A stretch of DNA of 64,000 nt from positions 3,906,001 to 3,970,000 of the forward strand of contig NZ_CP014007.2 of the NCBI RefSeq assembly GCF_001658025.2, given 5' to 3'. A program made the position numbers and the translations under genes. Below are positions 1 through 64,000 of the stretch, piece after piece. Numbering within the stretch: position 1 is the first letter of the stretch; every line of letters begins with the position of its first letter. The notes beneath the pieces were generated by a model. The model made no database searches and was not told the origin of the DNA. It saw only the letters and a program-made list of their open reading frames with translations. Origin of the DNA: Kosakonia oryzae (lineage in GTDB: Bacteria > Pseudomonadota > Gammaproteobacteria > Enterobacterales > Enterobacteriaceae).

Positions 1-2181
1 GCAGACAGCAATACCACCAGCTCCACCGCGAATGATGACACCATCGTTGTGACCGCCGCGCAGCAAAATTTGCAGGCGCCGGGCGTTTCCACCATCACCG
101 CTGACGAAATTCGCAAAAACCCGCCAGCGCGCGACGTTTCTGAAATTATCCGCACCATGCCGGGCGTTAACTTAACCGGTAACGCCACCAGCGGTCAGCG
201 CGGCAACAACCGCCAGATCGATATTCGCGGTATGGGCCCGGAAAACACCCTGATCCTGATTGACGGCAAACCGGTTACCAGCCGCAACTCCGTGCGCCTT
301 GGCTGGCGCGGCGAGCGTGACAGCCGTGGCGACACCAACTGGGTGCCGCCGGAAATGATCGAACGCATCGAAGTGATTCGCGGCCCGGCAGCGGCGCGTT
401 ACGGTAACGGCGCAGCCGGCGGCGTGGTGAATATCATCACCAAAAAAGATAAAACAGACGAATGGCACGGCGCGTGGAATACCTATTTCAACGCGCCGGA
501 ACACAAAGACGAAGGTTCCACCAAACGTACCGACTTCAGCCTGAGCGGCCCGCTGGGCGGCGATGTCAGCTTCCGCCTGTATGGCAACCTGGCAAAAACC
601 CAGGCCGACGCATGGGATATCAACCAGGATCATCAGTCTGAACGTACCGGTATCTATGCCAACACCCTGGCCGCCGGTCGCGAAGGTTCGATCAACAAAG
701 ATATCAACGGCGTGGTGCGCTGGGATTTCGCGCCGTTGCAGTCGCTGGAGTTCGAAGCCGGTTACAGCCGCCAGGGCAACCTCTACGCGGGCGATACGCA
801 GAACACCAACAACGACAGCAGCACCAATAACTACGTGAAAGAGAACTACGGTAAAGAGACGAACCGTCTTTATCGCCAGAACTACTCTGTCACCTGGAAT
901 GGCGGCTGGGATAACGGTGTGACCACCAATAACTGGCTCCAGTACGAACACACGCGCAACTCGCGTCTCGGCGAAGGCCTGGCGGGCGGTCTGGAAGGGT
1001 TATTCAACACCAATAAGTTCACCGATATCGATCTTTCGGATGTGATGCTGCATAACGAAGTGAACCTGCCGCTGGAGCTGCTGGTCAATCAGACGCTGAC
1101 GCTGGGAACCGAGTGGAACCAGCAGCGGATGAAAGACATGGCGTCGAACAAGCAGGCTTTCCAGGGCGGCCCGATTTCCGGTCTGAGCAGCACCAATCGC
1201 AGCCCCTACTCCAGCGCGGATATCTACTCGGTGTTCGCGGAAGACAACATGGAGCTGACCGACAGCACCATGCTGACGCCGGCCCTGCGTTTTGATCATC
1301 ACACCATTGTCGGCAATAACTGGAGCCCATCGCTGAACCTGTCGCAGGGTCTGGGCGATGACTTCACGCTGAAAATGGGTATCGCCCGCGCTTACAAAGC
1401 GCCGAGCCTCTATCAAACCAACCCGAACTACATCCTCTACAGTAAGGGGCAGGGTTGCTACGCCAGCGGCACCGGCGTGGGCTGCTACATGATGGGTAAT
1501 GACGATCTGAAAGCGGAAACCAGCATCAACAAAGAGATTGGTCTGGAGTTCAAACATGAAGGCTGGCTGGCCGGGGTGACGTGGTTCCGCAACGATTATC
1601 GCAACAAGATCGAAGCCGGTTATTCACCGCTGAGCCAGACCTCTGTCGGCAGTACCAAAACCGATCTCTATCAATGGGAGAACGTGCCGAAAGCGGTGGT
1701 GGAAGGTTTAGAAGGCACCCTGAACGTGCCGGTTAGCGATGCGGTAACGTGGAGCAACAACTTCACTTACATGCTGCAAAGCAAAAACAAAACCACCGGC
1801 GAACGCCTGTCGATCATTCCGGAGTATACGGTCAACTCCACCCTGAGCTGGCAGATTGTGCCGGATGTTTCTGTTCAATCTACCTTTACCTGGTACGGCA
1901 AACAGGAACCGAAAAAGTATGACTATCAGGGCAATCGCGTGACCGGTTCCGCCACCAACGAAGTCAGCCCTTACAGCATTGTTGGCCTGAGCGGCACCTG
2001 GGATGTGACCAAATACGTCAGCCTGACGGCCGGTATCGATAACCTGTTCGACAAACGCCACTGGCGCGCGGGTAACGCCCAGAGCACCGGCGGCAGCACC
2101 GGCTGGATGTACGGCGCTGGCGCAGAAACCTATAACGAGTCGGGCCGCACCTGGTATATGAGTGTGAATACCCACTTCTAA
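1..2181 (+). CDS. fepA: Ferric enterobactin TonB-dependent outer-membrane receptor FepA, 5' end cut by window
   Basis: FepA is the outer-membrane receptor that imports ferric enterobactin using TonB-ExbBD energy. The frame is open from base 1. Only the signal peptide and perhaps a few mature residues are missing, because the TonB box DDTIVVTAA (34-60) is already present. A plug domain follows, with the RGPAAARYGNGAAGG block at about 379-435. The beta barrel then ends in the terminal Phe of YMSVNTHF, the usual outer-membrane assembly signal. The cysteine pair near 1455-1485 fits a FepA surface loop. The GTG at 49 is internal and is not the start. entD follows in the E. coli order. Fur control would lie upstream of the window. 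Confidence 0.96.
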   Translation, partial: ADSNTTSSTANDDTIVVTAAQQNLQAPGVSTITADEIRKNPPARDVSEIIRTMPGVNLTGNATSGQRGNNRQIDIRGMGPENTLILIDGKPVTSRNSVRLGWRGERDSRGDTNWVPPEMIERIEVIRGPAAARYGNGAAGGVVNIITKKDKTDEWHGAWNTYFNAPEHKDEGSTKRTDFSLSGPLGGDVSFRLYGNLAKTQADAWDINQDHQSERTGIYANTLAAGREGSINKDINGVVRWDFAPLQSLEFEAGYSRQGNLYAGDTQNTNNDSSTNNYVKENYGKETNRLYRQNYSVTWNGGWDNGVTTNNWLQYEHTRNSRLGEGLAGGLEGLFNTNKFTDIDLSDVMLHNEVNLPLELLVNQTLTLGTEWNQQRMKDMASNKQAFQGGPISGLSSTNRSPYSSADIYSVFAEDNMELTDSTMLTPALRFDHHTIVGNNWSPSLNLSQGLGDDFTLKMGIARAYKAPSLYQTNPNYILYSKGQGCYASGTGVGCYMMGNDDLKAETSINKEIGLEFKHEGWLAGVTWFRNDYRNKIEAGYSPLSQTSVGSTKTDLYQWENVPKAVVEGLEGTLNVPVSDAVTWSNNFTYMLQSKNKTTGERLSIIPEYTVNSTLSWQIVPDVSVQSTFTWYGKQEPKKYDYQGNRVTGSATNEVSPYSIVGLSGTWDVTKYVSLTAGIDNLFDKRHWRAGNAQSTGGSTGWMYGAGAETYNESGRTWYMSVNTHF

Positions 2182-2190
2182 GTTGCACCT

Positions 2191-2237
2191 GCCCTCTCCC
2201 CCAACGGAAGAGCCCCGCTTCCCGGCGGGGAGAGGGC
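2191..2237. repeat. Hairpin between fepA and entD
   Basis: A perfect 11-bp inverted repeat (GCCCTCTCCCC at 2191-2201, GGGGAGAGGGC at 2227-2237) encloses a second possible stem, CCCCGC/GCGGGG. There is no U-run, so it is more likely an mRNA-stabilising or attenuating hairpin, or a short dispersed palindrome, than a full terminator. Confidence 0.6.
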
Positions 2238-2253
2238 CGGGCGAGGAAACGCC

Positions 2254-2913
2254 ATGCACACCACTCATCACACCGTTTCCCTCGCCGATCACACGCTTCA
2301 TCTGATCGATTTTCTTCCCGCAACGTTTACCCATACCGATCTGCTCTGGCTGCCGCATCACGAAGCGCTTGCGCACTGCGCGTTAAAGCGCCAGACCGAG
2401 CATCTGGCCGGGCGCATCGCCGCGCTGCACGCATTGCAGGAGCAGGGTTTCAGCACCGTTCCGGCCCCTGGTGCGGCTGGCGAACCCTGCTGGCCGCGCG
2501 GCGTATCGGGTAGCATCAGCCACAGCGGGCAGCGCGCCGTTGCCGTGGTGGCGTCGCATCCTGTCGGCGTGGATCTTGAAGCGCAGTTCAGCCCGGCGCT
2601 GTGCAATGAACTGGCCGCAAGCATTGTTAATGCGCAGGAACACGCGCTGCTCGCCGCCTGCCCCCTGCCGTTTACGCTGGCACTCACGCTCGCTTTCAGC
2701 GCGAAAGAGAGCCTTTACAAAGCGTTTTCCCGGCTGGCGAAGCCCTTTCCCGGCTTTGCCAGCGCGCATATCACCGCCATTGATGATCGGCATCTTGAGC
2801 TGTGTTTTCTGGCGGAATTTTCCCCACAACTGGTTGATAAAAAAGTAAATGTCTACTGGCGAGCCGAGCACGAACAGGTAATGACGCTGGCCGTAGGTTT
2901 ACCGTTCGGATCG

Positions 2914-2916
<3 letters not shown>
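2254..2916 (+). CDS. entD: 4'-phosphopantetheinyl transferase EntD
   Basis: EntD transfers phosphopantetheine from CoA to the carrier domains of EntB and EntF, which activates enterobactin synthesis. The 220-residue product carries both diagnostic motifs of Sfp/EntD-type transferases: GVDLE (residues 105-109, Mg binding) and FSAKESLYKAF (148-158). The start at 2254 follows a GAGGAA ribosome site. It lies 72 bp after fepA on the same strand, matching the enterobacterial fepA-entD arrangement. What follows differs from E. coli, because a sugar transporter locus begins immediately. The stop codon overlaps the first conserved block of the next promoter. Confidence 0.93.
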
Positions 2917-3975
<1,059 letters not shown>

Positions 3976-3987
3976 CGCGGAGGCGCT

Positions 3988-4596
3988 ATGTGGTTAAAAC
4001 AATGGGGTAACGCGCTCGCAGGGTGCGTCGCCCTGTTGCTCACGGCCTGCACCGTGGTGGATCTGGATGAGAACGGCAAGCCGATTATGCCTGCCGATCC
4101 GCATGCCAAAGCCAGCTTTGACAACCAGACGCCGCAGCAGATCGCGCAACAAACCTGGCAGGAACGCGTGATCAACGCCGCGCATCAACATGCGCTGAGC
4201 GCCGACACGCTGGCCGCCCAACAAAAAAACCCGGCCGCCGCGCCGCAGAGCGTATTTGTCCGGCTGACAAGCCAGGTCGAACGCATTGATACCAGTAATG
4301 AACGCGAACAACAGTTGCTGATTAACGTTAACGGGCAACCGCTGCCGGTGCAGCTTGGCCCGGTAATACGCGGTAACGCAATTCGCGATGCTACCGGTTT
4401 TAAATTTGAAGACTTTACCAACCAGGTCCAGTTTGCGCAGCTTTCCCGCGCCTATAACCGTGAAGCAGTAAAACATCTGCCAAAAGTTGACGCCAGCTGG
4501 GCCGGAAAACCGGTCACCGTACTGATGGCGGTCACGCTCAGCGGCGGCAAGCTTAATGACGCCGTGGCACTGGAGTTGCAACAGGAGGCACAGTAA
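3988..4596 (+). CDS. DUF2291-family lipoprotein of a sugar ABC operon
   Basis: This is a 202-residue predicted lipoprotein. The N-terminus has a hydrophobic stretch ending in the lipobox LLTAC, with the acylated Cys at residue 21, followed by a hydrophilic exported domain. The C-terminal part contains GNAIRDATGFKFEDFTNQVQFAQLSRAYN, typical of the DUF2291 family as I recall it; members occur beside RbsA/B/C-like transporters. Its biochemical role is unknown. The gene starts 12 bp after the binding protein and its stop overlaps the ATPase start by one base, so it is translationally coupled and probably an accessory part of this transporter. The family assignment is less certain than those of its neighbours. 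Confidence 0.65.
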   Translation: MWLKQWGNALAGCVALLLTACTVVDLDENGKPIMPADPHAKASFDNQTPQQIAQQTWQERVINAAHQHALSADTLAAQQKNPAAAPQSVFVRLTSQVERIDTSNEREQQLLINVNGQPLPVQLGPVIRGNAIRDATGFKFEDFTNQVQFAQLSRAYNREAVKHLPKVDASWAGKPVTVLMAVTLSGGKLNDAVALELQQEAQ

Positions 4597-6122
4597 TGAG
4601 CGATCTACCTGTGGACGACATCATTCTGCGCACGCGTGGCGTGTCGATGCTGTTTCCTGGCACCGTGGCGCTGGACAACGTCGATTACAACGTCTGGCGC
4701 GGTAAAGTAAACGTGATTATCGGCGAGAACGGCGCGGGCAAATCGACGCTGATGAAAATTCTCGCCGGAGTGCAGCAGCCGAGCGTCGGCACCATCGAAC
4801 TGAATGGCGAAACGGTGCACTTTTCCGACACCCGCTCCGCTGCCGCACACGGTATCGGCATGGTGCACCAGGAGCTAAACCTGTTTGAAAACCTCAACGT
4901 CGCCGAGAATATTTTTCTCGGCCGCGAGCTGCAAAAAGGGGTGACGCCGATTAACGAAGCGGAGCAGGAAAAACGCACCGCCGAGCTACTCAAGCGCCTC
5001 GATCAACCCATCTCGCCGCGCGAACTGGTTGGCAACTTAAAAGTCGGCCAGCAGCAACTGGTCGAGATCGCCAAAGCGCTGGCCGAGGATGCCGATATTC
5101 TGATCCTCGACGAACCCACTTCGGCGCTGAGTAAAACGGAAGTGGAGATCCTGTTCCGCGTGATCCGCGAACTCACGCGCCAGGGGGTGTCGATTATCTA
5201 CATTTCGCACCGGCTGGAAGAGTTAATGGCAATTGGCGATGTCATCACCATTCTGCGCGACGGCAAATTTCAGGCCGAAGCGAAGGTCTGCGATATCGAT
5301 GTGCCGTGGATCGTGCGCGAAATGCTCGGCAGCGATCCGGTGAGTAACTTCCTCTCGCCGGGAAGAACCTTCGGCGCGCCGGTTCTGGAAGCTGAAAACA
5401 TCACCTGCGTAAACGCCAGCGGCGTCACCACGGTAAATGATGTCAGTTTTAAAGTGCATGCTGGCGAGATTGTCGGCATCTACGGCCTGATGGGAGCCGG
5501 GCGTACCGAGCTGTTTGAGTGCCTGCTCGGAACCGAACGCAACTATCTCGGCAAGCTGTGGCTCGACAGCAAACCGGTGCCGCAGCGGCTGACGCCCGCG
5601 GAGCGCATCCGCATGGGCATGAGCCTGGTACCGGAAGATCGCAAACGTACCGGCATCTTTCCCATCTCGTCGGTGGCGAGCAATCTCACCATCGCCAGCC
5701 TGTGGCGGCGCTTGCAGCGCGGTTTCACTATCGCCACAAAGGATGAAGAAGCGGTGGTTGCCAGCACCATTGGCAACCTGTCGATTAAAGTCTCTTCGCC
5801 GGAGGTGGAGATCCAGGCGCTCAGCGGCGGCAACCAGCAGAAAGTAGTGATTGGCCGCTCGCTGCTGACGAACCCGAAAGTGCTGTTTCTCGACGAGCCA
5901 ACGCGCGGCATTGATGTCGGCGCAAAAGCCGACGTGTTCCGCATGATGGTGCAACTTTCGCAACAGGGGATCGCGGTGGTCTTCTCCACTTCCGATTTGA
6001 AAGAAATCATGGCGGTTTCGGACCGCATTATGGTGATGTCCGGCGGCAAACTGACGGCCGATATTGAACGCGCCCGGGCCGAAGAGTCGGCACTGGTAAC
6101 AGCAAGTGCTCAGGGGTTCTGA
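4596..6122 (+). CDS. Sugar ABC transporter ATP-binding protein, RbsA/MglA type
   Basis: This cytoplasmic double ATPase (508 residues) powers the pentose transporter. The first nucleotide-binding domain has Walker A GENGAGKST (residues 43-51), signature LKVGQQQLVEIAKAL and Walker B ILILDEPTSAL. The second has a degenerate Walker A (GLMGAGRTEL), an intact LSGGNQQKV signature and VLFLDEPTRGID. One weakened catalytic half is normal for the RbsA/MglA/XylG group. Length also fits that family. The start overlaps the DUF2291 stop by one base, and the stop lies one base before the permease ATG, so the four genes form a tight operon. Confidence 0.93.
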   Translation: MSDLPVDDIILRTRGVSMLFPGTVALDNVDYNVWRGKVNVIIGENGAGKSTLMKILAGVQQPSVGTIELNGETVHFSDTRSAAAHGIGMVHQELNLFENLNVAENIFLGRELQKGVTPINEAEQEKRTAELLKRLDQPISPRELVGNLKVGQQQLVEIAKALAEDADILILDEPTSALSKTEVEILFRVIRELTRQGVSIIYISHRLEELMAIGDVITILRDGKFQAEAKVCDIDVPWIVREMLGSDPVSNFLSPGRTFGAPVLEAENITCVNASGVTTVNDVSFKVHAGEIVGIYGLMGAGRTELFECLLGTERNYLGKLWLDSKPVPQRLTPAERIRMGMSLVPEDRKRTGIFPISSVASNLTIASLWRRLQRGFTIATKDEEAVVASTIGNLSIKVSSPEVEIQALSGGNQQKVVIGRSLLTNPKVLFLDEPTRGIDVGAKADVFRMMVQLSQQGIAVVFSTSDLKEIMAVSDRIMVMSGGKLTADIERARAEESALVTASAQGF

Positions 6123-6123
6123 T

Positions 6124-7230
6124 ATGAAAACAACACAATCTATGGCCATCGTGCCGCGCGCGGGCGCATCGTTATCACGCGAAAGCATTCTGCTTTTACT
6201 GTTGAAGCTGCGCACCTTTATCGCGCTGTTCTTGATCGTCGGCTTTTTTACCGCCACCGTGCCGGGTTTTCTCTCCACCGGCAGCCTGCTGATCATGATT
6301 AAACATATCGCCATCAACGCCTTTCTGGCGCTGGGCATTACCTTTGTGATCATCACCGCCGGAATCGATCTGTCGATTGGCGCAACGCTCGGGCTATGCG
6401 GGATGATCGCCGGCTGGATGATCACCAAAGGCATTGTGCTGCCGATGTTCGGCATCGCCATTTTCCCCAGCGTGTGGGTGATTGTGCCGCTGGTGTTGCT
6501 GATTGGCGGGCTTATCGGCGCGGTGAACGGCTGGATCATCACCCGCTACAACGTTGCGCCGTTTATCTGCACCCTTGGCACCATGTATGTGCTGCGCGGC
6601 GCAGCGATGCTCACCTCCGACGGGCAGACGTTTCCTGGGCTTGCCGGCAACCCGCTGCTCGGCAATACCGGGTTTGATGAAATTGGCGCCGGGACGCTGT
6701 TCGGCATTCCGTGGGCCATCTGGCTGATGATTGTGCTGGCCGCAGTGATTGCGTATATCGCCCGCCGCCTGCCGTTTGGCCGCCATGTCTATGCGATTGG
6801 CGATAACGAACGCGCCGCCGAGCTCTCCGGCGTGCGGGTGAAGCAGGTGAAAATCTGGGTTTACACCCTCTCCGGGCTGTGCGCCGCGCTGGCGGGCATT
6901 GTAGTCTCGGCGCAGTTGCTGGCGAGCCACCCGGCTAACGGTACGGCGTTTGAAATGAACGCCATCGCCGCCGTGGTGCTGGGTGGGACCTCGCTGGCCG
7001 GTGGTCGCGGCACCGTGCTCGGTACGCTGATTGGCGCGTTCGTGATCGGTTTTCTCGCCGACGGGCTGGTGATGATGGGCGTCAGCGAGTTCTGGCAAAT
7101 GGTGATCAAAGGGATCGTGATTATCGTGGCGGTGATTATCGATCAGATGCAAAACCGCATGCAGCAGAAAGCGGCAGTCGTCGCGCAAAAAGCGGTGATG
7201 GAAGGTAACCAGGACCAGCTTGCCCGGTGA
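6124..7230 (+). CDS. Sugar ABC transporter permease, RbsC type
   Basis: This 368-residue inner-membrane permease of the BPD_transp_2 (RbsC/XylH) family is the single permease partner of the RbsA-like ATPase. Many hydrophobic segments are visible. Family blocks are GITFVIITAGIDLSIGA near the N-terminal third and AIAAVVLGGTSLAGGRGTVLGTLIGA in the C-terminal half. The ATG at 6124 is preferred to the in-frame upstream ATG at 6106, which lies inside the ATPase gene, because it immediately follows the ATPase stop. The gene ends in a hairpin that includes its own stop codon, so the transporter operon probably terminates here. Confidence 0.92.
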   Translation: MKTTQSMAIVPRAGASLSRESILLLLLKLRTFIALFLIVGFFTATVPGFLSTGSLLIMIKHIAINAFLALGITFVIITAGIDLSIGATLGLCGMIAGWMITKGIVLPMFGIAIFPSVWVIVPLVLLIGGLIGAVNGWIITRYNVAPFICTLGTMYVLRGAAMLTSDGQTFPGLAGNPLLGNTGFDEIGAGTLFGIPWAIWLMIVLAAVIAYIARRLPFGRHVYAIGDNERAAELSGVRVKQVKIWVYTLSGLCAALAGIVVSAQLLASHPANGTAFEMNAIAAVVLGGTSLAGGRGTVLGTLIGAFVIGFLADGLVMMGVSEFWQMVIKGIVIIVAVIIDQMQNRMQQKAAVVAQKAVMEGNQDQLAR

Positions 7231-7246
7231 TAATCACCGGGCTTTT
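7223..7246 (+). terminator. Intrinsic terminator of the sugar transporter operon
   Basis: The stem CCCGGTGA/TCACCGGG (7223-7230 and 7234-7241) has a three-base loop TAA and is followed by CTTTTG. The stop codon of the permease lies in the left arm. Confidence 0.75.
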
Positions 7247-7248
7247 GT

Positions 7249-7287
7249 GTAGGCCCGGCTCGCACGATGCGGTCGGGCATTTTTTTA
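7249..7287. repeat. REP-type palindrome with T-run between convergent genes
   Basis: GTAGGCCCGGCTC...GCGGTCGGGC is a REP-like imperfect palindrome with GCCCG/CGGGC ends, followed by TTTTTTTA. It lies between the convergent permease and chemoreceptor genes and probably helps stop transcription from the left. Confidence 0.6.
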
Positions 7288-8970
7288 TTAGAACGCTTCC
7301 CACTCGCTATCCGGCGCTTTGCTGGCGCTGGCTAACGCCGGGCGCAGCGTCGGTTTTCCGGCTTTTGGCGCTTTCGATGCCGGTTTGCTGGCGGCGCTTT
7401 GCACGGCAGCATCGCCCGGCAGTTTAAACACCGACACGATTTCGGTCAGTTGGTAAGCCTGCTGCTCCAGCGAACTGGAGGTAGCGGAGGACTCTTCCAC
7501 CAGCGCGGCGTTCTGCTGGGTAACACCATCCATTTGCGAAATCGCCGTGCCGACCTGGCCAATGCCTTTGCTCTGCTCGCTGGATGCCGAAGCGATCTCC
7601 CCCATGATGTCCGTCACGCTGGTGACCGAACGCAGGATGTTATCCATCGATTCGCTGGTCAGCGTCACCTGGTCGTAGCCGTTATTGACGTTAACCACGG
7701 ACTCTTCGATCAGCGCTTTGATCTCTTTCGCCGCCCCGGCGCTGCGCTGCGCCAGGTTACGCACTTCGCTGGCGACGACGGCAAAACCGCGCCCCTGTTC
7801 ACCCGCGCGCGCGGCTTCCACCGCGGCGTTCAGCGCGAGGATATTGGTCTGGAAAGCAATGCTGTCGATCACGTTGATAATGTCGGTAATTTTCTGCGAA
7901 CTGTTGGTAATGTTCTTCATACTGGCGATGACCGCCTGCACCCGTTCTTCACCGGTGTTCACCGCTTCCGACGCGGTTTTCGCCAGTTGGCTGGCCTGAT
8001 TAGCGTTGTCGGCGTTCTGTTTCACCACCGCGCTTAACTCTTCCATGCTGGCGGCGGTTTGCGTCAGCGCCGCAGCCTGCTCTTCGGTGCGCGAAGAGAG
8101 ATCGGTATTCCCGGAGGCGATTTCGCTGGCGCCCTGGTAGATTTCTCCGGCGCTGTTACGGATCTGCGCGACGGTTTTCACCCAGTTCTCCTGCATCGTT
8201 GCCAGGTACGGGATCAACTGCCCGACTTCGTTGCGCCCCAGATCTTTCGTCGGTTTATCGAGGCTACCGACCGACAGCACCTGCAAATGCTGTTTCACCC
8301 ACTCCAGCGAACGCGCCAGGCACAGCGCCAGGTAACGTTCCGACAGCAGCAGCATCGCCAGGCCAATGACCATCGCGATAATAATGATGGTGCGCGTCAC
8401 CGACACCCAACTGGCAATACGCCCATTTGCCGCGGATTTCAGATCGTGAATCTCCTGGTTATAAGCGACGATTGCCTGCGAAAAACCGCTGCGCAGCGGG
8501 CTGAACTGATCTTTCGACAGTTGCGCGTAGCTCGCGGCGTTGTTCTCCTTGATGGCGGCAAACATGGGGGTGATGGCCTGATTAAACAGTGTCAGCGAAC
8601 TGTTGTAGATATTGTCCGTAGCAGTGGTGCTGATATTGGCGTGGTCGGTGACTTTAAACTGGTTCAACCCGCCCTGCAGAAAGTCGATATCTTTGCCGAT
8701 GCGCTCGATGGTTTGTTGGTAGTTTTGGGTATCGTTATTTGCCTGGTAAACGATTGCGCGATCCATCAGCAGTTTCACCTGATAGTAACGGTCGCTGGCG
8801 CTATTGATAATATCGCCGTTTACCTGCTGAACGTTGGTGAGTTCAACTTCGTCCGTTAAGCCGCTTAATGCATGCAGAGAGAAAAACGACACACCGCCCC
8901 AGAGCAGAGTAAAAATGATCAGGATCGCAAGCATCACGACCTTGATTTTTAAATTTCGAATAATGTGCAT
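7288..8970 (-). CDS. Methyl-accepting chemotaxis protein (four-helix-bundle sensor type)
   Basis: This 560-residue inner-membrane chemoreceptor signals to CheA/CheW. It has one membrane helix at about residues 11-31, a periplasmic four-helix-bundle domain of the Tar/TarH type, a second membrane helix at about 190-212, a HAMP region and the cytoplasmic hairpin with the conserved [20 protein letters not shown] tip. The C-terminus SEWEAF resembles the NWETF tether pentapeptide that docks CheR/CheB, so it may be a high-abundance-type receptor. It sits between the sugar transporter operon and the SorC/catabolic genes. By analogy with Trg and ribose-binding protein it may sense the sugar via the binding protein; that is inference. 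Confidence 0.92.
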
Positions 8971-9119
8971 AAAAACCCCGGTAAATTGCTGTGAAGAAAA
9001 GGAACAACAGCGATACAGCGCTGCTTAACTCTCCATCGGCGTTACGGCGCAGTTAATTAAGATTAAAAAGAAGTAACGCAATAACCTTTATTTAAAACAG
9101 CGATAACAATCACGGCGGG

Positions 9120-9403
9120 TGGCCCGATGGCGCAGCGCGAACCGGGCTGACTCAATTACCGCGATGAGTAAGCTATTTTCTACCACAACTCTCGCAGCGA
9201 GGGGGTTGTAGTGGGAAATGCCCGGTGGCGCAGCGTGAACCGGGCTGACTCAATTACCGCGATGAGTAAGCTATTTTCTGCCGCAACTCTCGCAGCGAGG
9301 GGTTGTAGTGGGGAATGCCCGATGGCGCAGCGCGAACCAGGCTGACTCAATTACCGCGATGAGTAAGCTATTTTCTACCACAACTCTCGCAGCGAGGGGT
9401 TGT
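9120..9403. repeat. Three tandem copies of a ~97-bp hairpin-bearing intergenic repeat
   Basis: Three direct copies with a period of 97-98 bp begin near 9121, 9219 and 9316. Each contains GATGGCGCAGCGCGAACC (with small changes), GACTCAATTACCGCGATGAG, TAAGCTATTTTCT and CAACTCTCGCAGCGAGG. The last block folds as CTCG(CAG)CGAG, flanked by complementary CCACAAC and GTTGTAGTGG. Copies 1 and 2 continue into GTAGTGGGAAATGCCC, but copy 3 breaks at about 9403, where a different element starts. No credible protein is encoded. Confidence 0.85.
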
Positions 9404-9660
9404 GTCCCCGCTGAAATCGGCGAGCCGAAGCGCAGATGACAAGGTCTGGACGCCATGGATGGCGGCCAGAGGCGAACCGAGACAGGACGTCGAGTTGAGC
9501 CGACCGCAGGCAGATGCGCGGGAGGTGAGCGCAGTGCGCAGCACCGATTTCCCGCGGGGCCGCGGGGATTGACAAGGGGAGCGCGGCAGCTCCCCTTGTC
9601 CCGTTCACGTGACGCGATGCTTCTGAAACTACTGAACGCCTGGTGAACGGAACCCTTTCT
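9404..9660. repeat. G+C-rich structured intergenic element of unknown family
   Basis: This block directly follows the third tandem copy and has a visibly different composition. It contains a perfect 12-bp stem GACAAGGGGAGC/GCTCCCCTTGTC (9571-9582 and 9589-9600), a CCCGCG/CGCGGG stem (9551-9566), and a long-range 8-bp pair GAAATCGG (9413-9420) with CCGATTTC (9544-9551). The overall form is a multi-stem folded unit. An open frame on the minus strand across it and the repeats is composition-driven and has no domain. I recall similar blocks in other enterobacterial genomes but cannot name a family. Confidence 0.55.
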
Positions 9661-9674
9661 CATATGTCGAGTTA

Positions 9675-9783
9675 GCAATTTTGCCGCCAGGCCGCCAGAA
9701 CTTGTCCAGCCTGCAGCTTATGCGTTGCTGTAATTACGTAGGCCCGGTAAGCGCAGCGCCAACGGCAATTTTGCCGCCAGGCC
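9675..9783. repeat. 19-bp direct repeat flanking a REP-like sequence
   Basis: GCAATTTTGCCGCCAGGCC occurs at 9675-9693 and again at 9765-9783, 90 bp apart. Between the copies lies the REP-like GTAGGCCCGGTAAGCGCAGCGCC (about 9738-9760). The second copy abuts the stop codon of the SorC-type regulator and may serve as its 3' end. Confidence 0.6.
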
Positions 9784-10737
9784 TTACTCAGCCTGCACCA
9801 GGCTACGAGCCGTCGGATAATCGGTGATCAACACATCAATATAGTTGCCCTGCAACGCCCCGCGAATAGCGTTGCGTTTTTCGATGCCGCCCGCCAGCGC
9901 AATCACCTGCGGGCACTGGCGGATCTGCGCCAGTTCCATGCCGATCACCGGATCTTCTTCATGGCTCAGCACCGGGTTGCCCGCCGCGTCGTAATAGTGC
10001 AGGCAGATATCGCCCACTGCGCCGCGCTCCGCCAGCAGTTTCAACATGTTTTCGTTGTAGTAGTTACCGGAATTTTTCAGCAGTTGCGACGGCTCCAGCT
10101 CGCCGATACCGACAATCGCCACATCCACTTCGGCAAATTTTGCTACCACGGCGGCGACGTCCGGGCTGTTCACCAGCCGCGCCCGTTCATCCACCGAATG
10201 CTCAATACTCTGCGACGGCAGCAGCCATGCCGGGCAACCGAGGTGCGCCGCCAGTTGCTGCGTCAGGATCGTCGCCTGCACGTTGCCGTTCGGCCCGACG
10301 CCGCCCAGCAGTTGAATCACTCCGGCCGCGCGGATACTCTGCGGGTGCATCTCATCCACCATGCAGCGAATGGTGCTGCTCCACGACGAGATCCCGACCA
10401 GATCTTCCGGGCGCAGACGCGTTTCGACATAGTGCGCCGCCGCGCTGCCGATGGCGTGTTTTATCGCCGCGTTCGCGGGATTTTCCCCGACATCCACGAC
10501 AATCGCCTGCCGGATGCCGTACTGCTGCTCGATCGTCTTCTCCAGCGCGACAAAAATATTGGTCGGCTGCACAACGGTGATTTTCACCAGCCCCTCTTTC
10601 TGGCAGCGCGTCAGCGCACGCGAAACAAAGGATTGCGAAAGGTGCAGCAGCGTCGCGATCTCAGACTGTTTTTTATTTTCGTTGTAATAAAGCGTGGCGA
10701 TTTTCACCAGCAGCCGCTGTTCATCCTGCTTTGACAT
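9784..10737 (-). CDS. SorC-family sugar-binding transcriptional regulator
   Basis: This 317-residue cytoplasmic regulator has an N-terminal helix-turn-helix (KKQSEIATLLHLSQSFVSRAL, about residues 22-42) and a C-terminal sugar-phosphate-type effector domain (SorC/DeoR sugar-binding fold) with the LLGGVGPNG and VGIGELEPS loops. The ATG at 10737 follows AAGGGG on the minus strand. An upstream in-frame extension would run through the operator region and is rejected. It is divergent from the transketolase genes. Repeated TGAATA/TATTCA sites occur in its own promoter, before the transketolase genes and before the transporter operon, so it is the probable local regulator. Effector and sign of regulation are unknown. 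Confidence 0.88.
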   Translation of the reverse strand: MSKQDEQRLLVKIATLYYNENKKQSEIATLLHLSQSFVSRALTRCQKEGLVKITVVQPTNIFVALEKTIEQQYGIRQAIVVDVGENPANAAIKHAIGSAAAHYVETRLRPEDLVGISSWSSTIRCMVDEMHPQSIRAAGVIQLLGGVGPNGNVQATILTQQLAAHLGCPAWLLPSQSIEHSVDERARLVNSPDVAAVVAKFAEVDVAIVGIGELEPSQLLKNSGNYYNENMLKLLAERGAVGDICLHYYDAAGNPVLSHEEDPVIGMELAQIRQCPQVIALAGGIEKRNAIRGALQGNYIDVLITDYPTARSLVQAE

Positions 10738-11056
10738 GAGATTCCCCTTTCTCTGATGCCTGATATTTTTATTCATCATTGAATAGATAACAAGCCAGCC
10801 CGACGCGGCAACCCCCCATCCAAATGTGATCCTTTTCTCCTTTCTTCCAAATTTGCCCGATCCGGGCGTAGACAAACCTTAACGCAAGGCATATCTTTAA
10901 TCATGAATAATAAATCAGTAGTGAATATATATTCCAACTCAGTCACAACCTGTCGTAAAAACTGACGATAGTGCGTTGTAACCTGCTTTGCGGAAACCTT
11001 TTCACGCCCTGATTGAATATTTATTCATAACAGATTATACATTCAAGAGGTACGCT
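10738..11056. promoter_or_regulatory. Divergent control region between the SorC regulator and the transketolase operon
   Basis: TGATCCTTTTCTCCTTT (10827-10843), GTAGACA (10868-10874), TGAATAATAAATCA (10904-10917) and TGAATATATATTCC (10922-10935) repeat the block order seen upstream of the transporter operon. A further site TGAATATTTATTCA (11014-11027; perfect half-sites, 2-bp centre) lies about 30 bp before the transketolase ATG. TATTCATCATTGAATA (10770-10785) lies in the regulator leader, consistent with autoregulation. Confidence 0.7.
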
Positions 11057-11887
11057 ATGAATCCGTTTTCACTCTCTGTGGATGAGCTTGAAAAAAAAGC
11101 CCGCGCGGTGCGTCGTCGTATCATCGTGCTTAACGCCGAAAGCCCGGCTGGCGGGCATACCGGGGCTGATTTATCCCAGGTGGAAGTGCTGACTGCACTC
11201 TATTTTCGCATCCTGAACTGCTCGCCGCAGACCAAAGAGAGCGATGAGCGGGACATCTACATTCAATCAAAAGGCCACGCGGTCGGCGGTTATTACTGTG
11301 TGCTGGCCGAAGCCGGGTTTATTCCCATCAACTGGCTTTCTACCTATCAACACGCCGATTCGCACCTGCCCGGCCATCCGGTGAAACACAAAACTCCCGG
11401 CATTGAACTCAATACTGGCGCGCTCGGTCACGGTTTGCCGGTCGCTGTCGGCATCGCGCTGGCCGCCAAACGCAGCAACAGCGCGCGCCGCGTTTTCGTG
11501 GTCACTGGCGATGGTGAACTGGCGGAAGGCAGCAACTGGGAAGCGGCGCTGGTAGCCGCGCACTACCAGCTCGACAACCTGATCATTATTAACGACAAAA
11601 ACAGCCTGCAACTCGCCGGGCCAACCAAAGAGATCCTCAATACCGATCCGCTGGATGCCAAGTGGCGCGCCTTTGGAATGCAGGTCACGGAATGTCGCGG
11701 TAACGATATGGCCGATGTGGTGCGCACGCTGGAAGGCTTACGGCCCGCCGGCAAACCGCATGTAGTGATTGCCCACACCACCAAAGGCGCGGGCATCTCC
11801 TTTATTCAGGGGCGGCCGGAGTGGCATCACCGCGTACCGAAAGGCGACGAAGTTGAACTGGCGCTGGAGGAGTTGAAAGATGAGTAA
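11057..11887 (+). CDS. aptA: Transketolase N-terminal (thiamine-binding) subunit, probable apulose-4-phosphate transketolase subunit A
   Basis: This is the thiamine-diphosphate-binding half of a split transketolase (276 residues). The family motif GDGELAEGSNWEAAL...INDKN (about 11506-11600) is the GDG-N metal/thiamine site, and the N-terminal SPAGGHTGADLS and SKGHAVGGYY blocks are transketolase-like. The ATG at 11057 has AAGAGG upstream. It overlaps the C-terminal subunit by 8 bp, which implies coupled translation. In the known D-apiose route, AptA/AptB transfer a two-carbon unit from apulose-4-phosphate. The fucose-isomerase-like gene and FGGY kinase downstream match that set, but a split transketolase for another sugar is possible. 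Confidence 0.72.
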   Translation: MNPFSLSVDELEKKARAVRRRIIVLNAESPAGGHTGADLSQVEVLTALYFRILNCSPQTKESDERDIYIQSKGHAVGGYYCVLAEAGFIPINWLSTYQHADSHLPGHPVKHKTPGIELNTGALGHGLPVAVGIALAAKRSNSARRVFVVTGDGELAEGSNWEAALVAAHYQLDNLIIINDKNSLQLAGPTKEILNTDPLDAKWRAFGMQVTECRGNDMADVVRTLEGLRPAGKPHVVIAHTTKGAGISFIQGRPEWHHRVPKGDEVELALEELKDE

Positions 11888-12827
11888 CAGTGAACACCTG
11901 GCGACGGTGATGGTGAACGCCTTTATCGACGCAGTCGACAGCGGTATGGATCTGGTGCCGGTGGTGGCGGATTCCACGTCCACCGCCAAAATCTCGCCGT
12001 TTATGCAGAAATTCCCCGGCCGCGTGGTGAACGTCGGCATCGCCGAACAGACGCTGGTCGGTGCTGCGGCAGGCCTCGCGCTGGGCGGTAAAATCGCTGT
12101 CACCTGTAACGCCGCGCCATTTTTGATCTCCCGCGCCAACGAGCAGATCAAAGTCGATATTTGCTACAACAACACCAATGTGAAGCTGTTCGGCCTTAAC
12201 GCTGGTGCCAGTTACGGCCCGCTGGCCAGCACGCACCACAGTATCGACGATATCTCGGTGCTGCGCGGTTTTGGCAATATCGAAATCTATGCCCCATCCA
12301 GCCCGCTGGAGTGTCGGCAAATTATTGATTACGCCCTCGCCCACGTTGGCCCGGTCTATATCCGTCTTGATGGCAAAGCGCTGCCGGAACTGCATGACGA
12401 AAGCTACCGCTTTGCGCCGGGTAACATTGATGTACTGCGGAGCGGTGGCGATATCGCGCTGGTGGCGATGGGGTCGACGGTCCATGAAATTGTCGAAGCC
12501 GCCACACAACTGGCAGCAGAAGGTATTGAGGCCAGTGTTATCAGTGTACCGTCTATTCGTCCCTGCAATATATCCCAGCTACTGGCCGCGCTGAAATCCC
12601 ACCGCGCCGTGGTCAGCGTCGAAGAGCACAACATCAACGGCGGCGTCGGCAGCCTGGTGGCTGAAGTGCTGGCCGAAGCCGGATGTGCGCTACCGCTGCG
12701 TCGGCTTGGCATTGCCGACGGGCAATACGCCATCGCCGCCGATCGCGCGGCAACCCGCGCCCGCCATCAAATCGATGCGGCTGGCGTGGTAAAAAATGCC
12801 CGCGAACTGCTGAACGCACGGCAATAA
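11880..12827 (+). CDS. aptB: Transketolase C-terminal subunit, probable apulose-4-phosphate transketolase subunit B
   Basis: This 315-residue pyrimidine-binding and C-terminal half of the split transketolase completes the enzyme with the preceding subunit. The NVGIAEQTLVGAAAGLAL block carries the conserved Glu that activates thiamine. GASYGPLASTHHSIDDISVLR and the C-terminal EEHNINGGVGSLVAE are typical of transketolase C subunits. It starts inside the end of the upstream gene (ATGAGTAA overlap). The isomerase gene follows after 33 bp with its own GGAGAG ribosome site. Subunit pairing is clear. The apulose-4-phosphate substrate is inferred from operon content. Confidence 0.72.
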   Translation: MSNSEHLATVMVNAFIDAVDSGMDLVPVVADSTSTAKISPFMQKFPGRVVNVGIAEQTLVGAAAGLALGGKIAVTCNAAPFLISRANEQIKVDICYNNTNVKLFGLNAGASYGPLASTHHSIDDISVLRGFGNIEIYAPSSPLECRQIIDYALAHVGPVYIRLDGKALPELHDESYRFAPGNIDVLRSGGDIALVAMGSTVHEIVEAATQLAAEGIEASVISVPSIRPCNISQLLAALKSHRAVVSVEEHNINGGVGSLVAEVLAEAGCALPLRRLGIADGQYAIAADRAATRARHQIDAAGVVKNARELLNARQ

Positions 12828-12860
12828 CAATAAAAAGAACATCTTACTGGAGAGAGAACA

Positions 12861-14279
12861 ATGTCCCGAATTCCGCAACAACTGACCATGGCGGTGATCA
12901 TTGGCAACCGTGGTTTCTTCCCGAGCTATCTGGTCGCCGAAGCCCGCGAGCAGGCCGTCGCACTGTTCAGCCGTCTTGGCATCAACACCATCATGCTCGA
13001 TGAGACGCAAACCGAACTGGGCGGTGTAGAAACCCGCCAGGATGCGAAAATCTGCGCGGAACTGTTCCGCGCTCACCGAGATGAGATCCACGGTGTTGTA
13101 GTGCTGCTGCCCAACTTTGGCGATGAAAAAGCGGTGGCGGAAACCCTGCGCCTTTCCGGGCTGAATGTGCCGGTGCTGGTGCAGGCCGAAGAGGATAATC
13201 TGGACAAAATGGGGCTGGCGACGCGCCGCGACAGCTTCTGCGGCAAGATCTCCCTGTGCAATAACCTGCGCCAGTACGGCATTCCTTTTACCCTCACCAC
13301 CCAACATGTTTGCGCGTTAAGCGGCGAGGTATTTGAAAAAGACCTGAAGCGTTTTGAGCAGATTTGCCGGGTGGTCAGCAGCATGCGCGGCGTGCGCGTT
13401 GGCGCAATTGGCGCGCGTCCGGCCGGATTCAATACCGTGCGTTACAGCGAAAAACTGCTCGAACGGTTGGGCATTGCGGTAGAAACTCTCGATCTTTCCG
13501 AAGTCTTTACCCGCATCAAAACCCTGCGCGATGACGATATTCGCGTCGATGAAAAACGCCGCCTGCTGCTGGATAACGCCGATGCCAGCGCCATTCCCGC
13601 CGACAAACTGGTGACGATGGCGAAACTGTTCGTGGTGATCAGCGAATGGGTGATCGCCAACGATATCGACACCACCGCCATCCAGTGCTGGACCTCGTTG
13701 CAGGAAAATCTCGGCATTAACGTCTGTTCGATCATGAGCGTGATGTCCGGCCAGTTGATGCCGTCGGCCTGCGAAGTGGACGTAATGGGCGCGCTGTCGA
13801 TGTATGCGCTGGCGAGCGCCAATATGAGCCCGGCCTCCATTGCCGACTGGAACAACAACTTTGGCGACGATCGCAACAAATGCGTGCTGTTTCACTGCGG
13901 TAACTTCGCTTCCGCCAGCCTGGAAAGCCCGCATATGGGCACCGCCGATATCATTGGCACCACCGTTGGCAAAGAGAATACCTGCGGCGCGGTGCATGGT
14001 CGCCTGAAAGCGGGCGCGCTCACCTACTTCCGCTTAAGTACTGACGATCTGAGCGGCGAGATCAAAGCCTATGTCGGCTCCGGGCAGTCGGTTGACGATC
14101 CGCTCGATACCGTCGGCTGCCGCGCGGTAATTCAGGTGCCCAAGCTGGAAAACCTGCTGGCGTGGATCTGCCGTAACGGCTTCGAACACCACGTGGCGAT
14201 GAACCATGCGGCCAGCGCGGAGATCCTGCACGAAGCCTTTACCCGTTATCTCGGCGTCGAAACGTATCTCCATCAATAA
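12861..14279 (+). CDS. apsI: L-fucose/L-arabinose isomerase-fold enzyme, probable D-apiose isomerase
   Basis: This 472-residue protein of the L-fucose/L-arabinose isomerase fold should interconvert an aldose and a ketose. Visible family features are an N-terminal Rossmann-like part (VVVLLPNFGDEKAVAETL), the GARPAGFNTVRYSEKLL segment and the C-terminal CEVDVMGALSMYAL and HCGNFA blocks that contribute to the metal site. It is shorter than FucI (about 590) and close to AraA (about 500) but resembles neither closely enough to call. Its position between transketolase subunits and an FGGY kinase fits ApsI (D-apiose to D-apulose). Fucose itself is unlikely, as no aldolase is present. Confidence 0.65.
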   Translation: MSRIPQQLTMAVIIGNRGFFPSYLVAEAREQAVALFSRLGINTIMLDETQTELGGVETRQDAKICAELFRAHRDEIHGVVVLLPNFGDEKAVAETLRLSGLNVPVLVQAEEDNLDKMGLATRRDSFCGKISLCNNLRQYGIPFTLTTQHVCALSGEVFEKDLKRFEQICRVVSSMRGVRVGAIGARPAGFNTVRYSEKLLERLGIAVETLDLSEVFTRIKTLRDDDIRVDEKRRLLLDNADASAIPADKLVTMAKLFVVISEWVIANDIDTTAIQCWTSLQENLGINVCSIMSVMSGQLMPSACEVDVMGALSMYALASANMSPASIADWNNNFGDDRNKCVLFHCGNFASASLESPHMGTADIIGTTVGKENTCGAVHGRLKAGALTYFRLSTDDLSGEIKAYVGSGQSVDDPLDTVGCRAVIQVPKLENLLAWICRNGFEHHVAMNHAASAEILHEAFTRYLGVETYLHQ

Positions 14280-14297
14280 GCCGCCGGGAGAGACGCC

Positions 14298-15803
14298 ATG
14301 TCGCTGAATAAAGAGATCATTATCGCGCTGGACGAAGGCACCACCAACGCGAAAGCCATTGCGCTGGATGCCCGCGGTGCCGTGGTTGCCAAATGCGCGC
14401 GGCCGCTGAATATCCAGACGCCGCGCGAAGGCTGGGTGGAGCAGTCCGGCGAGCTGCTGCTGGCGGCCTCGCTGGCCGTGGTGCGCCAGGTGATTGACGC
14501 CGTCGGCGCACACAACGTTGCGGCACTGGCGATCAGCAACCAGCGCGAAACCGCCATCGGCTGGTATCGCGCCAGCGGGCAACCGTTAGGTCCGGCGCTA
14601 AGCTGGCAGTGTTCGCGTACCGCCGATTTTTGCCACGCCCTGCGTGAACAGGGGCGCGAAGCGGAGATTAAAACCGTGACCGGCTTGCCGGTCGCGCCGC
14701 TGTTTTCCGCGTCGAAAATGCGCTGGCTGCTCGATGCCACGCCCAACGCCCGCGCGCTGGCGAAGCAAGGCGAGATTTGCCTTGGTACGATCGATAGCTG
14801 GCTGCTGTGGCACTTCACCGGCGGCGCGGCGTTTTGCTGTGACTATTCCAACGCTTCGCGCACCCAGTTGCTGAATCTGCAACGCGGCGAGTGGGATGAC
14901 GACATGCTGGAACTGTTCGGCATTCCGCGCCGGGCGCTGCCCGAAATCCGCCCCTCCAGCGGATTGTTCGGTCACACCCAAGGGCTGGCGGGCATTCCGG
15001 ACGGCATTCCACTGCTGGCGATGATTGGCGATTCCCATGCCGCGCTGTTCGCCCACGGGCTGGGCGCGGCGGGCTGCGTTAAAGCGACCTACGGCACCGG
15101 TTCTTCGGTAATGGTGCCGGTCGCACCAGCGCAGGGTGACGTGAAATCGCTGGCGACGACCGTCGCCTGGCACGACGGCGAAAAATTGGTTTACGGTCTG
15201 GAAGGCAATATTCCGCACACCGGCGATGCGGTGGCGTGGATGGTCGAAAGCACCGGGTTGAGCGAACTGCCGGAAGCCGAACTGGCACAGGCGCTCAGCA
15301 CGCTGCCCGCGTCGGTGGATTCCACACTTGGCGTCTACTTTGTTCCGGCGCTGACCGGGCTGGGCGCGCCGTGGTGGGATGAGCAGGCACGCGGTTTGAT
15401 CCACGGTTTAAGCCGCGGCGTTAAACGCGCGCATCTGATTCGCGCGGCGCTGGAGTCCATCACTTATCAGATTGCTGATGTGGTAGTCGCTATGCGCCAG
15501 CACGGTGATTTCACGCTGAAGGCGCTGATGGTGGACGGCGGGCCGACGAAGAATGACTGGCTCATGCAGTACCAGGCGGATCTGCTCGGCTGCCCGGTAA
15601 TGCGCAGCGACGTTGCGGAACTGTCGGCAATCGGCGCGGCGCTGCTGGCGCGCAAAGCGCTGCTGCACATCGATAGCGAACAACTGCGCCATTACCTGCC
15701 GGAACACATCACTTTTCAGCCGGATATGGCGCGTCATGGCCGCTTGCAAAAACGCTGGTTTGCGTGGCAAAACGCGGTACAACTGGCGCGCTCAACGAAG
15801 TAA
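14298..15803 (+). CDS. aplK: FGGY-family carbohydrate kinase, probable apulose kinase
   Basis: This 501-residue cytoplasmic sugar kinase of the FGGY family has two actin-like ATPase domains. The phosphate-1 motif ALDEGTTNAKAIALD is at residues 9-23, and the C-terminal signature MVDGGPTKNDWLMQYQADLL sits where FGGY kinases bind nucleotide. N-terminal sequence (EGWVEQSGE, SNQRET) is glycerol-kinase-like, but there is no glp context. As the last gene of the transketolase-isomerase operon, it should phosphorylate the ketose made by the isomerase before the transketolase step. The start at 14298 has GGGAGAG upstream. Substrate assignment is by context. Confidence 0.72.
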   Translation: MSLNKEIIIALDEGTTNAKAIALDARGAVVAKCARPLNIQTPREGWVEQSGELLLAASLAVVRQVIDAVGAHNVAALAISNQRETAIGWYRASGQPLGPALSWQCSRTADFCHALREQGREAEIKTVTGLPVAPLFSASKMRWLLDATPNARALAKQGEICLGTIDSWLLWHFTGGAAFCCDYSNASRTQLLNLQRGEWDDDMLELFGIPRRALPEIRPSSGLFGHTQGLAGIPDGIPLLAMIGDSHAALFAHGLGAAGCVKATYGTGSSVMVPVAPAQGDVKSLATTVAWHDGEKLVYGLEGNIPHTGDAVAWMVESTGLSELPEAELAQALSTLPASVDSTLGVYFVPALTGLGAPWWDEQARGLIHGLSRGVKRAHLIRAALESITYQIADVVVAMRQHGDFTLKALMVDGGPTKNDWLMQYQADLLGCPVMRSDVAELSAIGAALLARKALLHIDSEQLRHYLPEHITFQPDMARHGRLQKRWFAWQNAVQLARSTK

Positions 15804-15811
15804 TTCTCGCC

Positions 15812-15840
15812 GCGCGGGGCGCTCGCCCTGCGCATCTTTC
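15812..15840 (+). terminator. Probable terminator of the apt/aps/apl operon
   Basis: GCGCGGGGCG (15812-15821) pairs with CGCCCTGCGC (15824-15833), allowing one G-U pair, and is followed by ATCTTTCCCC. The U-run is interrupted, so termination strength is uncertain. Confidence 0.5.
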
Positions 15841-15976
15841 CCCTAATGACAAAACAATCTGGCTTATGCGCATGCAGCATATAGAAAGATGAATTTAAAC
15901 TTTAAGAAACGCCGACTGCTGGCCTACCTTAGCGGTACAAAATAATCACATCATATTAACTTTTCAGGGATTTCTT

Positions 15977-17545
15977 ATGACTAAAAAACTGCTGCCTGTT
16001 GTCATATTGGCGCTCCTTTCTGCTGCCAGCTACGCGGCAACACCGCCGGATACGCTGGTCGTCGCTCAGGGTTTAGACGATATTGTCAGCCTGGATCCGG
16101 CGGAAGCGAACGAGCTTTCCAGTATTCAGACCGTCCCGAGCCTGTACCAGCGCCTGGTGCAGCCCGATCGGGAAAACCCGGAAAAAATCACCCCGATTCT
16201 GGCCGAAAGCTGGCAGGCGGACCCTGCGGCAAAAACCCTGACCATCAAATTGAAGAGCGACGCGAAATTTGCCTCCGGCAACCCGCTGCGCCCGGAAGAT
16301 GTGATTTTCTCCTATACCCGCGCGGTGACACTCAACAAATCCCCGGCGTTTATCCTCAATGTGCTGGGCTGGCAGCCGGATAATATTGCCAGCCAGTTGA
16401 AGAAAGTGGATGACCACACCCTGCAACTGCACTGGACGGCGGATGTCAGCCCGGCGGTAGCGCTGAATATTCTCTCCACGCCGATTGCCTCGATCGTCGA
16501 TGAGAAGCTGGTTAGCGCCAATGTGCAGGGCAATGACTTCGGCAACGCCTGGCTGAAGATGCACTCGGCGGGCAGTGGCGCGTTTAAAATGCGCGTCTAC
16601 CAGCCGCACCAGGCCATTGTGCTGGATGCCAACGCCACCGCGCCTGGCGGCGCGCCGAAGCTTAAAAACATCATCATTAAAAACGTGCCGGATCCGGCTT
16701 CCCGCCGTCTGCTGATCCAGCAGGGCGATGCCGATGTCGCGCGCGATCTGGGCGCCGATCAAATCAGTGCGCTGGCAGATAAGAAAGGCGTGAAAGTGCT
16801 GAGCATTCCGTCTGCCGAGCAGAATTACCTGGTCTTTAACACCGGCAACAGCACCAACCCGCTGCTGAACAACCCGGCGTTCTGGGAAGCCGCGCGCTGG
16901 CTGGTTGATTACAACGGCATCACTAAAGATCTGCTGAAAGGCCAGTATTTTATTCATCAGAGCTTCCTGCCGGTTGGCCTGCCGGGCGCGCTGGAGGATA
17001 ACCCGTTCACCTTTGATCCGGCGAAAGCCAAAGCGATCCTCGCCAAAGCGGGCATTAAAGACGCGCACTTCACGCTGGATGTCGAGAACAAACCGCCATT
17101 TATCACCATTGCCCAGTCAATGCAGGCCAGCTTCGCTCAGGGCGGCGTGAAAGTGGATCTGCTGCCCGCAGCGGGTAGCCAGGTATACGCTCGCGTGCGC
17201 GCGAAACAGCATCAGGCGGCGATTCGTTTGTGGATCCCGGATTACTTCGACGCCCACTCTAACGCCAGCGCCTTTGCCTGGAACGATGGTAAATCCAGTA
17301 CCGTGGCCGGGCTGAACGGCTGGCAGATCCCGCAACTGAATAAAGAGACGCTGGCGGCGGTGGCCGAGCCGGATGCGGCAAAACGCCTTGAACTGTACAA
17401 GAAAATGCAGCAGGAGCTGCAGCACAACTCGCCGTATGTCTTTGTCGATCAGGGCAAAACGCAGATCGTGGTGCGCGATAACGTGAAAGGCTACCAGCAA
17501 GGGCTGAATGCCGATATGGTGTGGTACGACCGCGTCACCAAGTAA
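15977..17545 (+). CDS. Periplasmic substrate-binding protein of a peptide/nickel-type ABC transporter
   Basis: This 522-residue family 5 solute-binding protein (DppA/OppA/NikA group) is exported by a signal peptide (MTKKLLPVVILALLSAASYA, cut before ATPPD). DDIVSLDPAEANE and the LAESWQADPAAKTLTIKLKSDAKF block near residue 80 are characteristic of the family, as is KAKAILAKAGIKDAHFTLD in the C-terminal lobe. It leads a five-gene operon with two permeases and two ATPases. The ligand is unknown; peptides, nickel chelates or opines are all possible for this family. The ATG at 15977 follows CAGGGA. Confidence 0.85.
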   Translation: MTKKLLPVVILALLSAASYAATPPDTLVVAQGLDDIVSLDPAEANELSSIQTVPSLYQRLVQPDRENPEKITPILAESWQADPAAKTLTIKLKSDAKFASGNPLRPEDVIFSYTRAVTLNKSPAFILNVLGWQPDNIASQLKKVDDHTLQLHWTADVSPAVALNILSTPIASIVDEKLVSANVQGNDFGNAWLKMHSAGSGAFKMRVYQPHQAIVLDANATAPGGAPKLKNIIIKNVPDPASRRLLIQQGDADVARDLGADQISALADKKGVKVLSIPSAEQNYLVFNTGNSTNPLLNNPAFWEAARWLVDYNGITKDLLKGQYFIHQSFLPVGLPGALEDNPFTFDPAKAKAILAKAGIKDAHFTLDVENKPPFITIAQSMQASFAQGGVKVDLLPAAGSQVYARVRAKQHQAAIRLWIPDYFDAHSNASAFAWNDGKSSTVAGLNGWQIPQLNKETLAAVAEPDAAKRLELYKKMQQELQHNSPYVFVDQGKTQIVVRDNVKGYQQGLNADMVWYDRVTK

Positions 17546-17553
17546 CGTTTCCT

Positions 17554-17580
17554 CCTCCCGCCCGCGCGGGAGGGTTCTTT
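17554..17580 (+). terminator. Intra-operon hairpin after the binding protein gene
   Basis: CCTCCCG (17554-17560) pairs with CGGGAGG (17567-17573), followed by GTTCTTT. Position after a binding-protein gene suggests partial termination or 3'-end protection that keeps the binder in excess over the membrane parts. Confidence 0.6.
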
Positions 17581-17600
17581 CGCTGAAGACGAGTTTTTCC

Positions 17601-18650
17601 ATGTCAGTGGTCTTACCCAACAGAGCAGAGCGGCGCGTAAAACGCCCTCTGCTCGCGCTATTTCAGGGGCTGCTCACGCTGGCCCTGACGCTTTTTGGCC
17701 TGCTGCTGGTGACTTTTTCGCTGTCGGCCTTCTCCCCCGTTGACCGGGTTTTGCAGATTGTCGGCGATCATGCCAGCCAGTCCACCTACGAGCAGGTACG
17801 CCATCAACTGGGGCTGGATCAGCCTTTGCCGGTGCAGTTCTGGCACTACCTGGTAAACCTGTCCCACGGCGATTTAGGCACTGCCAGCGCCACCGGGCAA
17901 CCGGTATTACAGGATCTGCTCGCCGCGTTTCCGGCGACGCTGGAGCTGGCAACGCTGGCGCTGATTGTCGGCAGCCTGCTCGGCGTGATCGCGGGCGTTT
18001 TATGCGCGCGCTTTAAAGGCTCACCGTGGGATATGGCGGTGCGTACCTTTACGCTGCTCGGCAACTCGGTGCCGATTTTCTGGCTGGGTTTGCTGATGCT
18101 GGCGCTGTTTTACGCCCGCCTGCAGTGGAGCGCCGGGCCAGGCAGGCTCGATGATATCTACCAGTACACCGTCACGCCGCGCACGGGGTTCGCGCTGATC
18201 GATACCTGGCTTTCCGGCGACAGCGGCGCGTTTAAAAATGCGCTCAGTCACCTGCTGCTGCCGGTACTGCTTCTGGCCTACTATTCGCTGGCGAGCATTA
18301 CCCGCCTTACCCGCTCTGCCTGCCTGAGCGAGATGAACAAAGAGTACATTTTGCTGGCGCGCGCCAAAGGCGCAGGCGAGATGACCATTCTGCTGCGCCA
18401 TGTGCTGCCAAATATTCGCGGTACGCTGCTGACGGTGATCGCGCTGGCGTACACTAGCATGCTGGAAGGCGCGGTACTCACCGAAACGGTCTTCTCCTGG
18501 CCCGGCATTGGCCGCTATCTCACCACGGCACTGTTCGCTGGCGACACTACCGCCATCATGGGCGGTACGCTGGTGATTGGCGTCTGCTTTGTGCTGATCA
18601 ATAACCTGACCGACCTGCTGGTACGGTTAACCGACCCGAGGGTGCGCTGA
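17601..18650 (+). CDS. Peptide/nickel-type ABC transporter permease, DppB-like
   Basis: This 349-residue inner-membrane permease belongs to the DppB/OppB/NikB group. The N-terminal membrane helix (LLTLALTLFGLLLVTFSLSAF) is followed by a periplasmic stretch with the characteristic LGLDQPLPVQFWHYL. The EAA-type cytoplasmic loop EYILLARAKGAGEMTILLRHVLPN contacts the ATPase. The ATG at 17601 was chosen over in-frame codons inside the preceding gene. The stop and the next ATG share one base (TGATG), which couples it to the DppC-like partner. Confidence 0.87.
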   Translation: MSVVLPNRAERRVKRPLLALFQGLLTLALTLFGLLLVTFSLSAFSPVDRVLQIVGDHASQSTYEQVRHQLGLDQPLPVQFWHYLVNLSHGDLGTASATGQPVLQDLLAAFPATLELATLALIVGSLLGVIAGVLCARFKGSPWDMAVRTFTLLGNSVPIFWLGLLMLALFYARLQWSAGPGRLDDIYQYTVTPRTGFALIDTWLSGDSGAFKNALSHLLLPVLLLAYYSLASITRLTRSACLSEMNKEYILLARAKGAGEMTILLRHVLPNIRGTLLTVIALAYTSMLEGAVLTETVFSWPGIGRYLTTALFAGDTTAIMGGTLVIGVCFVLINNLTDLLVRLTDPRVR

Positions 18651-19483
18651 TGCCGACAACGCTTTTTCTTCGCCGTCTGCGCCGCTCACCCGCCGCATTC
18701 AGCGGGCTGCTGATTGTCGCCCTGCTGCTGCTGATCGCCCTATTTGCGCCGTGGCTCGCGCCGCGCGATCCCAACTGGCAGGACGCCGCCGCCCGCTTGC
18801 AGGCTCCGAGCGCACAACACTGGCTCGGCACCGACAGCTACGGGCGCGATTTGCTCTCGCGGCTGATTTACGGCACCCGCCCGGCGCTCGGTCTGGTGGC
18901 GCTGGTGACCGCCATTACCCTGCCTGTCGGGCTGCTGATCGGTATTGTTTCCGGCTATTACGGCGGCTGGCTGGAACGCGTGCTGATGCGCTTTACCGAT
19001 GTGGTGATGTCAATGCCGCGCCTGATCCTCGCCTTTGCTTTTGTCGCCATGCTTGGCCCGGGGCTGGTGAATGGCGCGCTGGCGCTGGCGCTCACCACCT
19101 GGCCCGCTTATGCCCGCCAGACGCGCAGCGAGATCCAGCGTTTGCGCCACAGTGATTATCTGGCCGCCGCTGAGATGATGGGCATTCGCGGCTGGCGGCT
19201 GCTGTTTGGCCATATTCTGCCGCTCTGTTTGCCCTCGGCGATTGTGCGCCTCGCGCTCGATCTGGCAGGCATCATTCTGGCTGCCGCCGGGCTGGGTTTC
19301 TTAGGGTTAGGCGCGCGCCCGCCGATGGCGGAATGGGGCGCGATGATCGCCGACGGTATGCAGGTGATTTTCGATCAATGGTGGATTGCCGCAGCGCCTG
19401 GAGCGGTGATCTTACTGGCAAGCCTCGCCTTCAACCTGCTGGGCGATGGCCTGCGCGATGTACTGGAGCCGCAACATGACTGA
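18650..19483 (+). CDS. Peptide/nickel-type ABC transporter permease, DppC-like
   Basis: This 277-residue second permease belongs to the DppC/NikC group. The family mark APRDPNWQDAAARLQAPSAQHWLGTDSYGRDLLSRLIYG lies near residues 38-77 (periplasmic loop then start of the core). The EAA loop SDYLAAAEMMGIRGWRLLFGHILP follows. It overlaps the DppB-like stop by one base and extends 8 bp into the next ATPase gene. It pairs with the 349-residue permease to form the channel. Confidence 0.87.
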   Translation: MPTTLFLRRLRRSPAAFSGLLIVALLLLIALFAPWLAPRDPNWQDAAARLQAPSAQHWLGTDSYGRDLLSRLIYGTRPALGLVALVTAITLPVGLLIGIVSGYYGGWLERVLMRFTDVVMSMPRLILAFAFVAMLGPGLVNGALALALTTWPAYARQTRSEIQRLRHSDYLAAAEMMGIRGWRLLFGHILPLCLPSAIVRLALDLAGIILAAAGLGFLGLGARPPMAEWGAMIADGMQVIFDQWWIAAAPGAVILLASLAFNLLGDGLRDVLEPQHD

Positions 19484-20312
19484 GACACGCGTCGCGGTAA
19501 GCGGCCTGAATATCGACTACCCCGGCGCGCGGGTGGTGAAAAACCTGAGCTTTACGCTTGGCAACGAGCGGCTGGCGCTGGTCGGCGAATCCGGTTCGGG
19601 AAAATCGATGACCGCCCGCGCCCTGATGGGGCTGGTGCGCAAGCCGGGTCACGTCAGCGCCACCACGCTGAATGTGCTGGGGCGGGATGTCACTACGCTC
19701 AACGATCGCGGCTGGCGCGCGCTGCGCGGCAACGATATCGCGATGGTGTTGCAGGATCCGCGCTACGCGCTAAACCCGGTGAAAACCGTACTGGCACAAC
19801 TGGATGAAGCGCTGACGCTCCACCAGCGGCTGAACCGCAAGCAGCGGCTGGAGAAGATCAACGAGGCGCTGCGGGCGGTGGAACTCGAACCGACGGTGCT
19901 ACAACGCTACCCCGGCGAACTCTCCGGCGGTATGGGGCAGCGGGTAATGATCGCCATGGCGCTGGTTAACGATCCGCAGGTGCTGATTGCCGATGAACCC
20001 ACTTCTGCGCTGGATGCGCGTCTGCGTAATCAGATCCTTGAACTGCTGGTCGCCCAGTGCGAACAACGGCAAATGGCGCTGCTGCTCATCAGCCACGATC
20101 TGCCGTTGGTGGCGCAGCACTGCCACCGGGTGATGGTGATGTATCAAGGGGAATGCGTGGACACAATGGCGGCGAGCGATCTGCCTGAGGCGCAGCATCC
20201 CTATACCCGCACGCTGTGGACCTGCCGACCCGGCGCAGAAACCTGGGGCCAGATGCTGCCGACGCTGGATCGCAGCCACTCCTTTACGGAGGCGAATGAT
20301 GAGCATCGTTGA
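19476..20312 (+). CDS. Peptide/nickel-type ABC transporter ATPase, DppD/NikD-like
   Basis: This 278-residue ATPase has Walker [10 protein letters not shown], signature LSGGMGQRV and Walker B VLIADEPTSALD. It is shorter than typical DppD (about 327) and closer in length to NikD-type subunits, lacking most of the C-terminal oligopeptide-ATPase extension. The ATG at 19476 starts within the end of the upstream permease gene. It would form a heterodimer with the following ATPase. Confidence 0.85.
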   Translation: MTETRVAVSGLNIDYPGARVVKNLSFTLGNERLALVGESGSGKSMTARALMGLVRKPGHVSATTLNVLGRDVTTLNDRGWRALRGNDIAMVLQDPRYALNPVKTVLAQLDEALTLHQRLNRKQRLEKINEALRAVELEPTVLQRYPGELSGGMGQRVMIAMALVNDPQVLIADEPTSALDARLRNQILELLVAQCEQRQMALLLISHDLPLVAQHCHRVMVMYQGECVDTMAASDLPEAQHPYTRTLWTCRPGAETWGQMLPTLDRSHSFTEANDEHR

Positions 20313-21003
20313 TATCGCGCAGTTGCAGGTCACTTTTGCTGAGAAAACGGTGGTGAAAGGTGCCAGTTTGCGCGTGGAAGAAGGTGAAACCTTCAGCCTG
20401 ATTGGCGCGTCCGGCTGCGGAAAATCCACCCTGCTGCGCGTGCTGGCAGGTTTGCAGCGCGAATGGCAAGGCCAGTTGTCGCTGTTCGGCCAGCCGGTGA
20501 AACCCGGGACGCGTTACCAGGGCGCGCTGCGGCGCAATGTGCAGATGGTCTTCCAGGATCCTTACGCCTCGCTGCACCCGAACCATACGCTGTGGCGCAC
20601 GCTGGCGGAGCCGCTGAAAATTCACGGCGAACCGGAGATTGAGCAGCAGGTAGCTACCGCGCTGGAGCAGGTCGGGCTGCCGGTTGATGCCGCGCGGCGT
20701 TACCCGCACCAGCTCTCCGGCGGCCAGCGCCAGCGCGTGGCGATTGCCCGCGCACTGTTACTGCGCCCAAAAATTCTGCTGCTGGATGAGCCGACATCGG
20801 CGCTGGATATGTCAGTGCAGGCCGAAATTCTTAACCTGCTTAACCGCCTGAAACAGCAACACGGTATGAGTTATCTGCTGGTCAGCCACGATGCCGATGT
20901 GATTGCCCATATGTCTGACCGGGCAGCATTTATGTCCAATGGCGTGATTGAGCGTTTCTTTGACCGTGGTGCGCTGGTGCGTGGCGAACACCGGATGGGC
21001 TAA
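20299..21003 (+). CDS. Peptide/nickel-type ABC transporter ATPase, DppF/NikE-like
   Basis: This 234-residue ATPase has Walker A GASGCGKST, signature LSGGQRQRV and Walker B ILLLDEPTSALD, plus the VFQDPYASLHPNHTL Q-loop region typical of the OppF/DppF group. Two ATGs lie in tandem at 20296 and 20299. The second is six bases from GGAGG, the first only three, so 20299 is preferred. Short length, as with its partner, suggests a NikE-like rather than a true oligopeptide subunit. It ends the operon before a strong hairpin. Confidence 0.85.
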   Translation: MSIVDIAQLQVTFAEKTVVKGASLRVEEGETFSLIGASGCGKSTLLRVLAGLQREWQGQLSLFGQPVKPGTRYQGALRRNVQMVFQDPYASLHPNHTLWRTLAEPLKIHGEPEIEQQVATALEQVGLPVDAARRYPHQLSGGQRQRVAIARALLLRPKILLLDEPTSALDMSVQAEILNLLNRLKQQHGMSYLLVSHDADVIAHMSDRAAFMSNGVIERFFDRGALVRGEHRMG

Positions 21004-21005
21004 TG

Positions 21006-21040
21006 CCGCGCACCGGCAGCCACCGGTGCGCGGTGGTTTA
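21006..21040. terminator. Bidirectional terminator between the transporter operon and a convergent acetyltransferase gene
   Basis: A perfect 11-bp stem CCGCGCACCGG/CCGGTGCGCGG (21006-21016 and 21023-21033) with a six-base loop lies between converging stop codons. The U-run on either side is weak. Confidence 0.65.
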
Positions 21041-21745
21041 CTGCTGTTCGTGGAAGGTATCGAGTTTCTGTTTTTGTTGCCCCTGCGCGTCAAAGTTATC
21101 CGCGTTCAGCCACGCGGAAATAGCGGCGTCGCGCAGCGGCCACTCGCTGTCCAGCATCGATAAATAGTCGGTATCGCGATTGCGCCCTTTGCGCACCATA
21201 TGCTGGCGAAAACGCCCCTCCCAGGTGAAACCGATGCGTTCTGCCGCACGGCGCGAGGCGACATTCAGCGAATCACATTTCCACTCCACGCGGCGATAAC
21301 CGCAGGCAAAAGCGTGGCGCAGCATCAGCCATATCGCCTCCGTGCCGAGCACGCTGTTTTGCATCTGCGGCGACCAGGTGACATGACCAATCTCTACCGA
21401 ACCGTTGTCGGCGTTAATCGCCAGCCAGGCAATCACGCCGAGCGCATCGCCGCTGGCATTTTCCACCACGGCAAAAGGCTCTACGCTGGCGTCGAGCGTT
21501 TTACCGACGATCCAGCGCGCCATACTTTCCAGCCCGTCAGGCCGTTCGCCCGCCAGCCAGGTCCAGCCGCTGTCATCTTCTGCCTGCGCGTAAGCCTGTA
21601 AGAGATCGTGCGTATGCGTTCTGGCGTCGAGCGGTTCCAGCCGGCAATATTGCCCCGGCAACACGCTGCGCGGCAACGGCTGAACACCGTTCCAGTGCGG
21701 CAAGCTGTCGCCGACCGTTTGACCGAAGTGATTAGTTTCCGGCAC
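21038..21745 (-). CDS. GNAT-family N-acetyltransferase, RimJ/RimL-like
   Basis: This 235-residue cytoplasmic acetyltransferase of the GNAT superfamily has EIGHVTWSPQMQNSVLGTEAIWLMLRHAF followed by RVEWKCDSLNVASRRAAERIGFTWEGRFRQHMV, the beta4 and acetyl-CoA-binding region of the RimJ/RimL group. The N-terminal 40 residues, with PGQYCRLEPLDA, match group architecture. The start is GTG at 21745, with GGGGAG seven bases upstream on the minus strand. Its acceptor (protein N-terminus, amino acid or small amine) cannot be told from sequence, and its neighbours give no hint. Confidence 0.82.
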   Translation of the reverse strand: MPETNHFGQTVGDSLPHWNGVQPLPRSVLPGQYCRLEPLDARTHTHDLLQAYAQAEDDSGWTWLAGERPDGLESMARWIVGKTLDASVEPFAVVENASGDALGVIAWLAINADNGSVEIGHVTWSPQMQNSVLGTEAIWLMLRHAFACGYRRVEWKCDSLNVASRRAAERIGFTWEGRFRQHMVRKGRNRDTDYLSMLDSEWPLRDAAISAWLNADNFDAQGQQKQKLDTFHEQQ

Positions 21746-21871
21746 GTTTCGCTCCCCGGCAAAAAAGACAAATGTAAAAGAGATGTTGTATCAAGTCTGC
21801 GCGGCGGAATACAGTGCTAAAAATTGGGGGCGTTATTTAAAAAGCTATTTAAATCAGCGCAATGAATAGAT

Positions 21872-21895
21872 TTGGCGTCAGAAGTCTCTGACGCC
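21872..21895 (-). terminator. Hairpin downstream of the aminotransferase gene
   Basis: A perfect 9-bp stem TGGCGTCAG/CTGACGCCA with loop AAGTCT lies seven bases past the aminotransferase stop. It lacks a clear U-run on the minus strand, so it may be a weak or Rho-assisted terminator. Confidence 0.45.
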
Positions 21896-21902
21896 AGAAG
21901 GA

Positions 21903-23240
21903 TTATTTCGCGAAGTGGCTAAATTGCGCCAGAACATGGTCAAAAATGGCCAGCCCTTTATTCACTTCTTCCGCGCTCATGGTGCAAGGCGGCACCACGT
22001 GAATGCGGTTTTCGACGATAAAACTCAAAATACCGGCCTGCGTGAGCGCCGCTTTGATGGCACCCATCTCTGCTGCCGCCAGCGGGGTTTTGCTCTGCCG
22101 ATCGCTAACCAGTTCCATCGCCTGGAACATGCCGCGCCCGCGCACGTTGCCAATCAGCTTATGTTTCGCCGCCAGCGCATCAAGCCCCGGACGCAGCACG
22201 CCGTTACCCACCAGCGCCGCATTCTCCACCACTTTCTCTTCTTTCATCGCATCCAGCGTGGCGACAATCGCGGCCATTGCCAGCGGATGACCAGAGTAAG
22301 TCAGACCGCCCGCGAAGAAGTGGTCGTCAAAGTAGCGCGAAATCGGTTCTGAAATCAGTACGCCACCTGCGGGCGCATAACCGGCGTTAACGCCTTTTGC
22401 GAAGGTGATCAGATCCGGCACGATGCCATCCTGCTCAAAAGCGAACCAGCTACCGGTGCGGCCAAAACCGGCCATCACTTCATCCAGGATCAGCACAATG
22501 CCAAACTCATCGGCCAGCGCGCGCACGCCCTTCATATAACCTTCCGGCGGCACCAGAATACCCGCCGTTCCCGGTACGGATTCGAGCAGGATCGCGGCGA
22601 TAGATGCCGGCCCTTCGACCTCAATCATGCGGCGCAGGTGCGCCAGCGCACGTGTGCACTCTTCGGCTTCCGTCGTCGCGTTGAATTCGCTGCGATAGAG
22701 GTACGGGTTAAAGAAGTGCACATGCCCGCGTGAATATTCGTTCGGTACGCGCCGCCAGTCACCGGTGGCGGCAATCGCGCTACCGGTATTGCCGTGATAG
22801 GAACGGTAGGCGGAGAAAATCTTGTCGCGCCCGGTGTAAAGACGCGCCATACGGATGGCGTTTTCGTTGGCATCCGCCCCGGCGTTGGTAAAGAAGACCT
22901 TACTGAAACCTTCCGGCGCCAGCGAGACAATGCGTTTGGCCGCTTCGCCGCGTGCCAGGTTGGCCGTCGCCGGTGCAATCGTCACCAGTTCGTCAAGCTG
23001 TGCTTTCATCGCCGCCAGCACGCGCGGATGCTGATAACCAATATTGACGTTCACCAGTTGGCTGCTGAAATCGAGGTACGTATTGCCTTCGTAGTCCCAT
23101 AACTCACAGCCTTTCGCCCCGGCAATCACCATCGGGTTAAGGTTGCCCTGCATCGACCATGAATGAAACACATACGACCGGTCCAGTTGACGTACGTCGT
23201 CGTTGGTTATCGCCATCTCGCTCTGAAGTGCCAGTTTCAT
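21903..23240 (-). CDS. Class III pyridoxal-phosphate aminotransferase, probably beta-alanine (omega-amino acid) aminotransferase
   Basis: This 445-residue PLP enzyme of aminotransferase class III shows VFFTNAGADANENAIRMAR, RSYHGNTGSAIAATGD, LILDEVMAGFGRTGSWFAF and the PLP-lysine segment LITFAKGVNAGYAPAGGV. Class III enzymes include beta-alanine:pyruvate and taurine:pyruvate transaminases. It sits at the edge of a reductive pyrimidine degradation cluster, whose uracil product is beta-alanine. Conversion of beta-alanine (or 3-aminoisobutyrate) to the semialdehyde is therefore the likely role. It is divergent from a YdfG-like reductase that could consume the semialdehyde. The exact substrate is inferred. 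Confidence 0.8.
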   Translation of the reverse strand: MKLALQSEMAITNDDVRQLDRSYVFHSWSMQGNLNPMVIAGAKGCELWDYEGNTYLDFSSQLVNVNIGYQHPRVLAAMKAQLDELVTIAPATANLARGEAAKRIVSLAPEGFSKVFFTNAGADANENAIRMARLYTGRDKIFSAYRSYHGNTGSAIAATGDWRRVPNEYSRGHVHFFNPYLYRSEFNATTEAEECTRALAHLRRMIEVEGPASIAAILLESVPGTAGILVPPEGYMKGVRALADEFGIVLILDEVMAGFGRTGSWFAFEQDGIVPDLITFAKGVNAGYAPAGGVLISEPISRYFDDHFFAGGLTYSGHPLAMAAIVATLDAMKEEKVVENAALVGNGVLRPGLDALAAKHKLIGNVRGRGMFQAMELVSDRQSKTPLAAAEMGAIKAALTQAGILSFIVENRIHVVPPCTMSAEEVNKGLAIFDHVLAQFSHFAK

Positions 23241-24190
<950 letters not shown>

Positions 24191-24197
24191 GTTACCG

Positions 24198-24219
24198 CCC
24201 TCTTCCTGCGGGAAGAGGG
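24198..24219 (+). terminator. Probable terminator of the YdfG-like gene
   Basis: A perfect 9-bp stem CCCTCTTCC/GGAAGAGGG with loop TGCG lies seven bases after the stop. The following TCTGGCTG is a poor U-run. A second weak hairpin (AAAACGCC/GGTGTTTT, about 24238-24275) lies behind it. Confidence 0.55.
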
Positions 24220-24567
24220 TCTGGCTGACGTACAAAATAAAACGCCCCGGCTGATGCCAGGGCCTGGTGTTTTAAGTGTATCTAAGTACTGCAAGGTTTT
24301 ACCCCGCCCGGCGCTTATCTCCGGCACTCACATTAGATGTGGCGTTAGCTCTGTAAGGGGTGTAGAGATAATAGTCAATCGGATTAATCCTGGCAATACG
24401 TAAAGCGCGTGGCGCGAAAGATGTATGACGTCGATCATTCTTTTCGCGCCACTGGCACGCAGAAATACGACAACTGTCACTAACCACGCGCGCTGCGCCT
24501 GTTTATGCTGCCTTTTCCCACCCCGATCCTCCTCACTGCCCCATCACAAAGCAAACGCGCCGACATC

Positions 24568-24584
24568 TGCACTAAATTGATGAG
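24568..24584. promoter_or_regulatory. NtrC-like enhancer site upstream of the pyrimidine transporter operon
   Basis: TGCACTA-AAT-TGATGAG matches the left NtrC half-site TGCACTA exactly and the right half-site TGGTGCA in part, with the right 3-bp centre. It lies about 70 bp upstream of a sigma54-like core, a normal enhancer distance. Confidence 0.45.
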
Positions 24585-24636
24585 TAAAATTCATTATCGT
24601 GCAGCTAAATGCGGTAAAAATGCGGAAATTAACCCC

Positions 24637-24652
24637 TGGCACAAAAATGGCA
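24637..24652 (+). promoter_or_regulatory. Sigma54 (RpoN)-type promoter of the transporter operon
   Basis: TGGCAC-AAAAA-TGGCA has the -24 GG and -12 GC at the obligatory spacing. The same pattern, followed by GG, recurs upstream of the preT gene. Confidence 0.6.
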
Positions 24653-24667
24653 TGGTGAAAAAGAAAC

Positions 24668-24683
24668 CTAACCAGTTAGTCAA
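24668..24683. promoter_or_regulatory. RutR-like operator upstream of the transporter operon
   Basis: CTAACCAGTTAGTCAA read on the minus strand is TTGACTAACTGGTTAG, close to the RutR consensus TTGACCA-N2-TGGTCAA. It begins 31 bp after the start of the sigma54-like core, so binding would block transcription. Confidence 0.6.
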
Positions 24684-24700
24684 AAAACAGGGGGAGCAGG

Positions 24701-25540
24701 ATGAGCCAGGTGATGTTTGCTGAGGAGAGCGCCGTGGTGTCCTTAAAGACCGCCAGCGCCACAGCGCGGCCCGCCATAACCGTTAGTCAGGCCAGCGTTA
24801 TCTATCCGGCGGCGGATAAACCCGTACACGCGTTACAGGACATTAATCTGACGATTCGCCAGGGCGAGTTTGTCTCGTTTATCGGGCCATCCGGCTGCGG
24901 CAAAACCACCCTGCTGCGGGTCATTGCCGATCTTGAGCCGATTACCTCCGGCGATGTGCTGGTGAACGATATGTCGCCGTCGGAAGCGCGCCAAGCCGGA
25001 GCTTACGGCTATGTCTTTCAGGCTCCGGTGCTGCTGCCGTGGCGCACCGTGATAGCCAACGTCAAATTGCCGTTACAGATCCAGGGCGTACCGCCAGAGC
25101 GCTGCGACGAAATCGCCCGTGAGCAGCTTTCACGCGTTGGCCTGAAGGGGTTTGAGAAAAAGTACCCGTGGCAGCTCTCGGGCGGCATGCAGCAGCGTGT
25201 GTCTATCGCGCGGGCGCTCGGCTTTGAGCCGAAGATTTTAATGATGGATGAACCCTTTGGCGCGCTCGACGAACTGACCCGCGACAACCTCAACCAGCAG
25301 CTTCAGCAACTGTGGTACAACGAGCAGCGCACGATGGTGTTTGTCACCCACTCCATTGCCGAAGCGGTTTATCTGTCGACCAAAATCGTGGTGATGTCGC
25401 CGCGTCCGGGGCGCATCGTGAAGGTGATCGACTCCCCGCTTCCGGCACAGCGCGATTTGGCGATCCGCAATACGCCCGCGTTCCTTGCGCTGGCGCAGGA
25501 GGTGCGCGAAGCGCTGGTGGAGGGGCATCATGATCGCTGA
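24701..25540 (+). CDS. ABC transporter ATPase, nitrate/taurine/pyrimidine type
   Basis: This 279-residue ATPase of the SsuB/TauB/ThiZ group has Walker A GPSGCGKTT, signature LSGGMQQRV and Walker B ILMMDEPFGALDELTRD. It starts at ATG 24701 after GGGGGAG. It heads an operon with two permeases and an NMT1-type binding protein. The cluster continues into a RutR-like regulator and dihydropyrimidine genes, so uracil, thymine or a related pyrimidine or ureide is the expected substrate. Sequence alone cannot separate this from taurine or hydroxymethylpyrimidine carriers. Confidence 0.84.
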   Translation: MSQVMFAEESAVVSLKTASATARPAITVSQASVIYPAADKPVHALQDINLTIRQGEFVSFIGPSGCGKTTLLRVIADLEPITSGDVLVNDMSPSEARQAGAYGYVFQAPVLLPWRTVIANVKLPLQIQGVPPERCDEIAREQLSRVGLKGFEKKYPWQLSGGMQQRVSIARALGFEPKILMMDEPFGALDELTRDNLNQQLQQLWYNEQRTMVFVTHSIAEAVYLSTKIVVMSPRPGRIVKVIDSPLPAQRDLAIRNTPAFLALAQEVREALVEGHHDR

Positions 25541-26411
25541 GCGGCGTCTTATTACGAACGCGCTGCCGGTGAGCATGGTGCTGCTGGTTGCGCTGGTGCT
25601 CTGGTATCTGCTGGCGCTGGCGCTGAATGCGCCCGGCGTGATTGACCGCGTACTGGCACCGCGCGGCGCGTGGAATTATCACGATGTGATGCAGGCAGCG
25701 CTGAATGCCAGCCGTCCGCTGTTGCCCGCACCGCACCAGATTGCCATCGATATCTGGAACAGTATCACCCAGTGGCCACTTACCTCGCCGCGCAACCTGT
25801 TGTTGCATACCTGGGTCACCGCCAGCGCAGCGCTGACGGGTTTTGCCATGGGTGTGGTGCTCGGCGTGGTGCTGGCGGTGTGCATTGTTCACTCGCGCAC
25901 CCTGGATAAAGCGCTACTACCGTGGATCGTCGCCTCACAAACCATTCCGGTGCTGGCAATAGCGCCCATTGTGCTGATCATTCTGGGCAGCGTCGGCATC
26001 ACCGGCATGCTGCCAAAAGCCACTATCGCCATGTATCTCTGCTTCTTCCCGGTCACCATCGCCACCGTGCAGGGACTGCGCTCGCCGCAAAAAATGGAGA
26101 TGGAACTGATGCACACCTGGGCTGCCCGGCGGGTCGATATCTTCTGGACAGTGCGCCTGCCCTCTTCGCTGCCGTATCTGTTTCCGGCGTTTCGCGTGGC
26201 GATTGCCAGCGGGCTGGTCGGTACGATGGTGGCCGAGTTGCCCACCGGGGCGCAGGCCGGGCTGGGCGCGCGGCTGCTGACCGGCTCCTACTATGGCAAC
26301 ACCATTCAGATCTGGTCGGCGCTGGTAATGGCCTCGCTGCTTGGGCTGGCGTTAACCGGGCTGGTCACGCTCACGGAACGGCTGGTGATGCGCCAGCGTA
26401 AGGGGGGATGA
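25530..26411 (+). CDS. ABC transporter permease 1 of the pyrimidine-cluster system
   Basis: This 293-residue permease belongs to the SsuC/TauC-type BPD_transp_1 family. Several membrane segments are visible. The coupling loop ELMHTWAARRVDIFWTVRLPSSLPYLF is in the C-terminal third, preceded by IVASQTIPVLAIAPIVLIIL. The ATG at 25530 lies 11 bp before the ATPase stop. An upstream in-frame start within the ATPase gene was rejected. Two permeases of unequal length (293 and 358) point to a heterodimeric channel, whereas SsuC and TauC usually work as homodimers. Confidence 0.82.
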   Translation: MIAERRLITNALPVSMVLLVALVLWYLLALALNAPGVIDRVLAPRGAWNYHDVMQAALNASRPLLPAPHQIAIDIWNSITQWPLTSPRNLLLHTWVTASAALTGFAMGVVLGVVLAVCIVHSRTLDKALLPWIVASQTIPVLAIAPIVLIILGSVGITGMLPKATIAMYLCFFPVTIATVQGLRSPQKMEMELMHTWAARRVDIFWTVRLPSSLPYLFPAFRVAIASGLVGTMVAELPTGAQAGLGARLLTGSYYGNTIQIWSALVMASLLGLALTGLVTLTERLVMRQRKGG

Positions 26412-27487
26412 TGAAACGCACTGCGATACCCGGCACGTTTTTGCTGGTCGGCGCGCTGTTGTTGTTGATGCTGTCGCTGATCCAGTTAAGCGGGCAAACG
26501 CCGTTATCGGCTCCGCTGTTGCTGGTCAATATCCTGCTGGTGCTGTGCGCGCTGGCAGGGTGCACCGCCACCTTTAGCCGTCTGCGCGGCGCTCTGTTCG
26601 CCGTCACTTTGCTGGCGAGCGTACTGTGGCTGGCGTGGCAGCCGATTCACGGTCTGACGCTGGGCGCGGTGGCACTGCTGGCGATGGTCAGCGTGCAACG
26701 TCTGGCGCGCTCAACGCTTCCGGCCGCCAGCGTCGCGGCGCTGCTCGGCCTGTGGCTGCTGTGGTTCTGGCAGATTCTGGTCACCGGTTTTGCCGTTCCG
26801 CAGGTCATTCTGCCCGCGCCGCTGGATATTCTTGCCGCGCTGGTCAACAGCGTGCCGCTGCTGGCGGGCGATGTGCTGCAAACGGTGATCAAATCCGTGC
26901 TGGCAGGTTATCTACTCGGCAGCGGGCTGGGGATTGGCGTGGCGATTCTTATCGACCGCCTGCCGTTTTTACAACGCGGGTTACTGCCAGTGGCCAGCCT
27001 CACCAGCACCGTTCCGCTGGTCGGCGTCGCACCGATTGCAGTGATGTGGTTTGGCTTTGACTGGCCTTCCAAAGCCGCCGTGGTCACGCTGGTGACCTTC
27101 TTCCCGGCGCTGGTCAGTACGCTGGCCGGGTTAAAAGCCAGCGGCAAACTGGAGCAGGAACTGATGTATTGCTACGCCGCCACGCCGGGACAAAGCCTGC
27201 GGGTGCTGCGTCTGCCTGCCGCGATGCCGTTTATTTTTAGCGCCCTGAAAGTGAATGCCACGCTGTCGCTTATCACCGCGATTGTGGCGGAATTTTTCGG
27301 TTCGCCGACCGCCGGGCTGGGCTTTCGCATCTCCACCGAATCGGCGCGCATGCATATGCCGGTGGTGTGGTCGGCGATTGTTGTCGCCTCGATCGCCGGT
27401 TCTCTGTTCTACAGCCTGCTGGTTCAGCTCGACCGGCGCGTGAATTTCTGGCACCCCACGCTACGTGGGAGCGCCGCTCAGAAGTAA
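26411..27487 (+). CDS. ABC transporter permease 2 of the pyrimidine-cluster system
   Basis: This 358-residue second permease has an N-terminal extension of about 100 residues containing several extra hydrophobic helices before the conserved core. The coupling loop ELMYCYAATPGQSLRVLRLPAAMPFIF and the preceding TSTVPLVGVAPIAVMWFG match the SsuC/ThiX type. Tandem ATGs lie at 26408 and 26411. The second is better spaced from AGGGGGG and overlaps the upstream stop. The pair of fused-looking permeases is seen with NMT1-type pyrimidine or riboflavin-like carriers, though the ligand is not proven. Confidence 0.82.
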   Translation: MKRTAIPGTFLLVGALLLLMLSLIQLSGQTPLSAPLLLVNILLVLCALAGCTATFSRLRGALFAVTLLASVLWLAWQPIHGLTLGAVALLAMVSVQRLARSTLPAASVAALLGLWLLWFWQILVTGFAVPQVILPAPLDILAALVNSVPLLAGDVLQTVIKSVLAGYLLGSGLGIGVAILIDRLPFLQRGLLPVASLTSTVPLVGVAPIAVMWFGFDWPSKAAVVTLVTFFPALVSTLAGLKASGKLEQELMYCYAATPGQSLRVLRLPAAMPFIFSALKVNATLSLITAIVAEFFGSPTAGLGFRISTESARMHMPVVWSAIVVASIAGSLFYSLLVQLDRRVNFWHPTLRGSAAQK

Positions 27488-27532
27488 AACAATTAGCACC
27501 TATTCAGGTTCACTAACCCGAGGAGTTCTCTA

Positions 27533-28546
27533 ATGATAAAAAGTTTCGCTTTGCGCCGGGGTTTGTTTCTGGCGGCAATGTCTGTACTGGCCTTTCAGGC
27601 GGCCGCCGCCGAGAAAGTCACACTGCAACTGAAGTGGCTGCCGCAATCACAGTTCGCCGGTTATTACGTGGCGCAGCAAAAAGGGTTTTATCAGGATGAA
27701 GGGCTGGATGTCACCATTAAACCCGGCGGCACGGATATCTCCCCGGTGCAGGTGATTGCCGGTAAATCCGCCGATGTCATTGTTGACTGGTTGCCGGATG
27801 CACTGGCCTCGCGCGAAGCGGGCGTGCCGCTGGTGAATATCGCCCAGGTGTACGATCGTTCCGGGATGATGTTGACCTGTAAAAAATCGAGCGGCATCAA
27901 AACCCCGGCCGATTTCAAAGGCAAAACCCTGGGCGTCTGGTACGGCGGCAACGAATACCCGTTCTTTAACTGGATGAACAAACTGGGCCTCAAGCCGGGT
28001 AAAGACATCACCATTTTAAAACAGGGCTTTAACGTTGATCCGCTGTTACAGGATCAGGCCGCCTGTATTTCGACCATGAACTACAACGAATACTGGCAGT
28101 TGATCGACGCCGGGCTGAAGCAGGACGACTTAATCACCTTCCCGTATGAGGATCAGGGCGTTTCCACGCTGGAAGATGGGCTGTATGTCCTCGGCTCCGA
28201 TCTGAAAGATCCGGCATTTGTCAGCAAAATGGCGAAATTCCTCAAAGCGTCGTTTAAAGGCTGGGATTACGCGGTGAAACACCCGGATGAAGCGGCGAAA
28301 ATCGTGGTGGCAGAAGATGCCTCCGGCGCCGCCACGGAAGAGGTGCAGACTCGCCAGATGGAGAACGTGGCGAAGCTTATCACCAACGCCAATACGCCGA
28401 AAATCGGCTATCTCGATCCGGCCGCGTACCGTCGCACTATCGACGTGTTGCTGCACAGCGGCGGCGATACGCCGGTTATCAAGAAAGATCCGGGCGACAG
28501 CGGTATGACGCACGAAGTCTGGGACGCCGCCGCCAAACTGAAATAA
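27533..28546 (+). CDS. NMT1/THI5-type periplasmic substrate-binding protein, candidate pyrimidine binder
   Basis: This 337-residue exported binding protein has a signal peptide ending in FQAAAA before EKVTLQLKW. The KVTLQLKWLPQSQFAGYYVAQQKGFYQDEGLDV opening is diagnostic of the NMT1/THI5-like family, whose members bind pyrimidine precursors and similar heterocycles. It is last in the transporter operon and is followed by a short hairpin and the RutR-like gene. A pyrimidine or dihydropyrimidine ligand is inferred from family and neighbours. Confidence 0.83.
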   Translation: MIKSFALRRGLFLAAMSVLAFQAAAAEKVTLQLKWLPQSQFAGYYVAQQKGFYQDEGLDVTIKPGGTDISPVQVIAGKSADVIVDWLPDALASREAGVPLVNIAQVYDRSGMMLTCKKSSGIKTPADFKGKTLGVWYGGNEYPFFNWMNKLGLKPGKDITILKQGFNVDPLLQDQAACISTMNYNEYWQLIDAGLKQDDLITFPYEDQGVSTLEDGLYVLGSDLKDPAFVSKMAKFLKASFKGWDYAVKHPDEAAKIVVAEDASGAATEEVQTRQMENVAKLITNANTPKIGYLDPAAYRRTIDVLLHSGGDTPVIKKDPGDSGMTHEVWDAAAKLK

Positions 28547-28549
28547 CCC

Positions 28550-28572
28550 CCGCCGCCAGGGAGGGCGGTTTT
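28550..28572 (+). terminator. Weak hairpin between the binding protein and the RutR-like gene
   Basis: CCGCC (28550-28554) can pair with GGCGG (28564-28568), followed by TTTTC. The short stem suggests partial read-through into the regulator. Confidence 0.4.
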
Positions 28573-28587
28573 CTCACGGAGCACACT

Positions 28588-29235
28588 ATGAATGAGGTTC
28601 TTCTCCACGGCGTGGTGGAGTCACCCGATAAGGGACGCATTCGTCAGGATAACGAAGCCATTATCCTGCCAGCGGCGGAGCGCGTATTTGCCCGCTACGG
28701 CTTTCGCGGCGCGACGATGCAACAGATTGCCGACGCCGCAGCTCTGCCGAAAGCCAATCTGCACTACTACTTCGGCAACAAACACAATCTCTACCTGCGG
28801 GTGCTGGAAAACATTCTCCACGACTGGTTGTCGCCGCTGGAGGGGATCTGCGCCAGCGCCGAGCCGAAAAGCGCACTGGCGGAGTATGTCGGGCGCAAAA
28901 TCCACTTCAGCTTCAGCCGCCCGGAAGCCTCCAAACTCTTTGCCAACGAGATCCTGCAAGGTGCGCAGGTTGTGCATCCGTTACTGAAAAGCGAACTGCG
29001 CCAACTGGTAGAAGAGAAAGCGCACATCCTCGATGGCTGGATTGCCGCCGGTAAAATGCGCGCGCTGGATACCACCCACTTCTTCTTTACCGTCTGGTCG
29101 ATGACGCAAACCTATGCCGATTTCGATATCCAGGTGGAAGCCGTCTGCGGCGAAGATGCCCACAGCGACACGATGCAGGCGCGTGCCACGCAGCATGTGC
29201 TGAGCGCCGTCTGGCGCATCTGCGGGCTGGAATAA
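28588..29235 (+). CDS. TetR-family regulator, RutR-like
   Basis: This 215-residue TetR-type repressor has the N-terminal helix-turn-helix ATMQQIADAAALPKANLHYYFGNKHNLY (about residues 42-70) and a C-terminal domain of the RutR/YcdC type, with FANEILQGAQVVHPLL and the FFFTVWSMTQTYADFD segment. E. coli RutR binds uracil and thymine and recognises TTGACCA-N2-TGGTCAA. Two close matches to that site lie in this cluster, before the transporter operon and before preT. It is not necessarily the ortholog of rutR, since no rutA-G genes are here, but it is the likely local pyrimidine sensor. Confidence 0.82.
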   Translation: MNEVLLHGVVESPDKGRIRQDNEAIILPAAERVFARYGFRGATMQQIADAAALPKANLHYYFGNKHNLYLRVLENILHDWLSPLEGICASAEPKSALAEYVGRKIHFSFSRPEASKLFANEILQGAQVVHPLLKSELRQLVEEKAHILDGWIAAGKMRALDTTHFFFTVWSMTQTYADFDIQVEAVCGEDAHSDTMQARATQHVLSAVWRICGLE

Positions 29236-29270
29236 CCTTCTTGCTGCTAAATGCAGCAATAATCGGCAAA

Positions 29271-29313
29271 TTTGGTGCGAAATGCACCAAAATGCGACGA
29301 TCATTTTAGTGCA
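29271..29313. promoter_or_regulatory. GGTGC/GCACC repeat and NtrC-like half-sites upstream of preT
   Basis: TTGGTGC-GAAAT-GCACCAA (29272-29290) is a perfect inverted repeat. TGCACCA (29283-29289) and TAGTGCA (29307-29313) resemble NtrC half-sites. The block lies about 60-100 bp upstream of a sigma54-like core, where NtrC would bind, but the half-site order is not canonical. Confidence 0.4.
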
Positions 29314-29374
29314 ATCGATCCTGAAGATCCCTGAACCGCTGATTTCTCCTGCCCTGCCGCCATGCGCGTCAAAA

Positions 29375-29390
29375 TGGCACATAAATCGCA
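29375..29390 (+). promoter_or_regulatory. Sigma54 (RpoN)-type promoter of the preT operon
   Basis: TGGCAC-ATAAA-TCGCA has -24 GG and -12 GC at the correct spacing. It mirrors the core at 24637-24652, including the GG that follows the core. Confidence 0.6.
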
Positions 29391-29407
29391 TGGCTATTCC
29401 GGAAAAC

Positions 29408-29423
29408 TTAACCATCTGGTCAG
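29408..29423. promoter_or_regulatory. RutR-like operator upstream of preT
   Basis: TTAACCATCTGGTCAG matches TTGACCA-N2-TGGTCAA at all but two of the 14 fixed positions. It begins 33 bp after the start of the sigma54-like core and ends just before the ribosome site. Confidence 0.65.
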
Positions 29424-29441
29424 GATTATTCAGGAGGCATG

Positions 29442-30825
29442 ATGAACACACTCGATACGCCGGGGATCTGCCCCGGTCGGCTGACGCCCGCGGAGTATGC
29501 CCGTGCGTTCAGCGATTGCGATCCCGCGCTCTCTTCCACTCAGGCGGTGCTGGAAGCGGAACGCTGCTACTACTGCTTTGATGCCCCCTGCACCCGCGCC
29601 TGCCCGGCGGAGATCGATGTACCGAGCTTTATTCAGCGCATCGCGCAAAGTAACGATCGCGGCGCGGCGGAAGTGATCCTGCGGGCCAATATTCTTGGCG
29701 GCACCTGCTCACGCGTCTGCCCGACTGAAACCCTCTGCGAGCAGGCCTGCGTGCGTAATGCACAGGATGGCCGTCCGCTGGATATCGCCCGTTTGCAGCG
29801 CTACGCCACCGATCGCTTTTTCGCCGCTCCCGGCAAACCGCTGTTTACCCGCGCTGCCAGCAGCGGTAAACGCGTGGCGATTGTCGGCGCCGGGCCTGCC
29901 GGGTTGACCGTAGCGCATGCGCTGGCGCTCGCCGGGCATGCGATTGATCTGTTTGATGCCCGCGCGAAAGCGGGTGGCCTGAACGAATACGGCCTGGCCC
30001 GTTACAAAGTGACCGGAGATTTTCCGGCGCAGGAGGTGGCGTGGCTGCTGTCGGTAGGCGGTATCACCCTGCATTGCGGCAAAACGCTGGGCCAGCACTT
30101 CACGCTGGCGCAACTGCGTGCAGAGTATGACGCGGTATTCCTTGGCACCGGTTTAGCGGGCGTGAATGCGCTCGACAGTGATACACCAGAGCCGCACGGC
30201 GTGCGCGAAGCCGTCGAGTTTATTGCCGAACTGCGCCAGTGCGCCGATCTCAGCCAGATGCCAGTGGGCCGCAATGTCGTAGTGATTGGTGGCGGAATGA
30301 CCGCAGTGGATGCCGCCGTGCAGGCGAAAAAACTGGGCGCGCGCGAAGTCACCCTGGTTTATCGCCGTGGCGAAAGCCAGATGAAAGCCTCCCTGAAAGA
30401 GCAGCAGTGGGCAAAAGCGTGCGGTGTCACATTGCGCTTTCTCGCCGCGCCGCTGCGCTTTGAGCAGCAGGATAACCGCTTAACCGGCGTCACCTTTTCC
30501 CTGATGCAACAGACCGACGCAGGGCTGACGCCTGGCGGTGAAACCTTCACGCTGGCGGCGGATATGGTGCTGAAAGCGATTGGGCAAACCTACGATCCAC
30601 GCCCGGCGCAGGGCGTGGCGTTAAGCGGCGGGCGCATCGCCGTTGACGAGGAAGGACGCACCTCACTGCCCGGCGTCTGGGCCGGTGGCGACTGCTGCGC
30701 AGGCGGGCTGGATCTCACCGTCGATGCGGTTAAACAGGGCAAAGCTGCCGCCCGCGCCATCCTGCTGGCACTCGCCATTTCGCAGGCCGATGCCGCCAAT
30801 GCCACCTTTTACCAGGAGTCTTCTC

Positions 30826-30833
<8 letters not shown>
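29442..30833 (+). CDS. preT: NAD(P)-dependent dihydropyrimidine dehydrogenase subunit PreT
   Basis: This 463-residue flavoprotein supplies electrons to PreA for reduction of uracil or thymine to the dihydro forms. The N-terminal region has clustered cysteines for Fe-S centres (CYYCFDAPCTRACPAEID, then CSRVCPTETLCEQAC). It is followed by an FAD-binding GAGPAGLTVAHAL near residue 150 and a second nucleotide site GGGMTAVDAAVQAKKLGA. The glutamate-synthase-small-subunit-like architecture matches PreT, although it is about 50 residues longer than the E. coli protein. The second of two tandem ATGs (29442) is better placed after AGGAGG. It overlaps preA by 8 bp. Confidence 0.88.
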
Positions 30834-33604
<2,771 letters not shown>

Positions 33605-33619
33605 CCTGGGAGAAAAAAG

Positions 33620-34906
33620 ATGAGTGAAACGATCTCCGCGCCGGACACCGTGGTTGCGACGGGTGACCTGCGCATTAATGGCCAGCGCCTGTGGCAGTCG
33701 CTGATGGATCTGGCGCAAATTGGCGCAACGCCGAAAGGCGGTTGCTGTCGCCTGACGCTCACCGACCTTGATCGCCAGGGGCGCGATTTGGTGGTCGGCT
33801 GGGGCAAAGCGGCCGGGCTGTCGGTGGAAATAGACCAAATCGGCAATGTCTTTATGCGTCGCGCCGGGCGGAATAACAGCCTGCCGCCCATCGTCGCCGG
33901 AAGCCATATCGATACCCAGCCGACCGGCGGCAAATTCGACGGTAACTTTGGCGTGTTATCCGCGCTGGAAGTGATCCGCACGCTCAACGACAACGGCATT
34001 GAAACACAAGCCCCCATCGAGATGGTGTTCTGGACGAACGAAGAGGGTTCGCGCTTTGTTCCGGTGATGATGGGTTCTGGCGTCTTTGCCGGGATTTTTC
34101 CGCTGGAGCTGGCCTATGCGGCGACCGATACCGCAGGCAAAACGGTACGCGATGAGCTGTTCAACATTGGCTATGCGGGCGAGCATACGCCAGGCCAGCA
34201 TCCAATTGGCGCCTATTTTGAAGCGCATATCGAACAGGGGCCGATTCTGGAAGAGCAGGATGTCGCCATCGGCGTGGTGCAGGCGGTACTGGGGATCCGC
34301 TGGTACGACTGCACGGTTACGGGGATGGAGTCGCACGCTGGCCCAACGCCAATGGCGATGCGCAAAGATGCGCTGCAAGTGGCAACCGGCCTGATGCAGG
34401 AGGTGATCGCCATCGCCAACCAGTTTGCCCCGCATGGACGCGGAACGGTGGGCATGGTGCAGGTGCATCCTAACAGCCGTAACGTGGTGCCGGGCAGCGT
34501 CACCTTCTCCATCGATTTTCGCAATATGACCGATGCCGAGGTCGATAAGATGGACGCGGCGCTGAAAGCCGTTATCCAGCAAACAGCGCAGAAAAGCGGG
34601 CTGGATATCGCTCTGCGCCAGGTGTCGCAGTACCCGGCTGCGCCCTTCCATGCCGATTGCAAGGAGGCTGTACGCCGGGCGGCGCAGCAATTAGGTTATT
34701 CTCATATGGATATTGTTTCCGGCGCCGGACATGACGCCGTATATATGAGCATGCTGGCACCGACTGGAATGATCTTTATTCCCTGCAAGGACGGCATCAG
34801 CCATAACGAAATTGAGTATTCGTCGCCAGAACAGGTGAGCGCCGGTGCCAATGTGTTATTGCATGCGATGCTGGAAAAAGCCGGTGTCGTGGCGCGCAAT
34901 ACCTGA
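33620..34906 (+). CDS. N-carbamoyl-beta-alanine amidohydrolase (Zn-dependent M20 family)
   Basis: This 428-residue M20/M28-type amidase should hydrolyse N-carbamoyl-beta-alanine to beta-alanine, CO2 and ammonia. Metal ligands appear in AGSHIDTQPTGGKFDGNFG (His96, Asp98 and Asp107), TNEEGSRF (Glu141/142), FEAHIEQGP and the C-terminal GISHNEIEYSS. A dimerisation lid lies between about residues 215 and 330. The same family includes allantoate amidohydrolase and L-carbamoylases. The dihydropyrimidinase directly upstream makes the beta-ureidopropionase role most likely. It ends the operon. Confidence 0.85.
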   Translation: MSETISAPDTVVATGDLRINGQRLWQSLMDLAQIGATPKGGCCRLTLTDLDRQGRDLVVGWGKAAGLSVEIDQIGNVFMRRAGRNNSLPPIVAGSHIDTQPTGGKFDGNFGVLSALEVIRTLNDNGIETQAPIEMVFWTNEEGSRFVPVMMGSGVFAGIFPLELAYAATDTAGKTVRDELFNIGYAGEHTPGQHPIGAYFEAHIEQGPILEEQDVAIGVVQAVLGIRWYDCTVTGMESHAGPTPMAMRKDALQVATGLMQEVIAIANQFAPHGRGTVGMVQVHPNSRNVVPGSVTFSIDFRNMTDAEVDKMDAALKAVIQQTAQKSGLDIALRQVSQYPAAPFHADCKEAVRRAAQQLGYSHMDIVSGAGHDAVYMSMLAPTGMIFIPCKDGISHNEIEYSSPEQVSAGANVLLHAMLEKAGVVARNT

Positions 34907-34919
34907 TATCAGCAAGGGA

Positions 34920-34956
34920 AATAGCCCGATTGTCTGCCATCGGGTTATTTTCTTGC
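34920..34956 (+). terminator. Terminator of the preT-preA-hydA operon
   Basis: AATAGCCCGAT (34920-34930) pairs with ATCGGGTTATT (34939-34949) with one G-U pair and an 8-base loop, followed by TTCTTG. It is a good intrinsic terminator. Confidence 0.8.
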
Positions 34957-35188
34957 CTCAGTTGCCGATAAATATCGCAATACTGTATGATTCTGCCATT
35001 CTGAATTTGACTTAAATTCCTCAGAAGTTTACAAAAGATACTGCCTTCCCCAGCTCCGACTTGCGTCTTTTCCGTTTTCGTCCAGGCTTCCATTTTACCC
35101 TGCGGAAAAATGGCGGGGGTTGACCAGGTCAAACTCGCGCATTACCGACTTTTAAAAGATTTGCAGGCATCTGTAAGTGGAGTTTCGC

Positions 35189-36424
35189 ATGTTCTCTTTT
35201 GTCGCCCGCCAGGCGATTTTTGATGCAAATATGAACACAGTCGGTTACGAGTTGTTGTTCAGAGACAGTATGACGAACCGGTTTCCCGACGTCACGCCGG
35301 AGTACGCAACTGCTCAAATTATTGTGGAACAATTTCTCGGCGCGCCGCTGGGCCGTCTGAAAGAGTACAGCGCTATTTTCGTCAATTTCCCCTATGAATT
35401 GCTGGTACAGGGCATGGCGGAAACGTTGCCGAAAGATAGAGTAATTGTGGAAATTCTCGAAACGGCCAAACCGACGCCGCTGCTGCTGCACACGGTAAAA
35501 CAGCTCTCTGCACACGGCTTTCGCATTGCACTGGACGACTTCGAACTTGGCGATGGCTGGAATGACTTTCTCCCCTATATCAACATCATTAAATTCGATG
35601 TGCGGATAAACACGCCAGAAGAGATAAGCGGCTATATCAAAGATAAAGGCGCCTTACTGAAAGATACGGTGTTTCTGGCGGAAAAAGTCGAAACGCAGGA
35701 AGAGTATGAGTGCTTTAAAAATATAGGCTGCACGCTGTTTCAGGGCCATTTTTTCAGCAAGCCGGTGATCCACTCCGCCAACAAGCTGATTCAGAATCAG
35801 GCTATCACCCTGAAACTGATGAAAGAGGTGAATACCGATTCGCCGAATTTCAATAAGATCGAGGCGTTGTTGAAGCAGGATCTGGCGCTGTCGTTCAAAA
35901 TCATGCGTTATGCGCAAAATATTGTCTTTAACGCCCGCGGTATTAAACATATCCGCAGCCAGTCGTTAAAAGATATTATTTTTTATCTTGGCACCAATGA
36001 GTTGCGCCGCTTCGTGCTGGTCTCCTGCCTGACATCGGTCAATAAAGACGAGACCGATGATATTTATCGCCAGAGCCTGATACGCGCCAAGTTTTGCGAG
36101 CTGGCGTCGGCGCACTCGATCAGCCGCCACTCCGCAGACGATGCCTTTATCGTCGGCCTTTTTTCACAGCTCGACAGCATTTTCGAAATGCCGATGGCGG
36201 ATCTGATAACCCAGATCGATATCTCCGCCAACGTCATGCTGGCGCTGCGGGAAAAGAAAGGCACGTTGTACCCTTACCTGCGCCTGATCGAACTCTACGA
36301 ACAGCACCAGTGGGAAGAGGTCAGCGCCCTTGGTCACCGTCTGGGTTTCAACCGCAGCATGATTGCGGAGCTGATTAAGGCGGCAACCAAATGGACCAAC
36401 GATATTCCTTCTGACAGCCTCTGA
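35189..36424 (+). CDS. EAL-HDOD domain signalling protein (YuxH type), catalytically doubtful EAL
   Basis: This 411-residue cytoplasmic protein has an N-terminal EAL-like domain (about residues 1-200) and a C-terminal HDOD domain (about 205-400). The EAL signature is replaced by GYELLFRD, and ILETAKP and LDDFELGDGW stand at later motif positions, so several c-di-GMP phosphodiesterase ligands are altered. It may bind rather than cleave the nucleotide. The HDOD part has LLKQDLALSFKIMRYAQN and the QSLKDIIFYLGTNELRRFVLV block. The ATG at 35189 follows GGAG. It stands alone, flanked by terminators, so no partner can be named. Confidence 0.82.
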   Translation: MFSFVARQAIFDANMNTVGYELLFRDSMTNRFPDVTPEYATAQIIVEQFLGAPLGRLKEYSAIFVNFPYELLVQGMAETLPKDRVIVEILETAKPTPLLLHTVKQLSAHGFRIALDDFELGDGWNDFLPYINIIKFDVRINTPEEISGYIKDKGALLKDTVFLAEKVETQEEYECFKNIGCTLFQGHFFSKPVIHSANKLIQNQAITLKLMKEVNTDSPNFNKIEALLKQDLALSFKIMRYAQNIVFNARGIKHIRSQSLKDIIFYLGTNELRRFVLVSCLTSVNKDETDDIYRQSLIRAKFCELASAHSISRHSADDAFIVGLFSQLDSIFEMPMADLITQIDISANVMLALREKKGTLYPYLRLIELYEQHQWEEVSALGHRLGFNRSMIAELIKAATKWTNDIPSDSL

Positions 36425-36456
36425 GGCCAGGGCAGCCCAGAGGCGAAAGTTTTTTT
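36417..36456 (+). terminator. Terminator of the EAL-HDOD gene
   Basis: GCCTCTG (36417-36423, covering the stop codon) pairs with CAGAGGC (36438-36444). GAAAGTTTTTTTA follows. Confidence 0.7.
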
Positions 36457-36562
36457 ACGCCACAATTTAAGTTTTTCCTTCCGGTGGTCGCCTTTCCAGA
36501 GAAGACGGAAAAGAAGCACTCTGCGCTTTTCATCCTCTTCCCTGTATATCTGGATTGAAACG

Positions 36563-36970
36563 ATGGAAAAACTCACTGTTTATGGCTATCGCCTGGGTAA
36601 AAATAGCGAAATAGAATTTTTACCGTTTAAAAAAAGCCTTATCCGCTATGGATCTGCGGGAGGCAATGTCAATTTACGGCTAACAATGGCTAACTTGCTG
36701 ACCTACCTGTTAAGTCATGCGGTTGGCACCGTAGTGGCGGATAAAGCATTGCAGATCCATGTGTGGGAAAACCACGGCCTGCGCTGCTCCAGCCAGCGTT
36801 TGTGGCAGGTAATGAATAACCTGAAGCGCAAGCTGGAGCAATTTGATTTACCAGAAGATTTTATACTGCGGGTGGCGGGAAAAGGTTACATGATCCCTGA
36901 TGAGATGGTGCTCAAACTTTATTGTCGGGAAGGTTTTTTCAAAGCGGATGGCGACGCACCGCTTCAATAA
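36563..36970 (+). CDS. Solo winged-helix (OmpR/CadC-type DNA-binding domain) protein
   Basis: This 135-residue cytoplasmic protein consists almost only of an OmpR/CadC-type winged helix: ANLLTYLLSHAVGTVVADKALQIHVWENHGLRCSSQRLWQVMNNLKRKL, then LPEDFILRVAGKGYMI as the wing. There is no receiver and no membrane segment of the CadC kind, so how it is controlled is unclear. A paralogue of similar size lies at 48231-48623. The 3' end overlaps the convergent LysR gene by 32 bp. It resembles small CadC-domain regulators of enterobacterial accessory loci, but I cannot name an ortholog. Confidence 0.75.
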   Translation: MEKLTVYGYRLGKNSEIEFLPFKKSLIRYGSAGGNVNLRLTMANLLTYLLSHAVGTVVADKALQIHVWENHGLRCSSQRLWQVMNNLKRKLEQFDLPEDFILRVAGKGYMIPDEMVLKLYCREGFFKADGDAPLQ

Positions 36971-37835
36971 ATAAATGGAAGGCATTACTGTGCTGTTGCC
37001 GGTTCGGGTAATAGAGAAAATAACCGGGAATAACCGGGCACCACGCCTCTAACACCTGTACCAATTCGCCGGATGCCAGCGCATCGTTAACCAGATCCTC
37101 AGGCACATAAGCCAGACCTAGCCCGGCGCTTGCCGCTTCCACGCACTGCCTCACGGTATTGACAATAAATCGCCCTTTCACTTTAACTTTTACTTCCTGC
37201 CCGGCCCTGGCAAATTCCCAGCAATAGATACCTCCGCTCGTCGAGAGACGAAAATTAATACACTCATGCTGATATAAATCATCCGGGGTCACAGGTACGG
37301 AATGCTGTGAAAAATAGTCGGCAGAACCGACGACCTTCATACGAAAATCAGGGCTGATGCGTACCGCAACCATATCTTTTTCAATGAATTCTCCCAGCCT
37401 GACGCCAGCATCAAAACGTTCAGCGACAATATTATTAAAACCATTGTCGATAAACAGTTCGACATTAATTTTGGGCCAGGCCGCCAGAAATTCTTTTACC
37501 TTTGGCCATAAATAAGCGTCCGCAGCATGTTCGCTGGTGGCAATGCGAATATTTCCCACCGGCGCACTGTTATTACTCGCTAAGTCATTGAGCTTTTCAT
37601 CAATTTCCCCCAGACGCGGAATAAGGATATCCAGCAACTGTTCGCCAGCCTCCGTTGGCGCGACATTACGCGTGGTGCGGATTAGCAACTTCACCCCCAG
37701 ACGCTCTTCCAGCGTTTTCACCGAATGACTTAACGTCGATTGGGTAACGCCGAGCCTTGCCGCCGCTTTCGTAAAACTGCACTCACGAGCCACTTCAATA
37801 AAGGATAACAGGTTGACAATATTCTCTCGTAGCAT
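36939..37835 (-). CDS. LysR-family regulator, first of a tandem pair
   Basis: This 298-residue LysR-type regulator has the N-terminal helix-turn-helix FIEVARECSFTKAAARLGVTQSTLSHSVKTLEERLGVKLL (residues 12-51) and a C-terminal substrate-binding domain of the CrgA/DmlR subgroup ([42 protein letters not shown]). Length and domain layout equal those of the gene at 38155-39051, and the two are clearly paralogous. Most LysR genes of this subgroup are divergent from their target, but no enzyme gene lies beside this one. Target and effector are unknown. The 3' end overlaps the solo winged-helix gene. Confidence 0.88.
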   Translation of the reverse strand: MLRENIVNLLSFIEVARECSFTKAAARLGVTQSTLSHSVKTLEERLGVKLLIRTTRNVAPTEAGEQLLDILIPRLGEIDEKLNDLASNNSAPVGNIRIATSEHAADAYLWPKVKEFLAAWPKINVELFIDNGFNNIVAERFDAGVRLGEFIEKDMVAVRISPDFRMKVVGSADYFSQHSVPVTPDDLYQHECINFRLSTSGGIYCWEFARAGQEVKVKVKGRFIVNTVRQCVEAASAGLGLAYVPEDLVNDALASGELVQVLEAWCPVIPGYFLYYPNRQQHSNAFHLFIEAVRRHPL

Positions 37836-38154
37836 TGATTTTATGCGCTATTCCCAACGTTAATTTTTATGTCCAGAAATCCTTTTCAGGCAACTCCCGG
37901 CGTCAGCATACGCTGATATTTCGACAAGGGATTTAACACTTCAAGCTATTATTCTTACCAATTGAAATATGGCATGCACAGCTAACCGTGATGTCATTGC
38001 GCTGTCAGCTTATTGTTAGATTTCATTTTTTTACATCAGCTATTTCGCCGCCGCTTTTATCTATGAATATCGCTCATAAATATTCCGCGTAAACGCATTA
38101 ATAAACCGCTTATATTTTTTCTCGTCATCAACGGTGCTGCGTCATCGGGCTTAT
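37836..38154. other. Intergenic region between the two LysR genes, nothing recognised
   Basis: These 319 visibly A+T-rich bases precede the first LysR gene and follow the second. No open frame with a ribosome site, no strong hairpin and no recognisable operator was found. Presumably it holds the promoter of the 36939-37835 gene. Confidence 0.5.
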
Positions 38155-39069
<915 letters not shown>

Positions 39070-39323
39070 TTATGTCATTGCGGGTTATGCTACACTCTGC
39101 CTGCCATTAAATATATGTTCATAATTCACGAATCGTGCGGCAAAATGGCTCCAATTGCGAAGCAGGTCACTTGTTTTCATGTTATAGAGGCCTTCTGAAA
39201 ATACCTTTAATGAATTTACTTCATAACCCCAAGTAATAATCACATCTTAATCAGCGCTTACCCAGACGGTAATATCACGATCGTTATGGTAGTAATATTC
39301 CCCACAAAACTGACGAGGTTTTT

Positions 39324-39578
39324 ATGCAACGAATTACTTTTATCCTGGCCACTTTGTTTATTTTAAGCACAACACAACCGGCCTTTTCCGCTGTACAAAT
39401 TAACGACAGCACCGGCAAACAAAGAATTGGCGTGGTCTCCGTCAGCAATGCGCTGACGCTGGATGAACTGGTGAATCAGCTTGCCGAAAAAGCCGATCGG
39501 CAAGGTGCGAGCGCTTTTCGGGTATTAGCGACGACCGGCAATAATAAACTGCACGGTGATGCCGAAATTTATAAATAA
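39324..39578 (+). CDS. DUF1471 (YhcN/BhsA/YdgH) small exported protein
   Basis: This 84-residue periplasmic or outer-membrane-associated protein has a signal peptide (MQRITFILATLFILSTTQPAFS, cut before AVQ) and a single DUF1471 domain with the family pattern KQRIGVVSVSNALTLDELVNQLAEKADRQGASAFRVL and a terminal AEIYK. Members such as BhsA, McbA and YhcN respond to acid, peroxide, metal or biofilm conditions. The start has ACGAGG upstream. A second member lies at 42246-42500. Which E. coli paralogue it matches cannot be decided by eye. Confidence 0.85.
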   Translation: MQRITFILATLFILSTTQPAFSAVQINDSTGKQRIGVVSVSNALTLDELVNQLAEKADRQGASAFRVLATTGNNKLHGDAEIYK

Positions 39579-39684
39579 CGGCACGACAATCCCCCTCCTC
39601 GCTCATTCACCGAAGACGTCTGGCATTTTAATCAACCGGGATTGTGATTGACAAAAAATCAAGGTTACTAAAAAGGATGCTTCA

Positions 39685-40041
39685 GTGCTCAAACTCGAAC
39701 ATATCATCGATGAATTACTCATCTGGATTGACAGCAACATTCATAAGCCACTGAAAATAGAAGATGTGGCACAGCGTTCCGGCTATTCCAAGTGGCATCT
39801 GCAACGCGTTTTCTATCAGGTGAAAAATACCAACCTGGCGAATTATATTCGCGACAGAAAACTGGAAATGGCGGCGCGCGATTTAATCCAGAGTGACGAA
39901 AGCATACTCTCCATTTCGTGGAAATATGGCTTCGACTCGCAACAGTCGTTTACCCGTAGTTTTGCAAAAAAATACTGTTTACCGCCCTCCCGCTTTCGGC
40001 GTTTAAACGGTAAGACAGAAACCGCCCACGCGCCAATTTGA
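39685..40041 (+). CDS. Small AraC-family regulator, MarA/SoxS/Rob type
   Basis: This 118-residue protein consists only of the two-helix-turn-helix AraC DNA-binding domain: IEDVAQRSGYSKWHLQRVFYQVKN (first) and SISWKYGFDSQQSFTRSFAKKYCLPPSRFRR (second). SGYSKWHLQR and FDSQQSFTR are the MarA/SoxS/Rob/RamA family marks. The start is GTG at 39685, eight bases after AAAGGA; a nearby ATG at 39677 is out of frame. It directly precedes the remnant of an AcrB-type pump gene, so it may once have controlled that pump. No effector domain is present, so control would be by its own level. Confidence 0.85.
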   Translation: MLKLEHIIDELLIWIDSNIHKPLKIEDVAQRSGYSKWHLQRVFYQVKNTNLANYIRDRKLEMAARDLIQSDESILSISWKYGFDSQQSFTRSFAKKYCLPPSRFRRLNGKTETAHAPI

Positions 40042-40074
40042 TTCTGCCTGCCCTTTGTTTTTGAAAACGCCTGG

Positions 40075-40420
40075 ATATCGAACGTTTTCATCAGCCGCCC
40101 CATTTTTGCCCGGGCGCTGGCGATTATTGTGATGCTTGCAGGCCCCACGCTGTCGGTTCGTAGTCAGCGATGTGCGCCTGGTTTGATCCCAATAACCCCC
40201 CCGGCGCAAGGGGCACTATTCTGCTGAAAGTGAACCGAGACGGCGCACAAGTGCGGTTGCATGATGTTAAGCGTATCGAACGCGGTGACGAAAACCGGCC
40301 GTTGATAATGAAACGTCAACGCCGGGAATTTAACCGGTGAGCGGCGCGAAGGCGATGGATACGGTTTCCCCGGCACGCGAAATCACGGAGGACGATGAGC
40401 CATTTCAAGCCAAAGGCCGG
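40075..40420 (+). pseudogene. Remnant of an AcrB-type RND efflux pump gene, internally deleted and frameshifted
   Basis: Three consecutive frames carry AcrB-like pieces in the right order. Frame 1 (from ATA at 40075, in place of ATG) reads SNVFISRPIFARALAIIVMLAG, the AcrB N-terminus. Frame 3 (from about 40167) reads AMCAWFDPNN and then TILLKVNRDGAQVRLHDVKRIE, matching AcrB AMRIWMNPN and [21 protein letters not shown]. Frame 2 (from about 40325) reads GI, a stop, PVSGAKAMDTV and DDEPF, matching GIKLATGANALDTA and KMEPF. Most of the gene, including the rest of the transmembrane and pore domains, is gone. An intact terminator follows. Confidence 0.8.
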
Positions 40421-40440
40421 AATTTCCGGCCTTTTTTATT
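40413..40440 (+). terminator. Intrinsic terminator after the pump remnant
   Basis: AAGGCCGGA/TCCGGCCTT with a three-base loop ATT, followed by TTTTATTT. It probably ended the ancestral pump operon or an adjacent gene. Confidence 0.85.
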
Positions 40441-40908
40441 TGCTGCTATTTTAATTCCTTCAACTATATTAATTATATTTAACCATGCAGCAGCGGCGGA
40501 TATTTAAAAATCAAATATCCGCTATTAGCAGCCAGACGAAACAGCCACCTGATTAACCCTGCAAATTTAAAAGCACATATTGCCAATAAAACTCCCGGGG
40601 AATACCCCGGGGATATTAAAAAATAAGCAATAGACAACTAAAAAATGCAATGAGGTTAATAAAACGCTGTTAACTTACCCCACTCGTGGCGCAAAAATAT
40701 TATCGATATGTGCGATAAAAAATAGTTCAACCGGATCAAGGTAAATATTTATCAATCTGTGCTAAAAACAATTTACATATTTACAGAAACGGATCCCCGA
40801 TGATAAACAGTGGGGTACAACCTGAATTAACCATGAACCATTTTCATAAATGGCGGCGGATTCTTGTTGCTATTAAAAAACAGTGGCAATTTCTAAGGGT
40901 TTATTTAT
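40441..40908. other. Intergenic region upstream of the porin, hairpins only
   Basis: This A+T-rich region has two clean hairpins: GCGGATATTT/AAATATCCGC (40496-40505 and 40513-40522) and CCCGGGG/CCCCGGG (40594-40600 and 40605-40611). The remainder presumably holds the long, regulated leader usual for major porins. I saw no gene; an antisense porin regulator RNA could lie here but no boundary can be given. Confidence 0.45.
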
Positions 40909-42036
40909 ATGAAAATTTCTCAACTGAGTCTTTTAGTCTCTGCTGCGGTGCTGTGCTCTTCTGTACAGGCTGCAGAAATCTATAATAAAGACGGTAATAA
41001 GTTAGACTTATATGGTTTGATTTCAGCAGAACATTATTTTTCTGATAATAGCGGCTGGAATGGCGACCAGACTTATATGCGTCTTGGCTTCCGTGGTGAA
41101 ACACAAATCAACGACCAGCTCACGGGTTACGGCCAGTGGCAGATGCATATCGATGCCAATAAATCCGAAGGCGATACCAATACACCGCGTACTCGTTATG
41201 GTTTTGCTGGTTTAAAATTCGCCAATTATGGCTCACTGGATTACGGTCGTAATAAAGGCGTTTTGTATGACTCACTGGGTTATACCGATATGCAGCCTGA
41301 GTTCGATGGTATGACCTACGGTTCCGATCAGTTTATGTTCAGCCGTGGTAACGGCATGCTGACTTACCGTAACACTGATTTCTTCGGCCTGGTTGATGGT
41401 CTGAATTTCTCACTGCAATATCAGGGTAAAAATGACGGTGCGGGTGAATCGGGTGCCGGTCGTAATGTGCTGCGCCAGAATGGCGACGGCTACGGTATGT
41501 CGCTGGAATATAACATTGGCGCAGGCGTAAGCGTTGTTGGTGCGATGAGTTCTGCCGATCGTACTAATGCGCAGAATGATACAGCCAATATTTATGGCAG
41601 CGGTAAACGCGCTGAAGCCTATTCCGGCGCAATCAAATATGACGCCAATAGTATTTATCTGGCAGCCATGTTTACTCAGGCTTATAACGCTTCACGCTTT
41701 GGTAGCTCATCCAGCGATACGCAGACCTTCGGTTATGCTAACGAATCGCAGATTTTTGAAGCCTATGCCAGCTATCAGTTCGACTTTGGCTTACAGCCGT
41801 TCGTTGCGTATAACGCGCTGAAAGGCAAAAAAATCGGCAGCAATACCAGTGGTGTTAGCTACGGTGATGAAGATATCGAAAAATATGTTGACCTGGGTGC
41901 AACTTACTATTTCAACAAAAACTTCAATATGTTCGTCGATTATAAAATTAACCTGATCGATGACGATAAATTCACCGAAGCGGCTGGCATCAATACCGAT
42001 GACGTTGTCGCTGTAGGCATGGTTTATCAGTTCTGA
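40909..42036 (+). CDS. General outer-membrane porin of the OmpC/OmpF/PhoE family
   Basis: This 375-residue trimeric outer-membrane porin has a signal peptide ending in SSVQA before [19 protein letters not shown], the standard porin N-terminus. The loop-3 constriction region [26 protein letters not shown] is recognisable, and the last beta strand ends in the required Phe (VGMVYQF). Eight [14 protein letters not shown]-type strand pairs fit a 16-stranded barrel. It resembles OmpC/OmpN-like proteins, yet loops differ enough that I do not assign a symbol. Codon use is A+T-richer than in the flanking metabolic genes. Confidence 0.9.
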
Positions 42037-42045
42037 TTCTGTACC

Positions 42046-42072
42046 GAGGCGGCGCTCGCCGCCTCTTCTTTT
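42046..42072 (+). terminator. Porin gene terminator
   Basis: GAGGCGGC/GCCGCCTC (42046-42053 and 42058-42065) with a four-base loop GCTC, followed by TTCTTTTC. Confidence 0.85.
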
Positions 42073-42245
42073 CCCCGCTGATTTTGTATTCTTCCCTGTG
42101 CGTAACCTCTTTTTATTAAAAGAATTGTTGAGTTTTGTTATCTGACAAGTTCGTAATTTTCAGGTCAGAAACTTGTCAGCCTCGCCGCGTAAAATAGCCG
42201 CTGTAAGGACGATTTTTTACTTCTGTAAAATATGAGGTGGTTAAG

Positions 42246-42500
42246 ATGAAAAAGGTTACAGCAGCGCTTTTCGCAACGACTCTGGTTATTTTCTCTACGG
42301 CAACCTGGGCAGCAACGGAAGTGACCTCTGGGGCAGGAATGCAGCCGATGGGCAGCGTCTCCGTTTCCGGTGCCGATACCTTAAGCGACCTGCAACACCA
42401 GCTGAAGCAGAAAGCAACACAAGACGGTGCCAGCAGCTTTAAAATCATTTCTGCCGGTGGCGATGATAAATATTACGGCGTTGCGACACTGTATAAATAA
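42246..42500 (+). CDS. DUF1471 (YhcN/BhsA/YdgH) small exported protein, second copy
   Basis: This 84-residue exported protein has signal peptide MKKVTAALFATTLVIFSTATWA followed by ATEVTSGAGMQPMGSVSVSGADTLSDLQHQLKQKATQDGASSFKII and terminal GVATLYK, all typical of the DUF1471 family. The ATG at 42246 is preferred over the in-frame GTG at 42237, which lies in the AGGTGG ribosome site. It is closer to BhsA-like sequences than the copy at 39324 because of the SVSVSGADTL segment, but the symbol is left open. A strong terminator follows. Confidence 0.87.
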   Translation: MKKVTAALFATTLVIFSTATWAATEVTSGAGMQPMGSVSVSGADTLSDLQHQLKQKATQDGASSFKIISAGGDDKYYGVATLYK

Positions 42501-42536
42501 GCCGCAGGCCGGATATCCGGCAGCCGGTGAATGAAA

Positions 42537-42568
42537 AAGGGGGGCCAGCCGTGCCCCCCTTCTCTTTT
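42537..42568 (+). terminator. Terminator of the DUF1471 gene, facing arsC
   Basis: AAGGGGGGC/GCCCCCCTT (42537-42545 and 42553-42561) with a seven-base loop, followed by CTCTTTTC. Confidence 0.8.
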
Positions 42569-42585
42569 CGCAACCCGAAAAGCCG

Positions 42586-43011
42586 TTACTCGATTCGCTT
42601 GCCTGCGGCATCCACAACCTGCTCACCATCTTCTTTGGTGAAGGCCCCTTTTTGCTGACCGGGCAGAATATCCAGCACCACTTCCGAAGGGCGACACAGC
42701 CGCGTCCCCAATGGCGTCACCACGATCGGGCGATTAATCAGGATCGGATACTGCAGCATAAAATCGATCAACTGCGGATCGGTGAATGTCTCCTCCGCCA
42801 GCCCCAGTTGTTCGTAAGGCGCGACGTTTTTACGTAGCAGCGCCCGCACCGAAATGCCCATATCCGCAATCAGTTTCTTTAGTTCATCACGCGATGGCGG
42901 CGTTTCAAGGTAGAGAATAACGGTCGGCTCTTCGCCGCTGTTACGGATCATCGCCAGCGTATTGCGTGACGTGCCGCACTCCGGATTGTGATAAATAGTG
43001 ATGTTGCTCAT
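42586..43011 (-). CDS. arsC: Glutaredoxin-dependent arsenate reductase ArsC
   Basis: This 141-residue cytoplasmic enzyme reduces arsenate to arsenite using glutaredoxin and glutathione. The N-terminal motif YHNPECGTSRNTL contains catalytic Cys12, and the arginines that bind arsenate are in LLRKN, LINRPIV and GTRLCRPSE. Length and sequence match the plasmid R773/E. coli type, not the thioredoxin-dependent one. It is the last gene of arsR-arsB-arsC, 12 bp after arsB. The frame terminates close to the convergent DUF1471 terminator. Confidence 0.95.
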   Translation of the reverse strand: MSNITIYHNPECGTSRNTLAMIRNSGEEPTVILYLETPPSRDELKKLIADMGISVRALLRKNVAPYEQLGLAEETFTDPQLIDFMLQYPILINRPIVVTPLGTRLCRPSEVVLDILPGQQKGAFTKEDGEQVVDAAGKRIE

Positions 43012-43023
43012 AGCAGTGTCCCG

Positions 43024-44313
43024 TTACGGATGAATAGAGAGGCGCAGCGTCAGCGCCACCAGCGTGACAAACAGTACCGGCAGCGTCATGACCATACCGG
43101 TACGGAAATAGTAGCCCCAGCTTATGCGTATATTTTTTTGTGCCAGCACATGCAGCCACAGCAGCGTCGCCAGGCTACCAATCGGCGTGATTTTTGGCCC
43201 AAGATCGCAGCCAATCACGTTGGCATAAACCATCGCTTCTTTCATTACGCCGGTTGCCGAACTGCCATCAATGGCCAGCGCGCCCACCAGCACCGTCGGC
43301 ATATTATTCATCACCGAAGAGAGGAACGCGGTGATGAACCCCGTTCCCAGCGTGGTCGCCCATAATCCTTTATCGGCCAGCATATTCAGGATGTCGGTGA
43401 GATACGCAGTTAATCCGGCGTTGCGCAAGCCATAGACGACGAGGTACATCCCCAACGAAAAAATCACAATTTGCCACGGCGCGCCGCGCAGCACTTTACC
43501 GGTATTGATGGCGTGACCTTTTTTCGCCACCAACAATAGAATCAGCGCGCCAGCCGCCGCAATGGCACTGACCGGAATACCCAGCGGCTCCAGCACAAAA
43601 AAACCGACCAGAAGCAGCAGCAGAACAACCCAACCGGTGCGAAATGTTGCACGATCCTTAATCGCCAGCGCCGGCTCCCGCAGTTTTTCCCGGTCATACA
43701 CCGGCGGGATATCCCGGCGAAAGAAGAGATGCAGCATGATTAGCGTCGCGATAATCGCTGCGATGTCCACCGGCACCATCACCGAAGCGTATTCACTGAA
43801 CCCGAGCCGGAAGAAATCAGCCGAGACGATATTGACCAGATTCGAGACAATCAGCGGCAGACTTGCCGTATCCGCAATGAACCCGGCCGCCACCACAAAG
43901 GCCAGCGTGGCGCGTTTGCTGAAACCCAGCGCCAGCAGCATGGCAATCACAATCGGCGTCAGGATCAGCGCCGCGCCATCATTGGCGAATAAGGCGGCCA
44001 CCGCAGCACCAAGCAAGACAATATACGTGAACAGGAGCCGACCGCGTCCGTTTCCCCAGCGGGCAACATGTAACGCCGCCCATGCGAAAAAGCCGGATTC
44101 ATCCAGCAACAGGCTGATAATAATGACGGCAATAAAGGTGGCCGTCGCATTCCACACGATATTCCATACCACCGGGATATCACTAAGGTGAATCACCCCG
44201 CAGACCATTGCCAGCCCGGCGCCAATCACCGCGCTCCAGCCAATACTCAACCCCTTCGGCTGCCAGATAACCAGCACCAGAGTGAGCAAAAAAATTGCCC
44301 CTGCCAGTAACAT
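43024..44313 (-). CDS. arsB: Arsenite/antimonite efflux permease ArsB
   Basis: This 429-residue inner-membrane carrier of the ArsB family exports arsenite by exchange with protons. It has about 12 hydrophobic segments, starting [19 protein letters not shown], and the family blocks [30 protein letters not shown] and [18 protein letters not shown]. No arsA or arsD is present, as in the E. coli chromosomal operon. It lies 43 bp downstream of arsR and 12 bp upstream of arsC. Confidence 0.95.
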
Positions 44314-44356
44314 CGCTTACTCCATCACATATGAATTTATAAATGTGTTTAAGACA

Positions 44357-44677
44357 TCAACACATGCCGGACGCTGCGGCTTTTAGCCTTTCGCGCGTCT
44401 CTTCTCGCAGACAGTTCCAGCTGGTATCGATGACGCCAGCGGCCCAGGCCGGAATATGCGGAGAGAGACGATAATGAACCCATTTCCCCTCTCGCCGGTC
44501 GATAACCAGGTTGTATTCGCGCAGGATAGCCATATGGCGGGAAATTTTGGGCTGCGATTCTCCCGTCGCCGCACAGAGATCGCAGACGCAAAGCTCTCCG
44601 GCTTCGCGAAGCAGCATCACAATTGACAGGCGGGTTTCATCGGCGAGCGTTTTGAAAAGCTGAACCGGATGTAGCAT
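44357..44677 (-). CDS. arsR: Arsenite-responsive repressor ArsR
   Basis: This 106-residue SmtB/ArsR-type winged-helix repressor releases DNA when arsenite binds. The metal site ELCVCDLC gives Cys30, Cys32 and Cys35 in the DNA-recognition region, the R773/E. coli arrangement. The remaining helix-turn-helix is SQPKISRHMAILREYNLV. It is the promoter-proximal gene of arsRBC and faces an A+T-rich inverted repeat that is its likely operator. Confidence 0.94.
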   Translation of the reverse strand: MLHPVQLFKTLADETRLSIVMLLREAGELCVCDLCAATGESQPKISRHMAILREYNLVIDRREGKWVHYRLSPHIPAWAAGVIDTSWNCLREETRERLKAAASGMC

Positions 44678-44701
44678 GCTGAGTCTCGATGGCGTTCATT
44701 T

Positions 44702-44725
44702 ATATATATGCTAAAACATATATAT
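44702..44725. promoter_or_regulatory. Probable ArsR operator
   Basis: ATATATATG (44702-44710) and CATATATAT (44717-44725) form a perfect 9-bp inverted repeat with spacer CTAAAA, 25 bp upstream of the arsR start. Confidence 0.6.
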
Positions 44726-44855
44726 TATGATTTAAAGCGCTACCTTGAAGTAAAGAGTCTGGCGCAGAAGAACGAAGCGTTTCGCTGCTGAGAAACCTGC
44801 GTCGCGCAGAATACGGCGGCATCTTCCCCGCCGCTTCAGCATCAGGTAGTTGCCC

Positions 44856-46277
44856 TTAGCGCTTTTCCGCCTCGCCACTGGCTGCCTCGCGCTTTAGCGC
44901 CAGGGTAAAACCGAAGGTATTGATCCCATTTACGCTGGTGGCAAACACATCGCCCTGATGCATATTCGCCACCGCGCGGACAATCGACAGCCCCAGCCCG
45001 TGGTGCGTATCGCTGCGGGTGCGGGAGGCATCCACACGATAGAAACGTTCAAACAGCCGCGCAAGATGGCTTTGCGCGATCTCCTCGCCGTTATTCGACA
45101 CCGCGACATGCGCCTGTTCACCGACGTTTTGCAGCCGCACAATGATTGTGCTGTCCTGCGGCGCATGGCGGGCGCTGTTTTCCAGCAAATTCGCCAGCGA
45201 ACGGTGGAACAGACGGCGGTCAATGGATGCCGTTACATCCCCCTCGACCTGCACCTGGAGATTCTTCTCGGCAAACGATGGCTCGACATACTCAAACGTT
45301 TTGTAAGCCTCTTCGCGCAGAGAAACCGTGGTGAGCTGGGTGGCGTGTTCGCCCGCCTGGGCATGGGATAAAAACAGCATATCGTTGACGATGGAGGTCA
45401 TGCGCTCCAGCTCTTCGAGGTTGGACTCCAGCAGATCCTGTAACTCTTCTATGGAGCGTTGACGCGACAAGCCAAGCTGCGTCTGGCCAATCAGGTTGGT
45501 CAGCGGAGTACGCAGTTCGTGCGCCACATCGGCATTAAAGCTCTCCAGTTGGCGCCAGGCGATCTCCTGGCGCTCCAGCGCGCCGTTAAACGAGACCGCC
45601 AGCGTTTGTAGCTCGTCCGGCAAAGTGTGCGCCTGCAGACGCTGGCCGTGATTACCCGGCGCAAGCTGGTGCGCCTGTTCGCTCAAGGTATTCACCGGAC
45701 GCATACCGAAACGGGCAATCAGATAGCCCAGCAGCGCAATCAGGAAGACACCGATACAGCTAACCAGCACCAGCGCGCAGGTAAATTCATACAGCGTGCC
45801 CATATAAGGTGTGGAATCGATCGCCACCACATAGCGCAACGCTGGGCGTTCGCCGCTCGCCGGGATTTCGCGGGAGTAGAGGAACAGCAGACAGGAGGCT
45901 TCCGTTTCGCCTGGCGCGGTGCTGAACCCGTTTTTCAACGAAGCCCACTCCACGCCTTTCGGCGGCGGGCCGCCCATATCAAAGCGGGGATCATCGGCCA
46001 CCAGCCAGTACTTCACGCGCCCGCCTTCATAGGAGGAGAGCGTGTTAAATTTAGTGGTCAGGGTTTTCCAGCCGTCGATGGACTGACGGTTTTCCACCCA
46101 CGGTGCCATCAGCGATTCGCGGAATAATAATTCGTTATGCATCTGGCTTTGCAGCGACTCATACAACGAGCTTCTGAGTACAACGCCAAAGGTGACGACG
46201 ACAAACACATACGCCACGGCGAACATCAGCGCCATGCGTCCGGCAATCGAGTGTTTACACAAAGAGAGCGCGTTCAA
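44856..46277 (-). CDS. Two-component sensor histidine kinase, CusS/PcoS-like heavy-metal sensor family
   Basis: This 473-residue inner-membrane kinase has membrane helices at about residues 15-36 and 168-190 flanking a periplasmic sensor of about 130 residues. A HAMP region follows, then the H-box FNADVAHELRTPLTN with phosphorylated His253, and N, G1 and G2 boxes (NLLENSARHA, GLGLSIVRAV). Overall layout follows the CusS/PcoS/SilS group, but the sensor domain lacks a conspicuous His/Met metal cluster, so copper or silver sensing is unproven. It overlaps the response regulator gene by 4 bp. Confidence 0.87.
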   Translation of the reverse strand: MNALSLCKHSIAGRMALMFAVAYVFVVVTFGVVLRSSLYESLQSQMHNELLFRESLMAPWVENRQSIDGWKTLTTKFNTLSSYEGGRVKYWLVADDPRFDMGGPPPKGVEWASLKNGFSTAPGETEASCLLFLYSREIPASGERPALRYVVAIDSTPYMGTLYEFTCALVLVSCIGVFLIALLGYLIARFGMRPVNTLSEQAHQLAPGNHGQRLQAHTLPDELQTLAVSFNGALERQEIAWRQLESFNADVAHELRTPLTNLIGQTQLGLSRQRSIEELQDLLESNLEELERMTSIVNDMLFLSHAQAGEHATQLTTVSLREEAYKTFEYVEPSFAEKNLQVQVEGDVTASIDRRLFHRSLANLLENSARHAPQDSTIIVRLQNVGEQAHVAVSNNGEEIAQSHLARLFERFYRVDASRTRSDTHHGLGLSIVRAVANMHQGDVFATSVNGINTFGFTLALKREAASGEAEKR

Positions 46278-46966
46278 CTGGCTTTACTCTCCTGGCGGGT
46301 TTCCAGCACATACCCCATACCGCGCACCGTATGCAGCAGCTTAACGGGATAGGGATTATCGACTTTGGCGCGCAGGCGTTTAATCGCCACTTCGACCACA
46401 TTGGCATCGCTGTCAAAGTTCATGTCCCAGACCTGTTCGGCGATCATCATTTTCGACAAGATTTCGCCCTGATGACGCGCCAGCAGGCTCAGCAGCGCGT
46501 ACTCTTTGGCCGTCAGTTCCAGACGATCGCCGCCGCGCGTTACGCGCCGCGCCAGCAGATCGAGATGCAGATCGTGGATATGCAACTGGGTGATGTCCGC
46601 GCCGTCGCCAGGTCTGCGGCGCAGCAGAGCCTGAATGCGCGCTACCAGCTCGATCAGCGAAAAGGGTTTTGGCAGATAATCATCCGCGCCGTGGCGCAGC
46701 CCTTTTACCCGCTCCTCAACCGAGCCGCGCGCCGAGAGCATCAGCACAGGCGTCTGTTTACAGGCGCGCAGGCGCTCCAGAATCTGGTAACCGTCCATGC
46801 CGGGCAACATGATATCCAGCACAATCGCATCGTACTCGTACTCCAGCGCCAGGTGCAGCCCTTCGACGCCATTATCCACGACATCGAGAGTGAAACCCTG
46901 TTCGCTCAGCGCGCGATTAATATATGACGAGGTCTTTTCCTCGTCTTCGATGAGTAACAGCTTCAA
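46274..46966 (-). CDS. OmpR-family response regulator, CusR/PcoR-like
   Basis: This 230-residue regulator has a receiver domain with phospho-acceptor Asp51 (VLDIMLPGMDGY), conserved Thr/Ser and Lys (MLSARG, LPKPFS) and a C-terminal OmpR winged helix (LTAKEYALLSLLARHQGEILSKMMIAEQVWDMNFDSDANVVEVAIKRLRAKVD). The TAKEYALL and NVVEVAIKRLR segments are those of the CusR/PcoR/CopR group. It is transcribed first, with its kinase. No efflux or copper gene is adjacent, so the regulon lies elsewhere. Confidence 0.88.
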   Translation of the reverse strand: MKLLLIEDEEKTSSYINRALSEQGFTLDVVDNGVEGLHLALEYEYDAIVLDIMLPGMDGYQILERLRACKQTPVLMLSARGSVEERVKGLRHGADDYLPKPFSLIELVARIQALLRRRPGDGADITQLHIHDLHLDLLARRVTRGGDRLELTAKEYALLSLLARHQGEILSKMMIAEQVWDMNFDSDANVVEVAIKRLRAKVDNPYPVKLLHTVRGMGYVLETRQESKAS

Positions 46967-47122
46967 AGGGGCGACTCCTTCAACGTTCCGGCACCTGCCG
47001 CAAACATATTCATAGCCGCAATGTTACCGCTGTTGGGCTGACATTTAGCTGACATTTTTTCACCGTTTTAGCGACAAAATGCAACCGGATGATTAACCAC
47101 ATATCGTGGCGTCAATTCTACG

Positions 47123-47455
47123 CTAGCCTTGATGGTACCGCCGCCATACGCCAGGCGGCATATGGTATTTACGGGCAAAGGTGCGGGTAAAGGTTTGCTG
47201 TGAGTCATAACCATAGCGCGTGGAAATAGTGATGATCGAATCTTCCGTGGTCAGCAACGCTTCAGCGGCGCTTTCCAGCTTCTTATTGCGGATATAAATC
47301 CCCAACGGCACCTGCATCACTTCCTGAAAAAGACGCTGTAAATGCCATTTTGAGTAACCGGCCCGCGTGGCAACATCGCGAATTCTGAGCGGACGGTCGA
47401 GGTTTTCATCGATCCACTGCTGGATCTCATGTACCACCATCTGTTGCATACCCAT
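47123..47455 (-). CDS. Small AraC-family regulator, MarA/SoxS/Rob type, second copy
   Basis: This 110-residue stand-alone AraC DNA-binding domain has IRDVATRAGYSKWHLQRLFQEVMQ as the first reader helix unit and ISTRYGYDSQQTFTRTFARKYHMPPGVWRR as the second. It is not an obvious ortholog of MarA, SoxS, RamA or Rob. The ATG at 47455 has GGAGG eight bases upstream on the minus strand. It resembles the protein at 39685-40041 in size and core motifs but has diverged strongly. It lies between a two-component system and an exported protein of unknown function. Confidence 0.85.
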   Translation of the reverse strand: MGMQQMVVHEIQQWIDENLDRPLRIRDVATRAGYSKWHLQRLFQEVMQVPLGIYIRNKKLESAAEALLTTEDSIITISTRYGYDSQQTFTRTFARKYHMPPGVWRRYHQG

Positions 47456-47688
47456 CGTGAAAGCCTCCTTCTTTAAGGAGCGTTCACCTTAACGCAGCCA
47501 TACTGACTCAAAAGTGACGCGAAAATGATAATCCTGTCAGTTTTGTTACGCCTGCCGGGTAGTTTTTACGTCAGCTACCCTTAACTTCACCACAGTCGCT
47601 AACTTATGCCAGCAACTGTGGTTGGCTCAATCTTGCCGCTTCGTCGTAACGCGTATGATTGGGTCGTAAGAGAGCAGATACTGCTTTT

Positions 47689-48141
47689 TTATTTCTCCGA
47701 TTCAAGATAATCAGTCAGAAAAGCCTGGGCGTTTCCTGCGGAGGAGTATGCTTTGCTGTAATATATTGGTATCGCTTTATTTTCGCCCGGCAGATTCAGT
47801 TCCCCCCACCCATTACTGTTAAAAAACAAGACGGTAAATTTTTTCCCATCAACCAGTGTGTAAACATATTTTTTTGCCCCCACATCATCCACGTTCATTA
47901 CATGAATTTTTTTATTCCATGGATGATCAATATCTGTCACCTGCACAATTAATTTTTTCTCTTCCGGTTTACCATAACGCAGTGTCCACACAATGACGCC
48001 TTCAGCCCCTTCATAAGCCTTGACCCTTTCAGCCACTTCCGGTCGCACCACCTGATTTATCGTCGCCGTTTCCTCAGCGTGAACCAATCCGGGCATCGTA
48101 ATCGCGACAGAGACGGCAACGGACAGTAAAAATTTTTTCAT
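47689..48141 (-). CDS. Exported protein of unknown family
   Basis: This 150-residue protein has a clear signal peptide (MKKFLLSVAVSVAITMPGLVHA, cut before EET) and a mature part rich in beta-type segments: VIVWTLRYGKPEEKKLIVQVTDIDHPWNKKIHVMNVDD and KKYVYTLVDGKKFTVLFF. There are no cysteines, lipobox or membrane helix after the signal, so a soluble periplasmic protein is expected. The ATG at 48141 was chosen because longer starts would add ten residues before a normal signal peptide. I do not recognise the family. It is next to a solo winged-helix gene on the same strand. Confidence 0.7.
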   Translation of the reverse strand: MKKFLLSVAVSVAITMPGLVHAEETATINQVVRPEVAERVKAYEGAEGVIVWTLRYGKPEEKKLIVQVTDIDHPWNKKIHVMNVDDVGAKKYVYTLVDGKKFTVLFFNSNGWGELNLPGENKAIPIYYSKAYSSAGNAQAFLTDYLESEK

Positions 48142-48230
48142 CGATAACCTCAAACCTGACATTATTAACATTAACTAAAAACAACCAATGTATTACCACC
48201 AAACCTTATCGTTATTTTATCCAACGAATA

Positions 48231-48623
48231 TCAGCATTGATTTTCTGCATGATAAAATAAAGCTTGCACGCTGCTTGATCTAATAAAATATCCTTTTCGG
48301 GAAACCCTCAGGATAAACTCATCACTTACGCCTGATTTACTAACGTTATATTTGAGATCATTTATAACCTGCCAAACCCGCTGAGCTGACGCGCGAAGGC
48401 CGTTTCGCTCCCAGACATCAACCATCAGCATCTCATCAGAAACAACGTTGTTAACCCCATGATTAAAGAGATATTCCAGTAAGTACGACTGGGTTTTCCT
48501 CAGAGAGATAGGTTTCGCTGTACCATGAAGGCAGATGAGTTTTTTTGTTCTACAGTCATAAATCACACGCTTTTCGATAAGGAAGCCCATGACTGAAAGC
48601 GCTTTATTTTCCTCGTCTGGCAT
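48231..48623 (-). CDS. Solo winged-helix (OmpR/CadC-type) protein, second copy
   Basis: This roughly 130-residue protein is nearly all winged helix: LLEYLFNHGVNNVVSDEMLMVDVWERNGLRASAQRVWQVINDLKYNV followed by SDEFILRVSRKGYFI. It is a clear paralogue of the protein at 36563-36970 (shared VW-N-GLR-S-QR-WQV-N-L pattern). The ATG at 48623 follows AAGGCGGGG; ATGs at 48638 and 48590 are alternatives. Neither copy has a sensor, receiver or membrane segment. It may control the exported protein gene 90 bp downstream, but that is only a guess from proximity. Confidence 0.7.
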   Translation of the reverse strand: MPDEENKALSVMGFLIEKRVIYDCRTKKLICLHGTAKPISLRKTQSYLLEYLFNHGVNNVVSDEMLMVDVWERNGLRASAQRVWQVINDLKYNVSKSGVSDEFILRVSRKGYFIRSSSVQALFYHAENQC

Positions 48624-48641
48624 ACCCCGCCTTAACATTTA

Positions 48642-49268
48642 CCCAGATATCCGTATCGCACGACTTTATCGTCAAAATAAAAACAACGCGCCGTATATTA
48701 TTCGTATGACAGATAACATTTATTCCCTGCATGTAAATATTATTAATATTCACAAAGCAGCGATCCCTGTTCAACTGCGGAGAGATAAAAACATGTTTAT
48801 TTCATTAAGACAATAACAAAGCTTCAGCAACAATAACTAAAAACAATCCACTTTCGTAGAAATATTTAGCCAAATAAAAAACCGAGCCTGGAAATAAAAG
48901 ACAGCCAGGCATTACGCACTATTAACATCCTGCCGATTTATTTTATTAAAACAAAAGTATTAACCTATGTTTTTATAAAATAAAAATATCAACTTCCAGG
49001 ATTTTTTCCTGGGGTAAATAACAGATTGCTCGAATTTACTGCAGAAAAATAACGCTATCCAGCCAATTTTTTTGGTCACTCGCCTTTGCTGAAAATACAG
49101 GATTGACTGCCGCTTGCGGCATAATCCGCGCCATTCACCATGGTTTAATGATTACGCTATTCGAGTGCTCTCCGTCGCGGATTACATCCATCGCTATCGG
49201 GACATCCCTGTCCCTCATTCTGCGACGCCGTTGTCTGGTTTACGTGGCATCGCGTTTATTCAGAATCG
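48642..49268. other. A+T-rich gap with no recognised gene
   Basis: About 630 bases, visibly richer in A+T than the flanks. Open frames on the plus strand here lack a ribosome site and any motif. No tRNA, strong hairpin or insertion-sequence end was seen. Such segments are typical H-NS targets and often mark old insertions. Confidence 0.5.
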
Positions 49269-50879
49269 TCACGTATTCACCAGCACACCGGAGGCGAGCT
49301 GCGGCGCATTTTCCCGCCGGGCATATTCGGTGCGGAAAACGCTCATCAGCGCCACCAGATTTCGGGACTGATCGCGCAAATGATCGACAGCCGAACTGGA
49401 GGCGCCCACCAGCGCGGCATTCTGCTGCGTCACCTGATCGAGTTGGGCAATCGCATCGTTCACCTGCGCAACGCCCAGCTCCTGTTCCTGGGTGGTCATG
49501 CCGATTTCGTTAATCATTTCCGCGACATGGTGTGACTGCTTAACCAGCTCGCCGATGGTGGAACCGGCATTGTTGACCAGCGTTGCACCGTGATCCACGC
49601 AATCAATACTGGCCTGAATCAGCCCTTTGATCTCTTTCGCCGCCGTGGCGGAGCGCTGCGCCAGTGAACGCACCTCCCCTGCGACCACGGCAAAACCGCG
49701 CCCGTGCTCACCGGCACGCGCCGCTTCCACCGCCGCGTTGAGCGCCAGGATATTGGTCTGGAAAGTAATACCGTCGATAACGGCAATGATTTCGCCGATT
49801 TTGCGCGAGCTCTGGCTGATCTCGTCCATGGTGCGCACAATGTTGTCGATCGCTTCTCCGCCTTTGGCGGCAATGTCGCTGGCGGCAGTGGCTTGCTGGT
49901 TGGTGACGCGCACCGTGTCGGCGTTCTGGCGAATGGTCTGGCCGATTTGCTCCATTGATGCCGCCGTCTGTTGCAGGCTGGCCGCCTGCTGCTCCGTACG
50001 CTGACTGAGATCCATACTGCCCGCCGCCACGCCGCTGGCGCCTGCCGAGATCGATTCGCTGCTCTCACGAACCTGCGCCACAATGCGGTTGAGGCTTTGA
50101 CGCATCGCTTCCATCCCGGCCAGCAAGCTGTGGCGATCGCCTGCCGCCAGCGTCACCGGCATGGCCAGATTACCCTCAGCGATATCGTGTACCACTCGCA
50201 GCGCATAAGCCGGTTCACCGCCCAGTTGCCGCTTGATAAGCCGCGTGGCAAACCAGGCGATCAACACGCCAAGCAGCGTTGCCGCTGCGGCCAGTATCAG
50301 CAACAGATCGCCGGATGTGCGCGCGTCGCCGGTGCTCTCCGCCGCTGCCGTGGTCGTGCTGGCCTGCTGGCGCTGGATCATCAACGTGATTTCATTAAAC
50401 AGTTGTGCCTGAACCGGTTGCAATTTATCCACCGCCATCGACTGGGAGTCGAGCATCTGGCCATTTTTCGCCATGCTCACCGTCTGGCGCACAACCGCGA
50501 CGTATTGCGCCTGCGTCTGTTTAAAACGATCCAACATCTGCTGGATATCGCTGCCCTGAATATTCTGCTGTAACTGTTTGACCAGCGTGTCGATACGCTG
50601 GATTGCCGCTTCAGTGACCTTCTCTTCGGCCTCCTGTTTATCGGCGTCATCCTGGAACACCATAATAAAGGTTGCTTTGGTGGCGTTGTTTAACGTGTCC
50701 TTTAGCTCCTGCATCGCCAGCAGGTTAGTCAGGTGATATTTCTCGTAATATTCAATGTGTTTGCTGGTGCTAAGTAATTGTGTCCGCCCAAAAATCGCTA
50801 CCAGGAAACTGATCACAATAATGGCGGCAAAGCCGGTGCCTAAAAGTGCACCGAGAGAGAAGGGTTTGATGACTCGCAT
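49269..50879 (-). CDS. Methyl-accepting chemotaxis protein, second copy
   Basis: This 536-residue chemoreceptor has a membrane helix at about residues 10-30, a periplasmic four-helix-bundle domain of about 155 residues, and a second membrane helix near 192-212 (LLLILAAAATLLGVLIAWFAT). A HAMP linker follows, then the signalling hairpin with [20 protein letters not shown]. The C-terminus (ENAPQLASGVLVNT) lacks the NWETF-like tether seen in the receptor at 7288-8970, so adaptation would need help from another receptor. The ligand is unknown and no binding protein is adjacent. ATG at 50879 with AGGGACAC upstream. Confidence 0.92.
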   Translation of the reverse strand: MRVIKPFSLGALLGTGFAAIIVISFLVAIFGRTQLLSTSKHIEYYEKYHLTNLLAMQELKDTLNNATKATFIMVFQDDADKQEAEEKVTEAAIQRIDTLVKQLQQNIQGSDIQQMLDRFKQTQAQYVAVVRQTVSMAKNGQMLDSQSMAVDKLQPVQAQLFNEITLMIQRQQASTTTAAAESTGDARTSGDLLLILAAAATLLGVLIAWFATRLIKRQLGGEPAYALRVVHDIAEGNLAMPVTLAAGDRHSLLAGMEAMRQSLNRIVAQVRESSESISAGASGVAAGSMDLSQRTEQQAASLQQTAASMEQIGQTIRQNADTVRVTNQQATAASDIAAKGGEAIDNIVRTMDEISQSSRKIGEIIAVIDGITFQTNILALNAAVEAARAGEHGRGFAVVAGEVRSLAQRSATAAKEIKGLIQASIDCVDHGATLVNNAGSTIGELVKQSHHVAEMINEIGMTTQEQELGVAQVNDAIAQLDQVTQQNAALVGASSSAVDHLRDQSRNLVALMSVFRTEYARRENAPQLASGVLVNT

Positions 50880-51403
50880 AGTGTCCCTCGTAGTGTTTCA
50901 ACGAATTCCGCAAGCTGCGTAATGGGTGCGATTTCACTATACGAAGGCTATAACCTTACGGAAAATATGAAATTACGATGGGATCACCTGATGGGACAGC
51001 GCCTTATCAGGCCTACAGGCGGGTTTATTGCGCTGCAATAAAAGAGAGAGGTCGAACAGCTCAATAATAAAGAAGAAGCTGGATGCGCTACCGCTGCCCA
51101 CAGTAATACGCAGTTAGAGCATTTGTTGATGAAATGCTGGCGCCTTATTACTTATTAACGATTCACGCTCCCTGGAGGGATTCGCTTAAGGCACGGCGCA
51201 GTCAATGATGATGTTGCAGGCAATACTGCAATCATCGACTAACGGCCTTTTCGTGCGGAATAACGATCGGAGCAATCGGCTCCTTGTCAGCATGAATATC
51301 CGCTTTTCAGGGAGGACAAACAGACGGGCGAAAAATCAGGCACTGGTCGATGTTATCCGTTATGTCAGGAACTGGCTGGCGGCATTCGCCGCTATCCCGG
51401 AAG
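50880..51403. other. Intergenic region with a REP-like sequence and no recognised gene
   Basis: ATGGGACAGCGCCTTATCAGGCCTAC (about 50991-51016) is REP-like. Between there and 51400 several short frames exist without a ribosome site or known domain. They may be debris of a decayed gene or an untranslated RNA, because a plus-strand intrinsic terminator follows at 51404 with no obvious gene for it to serve. Confidence 0.45.
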
Positions 51404-51430
51404 AAGGGAGTCATCCAGGCTCCCTTTTTT
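51404..51430 (+). terminator. Plus-strand intrinsic terminator of an unidentified transcript
   Basis: AAGGGAG (51404-51410) pairs with CTCCCTT (51420-51426), followed by TTTTCT. The T-run orientation serves plus-strand transcription, but the adjacent annotated gene is on the minus strand. Confidence 0.7.
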
Positions 51431-51460
51431 CTCAGGCAACACGTACGGTCTTAATTCACC

Positions 51461-51715
51461 TCACTTCGACGGTGTGGTGGTGGTAGTAGTGGTGGTAGAG
51501 GTTGACGTGTTACTGCCGTTGTCCCCACCGCCCATTGCCAACAATGCCAGCCCGGTAACGGCGGCAACGCCCGCAACCCCTACCCACGCCGAATTGCCAA
51601 TAGCACTGTCTGAAGCATTACTTCCCGCGGCAGAGCCTTCGGCTACAGGAGCTGCGTGTGCCAATCCAGAAATAATAAAACTAACGACCAAAATAATGCG
51701 ATGTAAATGCGTCAT
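51461..51715 (-). CDS. YjbE-like (GfcA/YjbE group) small exported exopolysaccharide-associated protein
   Basis: This 84-residue exported protein has a signal peptide ending in GLAHA before APVAEGSAAG. The mature part is low-complexity: Ala/Ser/Gly-rich, then LALLAMGGGDNGSNTSTS and a threonine run. The same pattern (GGGDGSNTGTTTTTT) ends E. coli YjbE, the first product of the Rcs-controlled yjbEFGH exopolysaccharide operon, and GfcA is similar. Here the gene stands alone without yjbFGH. The start is ATG at 51715 after GAGGG; the TTG six bases earlier is less likely. RcsAB-like boxes lie upstream, next to an RcsA-like gene. Confidence 0.72.
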   Translation of the reverse strand: MTHLHRIILVVSFIISGLAHAAPVAEGSAAGSNASDSAIGNSAWVGVAGVAAVTGLALLAMGGGDNGSNTSTSTTTTTTTTPSK

Positions 51716-51783
51716 GTCCAACCCTCATATTTTATTGGGAGCTTTCGCACTTTAAATCGCCATCACAAAATAAGATCGCAAAT

Positions 51784-51892
51784 TAAGACATTCCTCGACA
51801 ATATGGAAACAATTGGGAGATTCCTCAGTTCTATTTAATTATCTAAACGAAGCGGCAACATCTTGCATAAAACAAAAATAAGAATATCCTCA
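51784..51892. promoter_or_regulatory. Three RcsAB-box-like sites in the divergent yjbE-like/rcsA-like region
   Basis: TAAGACATTCCTCG (51784-51797), TTGGGAGATTCCTCA (51813-51827) and TAAGAATATCCTCA (51879-51892) resemble the RcsAB consensus TAAGAATATTCCTA. The third is the best, with 11 of 14 positions. The first has one base less between the TAAG and TTCC parts. All share a CCTC end. Confidence 0.5.
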
Positions 51893-52018
51893 GTTAACAA
51901 CTTTTTGGCAGTATGATACAGATCAAACTAGAAAGAGAAGAAGGATCGAAAGCAAAACCATTTTTTTACTCGCCAATGTTTTTACACACAGTTTCATACG
52001 ATCCGGGAGGATGTTAAT

Positions 52019-52585
52019 ATGGGAAGAAATATAGATATCGTATTGTTCAAAATTAATTGCTCTTATACCAAAAAAGGTATAATTCAATTAGTGAAAGAAA
52101 TTCGAAATTGCAGTGAAATACACATTGCCATTAATTTTAGTGCGCCTTTTTCCAACCGAGGGATGCTGGTTGTGACTAAAGGTCATTTTTCGCCGTTTAC
52201 CCTGGTACATACACCTATAATTGTGATCCCCGATAAAATACAAGTGGATGTTTTAGCAGACATTTTAACTGAATTTATAAATGGACGAGTAAGTAGCCAT
52301 GTAAAAACCATTCGACTAGGCCGTCGGGAAATCGCCATATTGAAGGGCATGATCTTCGAAAAGAGCGACGACGAAATATCTAACCTACTGAGTATCAACA
52401 AGAAAACGGTTTCATCCCATAAAGACAACATTAAGAAGAAAATCTCAGCCAACTCCAGAATTGATATTTTTTACGCCTTCAGTATTTTTCCATTCAAAGA
52501 TAGTGGACTGGCAGAAAACGAGGAAGAAATAATGCCTTTCCCCCAGCAAAAAACGCCAAATCGTAGATTGGTGGCCTACGGCTGA
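52019..52585 (+). CDS. RcsA-like LuxR/FixJ-type transcriptional regulator
   Basis: This 188-residue cytoplasmic regulator has a C-terminal LuxR-type helix-turn-helix. INKKTVSSHKDNIKKKI (residues 126-142) closely follows RcsA IKAKTVSSHKGNIKRKI, and the N-terminal INCSYTKKGI parallels RcsA LCSYTRLGL. The N-terminal domain lacks phospho-receiver residues, as in RcsA, which works as an unphosphorylated partner of RcsB. The start at 52019 follows GGGAGG. It is divergent from a YjbE-like gene, a known type of Rcs target, with RcsAB-like boxes between them. True rcsA may exist elsewhere, so no symbol is given. Confidence 0.75.
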   Translation: MGRNIDIVLFKINCSYTKKGIIQLVKEIRNCSEIHIAINFSAPFSNRGMLVVTKGHFSPFTLVHTPIIVIPDKIQVDVLADILTEFINGRVSSHVKTIRLGRREIAILKGMIFEKSDDEISNLLSINKKTVSSHKDNIKKKISANSRIDIFYAFSIFPFKDSGLAENEEEIMPFPQQKTPNRRLVAYG

Positions 52586-52713
52586 TTATTACCAGAAGTT
52601 AAAATAAAAACCTGATACTCGCAACGTAAACCATAATAATTAAGTATAAAAAAACATCCTCTGTACCTGTTTACGTTCGAAACGGACAGCGTAAAAGCAT
52701 AATAGTAGTGAGA

Positions 52714-52839
52714 TTATCGTCGGTGATATTTTTTGGTATTGCCGACGTTTCTGGCACGAACCACTTTTAAATGCTTATAGAATGAAAAAGCGATTATAAC
52801 CAGCAGCACACCAATCACAGTCAGTTCGATGATGATCAT
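52714..52839 (-). CDS. Putative 41-residue single-span membrane protein
   Basis: A short frame on the minus strand starts at ATG 52839 and encodes MIIIELTVIGVLLVIIAFSF followed by YKHLKVVRARNVGNTKKYHR and a final Arg. A strongly hydrophobic N-terminal helix (residues 2-20) followed by a basic tail is the usual make-up of bacterial small membrane proteins with the tail inside the cell. The ribosome site is weak (GCGAGTA). It lies in the gap between the RcsA-like and Hha-like genes, opposite to both. I do not recognise it. Expression is unproven. Confidence 0.45.
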   Translation of the reverse strand: MIIIELTVIGVLLVIIAFSFYKHLKVVRARNVGNTKKYHRR

Positions 52840-52981
52840 TTTGTGTACTCGCAAAGAGAGGATGCTTTATTTACTGATGAACAAGGTTACACGTCAATAG
52901 CTGACACAGAAAATAAGACTGGCCTCACTACAGACATTATTTTGAAAACATTTATTCATTTAAAAACAAGAGAAAATTACT

Positions 52982-53209
52982 ATGCCTACTAACCTTTGTA
53001 GTATGACCGCCATGCGCCACTATTATCTGCGTATTTTACGCCGTTATTCCTCGCTCAATGCGGTCGAAGAAATTTATGAACTTCGGCGCCAAAAACTAAC
53101 CGGAATTGAACTGGAAGCGCTGATCAGTGCCAGCGATCATCGCCGCGCCGAACTTGTTCATCACTGCCGCTGGCTGAAAGTCCCGGCCAGCGCATGGCGC
53201 AATGTGTAG
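52982..53209 (+). CDS. Hha/YmoA/Cnu-family H-NS co-regulator
   Basis: This 75-residue protein of the Hha family binds the H-NS N-terminus and modulates silencing of A+T-rich DNA. MRHYYLRILRRYSSLNAVEEIYE and SDHRRAELVHHCRWLKVPASAWRNV align with Hha YLMRLRRCQTIDTLERVIE and [22 protein letters not shown], and with Cnu ADHRRAEL. The family SDHR/ADHR-AEL core is intact at residues 51-58. The start at 52982 gives ten residues before the core; ATGs at 53003 or 53012 are alternatives. It is neither hha (normally beside tomB) nor cnu by context, so it looks like an extra copy. Confidence 0.82.
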   Translation: MPTNLCSMTAMRHYYLRILRRYSSLNAVEEIYELRRQKLTGIELEALISASDHRRAELVHHCRWLKVPASAWRNV

Positions 53210-53335
53210 GTCACTGAGCGTCATTCATTCACCTCGACTATACGAAAAGAGTCTTGCATCAGTGGTAAATATTCTTAGCCGCCTGCCGATAGCTTAAAAG
53301 CCTTTTGTGACATTGACGTTGAGCAGGACAAAAAA

Positions 53336-53569
53336 ATGAAAAGACATCCCCTTTCTTGCAGGGCGCTAAAGGCGGCAGGCTATGACCCGAACTCCAGTGT
53401 GCTGGAGCTTGAGCACAGTAATGGCCGCGTAGAGCAGTATCTCGGCGTACCGCCGAAAGTCTGGCAGGGTTTTTTGATGAGTCAGCAACAGGAAGCGTAC
53501 TTCCGCGAAAATATTGCCCATAGCTACTTAAAAATCACCGTCGAGCAGGCGAATCGCAGCCGCTTTTAG
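53336..53569 (+). CDS. KTSC-domain small protein
   Basis: This 77-residue protein is made of a single KTSC domain. SCRALKAAGYDPNSSVLELEHSNGRVEQYLGVPPKVWQGFLMSQQQEAYFRENIAHSYL follows the family pattern (ΦxSIGYDPxxxxLEVEFxNGxxYxYxxVPxxVYxxLL...GxYFNxxI). Function is not known; family members occur as fusions to nucleases or synthetases and as solo proteins. GAGCAGGAC precedes the ATG. Neighbours are an Hha-like gene and yoaK. Confidence 0.78.
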   Translation: MKRHPLSCRALKAAGYDPNSSVLELEHSNGRVEQYLGVPPKVWQGFLMSQQQEAYFRENIAHSYLKITVEQANRSRF

Positions 53570-53673
53570 TCTGTAACACGGTCATTTTTTAGTGTTTTTG
53601 TGTTAACGTTGTCTCCCCGCGCAGACGACGCGGTTTCCTGTTGACTAAGGCTTTTGACAACGTAAGAGGGTAT

Positions 53674-53772
53674 ATGAGAATTGGTATTGCCTTTCCGGTG
53701 CTGGTTTTTATTGTAGCGGTCGCTTTCCTTGCCTGGTTTATCCTCGGCGGCTACGCCAACCCAGGTTCCTGA
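53674..53772 (+). CDS. yoaK: Small membrane protein YoaK
   Basis: This 32-residue single-span membrane protein reads MRIGIAFPVLVFIVAVAFLA then WFILGGYANPGS. It differs from my memory of E. coli YoaK (MRIGIIFPVVIFITAVVFLA...) at only a handful of positions, and the start RIGI and end GGYA-PG are the same. GTAAGAGGG lies just upstream of the ATG. In E. coli it is encoded beside yoaJ; no yoaJ-like frame was seen here. Function is unknown. Confidence 0.85.
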   Translation: MRIGIAFPVLVFIVAVAFLAWFILGGYANPGS

Positions 53773-53918
53773 CGTCTTTTCCCCTCCGATTTATGCCGAC
53801 GGCGCATCGCCAGGCCGTATTCGCTTACAGAAAATAAGTAAAACCAATGGAATGAATGAGCCTGCCGTTCCGTTAGCGGGTGTAAACTACCGGGCAAGTA
53901 CGTTTACCGGAGTGGTTC

Positions 53919-54851
53919 ATGAATATCATTGAAATCATCATGTCGGCGGGCAAGGTTTCCGTGGATGTTGCGCTGTATACCTTGCTGCCGATCATGGTGG
54001 TGATGCTTATCATAATGAAGTATCTGGAGGAAAAAGGGGTTCTGGATGGCATTGTTCGTCTCACCTCCCCGGTATTAAAGCCTTTTGGTATCAGCGGAAT
54101 GGGGATTTTCGCCCTGATTCAGCTTAATTTTGTCAGCTTTGCCGCACCGCTCGCCGCGCTGGCTATTATGGAGCGCCGCGGCACCTCCGATCGCCATCTT
54201 GCCGCCACGCTCGCCATGTTGTTCGCCATGGGCCAGGCGAATGTGTTTTATCCTCTGACTCCGTTCGGCCTGCACTGGGGCATAGCGATTGTGATTTCGC
54301 TGATTGGTGGCCTTGCTGCTTCAACGCTGACCTGGTACGTCACGGGACGCAGGCTCTCTTCTGCCAGCCTGCGCGATGAAGAGGGAGAGCTGAATAAAGA
54401 TAAACCGCGCGCGAGTTTGATTTCGGTGATTAACGGCGCGGGCGCCGATGCGATTCGCCTGTCGCTGGGATCGCTGCCGATGCTGTTGTTATCGCTGACG
54501 GTGGTGGGCTTACTGAAAGCGGCAGGCGTGGTAGAAGCGCTGACGTCGCTGTTAACGCCGATGCTGGAATTCTTCCATATTTCCACGGTATATGTGCTGC
54601 TGACGCTGACCAAATGCCTGGCGGGCGGAACGGCCTATTTTGGCGTGGCCTCGGAGATGGTGCAGCACGGTCAACTGACGGCGCAGCAGATCAACGCCTC
54701 GGCGGGCTTCCTGGTGCAAACCCTCGATTTACCGGGGATCGGGATTTTCCTCGGTATCGCCAGCCGCTTTGTCCACCTGTTCCGCTTTGTACTGCCCGGC
54801 GCGATTGTCGGCATTCTGGTCCGCACGCTGTTACATGTAATGGTGTTTTAA
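53919..54851 (+). CDS. Nucleoside-recognition (Gate) domain inner-membrane protein
   Basis: This 310-residue integral membrane protein has about eight hydrophobic segments in two Gate-type repeats, with FALIQLNFVSFAAPLAALAIMERRGTSDRHLAATLAMLFAMGQANVFYPL in the first and LLTLTKCLAGGTAYFGVASEMVQ in the second. The family includes the YjiG/YjiH and spore-maturation SpmA/B proteins and nucleoside-recognition regions of CNT-type carriers, but transport activity is not proven. The ATG at 53919 lies after GGAGTGG. It stands alone between yoaK and a yciI-like gene. Confidence 0.78.
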   Translation: MNIIEIIMSAGKVSVDVALYTLLPIMVVMLIIMKYLEEKGVLDGIVRLTSPVLKPFGISGMGIFALIQLNFVSFAAPLAALAIMERRGTSDRHLAATLAMLFAMGQANVFYPLTPFGLHWGIAIVISLIGGLAASTLTWYVTGRRLSSASLRDEEGELNKDKPRASLISVINGAGADAIRLSLGSLPMLLLSLTVVGLLKAAGVVEALTSLLTPMLEFFHISTVYVLLTLTKCLAGGTAYFGVASEMVQHGQLTAQQINASAGFLVQTLDLPGIGIFLGIASRFVHLFRFVLPGAIVGILVRTLLHVMVF

Positions 54852-54865
54852 CGCGGGAAAAGCAC

Positions 54866-54887
54866 AAGGGCACGATTTGTGCCCTGC
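54866..54887. terminator. Hairpin between the membrane protein gene and the convergent YciI-like gene
   Basis: AGGGCAC (54867-54873) pairs with GTGCCCT (54879-54885), extendable to AGCACAAGGGCAC/GTGCCCTGCT with mismatches. There is only a weak U-run (GAGTTTGTTG), so it is a probable shared terminator. Confidence 0.5.
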
Positions 54888-54910
54888 TGAGTTTGTTGCC
54901 ACGCTAAGCG

Positions 54911-55201
54911 CTATTTTCCCAGCGCGGCGGCCATTGCGGCGCTGCATTTCATCGGCTCGAATTCTACAACCTCGTAATCGGCCACGCCTTCACGGTAAAA
55001 GGGATCTTCTTGCAGCAGCGCATCCAGCGCCGGGCGGGCCAGCGCGCGGGTTAAAATCACGCCGCCACTGCGCGGGTTCGTTGGCCCGGCCGCCAGAAAA
55101 TAGTTCTCTTTAAAGCACGCGTCGAGATACGTGCGGTGCGCCTCAACAAAGCGATCGACCTCGCTTAACGGCTTTTTATATTTCAACGTTACGATAAACA
55201 T
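54911..55201 (-). CDS. YciI-like (YCII domain) protein
   Basis: This 96-residue protein has a single YCII domain: MFIVTLKYKKPLSEVDRFVEAHRTYLDACFKENYFLAAGPTNPRSGGVILTRALARPALDALLQEDPFYREGVADYEVVEF. The conserved His in EAHRTYL and the Asp in QEDPF are the residues thought to be catalytic in YciI-type proteins. The family is ferredoxin-fold and some members act as dehalogenase- or isomerase-like enzymes, but most have no known substrate. The ATG at 55201 follows GGAG; a TTG six bases earlier is less likely. Divergent from a LysR gene, which may control it. Confidence 0.83.
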   Translation of the reverse strand: MFIVTLKYKKPLSEVDRFVEAHRTYLDACFKENYFLAAGPTNPRSGGVILTRALARPALDALLQEDPFYREGVADYEVVEFEPMKCSAAMAAALGK

Positions 55202-55329
55202 GCGCAAACTCCTCTCTATAAATAGATAATTATCAACATGTTACGGTGCAGTATTCATGAGAGTTATATTGCGGTTAAATAGCCGTTCAGGCTATTGCCA
55301 TTTTTAACCGAGTTGAGACCGGATTTGTT

Positions 55330-56196
55330 GTGGACATCAAACTGCTGCGATCGTTTACCGTTGTTGCCCGGCTTGAGCATATCGGCCAGGCGGCTGAAAG
55401 GCTGAATATCTCATCATCCCCGCTGAGCCGACAAATTCAGATGCTGGAAGATGAATTAGGCGTCACGCTGTTTCATCGCGAGAAAAAACGCCTCCATCTG
55501 ACCACTGAAGGGGAAAAATTTCTCGACGAAGTGGGGCCTTTTCTTCAGCACTATAATCGGCTGAAAGATCACGCCAGACATCTGGGCCAGGCCAACGCCG
55601 GACGTATCGATATCGGCTATGTCGAAGCGGCGATTCACTCACGCCTGCTGCCCGACGCGCTGGCAAAATTAGCGCTGCCGCCAGATATCGATATCAAGCT
55701 GCATTCGATGCGTTCAAAGCAACAGCTTGAGCAGCTACAGGCCCGGTTAATTGATGTGGCGTTCTTATATACGCTGCCGCCGTCAAGCGACGCGCAGTTT
55801 TGCCAGAAAATCGTTCTTACCGAGCCGGTGCTGCTGGCGATGCCGAAAGAGATGGCCCTCCCCGCGCCTACGCCCGCGCAGCTTGAGCAGTATCCCTGGA
55901 TAGCCGAGCAGGAAAACCTGAACCCGGCAGCACGCGCGCAGTTACTTCGGGCCTGTCAGGAAAAAGGCTTCACCCCGCGCATCAGCCTCGAAGTTTCCGG
56001 CCCGCTGGCCGCGCTCTCTTGTGTCGAAGCGGGACTGGGATTCACCTTTATTCAGCAAAGCCTGGCGCGCATTGCGTCGGAGAAGGTGGCATTAGTGGCT
56101 TTGCCATGGCTACCGCTGGAGATCACGCTACACCTGGTGTGGAGAAAAAACGAAACAAAGCCGCTGGTGCGACGTCTCCTGGCGGCTTTCGATTAG
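55330..56196 (+). CDS. LysR-family regulator divergent from the YciI-like gene
   Basis: This 288-residue LysR-type regulator has the helix-turn-helix FTVVARLEHIGQAAERLNISSSPLSRQIQMLEDELGVTLF (residues 8-47) and a C-terminal effector domain with the family run VDVAFLYTLPP...VLLAMPKEMAL and GLGFTFIQQSLAR. The start is GTG at 55330. It is not a close paralogue of the tandem pair near 37-39 kb. Divergent placement makes the YciI-like gene the natural target. The effector is unknown. Confidence 0.86.
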   Translation: MDIKLLRSFTVVARLEHIGQAAERLNISSSPLSRQIQMLEDELGVTLFHREKKRLHLTTEGEKFLDEVGPFLQHYNRLKDHARHLGQANAGRIDIGYVEAAIHSRLLPDALAKLALPPDIDIKLHSMRSKQQLEQLQARLIDVAFLYTLPPSSDAQFCQKIVLTEPVLLAMPKEMALPAPTPAQLEQYPWIAEQENLNPAARAQLLRACQEKGFTPRISLEVSGPLAALSCVEAGLGFTFIQQSLARIASEKVALVALPWLPLEITLHLVWRKNETKPLVRRLLAAFD

Positions 56197-56230
56197 CGCC
56201 GCTCACCGGGACTGGCGCGGATTCACTCCC

Positions 56231-56261
56231 CCAGGCCCGGTAAGCGTACGCCATCAGGCAA
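56231..56261. repeat. REP-type sequence between convergent LysR and transporter genes
   Basis: CCAGGCCCGGTAAGCGTACG followed by CCATCAGGCAA resembles the enterobacterial REP/BIME unit (GCCGGATAAGCG...GCCATCCGGC). Confidence 0.65.
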
Positions 56262-56265
56262 AACG

Positions 56266-57780
56266 TTATTTCTTCACCGTATCTTCGAGGAAAAAGCGAC
56301 CGAGCGGATTCTGATAGAAACCTTCGATATTTTTCCGGCTCACATTGCGGTACGGGCTGTAGTAGAGGTCGATCCAGTTCACATCGGCTTTGGCCATTTT
56401 TTGCAGATCGATATACATCTGTTCGCGTTTTTTCGGATCCATTTCCACGCGAGCCGCAGCGACCAGCGCTTTCACCTTGTCATTCTTATAACGCGTCATG
56501 TAGTTCATGTTCGCATCGTGGCCCAGCACAAAGGTGGTTTTCTGATCCGGGTCGAGAATATCGTTGGTCCAGTACATCACCGAAATATCGTATTCGCCCG
56601 CCACCAGCATGTCCCAGCTCTGGCTGGGGTCAACTTTTTGTAGGTTCACCTTCACACCCGCTTTCGCCAGTTGCTGTTGCAGCAGAATGGCGATCTGCTC
56701 ATCCACTTCATCCCCGGCGTTAACCACATAATTCAGCGTTAAATCGGAGGCGCCGGCGGCTTTCAGCATCTGTTTGGCTTTTTCCGGATCGTAGGCGCGG
56801 CGCAGGTTATCGCTGTAGTGATACAGCGCGCCAGCCGGAATATAGGAGTTCGCCACCTGGCCGTAGCCAAAGGTCACGGTCTTCACAATCGCATCTTTGT
56901 CGATGGCGAAGTCCAGCGCCTGGCGCACTTCCACTTTACCGAGCGCACCGTGCGAGTGGTTGATCAACAGATGATCTTCACGGGTTGATGGATCCAGCTC
57001 CACCTTCAGATTGCTGTCTTTTTGCAGTGATGCAATGCGCGAGAACGGCACCGTCAGCGCGGCATCCAGCTCACCGGCCTGCACTTTCAGCATGCGGGTG
57101 TTGTCATCGGGAATAGTCAGCCAGTCCACTTCGTCGAGGCTGACGTTCTTCGCCTGCCAGAAGTTCGGGTTCTTCACCAGCACGATTTTCTCGCCGCGCA
57201 CCCACTCTTTCACGCTAAACGCGCCAGAACCGACCGGTTTTTCGGCAAACGTCTCTGCTCCTTCGTCCTTCAGCGCTTTTTCCGAGATCACCGACGCATT
57301 CGGCAATGCCAGTTGTGACAGGAACGGCGCAGACGGCGATTTCAGCGTGACGACCAGCGTGCGCGCATCCGGCGCTTCGGCTTTGTCGATAATGCTGTAC
57401 GAATCGCGCCACAATGAACCGGCATCATCACGAATACGCAGCAGGCTGAACGCGGCATCGCTGGCGCTCACCGGCGTACCGTCGGAGAATTTAGTGTCGC
57501 GAATTTTAAAGGTATAGACCTTGCCGTCCGGTGAAATGCTCCAGCTTTCCGCCACGCCCGGCTCCAGTTTGGTGCCGGTTTTATCCACCCGCACCAGCGG
57601 ATCAAAGACGTTGGAAAACACCCAGTTGTCGGCGTTTTGCGCCGATTTGATCGGGTCGAACGTGGTGCTGTCTTCGCGACGGCCAATGGTTAATACGCCT
57701 GCCGCCTGCGCCATTTCGCTGACCACACTGAGCGCCAGAAAAACGCTGGCCGCCAACAACTTAACATGCCTGTGCTTCAT
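56266..57780 (-). CDS. Oligopeptide-type periplasmic binding protein of the PipR-linked transporter
   Basis: This 504-residue family 5 solute-binding protein (OppA/DppA group) has a signal peptide ending in SEMAQA before AGVLTIGRREDSTTFDPIKS. The VAESWSISPDGKVYTFKIRDTKFSDGTPV and AYDPEKAKQMLKAAGA segments are family signatures. The ATG at 57780 has AGGAG eight bases upstream and lies 20 bp inside the preceding ATPase gene; a TTG one codon earlier is possible. It is the last gene of an operon divergent from a LuxR solo, so it may bind the plant-derived compound sensed by that regulator, or a precursor. Confidence 0.87.
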   Translation of the reverse strand: MKHRHVKLLAASVFLALSVVSEMAQAAGVLTIGRREDSTTFDPIKSAQNADNWVFSNVFDPLVRVDKTGTKLEPGVAESWSISPDGKVYTFKIRDTKFSDGTPVSASDAAFSLLRIRDDAGSLWRDSYSIIDKAEAPDARTLVVTLKSPSAPFLSQLALPNASVISEKALKDEGAETFAEKPVGSGAFSVKEWVRGEKIVLVKNPNFWQAKNVSLDEVDWLTIPDDNTRMLKVQAGELDAALTVPFSRIASLQKDSNLKVELDPSTREDHLLINHSHGALGKVEVRQALDFAIDKDAIVKTVTFGYGQVANSYIPAGALYHYSDNLRRAYDPEKAKQMLKAAGASDLTLNYVVNAGDEVDEQIAILLQQQLAKAGVKVNLQKVDPSQSWDMLVAGEYDISVMYWTNDILDPDQKTTFVLGHDANMNYMTRYKNDKVKALVAAARVEMDPKKREQMYIDLQKMAKADVNWIDLYYSPYRNVSRKNIEGFYQNPLGRFFLEDTVKK

Positions 57781-58798
57781 CAAAAGATCTCCTGGTTAAA
57801 GGAAAAACAGTCTCATCACCTGTATGGGTCAACACACAGGAATATGCGTGATCGGCAATCTGCCGGGTTGGAGGTAACGCGCCGGTACGACACTGCACCT
57901 GCGCATAGGGGCAGCGCGGATGGAAAGCGCAACCCTGTGGAATGGATAACGGGCTGGGCGGTTCACCGCCGAGCGGCTCCGCAGGCAGCGGTTTATCGGG
58001 ATCGATTTCCGGGATCGCCGCCACCAGCGCGGCGGTATAAGGATGGCGCGGCTGCGTGAACACCGCTTCGGACGGGCCTTCTTCGACAATGCGCCCGAGG
58101 TACATCACCGCCACGCGATCGCACAGGCGGCGCACAATCGCCAGATCGTGCGCGATAAACAAAATCGCCAGCCCCATCTTTTCGCGCAGTTCCATCAGCA
58201 GGTTGACGATCTGCCCCTGAATGGAGACATCCAGCGCCGCCACGCACTCATCCGCCACAATCAAGCGGGGTTCGATCGCCAGCGCGCGCGCAATTCCGGC
58301 ACGCTGGCACTGCCCGCCGCTAAGCTGGCCGGGGAGGGCCTTCGCTTGCTCCGGGCGCAGCCCGACTAACGTCAGCAATTCAGCCACTCGCGCATTCACA
58401 CCGCTGCGCGGCACTTTCTGATGCACGCGCAGTACTTCCGCAATGCTGTCGCCGATGGTCTGGCGCGGATTAAGTGAGGCGAAAGGATCCTGGAAAATCA
58501 TCGCCGTTTGTAGGCGCAACCGCGCCACGTCACTCTTCAGCCCATGAGTAATGCGGTGACCATCGAAGCGCACCTCGCCCGCCGTCACCCGCTCCAGCTG
58601 CAATAACGCCCGTCCCAGCGTGCTTTTGCCGCTGCCGGATTCGCCCACCAGGCCGAGGGTTTCCCCGGCGTGAATTTTCAGTGTGACATCATTAACGGCG
58701 TGCACCACCCGCCTGGCGCCTGGCAGGCCGCCGGAAACCGGAAAGGTCACGCTGACATTGTCCGCCTCTAACAGGGGCCAGTTTGCTGATGTCGTCAT
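57761..58798 (-). CDS. Oligopeptide-type ABC transporter ATPase, OppF-like
   Basis: This 345-residue ATPase has Walker [11 protein letters not shown]-loop [13 protein letters not shown], signature LSGGQCQRA and Walker [13 protein letters not shown]. Two deviations from the norm are visible: the signature carries Cys where Arg is usual, and Walker B reads DECVAALD instead of DEPTSALD. Both are unusual, but catalytic Glu is retained. The C-terminal [15 protein letters not shown] motif of the oligopeptide ATPase extension is present. Its start overlaps the OppD-like stop by 4 bp. Confidence 0.88.
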
Positions 58799-59778
58799 GC
58801 GCCCTCCCGCAGGCTAAGTGGTTGTAATGCGTGATGACAGGCCGCCGCATGCGCCAGCGTGTCGCGTCCCTGCCGCAGCGCAGGCTGTTGCTGACAAGCC
58901 GCGCTGGCGTACTGGCAACGAGGATGAAAGCGGCAACCGGCCGGGAAGTTATCTGCCACCGGCGGCTGGCCGCTGATAGTCACCAGACGCCCCTGCCCGC
59001 CTTCGCTGGCCGGCTGGCAATCGATTAATCCACGGGTGTAAGGATGCAGCGGCTGCGCCAGCACATCGCGCTTGCCGCCCACTTCGCACAGCCGCCCGCC
59101 GTACATGACGGCGATGCGATCGCAGGTTTGCGCCACCACGCCGAGATCGTGGGTGATCATGATCACCGCCAGCCCCAGTTGCTGACGCAAGTCGCTGAGC
59201 AGACGCAGGATCTGCATCTGCACGGTGACATCCAGCGCGGTGGTTGGCTCGTCGGCAATCAGCAGCGACGGCTCCGGTGCCAGCGCCACGGCGATCATCG
59301 CGCGCTGGCGCATGCCGCCGGAAAATTCATGCGGATAGTTATGAACGCGGTTTTGCGGATCGGGAATACCCACCTGGCGCAGCAGTTCTTTAGCATCTTC
59401 CCGCGCCTGCGCGCGGCTGGCGCCGAAATGACGGCGACGGCTTTCGGCAATTTGCTCGCCAATGGTCATCACCGGGTTGAGGTGGCTGGCCGGGTTCTGG
59501 AAAATCATCCCCATTTCGCGACCGCGCACCGCCGACATTTGCGCTTCGCTGAGCGCCAGTAAATCACGGCCACCCAGCCGCACTTCGCCGCCGGTAATGG
59601 CTAACCCCTGGCCGGGCAACAGCCGCATCAACGCGCGGCAGGTCACGGTTTTCCCGGAGCCGCTCTCGCCGACCAGGCCGAGCATCTCTCCGGCACTCAA
59701 CGTAAATGAGACCTTATCGACCAGCGCGATATCCGGCTCGCGGGTAATGGTCAGTTCTGAGACGGTCAGCAGGGTCAT
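58795..59778 (-). CDS. Oligopeptide-type ABC transporter ATPase, OppD-like
   Basis: This 327-residue ATPase has Walker [11 protein letters not shown]-loop [13 protein letters not shown], signature FSGGMRQRA and Walker [13 protein letters not shown]. The C-terminal extension carries [15 protein letters not shown], the cysteine-rich oligopeptide ATPase motif that in this family can hold an Fe-S cluster. Length matches OppD/DppD. It overlaps both neighbours by 4 bp, so the operon is translationally coupled. Confidence 0.9.
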
Positions 59779-60620
59779 ACGCGCGCTCCCAGTTTATCGC
59801 CGAGGCCATCGGCCAGTAGGCTAAAGCCCATCGCCAGCAGCACAATCGCCAGCCCCGGAAAGGTGGTTATCCACCACGCGGTGGTGATAAAGCTCTGCCC
59901 CTCCGCCACCATCACGCCCCACTCCGCCGTGGGCGGCTGCACGCCCAGCCCAAGATAGCTGACCGCCGCGCCGTTCAGCAGCACCAGCACGCAGTCGGAC
60001 ATGGAGAACACCAGCGCGCCAGTAATGGCGTTTGGCAACAGATGGCGGAACAGGATGCGCGCGTGGCCGTAGCCAAGGCTGCGTGCCGCAACAATAAAAT
60101 CCCGCTGTTTTAACGTCAGTACCTGCGCCCGCACCAGTCGGGCGTAAGAGACCCAGCCAACCATCGCCATCGCAATATAGAAGCTGCCCAGTCCCGGCCC
60201 GAGGATGGCGATGATCGCCAGCATCAGTACCAGAAAAGGAAACGCCAGCACGATGTCGATCAATCGCATAATGGCCGCATCTACCACGCCGCCGAGATAG
60301 CCGGACAGCGCGCCGAGCGTGGTGCCGAGCAAAAACGGGAAGATAACCCCCAACAGGCAGATTTGCAGATCCACCCGCGCGCCCCACAGCACGCGCGAGA
60401 AGATATCGCGACCAAAGTTATCGGTACCGAACAGATGCGCGCCGCCAGGGGGAAGCAGGCTTGATGTGGCATCCTGCGTAATGGGATCAAACGGTGCCAA
60501 CCACGGAACAAACAGGGCGATAAACAGCCACAGACCAACAATCACTATCCCGGCGCGCAGCGCATGCTGGCGTGGGATCGCCCGGCGGCGTAACCCGGAA
60601 ATCACGCTGAGAGCACTCAT
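59775..60620 (-). CDS. Oligopeptide-type ABC transporter permease, DppC-like
   Basis: This 281-residue inner-membrane permease has the DppC hallmark PFDPITQDATSSLLPPGGAHLFGTDNFGRDIFSRVLWG after the first membrane helix. The coupling loop RDFIVAARSLGYGHARILFRHLLPN and the [12 protein letters not shown] end are also typical. It overlaps the DppB-like gene by 4 bp upstream and the OppD-like gene by 4 bp downstream. Confidence 0.9.
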   Translation of the reverse strand: MSALSVISGLRRRAIPRQHALRAGIVIVGLWLFIALFVPWLAPFDPITQDATSSLLPPGGAHLFGTDNFGRDIFSRVLWGARVDLQICLLGVIFPFLLGTTLGALSGYLGGVVDAAIMRLIDIVLAFPFLVLMLAIIAILGPGLGSFYIAMAMVGWVSYARLVRAQVLTLKQRDFIVAARSLGYGHARILFRHLLPNAITGALVFSMSDCVLVLLNGAAVSYLGLGVQPPTAEWGVMVAEGQSFITTAWWITTFPGLAIVLLAMGFSLLADGLGDKLGARV

Positions 60621-61555
60621 AATTTCACCCTCGGATCCAGCGCCACGGTCAGCACATCGGCCAGCAGGTTGACGACCACGGTCGCCAACGCAAACACCAT
60701 CACCACGCCCTGCACCACCATGTAGTCGCGGCTAAAAATCGCTTTCACCAGCAACTGGCCCAGCCCCGGAATGGCGAACACGCTCTCAATCACTACCGTG
60801 CTGCCAATCAGCCAGCCAATATTCACCGCCAGCAGGTTTAGCGTCGGCACCAGTGAGTTGGGCAGCACATGACGCCAGAAGATACGGTTTTCGCGCTGAC
60901 CTCGCGCCCTGGCCGCTACCACGTAATCACTGCTCATCTCCATCAGCAGGCTGGCGCGCAGGTTGCGAATCAATACCGCCGACAATGCCAGCGCGACCGT
61001 CAGACACGGCAGCACCATATGGTGCAGTTGGTCGGCAAAATCGCTGCCGTAACCGGAGACCGGGAACCAACCGAGCACCACGCTAAAAATGATGATCATC
61101 ATGATGCCGAGCCAGAACGCCGGAAACCCTAACCCGGCGGTGGTGAACAGACGGATCAGTTGATCCGCCGCCCGCCCGCGCTGCCGCGCCGCCAGCGAGG
61201 CCAGCGGAACGGTGAGGATCACCGCCAGCAGCACGCTGCCCAGCACCAGCCACAATGTCGGTTCGAGCCGCGAGTTAATCAGCTTCAGGGTATCGACGCG
61301 GTAGACAATCGATTTGCCCAGCTCCCCCTGCAATAAATTGCGCAGGAAGTAGCCGTACTGCACCCATAACGGTTCATCGAGACCAAACTGCGCACGGATA
61401 CGCGCCAGCGCCTCTGGCGTACTGCGCACGCCGAGCAGAATGCGCGCCGGATCGCCGGGGATCGCCCGTACCATCGCGAAGGTGATGATGCTGATCCCAA
61501 GCAGTACGGGCAGCAATTGCAAGGGTCGAAATAACAGAAAACGGTAACGATGCAT
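60617..61555 (-). CDS. Oligopeptide-type ABC transporter permease, DppB-like, first gene of the operon
   Basis: This 312-residue inner-membrane permease of the DppB group opens with LQLLPVLLGISIITFAMVRAIPGDPARILLG and contains the LGLDEPL-like FGLDEPLWVQYGYFLRNLLQGELGKS segment. The coupling loop is DYVVAARARGQRENRIFWRHVLPN. The ATG at 61555 follows GGGAG. Longer in-frame starts upstream would add residues without a membrane helix. It is promoter-proximal, and a lux-type box lies about 140 bp upstream, in the region shared with the LuxR solo gene. Confidence 0.88.
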   Translation of the reverse strand: MHRYRFLLFRPLQLLPVLLGISIITFAMVRAIPGDPARILLGVRSTPEALARIRAQFGLDEPLWVQYGYFLRNLLQGELGKSIVYRVDTLKLINSRLEPTLWLVLGSVLLAVILTVPLASLAARQRGRAADQLIRLFTTAGLGFPAFWLGIMMIIIFSVVLGWFPVSGYGSDFADQLHHMVLPCLTVALALSAVLIRNLRASLLMEMSSDYVVAARARGQRENRIFWRHVLPNSLVPTLNLLAVNIGWLIGSTVVIESVFAIPGLGQLLVKAIFSRDYMVVQGVVMVFALATVVVNLLADVLTVALDPRVKL

Positions 61556-61694
61556 CAGCGAACTCCCATGGTGCATACGGTGGTAAAAGTTAAAAAATCG
61601 CTCCACCGTAGTGCAGCCCTGCGTCATAAATTTGCGCCCGGTCAGCCTTAGCGGGCGTTTTCTTTACGCTAACGGCATCACTCAGGGCTGGGTA

Positions 61695-61712
61695 GTTAGC
61701 AAAAATACTAGT
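61695..61712. promoter_or_regulatory. lux-type box in the divergent transporter/luxR region
   Basis: GTTAGCAAAAATACTAGT agrees with the reverse complement of the box at 62578-62595 in 15 of 18 positions. It lies about 140 bp from the transporter start and 110 bp from the luxR start, where a LuxR-type activator would work. Confidence 0.65.
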
Positions 61713-61822
61713 TTTACCTTTCTCGCAGGACGGCACCGGAATTGCATGCTTTGGCGAAGCCATGGGGAAATTGCACAAACCGTGCCCGTGGCATGGCACC
61801 GTTTACCTTGGGGGAGTTCATT

Positions 61823-62575
61823 ATGCGCATTGATATCGAAAGCCCTGGTGCAACCAACGCCACCAGGCTTGCAGAGGCTTTTGCCGGGCTGTTTGCCCGG
61901 ACGCAGGCGTTGGGTTTTGATGCGGTAATTTACGACTACACGCCGGTGCCGCGTTCGCTGGAAGGTGCGCTGATTACGCCATCGCTGCTGGAGATGCGCA
62001 ATGTGCCGGATGATATGCGCAGGCTGTGGTGCGAGCGTGGCTACTATCAGGTCGATCCGGTTCAACATTTTGCGCTGGAGAGTTGCGCGCCGTTTGTCTG
62101 GTCTTATCAACGCCCGGATCGCAGCGCATTGCAGGGGCGACTGGATGAGAACGCGCAAGAAGTGACGCACTACATGCGCGATAACAATATGCCCTGCGGC
62201 GCCACCGTGCCGCTGCATCTGCCCAATGGCGGTTTTGTCACGCTAACCGGCATTGTGACCGACCAGCGGGAAGAGCGGGATATCAGCGAAACGCTGGCGC
62301 AATTAACCTTTCTGGCGCACCGCTTTCAGGAGTCGGCGTTTCCGCTGTTTGACGCCTCAATGCTTACCTGTCGCCATGTCAAACTGAGTAACCGCGAGCG
62401 TGAATGTCTGGCGTGGTCCGCCGAAGGGCTGACGGCGAAAGAGATTGCCCGCAAGCTGCACCGCTCAGTTGCGACTGTTACGCTGCATCTGAACACGGCG
62501 GCGAAAAAGCTCGGTGCGACCAACCGCGTGCAGGCTGTTGTCCGGGCGTTGCATTACCGTTTGCTGGACAGTTAA
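61823..62575 (+). CDS. pipR: LuxR solo of the plant-responsive PipR/OryR/PsoR subfamily
   Basis: This 250-residue regulator has an autoinducer-binding domain (about residues 15-165) and a LuxR helix-turn-helix (LSNRERECLAWSAEGLTAKEIARKLHRSVATVTLHL, about 185-220). At a constant offset of 8 from the TraR/LuxR numbering, the invariant W57 and Y61 are Met65 and Trp69, while D70, P71 and W85 are kept (Asp78, Pro79, Trp93). W57M with Y61W is the known mark of solos that answer plant compounds instead of acyl-homoserine lactones. No luxI gene is in the window. The start at 61823 follows GGGGGAG. The flanking ABC transporter and iminopeptidase match the PipR locus. Confidence 0.88.
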   Translation: MRIDIESPGATNATRLAEAFAGLFARTQALGFDAVIYDYTPVPRSLEGALITPSLLEMRNVPDDMRRLWCERGYYQVDPVQHFALESCAPFVWSYQRPDRSALQGRLDENAQEVTHYMRDNNMPCGATVPLHLPNGGFVTLTGIVTDQREERDISETLAQLTFLAHRFQESAFPLFDASMLTCRHVKLSNRERECLAWSAEGLTAKEIARKLHRSVATVTLHLNTAAKKLGATNRVQAVVRALHYRLLDS

Positions 62576-62577
62576 GA

Positions 62578-62595
62578 ACTAGCATTTTTGCTAGT
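62578..62595. promoter_or_regulatory. lux-type box upstream of the iminopeptidase gene
   Basis: ACTAGCA-TTTT-TGCTAGT is a perfect 18-bp inverted repeat starting three bases after the luxR stop and 65 bp before the hydrolase start, the expected activator position. Confidence 0.75.
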
Positions 62596-62659
62596 GTTCA
62601 GCGTAAGCAGTGACGTTCTAACCTGAAAGCCAGTTCACTTAACAGGGTAAACGTCACTC

Positions 62660-63553
62660 ATGTACACCATTCGAGAAGGCTATGTCCCCTTCCGGGGATA
62701 TCAGACCTGGTTTCGCATCTGCGGCGATCTGCACAACGGCCAGACGCCGTTGGTGGTTGCGCACGGTGGCCCCGGCTGCACTCACGATTATGTCGATGCG
62801 TTCAAAGATATCGCCGAAACCGGGCGCGCCGTGATCCACTACGATCAATTGGGTAACGGACGTTCCACCCATCTGCCGGAGAAAAGCCCCGATTTCTGGC
62901 AGCCTTCGCTATTTCTCGACGAACTGAATCATCTGCTGCAGGCGCTGGAGATTGCCGACAACTACGCGCTGTTGGGGCAATCGTGGGGTGGAATGCTGGC
63001 GGCAGAACATGCAGTCACTCAGCCGCAAGGGTTGAAAGCGATGATTATCGCCAACTCACCGGCTTCAATGGCGCTGTGGCTGGAAGGCGCGGCGAAACTG
63101 CGCGCGCAGCTTCCGCCTGACGTGCAGCAGACGCTGCTGGCGCACGAAGCGGCAGGCACATTGGATAGCGCGGAATACAAAGCGGCCAGCCAGGTGTTTT
63201 ACCAGCGCCACGTCTGCCGTCTCGATCCCTGGCCGCCGGAAGTTCAGCGCACCTTTGATGCGATGGATGCCGATCCGACGGTGTACCACGCAATGAACGG
63301 CCCAACAGAATTCCACGTGATCGGCAGCATGAAAGAGTGGACGATTATCGACCGTCTGCCACAGGTGCGCGTACCGACATTACTGATTTCCGGGCGCTAT
63401 GACGAAGCCACACCAGAAGTGGTGCAACCGTTTATGGATCATATTACCGGCGCACAATGGGTGATTTTCGAATCCTCCAGCCATATGCCCCATGTCGAAG
63501 AGCGGTCGTTGTGCATGCAGACCGTCAGTGATTTTTTGGCGAAAACCTGTTGA
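62660..63553 (+). CDS. pip: Proline-iminopeptidase-like alpha/beta hydrolase (PipA type)
   Basis: This 297-residue cytoplasmic alpha/beta hydrolase belongs to the prolyl aminopeptidase/tricorn-interacting F1 group. HGGPGC (residues 35-40) forms the oxyanion region, GQSWGG (106-111) holds nucleophile Ser108, and Asp248 (GRYDEATPE) and His275 (SSSHMPH) complete the triad. In plant-associated Pseudomonas and Xanthomonas, a gene of this kind next to an OryR/PipR-type regulator is its main target; in the PipR case it hydrolyses an amide-type plant signal or peptide. The lux box just upstream supports direct activation. Substrate here is unproven. Confidence 0.87.
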
Positions 63554-63592
63554 TTCTCAGCCCACACCAGGTGGATTGTGTTTGTGGTTTTT

Positions 63593-63617
63593 AAGCGCCG
63601 GCGAGGCGCTTTTTTTG
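63593..63617 (+). terminator. Terminator after the iminopeptidase gene
   Basis: AAGCGCC (63593-63599) pairs with GGCGCTT (63605-63611) with a five-base loop and a run of seven T, a strong intrinsic terminator that also borders the convergent partial gene. Confidence 0.88.
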
Positions 63618-63647
63618 TGCCTGCCTGCGGGCGAGCAACACCAGGCA

Positions 63648-64000
63648 TTAACGGCACATCTCGGGTGCGCTACCGATACGCATCGCTGAATAGAGCGAAC
63701 AGAGCGCCTGCAAGCTCTTGGTGCCGGTACGTTTCATCAGGCTGTTGCGCTGCACGCTAACGGTGGTCGGGCTGACGCCGCGTATCCGCGCGATATCCTC
63801 CACTGAATGCCCGCGCAGCAGCAAGCGCATAATTTGCTGCTCGGCGCTGGTGAACTTAAAGGCGCCATGAATATAGCCGGGCTGCTGGTTTTGCTGACAA
63901 AGCAGGATCATCACTTCCAGTGCCTGGCGCAGCTCATGTACGTGAACATCTTCTGCAAGGCAGAGTTTCACCAGCCCAGGGAAAAGTAGCGTCAGTGAAT
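63648..64000 (-). CDS. LuxR/FixJ-type transcriptional regulator, N-terminal part outside the window
   Basis: The minus-strand frame is open to the right edge, so only the last 116 or so residues are seen. The C-terminal helix-turn-helix is FTSAEQQIMRLLLRGHSVEDIARIRGVSPTTVSVQRNSLMKRTGTKSLQALCSLY. The visible part of the preceding region (LFPGLVKLCLAEDVHVHELRQALEVMILLC) resembles the end of a BglJ/RcsA-like pseudo-receiver more than an autoinducer domain. A GTG at 63971 is in frame but probably internal. Function cannot be assigned. Confidence 0.75.
   Translation of the reverse strand, partial: SLTLLFPGLVKLCLAEDVHVHELRQALEVMILLCQQNQQPGYIHGAFKFTSAEQQIMRLLLRGHSVEDIARIRGVSPTTVSVQRNSLMKRTGTKSLQALCSLYSAMRIGSAPEMCR

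Follow-up and report, generated by a model that had tools for sequence, protein, structure and literature searches.

The window, i.e. the whole analysed stretch of 64,000 nucleotides, is Kosakonia DNA, and its locus at 56266-63553 is the published psrR locus, studied in Kosakonia sp. KO348 by Mosquito et al. 2020 (PMC7301841). The psrR locus of Kosakonia is already known; what the comparison of sequences appears to add to the available text of that paper are two conserved boxes, a likely sigma-54 promoter of psrR and a possible pip leader hairpin. In the available portion of PMC7301841, KO348 pip was induced neither by rice-root macerate nor by ethanolamine or HEHEAA, its expression showed no dependence on PsrR, and complementation of the psrR endosphere phenotype failed. 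The 146-bp pip reporter used there covers the box and the -10 according to its primers, placed by eye. The features of the locus are:

56266-57783, minus strand: periplasmic solute-binding protein, AapF-type (PF00496, E 4.8e-100; 7kz8, E 5.2e-231)
57761-58798, minus strand: ATP-binding subunit, OppF/DppF type (ABC_tran and oligo_HPY)
58795-59778, minus strand: ATP-binding subunit, OppD/DppD type (ABC_tran and oligo_HPY)
59775-60620, minus strand: permease, OppC/NikC type (BPD_transp_1 and OppC_N)
60617-61555, minus strand: permease, OppB/NikB type (domain search; the reading frame opens at 61627)
61666-61671, minus strand: predicted -10 of the importer promoter, TAGCGT (box distance similar across loci)
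61695-61712, minus strand: lux-type box of the importer promoter, ACTAGTATTTTTGCTAAC (decayed in Trabulsiella)
61731-61746, plus strand: predicted sigma-54 (-24/-12) promoter of psrR, CGGCACCGGAATTGCA (score 9.5/10.5)
61771-61788, plus strand: GCA-N7-TGCCCG element in the psrR leader, conserved in the alignment
61823-62575, plus strand: psrR, PAB-type LuxR solo (PF03472 and PF00196; clade 100/100)
62578-62595, plus strand: lux-type box of the pip promoter, ACTAGCATTTTTGCTAGT (16-18/18 in Kosakonia and four other genera)
62609-62625, plus strand: left arm of the pip leader hairpin, overlapping the predicted -10
62617-62622, plus strand: predicted -10 of the PsrR-dependent pip promoter, TCTAAC (by spacing from the box)
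62643-62658, plus strand: right arm of the hairpin, containing the likely pip Shine-Dalgarno sequence AGGG (62644-62647)
62660-63553, plus strand: pip, proline iminopeptidase-family hydrolase (TIGR01250; 7a6g, E 1.4e-139)
63593-63620, plus strand: terminator-like hairpin and T run after pip (stem 63593-63611 plus tail)

The importer consists, as the preliminary description had it, of five minus-strand genes of oligopeptide type divergent from psrR, running from 61627 down to 56266 with the binding protein last. For the first of these genes, ATG 61555 is the more likely start than 61627, because the sequence reads GGGAG as a Shine-Dalgarno motif ahead of it; alignments with intact non-Kosakonia homologues of this OppB/NikB-type permease cover 93-96% of the long form. 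The best solved relative of the binding protein is AapF of the PipR system (7kz8/7kz9), the next structure following only at E 3.4e-53. PsrR carries an Autoind_bind domain (PF03472, 88.1 bits) and a GerE domain (PF00196, 59.3 bits), each above its cut-off, and no second place in the genome matches the element of the psrR leader with fewer than three mismatches. Directly downstream of psrR, at a distance of 84 bp, the prolyl-iminopeptidase-like hydrolase noted earlier scored 271.7 bits against TIGR01250 (curated cut-off 167.65). A terminator-like site was found after pip and none in the psrR-pip gap.

The near-identical boxes that had been proposed at both promoters are identical at 15/18 positions, and self-complementary at 14/18 (pip) and 8/18 (importer). 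The degenerate 16-mer CTAGYAWTTTTRCTAR matched at zero mismatch exactly two sites, both in the locus, in 12/12 psrR-bearing Kosakonia genomes and in 0/3 genomes without psrR, which is more than chance (about 0.04 expected per genome, our own estimate with equal base frequencies). Confined to the locus in this way, the pair of boxes has the appearance of a self-contained circuit, as had been claimed. With one mismatch, the same pattern gave four matches in the own genome versus seven for the reversed-pattern control, and we therefore claim no further PsrR targets. The pip box is kept at 16-18/18 positions in Kosakonia, Klebsiella, Phytobacter, Mangrovibacter and Trabulsiella loci, and at 13-15/18 in Brenneria, Rahnella, Lonsdalea and similar loci. 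The pip -10 lies about 39 nt from the box start in most relatives, and the importer -10, which reads TAGCGT in most enterics and TAGGGT in P. syringae-type loci, keeps a similar distance to the divergent box. The importer binding protein was absent from 3/3 Trabulsiella genomes at E<=1e-60 (positive controls found, 2/2), and in four Trabulsiella loci the importer box matched at 12, 12, 12 and at most 10 of 18 positions while the pip box stayed at 16-17. As judged from these sequences, Trabulsiella has lost the importer and the decay is confined to the importer's box. The same comparisons indicate that both boxes are real footprints, and they differ from the lux boxes proposed in PMC7301841, of which the pip box is self-complementary at 8/20 positions and the psrR box does not occur in this window; the available text of that paper mentions neither the boxes found here nor the sigma-54 site nor the hairpin.

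Neither the sigma-54-type site nor the hairpin in the pip leader had been noticed in the preliminary description. Folding of the pip leader was significant (p<0.05) in 35/46 Enterobacterales loci, the other 11 being four from Lonsdalea, three from Trabulsiella and L017, L027, L028 and L078, and in only 8/36 Pseudomonas loci, one of them with a mis-called pip start. The outer arms differ in sequence between clades and remain complementary within a locus, with pairing energies of -5.29 kcal/mol within versus -3.27 kcal/mol across loci; in the test of their co-variation, for which the anchor was absent in 37/88 loci, the count was 0/20000 permutations, and 1/20000 with a 13-row subset. In 21/26 loci the Shine-Dalgarno sequence was predicted to be at most 24% unpaired in the read-through RNA, and in 26/26 it was predicted to be more open in pip's own short RNA. 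Three hairpin-less P. syringae-type loci gained openness as well (0.03-0.19), so this effect is partly non-specific. For the start codon, the prediction was a lower openness in the short than in the read-through RNA in 10/26 loci, among them that of the window (0.33 versus 0.70), and no change in 3/26; modelled in this way, its accessibility does not clearly fit a read-through lock.

These 13/26 loci would suit a different reading, in which the inverted repeat acts at the DNA level, as the operator of a second regulator or as another binding site of PsrR, the latter being a guess made in PMC7301841. So would the inner CCCTG...CAGGG, whose sequence is conserved across many loci and which overlaps the predicted -10, and the putative box of that paper, which falls within the repeat. 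We nevertheless regard an operator as rather unlikely, since outer arms that vary between clades and still pair within a locus argue for a folded strand, and the likely Shine-Dalgarno sequence sits in the right arm. For a folded strand there is a precedent: in the T4 gene e, soc, 49 and I-TevI leaders, the long read-through RNA buries the ribosome-binding site in a helix, and a late promoter in the 5' strand of the structure yields a translated RNA lacking the helix, as spelled out for gene e and partly for I-TevI in the available text of PMC3014915. The pip hairpin resembles the gene e case in pairing the Shine-Dalgarno sequence, in carrying a predicted -10 in its 5' strand and in its co-varying arms, with exceptions among loci. 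By this analogy, the read-through RNA of pip might be untranslated, although the T4 case concerns phage late genes and a phage sigma factor, whereas here the gene is bacterial and LuxR-activated and the structure is a prediction.

Upstream of psrR lies the candidate sigma-54 promoter. Such promoters have the form GG-N10-GC at -24/-12, with the consensus TGGCAC-N5-TTGCW. Against this consensus the psrR site scored 9.5/10.5; the window and most enterics carry CGGCAC, one off TGGCAC. Sites of at least 8.5/10.5 were found in 42/46 Enterobacterales and 7/7 Pseudomonas loci, and of at least 9 in 29/30 Pseudomonas loci of a further set. The fixed pattern gave 19 matches in the genome versus 10 for the reversed control and is weak by itself. 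Ten of the proteins downstream of the 19 matches were run against NCBIfam and five passed a cut-off, namely glnK (PII), hypA, a guanine deaminase, a urea-type ABC binding protein and an ethanolamine permease. The block could instead be part of another regulator's site or a leader element, which would agree with its absence from 4/4 Lonsdalea loci (scores 5.5-6) and 5/5 alphaproteobacterial loci (5-7.5) and with the finding that no NtrC-type enhancer site is conserved at the psrR loci compared. We consider this unlikely in view of the exact or near-exact YGGCAY-N5-TTGC upstream of psrR/pipR in most enterics, Rahnella and Pseudomonas, and of a simple scan of 61500-63700 in which no sigma-70-type site was found (1.2 expected by chance). 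With a sigma-54 promoter, psrR might not be expressed in rich medium, a possible reason for the negative KO348 reporter.

Aligned to RhlR, PsrR has Met65 and Trp69 at the W57 and Y61 positions and retains D78-P79 (D70-P71) and W93 (W85), exactly the residues reported earlier; the same positions were displayed in a 58-locus alignment. In a tree of 20 PAB rows with SdiA, four LuxI-linked receptors and three other LuxR rows, the outgroup branches being long, PsrR grouped with the other PAB (OryR/PipR/PsrR) proteins and not with SdiA or the LuxI-linked receptors, with a support of 100/100. The earlier assignment to the PipR/OryR type thus agrees with the phylogeny, and domains, W57M/Y61W, clade and neighbouring pip all identify PsrR, by sequence, as a PAB-type LuxR solo (PsrR/OryR/PipR).

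The closest described system, the KO348 locus of the same genus, has psrR, pip and an Opp/Dpp-type importer in common with the window, and its PsrR agrees with that of the window in both M/W substitutions and in five more residues of the pocket, i.e. E, V, M, R, W, C and Q at the seven positions compared out of those named in PMC7301841. Xanthomonas OryR/XccR/XocR and Sinorhizobium NesR likewise combine W57M/Y61W with an adjacent pip and a pip box (available text of PMC10134790, PMC4399327 and PMC3821632); for Xanthomonas, compared by description, PMC4981722 in its available part gives oryR no linked ABC importer. PipR/PipA/AapA-AapF of Pseudomonas sp. GM79 (PMC4981722, available part) also comprises a PAB solo, a downstream pip, a five-gene importer with an AapF-type binding protein and lux-type inverted repeats, and Pseudomonas loci with W at both positions have the -24/-12 site too. 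The Kosakonia system could be a plain PipR copy, with psrR constitutively expressed from an unseen sigma-70 promoter and PsrR answering HEHEAA or a close relative brought in by the importer. The PAB clade, the AapF-type importer and a gene set equal but for AapA speak for this part of the earlier claim; the remainder is not supported. In PipR both positions are W and the pocket differs, and its response is to HEHEAA (available text of PMC10134790 and PMC7301841), whereas the KO348 system did not respond to this ligand or to rice-root macerate, and the window has E, V, M and R where PipR has K96, T100, W104 and H105. GM79 also possesses a second peptidase, AapA, for which a search at E<=1e-30 matched only Pip itself (35-37%) in 12/15 Kosakonia genomes and nothing in three, so the locus is not the complete PipR locus it had been called. 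Together with the sigma-70 scan, this makes a PipR copy quite improbable. That PsrR is an AHL receptor or a broken relic has next to no probability: membership of the LuxR superfamily is all that favours it, against the tree position, W57M/Y61W, a separate SdiA/LoxR encoded in the own genome and a PsrR frame free of stops in the 12/15 Kosakonia genomes carrying psrR.

We think that the Kosakonia psrR system is probably under two-key control. This explanation builds on comparative sequence evidence for the gene content, the pocket residues, the -24/-12 site, the co-varying hairpin and both boxes with their spacing to -10-like hexamers, from which we infer start sites, activator, ligand and all effects in vivo. 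As the first key, sigma-54 RNA polymerase would transcribe psrR from the site at 61731-61746, so that PsrR would be made only with an active enhancer-binding protein, plausibly of a nitrogen-stress type. As the second, suggested by the family, a small amide- or peptide-like compound would enter via the AapF-type transporter and bind PsrR, which would activate two sigma-70-type promoters, that of pip through the box at 62578-62595 and that of the importer through the box at 61695-61712. The response would be amplified by import, and the expected role of Pip is to break down the signal or one of its products. Since the hairpin at 62609-62658 can hide the pip ribosome-binding site, transcripts that continue from psrR into pip may not be translated, while RNA from the PsrR-dependent promoter would start past the left arm and be translatable. 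More tentatively, enteric and Pseudomonas plant-signal LuxR solos in general may place the receptor under sigma-54, probably in response to nitrogen limitation, and insulate the peptidase by a hairpin like that of T4 lysozyme.

PAB LuxR solos are thought to be a main route by which bacteria read plants, and few of their ligands are established. The Kosakonia member looked dead in the published assay, for which a sigma-54 promoter of psrR would be a concrete explanation, and the corrected boxes, one of them decaying in Trabulsiella with the importer, indicate which DNA matters. If the pip hairpin works as predicted, it would be a phage-style read-through lock in a bacterial signal circuit, with the receptor's own target promoter carried in its 5' strand. 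Control by two keys, if true, would account for the silent Kosakonia reporter and predicts that the signals are nitrogenous compounds sought under nitrogen shortage.

The stretch 56266-63553 of the window holds two divergent units, five importer genes on the reverse strand and psrR-pip on the forward strand, with the following elements:

56266-61555 (-): five AapF-type ABC importer genes, the binding protein last (56266-57783)
61695-61712 (-): lux-type importer box
61731-61746: predicted sigma-54 (-24/-12) site, CGGCACCGGAATTGCA, between importer box and psrR start, assigned from consensus score and conservation
61771-61788: GCA-N7-TGCCCG element, TTGCACAAACCGTGCCCG, between predicted psrR start and ATG, assigned from alignment
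61823-62575 (+): psrR, PAB-type LuxR solo gene
62578-62595 (+): lux-type pip box
62660-63553 (+): pip, proline iminopeptidase-family hydrolase gene
63648-63998 (-): convergent reading frame adjoining pip and running to the window end, with what looks by eye like a LuxR-type HTH

The regulator residues named in the preliminary description (substitutions at the W57 and Y61 positions; D70, P71 and W85 kept) proved correct in alignments. The proposed phylogeny also placed PsrR as expected: in a tree of 28 proteins, in which several outgroup branches are long, it groups with 19 other PAB-type regulators with a support of 100/100, separate from the SdiA/LoxR of its own genome (encoded by a separate gene according to an own-genome search), four LuxI-linked receptors (encoded beside LuxI or within two genes of it) and three other LuxR proteins. 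The PsrR of the window is 98-99% identical to the K. arachidis, K. sacchari and K. oryziphila proteins in a homologue search, and psrR is carried by 12 of the 15 Kosakonia genomes searched, the window's own included; judged by this identity and genus distribution, the source genome is a Kosakonia. In wider samples, two of 394 genomes of the class were positive, the window's own counted, and the window's own genome was the sole positive among 369 of the order. PsrR relatives at E<=1e-30 occur in 152 plasmid records (123 Rhizobium, 11 Rahnella), and the psrR-type locus is also plasmid-borne and mobile on plasmids. One such plasmid, from Klebsiella variicola (L078; IncFIB, typed conjugative, source banana sheath rot, insertion sequences close by), carries the entire locus plus a second Pip-like hydrolase gene.

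Sigma-54 scoring, alignment and the survey of boxes and -10 hexamers were done on a set of 58 loci, comprising the window, 39 homologue loci, one additional locus (L066), 11 further Kosakonia and six plasmid loci (46 Enterobacterales, seven Pseudomonas and five alphaproteobacterial), in which species such as those of Kosakonia repeat, so that the rows are not independent. The Enterobacterales counts include a locus (L014) whose record title, Martelella alba, carries what we take to be an alphaproteobacterial genus name; its PsrR is 82% identical to that of the window, its boxes are enteric-type and the species name is doubtful. A second divergent Pip-like hydrolase gene, at the AapA position between psrR and importer, is present in Klebsiella, Phytobacter, Mangrovibacter, Brenneria and several alphaproteobacterial loci and missing at the Kosakonia, Lonsdalea, Rahnella and P. 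syringae-group loci examined. AapA was not found elsewhere in Kosakonia, where the best match of Klebsiella AapA is Pip itself (35-37%).

A degenerate version of the box, with zero mismatches allowed, matched exactly two sites per genome in the 12 Kosakonia that carry psrR, both at the psrR locus, and none in the three psrR-less ones. In the 46 Enterobacterales loci, which are not fully independent of one another, 13-18 of the 18 letters are retained in the pip box and, Trabulsiella excepted, 13-16 in the importer box. The importer binding protein is absent from three Trabulsiella genomes at E<=1e-60, both control genomes giving matches, and in four Trabulsiella loci the importer box is down to 12, 12, 12 and at most 10 letters, with the pip box still at 16-17; on these comparisons, Trabulsiella is a natural test of the importer box. 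Since both Trabulsiella proteins in the tree adjoin Kosakonia and are nested among importer bearers, the absence of the importer represents a loss, probably in one event. Trabulsiella guamensis harbours two psrR-pip copies (L023 and L024) in one genome, the latter with Asn at the D70 position, compared to Asp in the other 57 aligned loci, and no recognisable importer box. In Enterobacter sp. EA-1 (L025), the importer genes lie in frame-shifted pieces, due to poor assembly or decay, and the promoter DNA closely resembles a Kosakonia sequence.

Each box is followed at a roughly constant distance by a -10-like hexamer, resembling T[CT]TA[AC]C at pip and TAGCGT at the importer in most enterics, CTATGG and TAGGGT, respectively, in P. 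syringae-type loci, and [CT]TATCG at pip in other Pseudomonas loci. The box-to--10 distance seen here is that of LuxR-type class II promoters. Candidates for further regulon members were dismissed: no zero-mismatch site beyond the two at the locus turned up in the 15 Kosakonia genomes searched, and the single one-mismatch site of a psrR-less genome (G396) is surrounded by unrelated reading frames; sites two to three mismatches from the box exist in the genome.

The psrR locus is already known from publication, the same locus having been described in Kosakonia KO348 by Mosquito et al. 2020 (PMC7301841), and the seven KO348 PsrR pocket residues compared (E, V, M, R, W, C, Q) are all present in the window. 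According to that paper, no PsrR-dependent activity of the KO348 pip promoter was observed, and neither rice-root macerate nor ethanolamine nor HEHEAA induced it; the response to the PipR ligand envisaged in the preliminary description thus meets a published negative for this strain. A psrR mutant colonised the root endosphere more poorly, a defect that complementation did not rescue. The lux boxes suggested in PMC7301841 differ from the two found here: as dyads they are unsupported, the one at pip being self-complementary at just 8 of its 20 positions, and the one at psrR is absent from the window.

Upstream regions were scored against the sigma-54 consensus TGGCAC-N5-TTGCW (fixed score, maximum 10.5; GG and GC obligatory). 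The score was at least 8.5 in 42 of the 46 Enterobacterales loci and 10.5 in all seven Pseudomonas loci of the set, and the site was missing in all four Lonsdalea (5.5-6) and all five alphaproteobacterial loci (5-7.5); the same scan of the psrR-pip gap yielded no score above 7. Of 200 shuffles per upstream region, 0-4 reached the observed score in 48 of 49 positive loci, and seven did so in the other (L013, score 8.5). From 67 Pseudomonas matches in 65 of 298 genomes, the best 30 were scored (L127 being L040 again), with 29 at 9 or above and one at 7; in an alignment of 17 of these 30, intergenic conservation extended little beyond the box, some flanking letters and letters near the start. The pattern alone is weak, since YGGCAC-N5-TTGCW has 19 matches genome-wide versus 10 for the reversed pattern. 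A likely downstream gene was located for 11 of the 19, and 10 downstream proteins were run against NCBIfam: family cut-offs were exceeded by five of these, namely glnK (PII), hypA, guanine deaminase, a urea-type ABC binding protein and an ethanolamine permease, of which four are nitrogen genes, and by none of the remaining five. The exact site at the ethanolamine permease (L171, own genome C1:4198100; TIGR00908, above cut-off), 56 nt before its start, is noteworthy, ethanolamine being the source of the PipR ligand. Another perfect match, TGGCACTGGAGTTGCA at window positions 4565-4580, lies within an upstream reading frame, with a start codon 31 nt on for a sugar-type ABC ATP-binding protein scoring below family cut-offs.

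On comparative evidence, we consider it likely that psrR is transcribed from the predicted sigma-54 promoter. Poor psrR expression in the assay was considered by the KO348 authors (PMC7301841), and such a promoter would be a reason for it. A literature search, judged by its listings, returned no on-topic publication tying PAB LuxR solos (OryR, PipR class) to RpoN. As to the activator, 23 chosen loci were scored for resemblance to TGCACCA-N3-TGGTGCA; the window reached 11/14 (0/100 shuffles) and two other loci 11/14 (L007, 3/100) and 12/14 (L028, 1/100). As these sites stand at differing places and the remaining loci are at or near chance, NtrC is not claimed. The GCA-N7-TGCCCG element is kept in most Enterobacterales aligned, has no second genome copy below three mismatches and no known match, and is possibly an operator or RNA site.

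The psrR-pip gap of 84 bp contains no terminator-like site, so that read-through from psrR into pip is likely; region 61500-63700 holds four such sites versus 2.6 by chance, one 3' of pip and the remaining three within psrR and its leader. The predicted fold of the gap places the likely Shine-Dalgarno of pip (62644-62647) in a helix whose opposite strand overlaps the -10 predicted for the PsrR-dependent promoter. The fold test covered 83 of 88 loci, five having no recognised pip start and four Pseudomonas starts (+57) being mis-called; folding energy was below shuffles (p<0.05) in 35/46 Enterobacterales, 8/36 Pseudomonas (including one mis-called pip start) and 0/1 alphaproteobacterial loci. 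The hairpin is absent from P. syringae- and P. graminis-type loci, with one exception (L130). Outer arms pair better within loci than across them (-5.29 versus -3.27 kcal/mol; 33 distinct arm pairs, 0/20000 permutations), the pairs being drawn from those loci (51 of 88) that have an inner CCTG/CAGG anchor, of which three (L080, L138, L150) were anchored on the wrong copy; 13 chosen rows, some still related, gave 1/20000.

Accessibility was predicted for 26 chosen loci, one (L015) with a mis-set start. In the read-through RNA, the Shine-Dalgarno 5-mer has an unpaired fraction of 24% or less in 21 loci; in the other five it is 35% (L143), 40% (L022, from Trabulsiella) and 37-49% (three P. syringae-type loci). 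RNA beginning at the predicted pip start leaves the 5-mer more open in every one of the 26 (window 40% versus 21%), three hairpin-less loci also gaining slightly. Openness of the start codon falls in the short RNA in 10 loci, among them the window, and does not change in three. We take the arm co-variation as strong evidence and the switch itself as a hypothesis: that the hairpin would lock pip in read-through RNA has, in our judgement, even chances. An arrangement of this kind is documented for phage T4 gene e, with I-TevI as a similar case (PMC3014915). The inverted repeat could instead serve as an operator, an explanation that the start-codon result favours and that we still find rather unlikely. 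The start-codon result also weighs against the hairpin switch and the two overall readings that follow.

The psrR system under the proposed two-key control is, with reasonable confidence, the best explanation of the locus, and the wider reading, in which PAB LuxR solos of enterics and Pseudomonas would be two-key devices with a sigma-54-controlled receptor and a hairpin-insulated pip, is tentative. Quite probable, in outline and after the model proposed for GM79 (PMC4981722), is a scheme in which the ligand would be imported and activate PsrR, which would switch on importer and pip, so that the ligand would finally be consumed.
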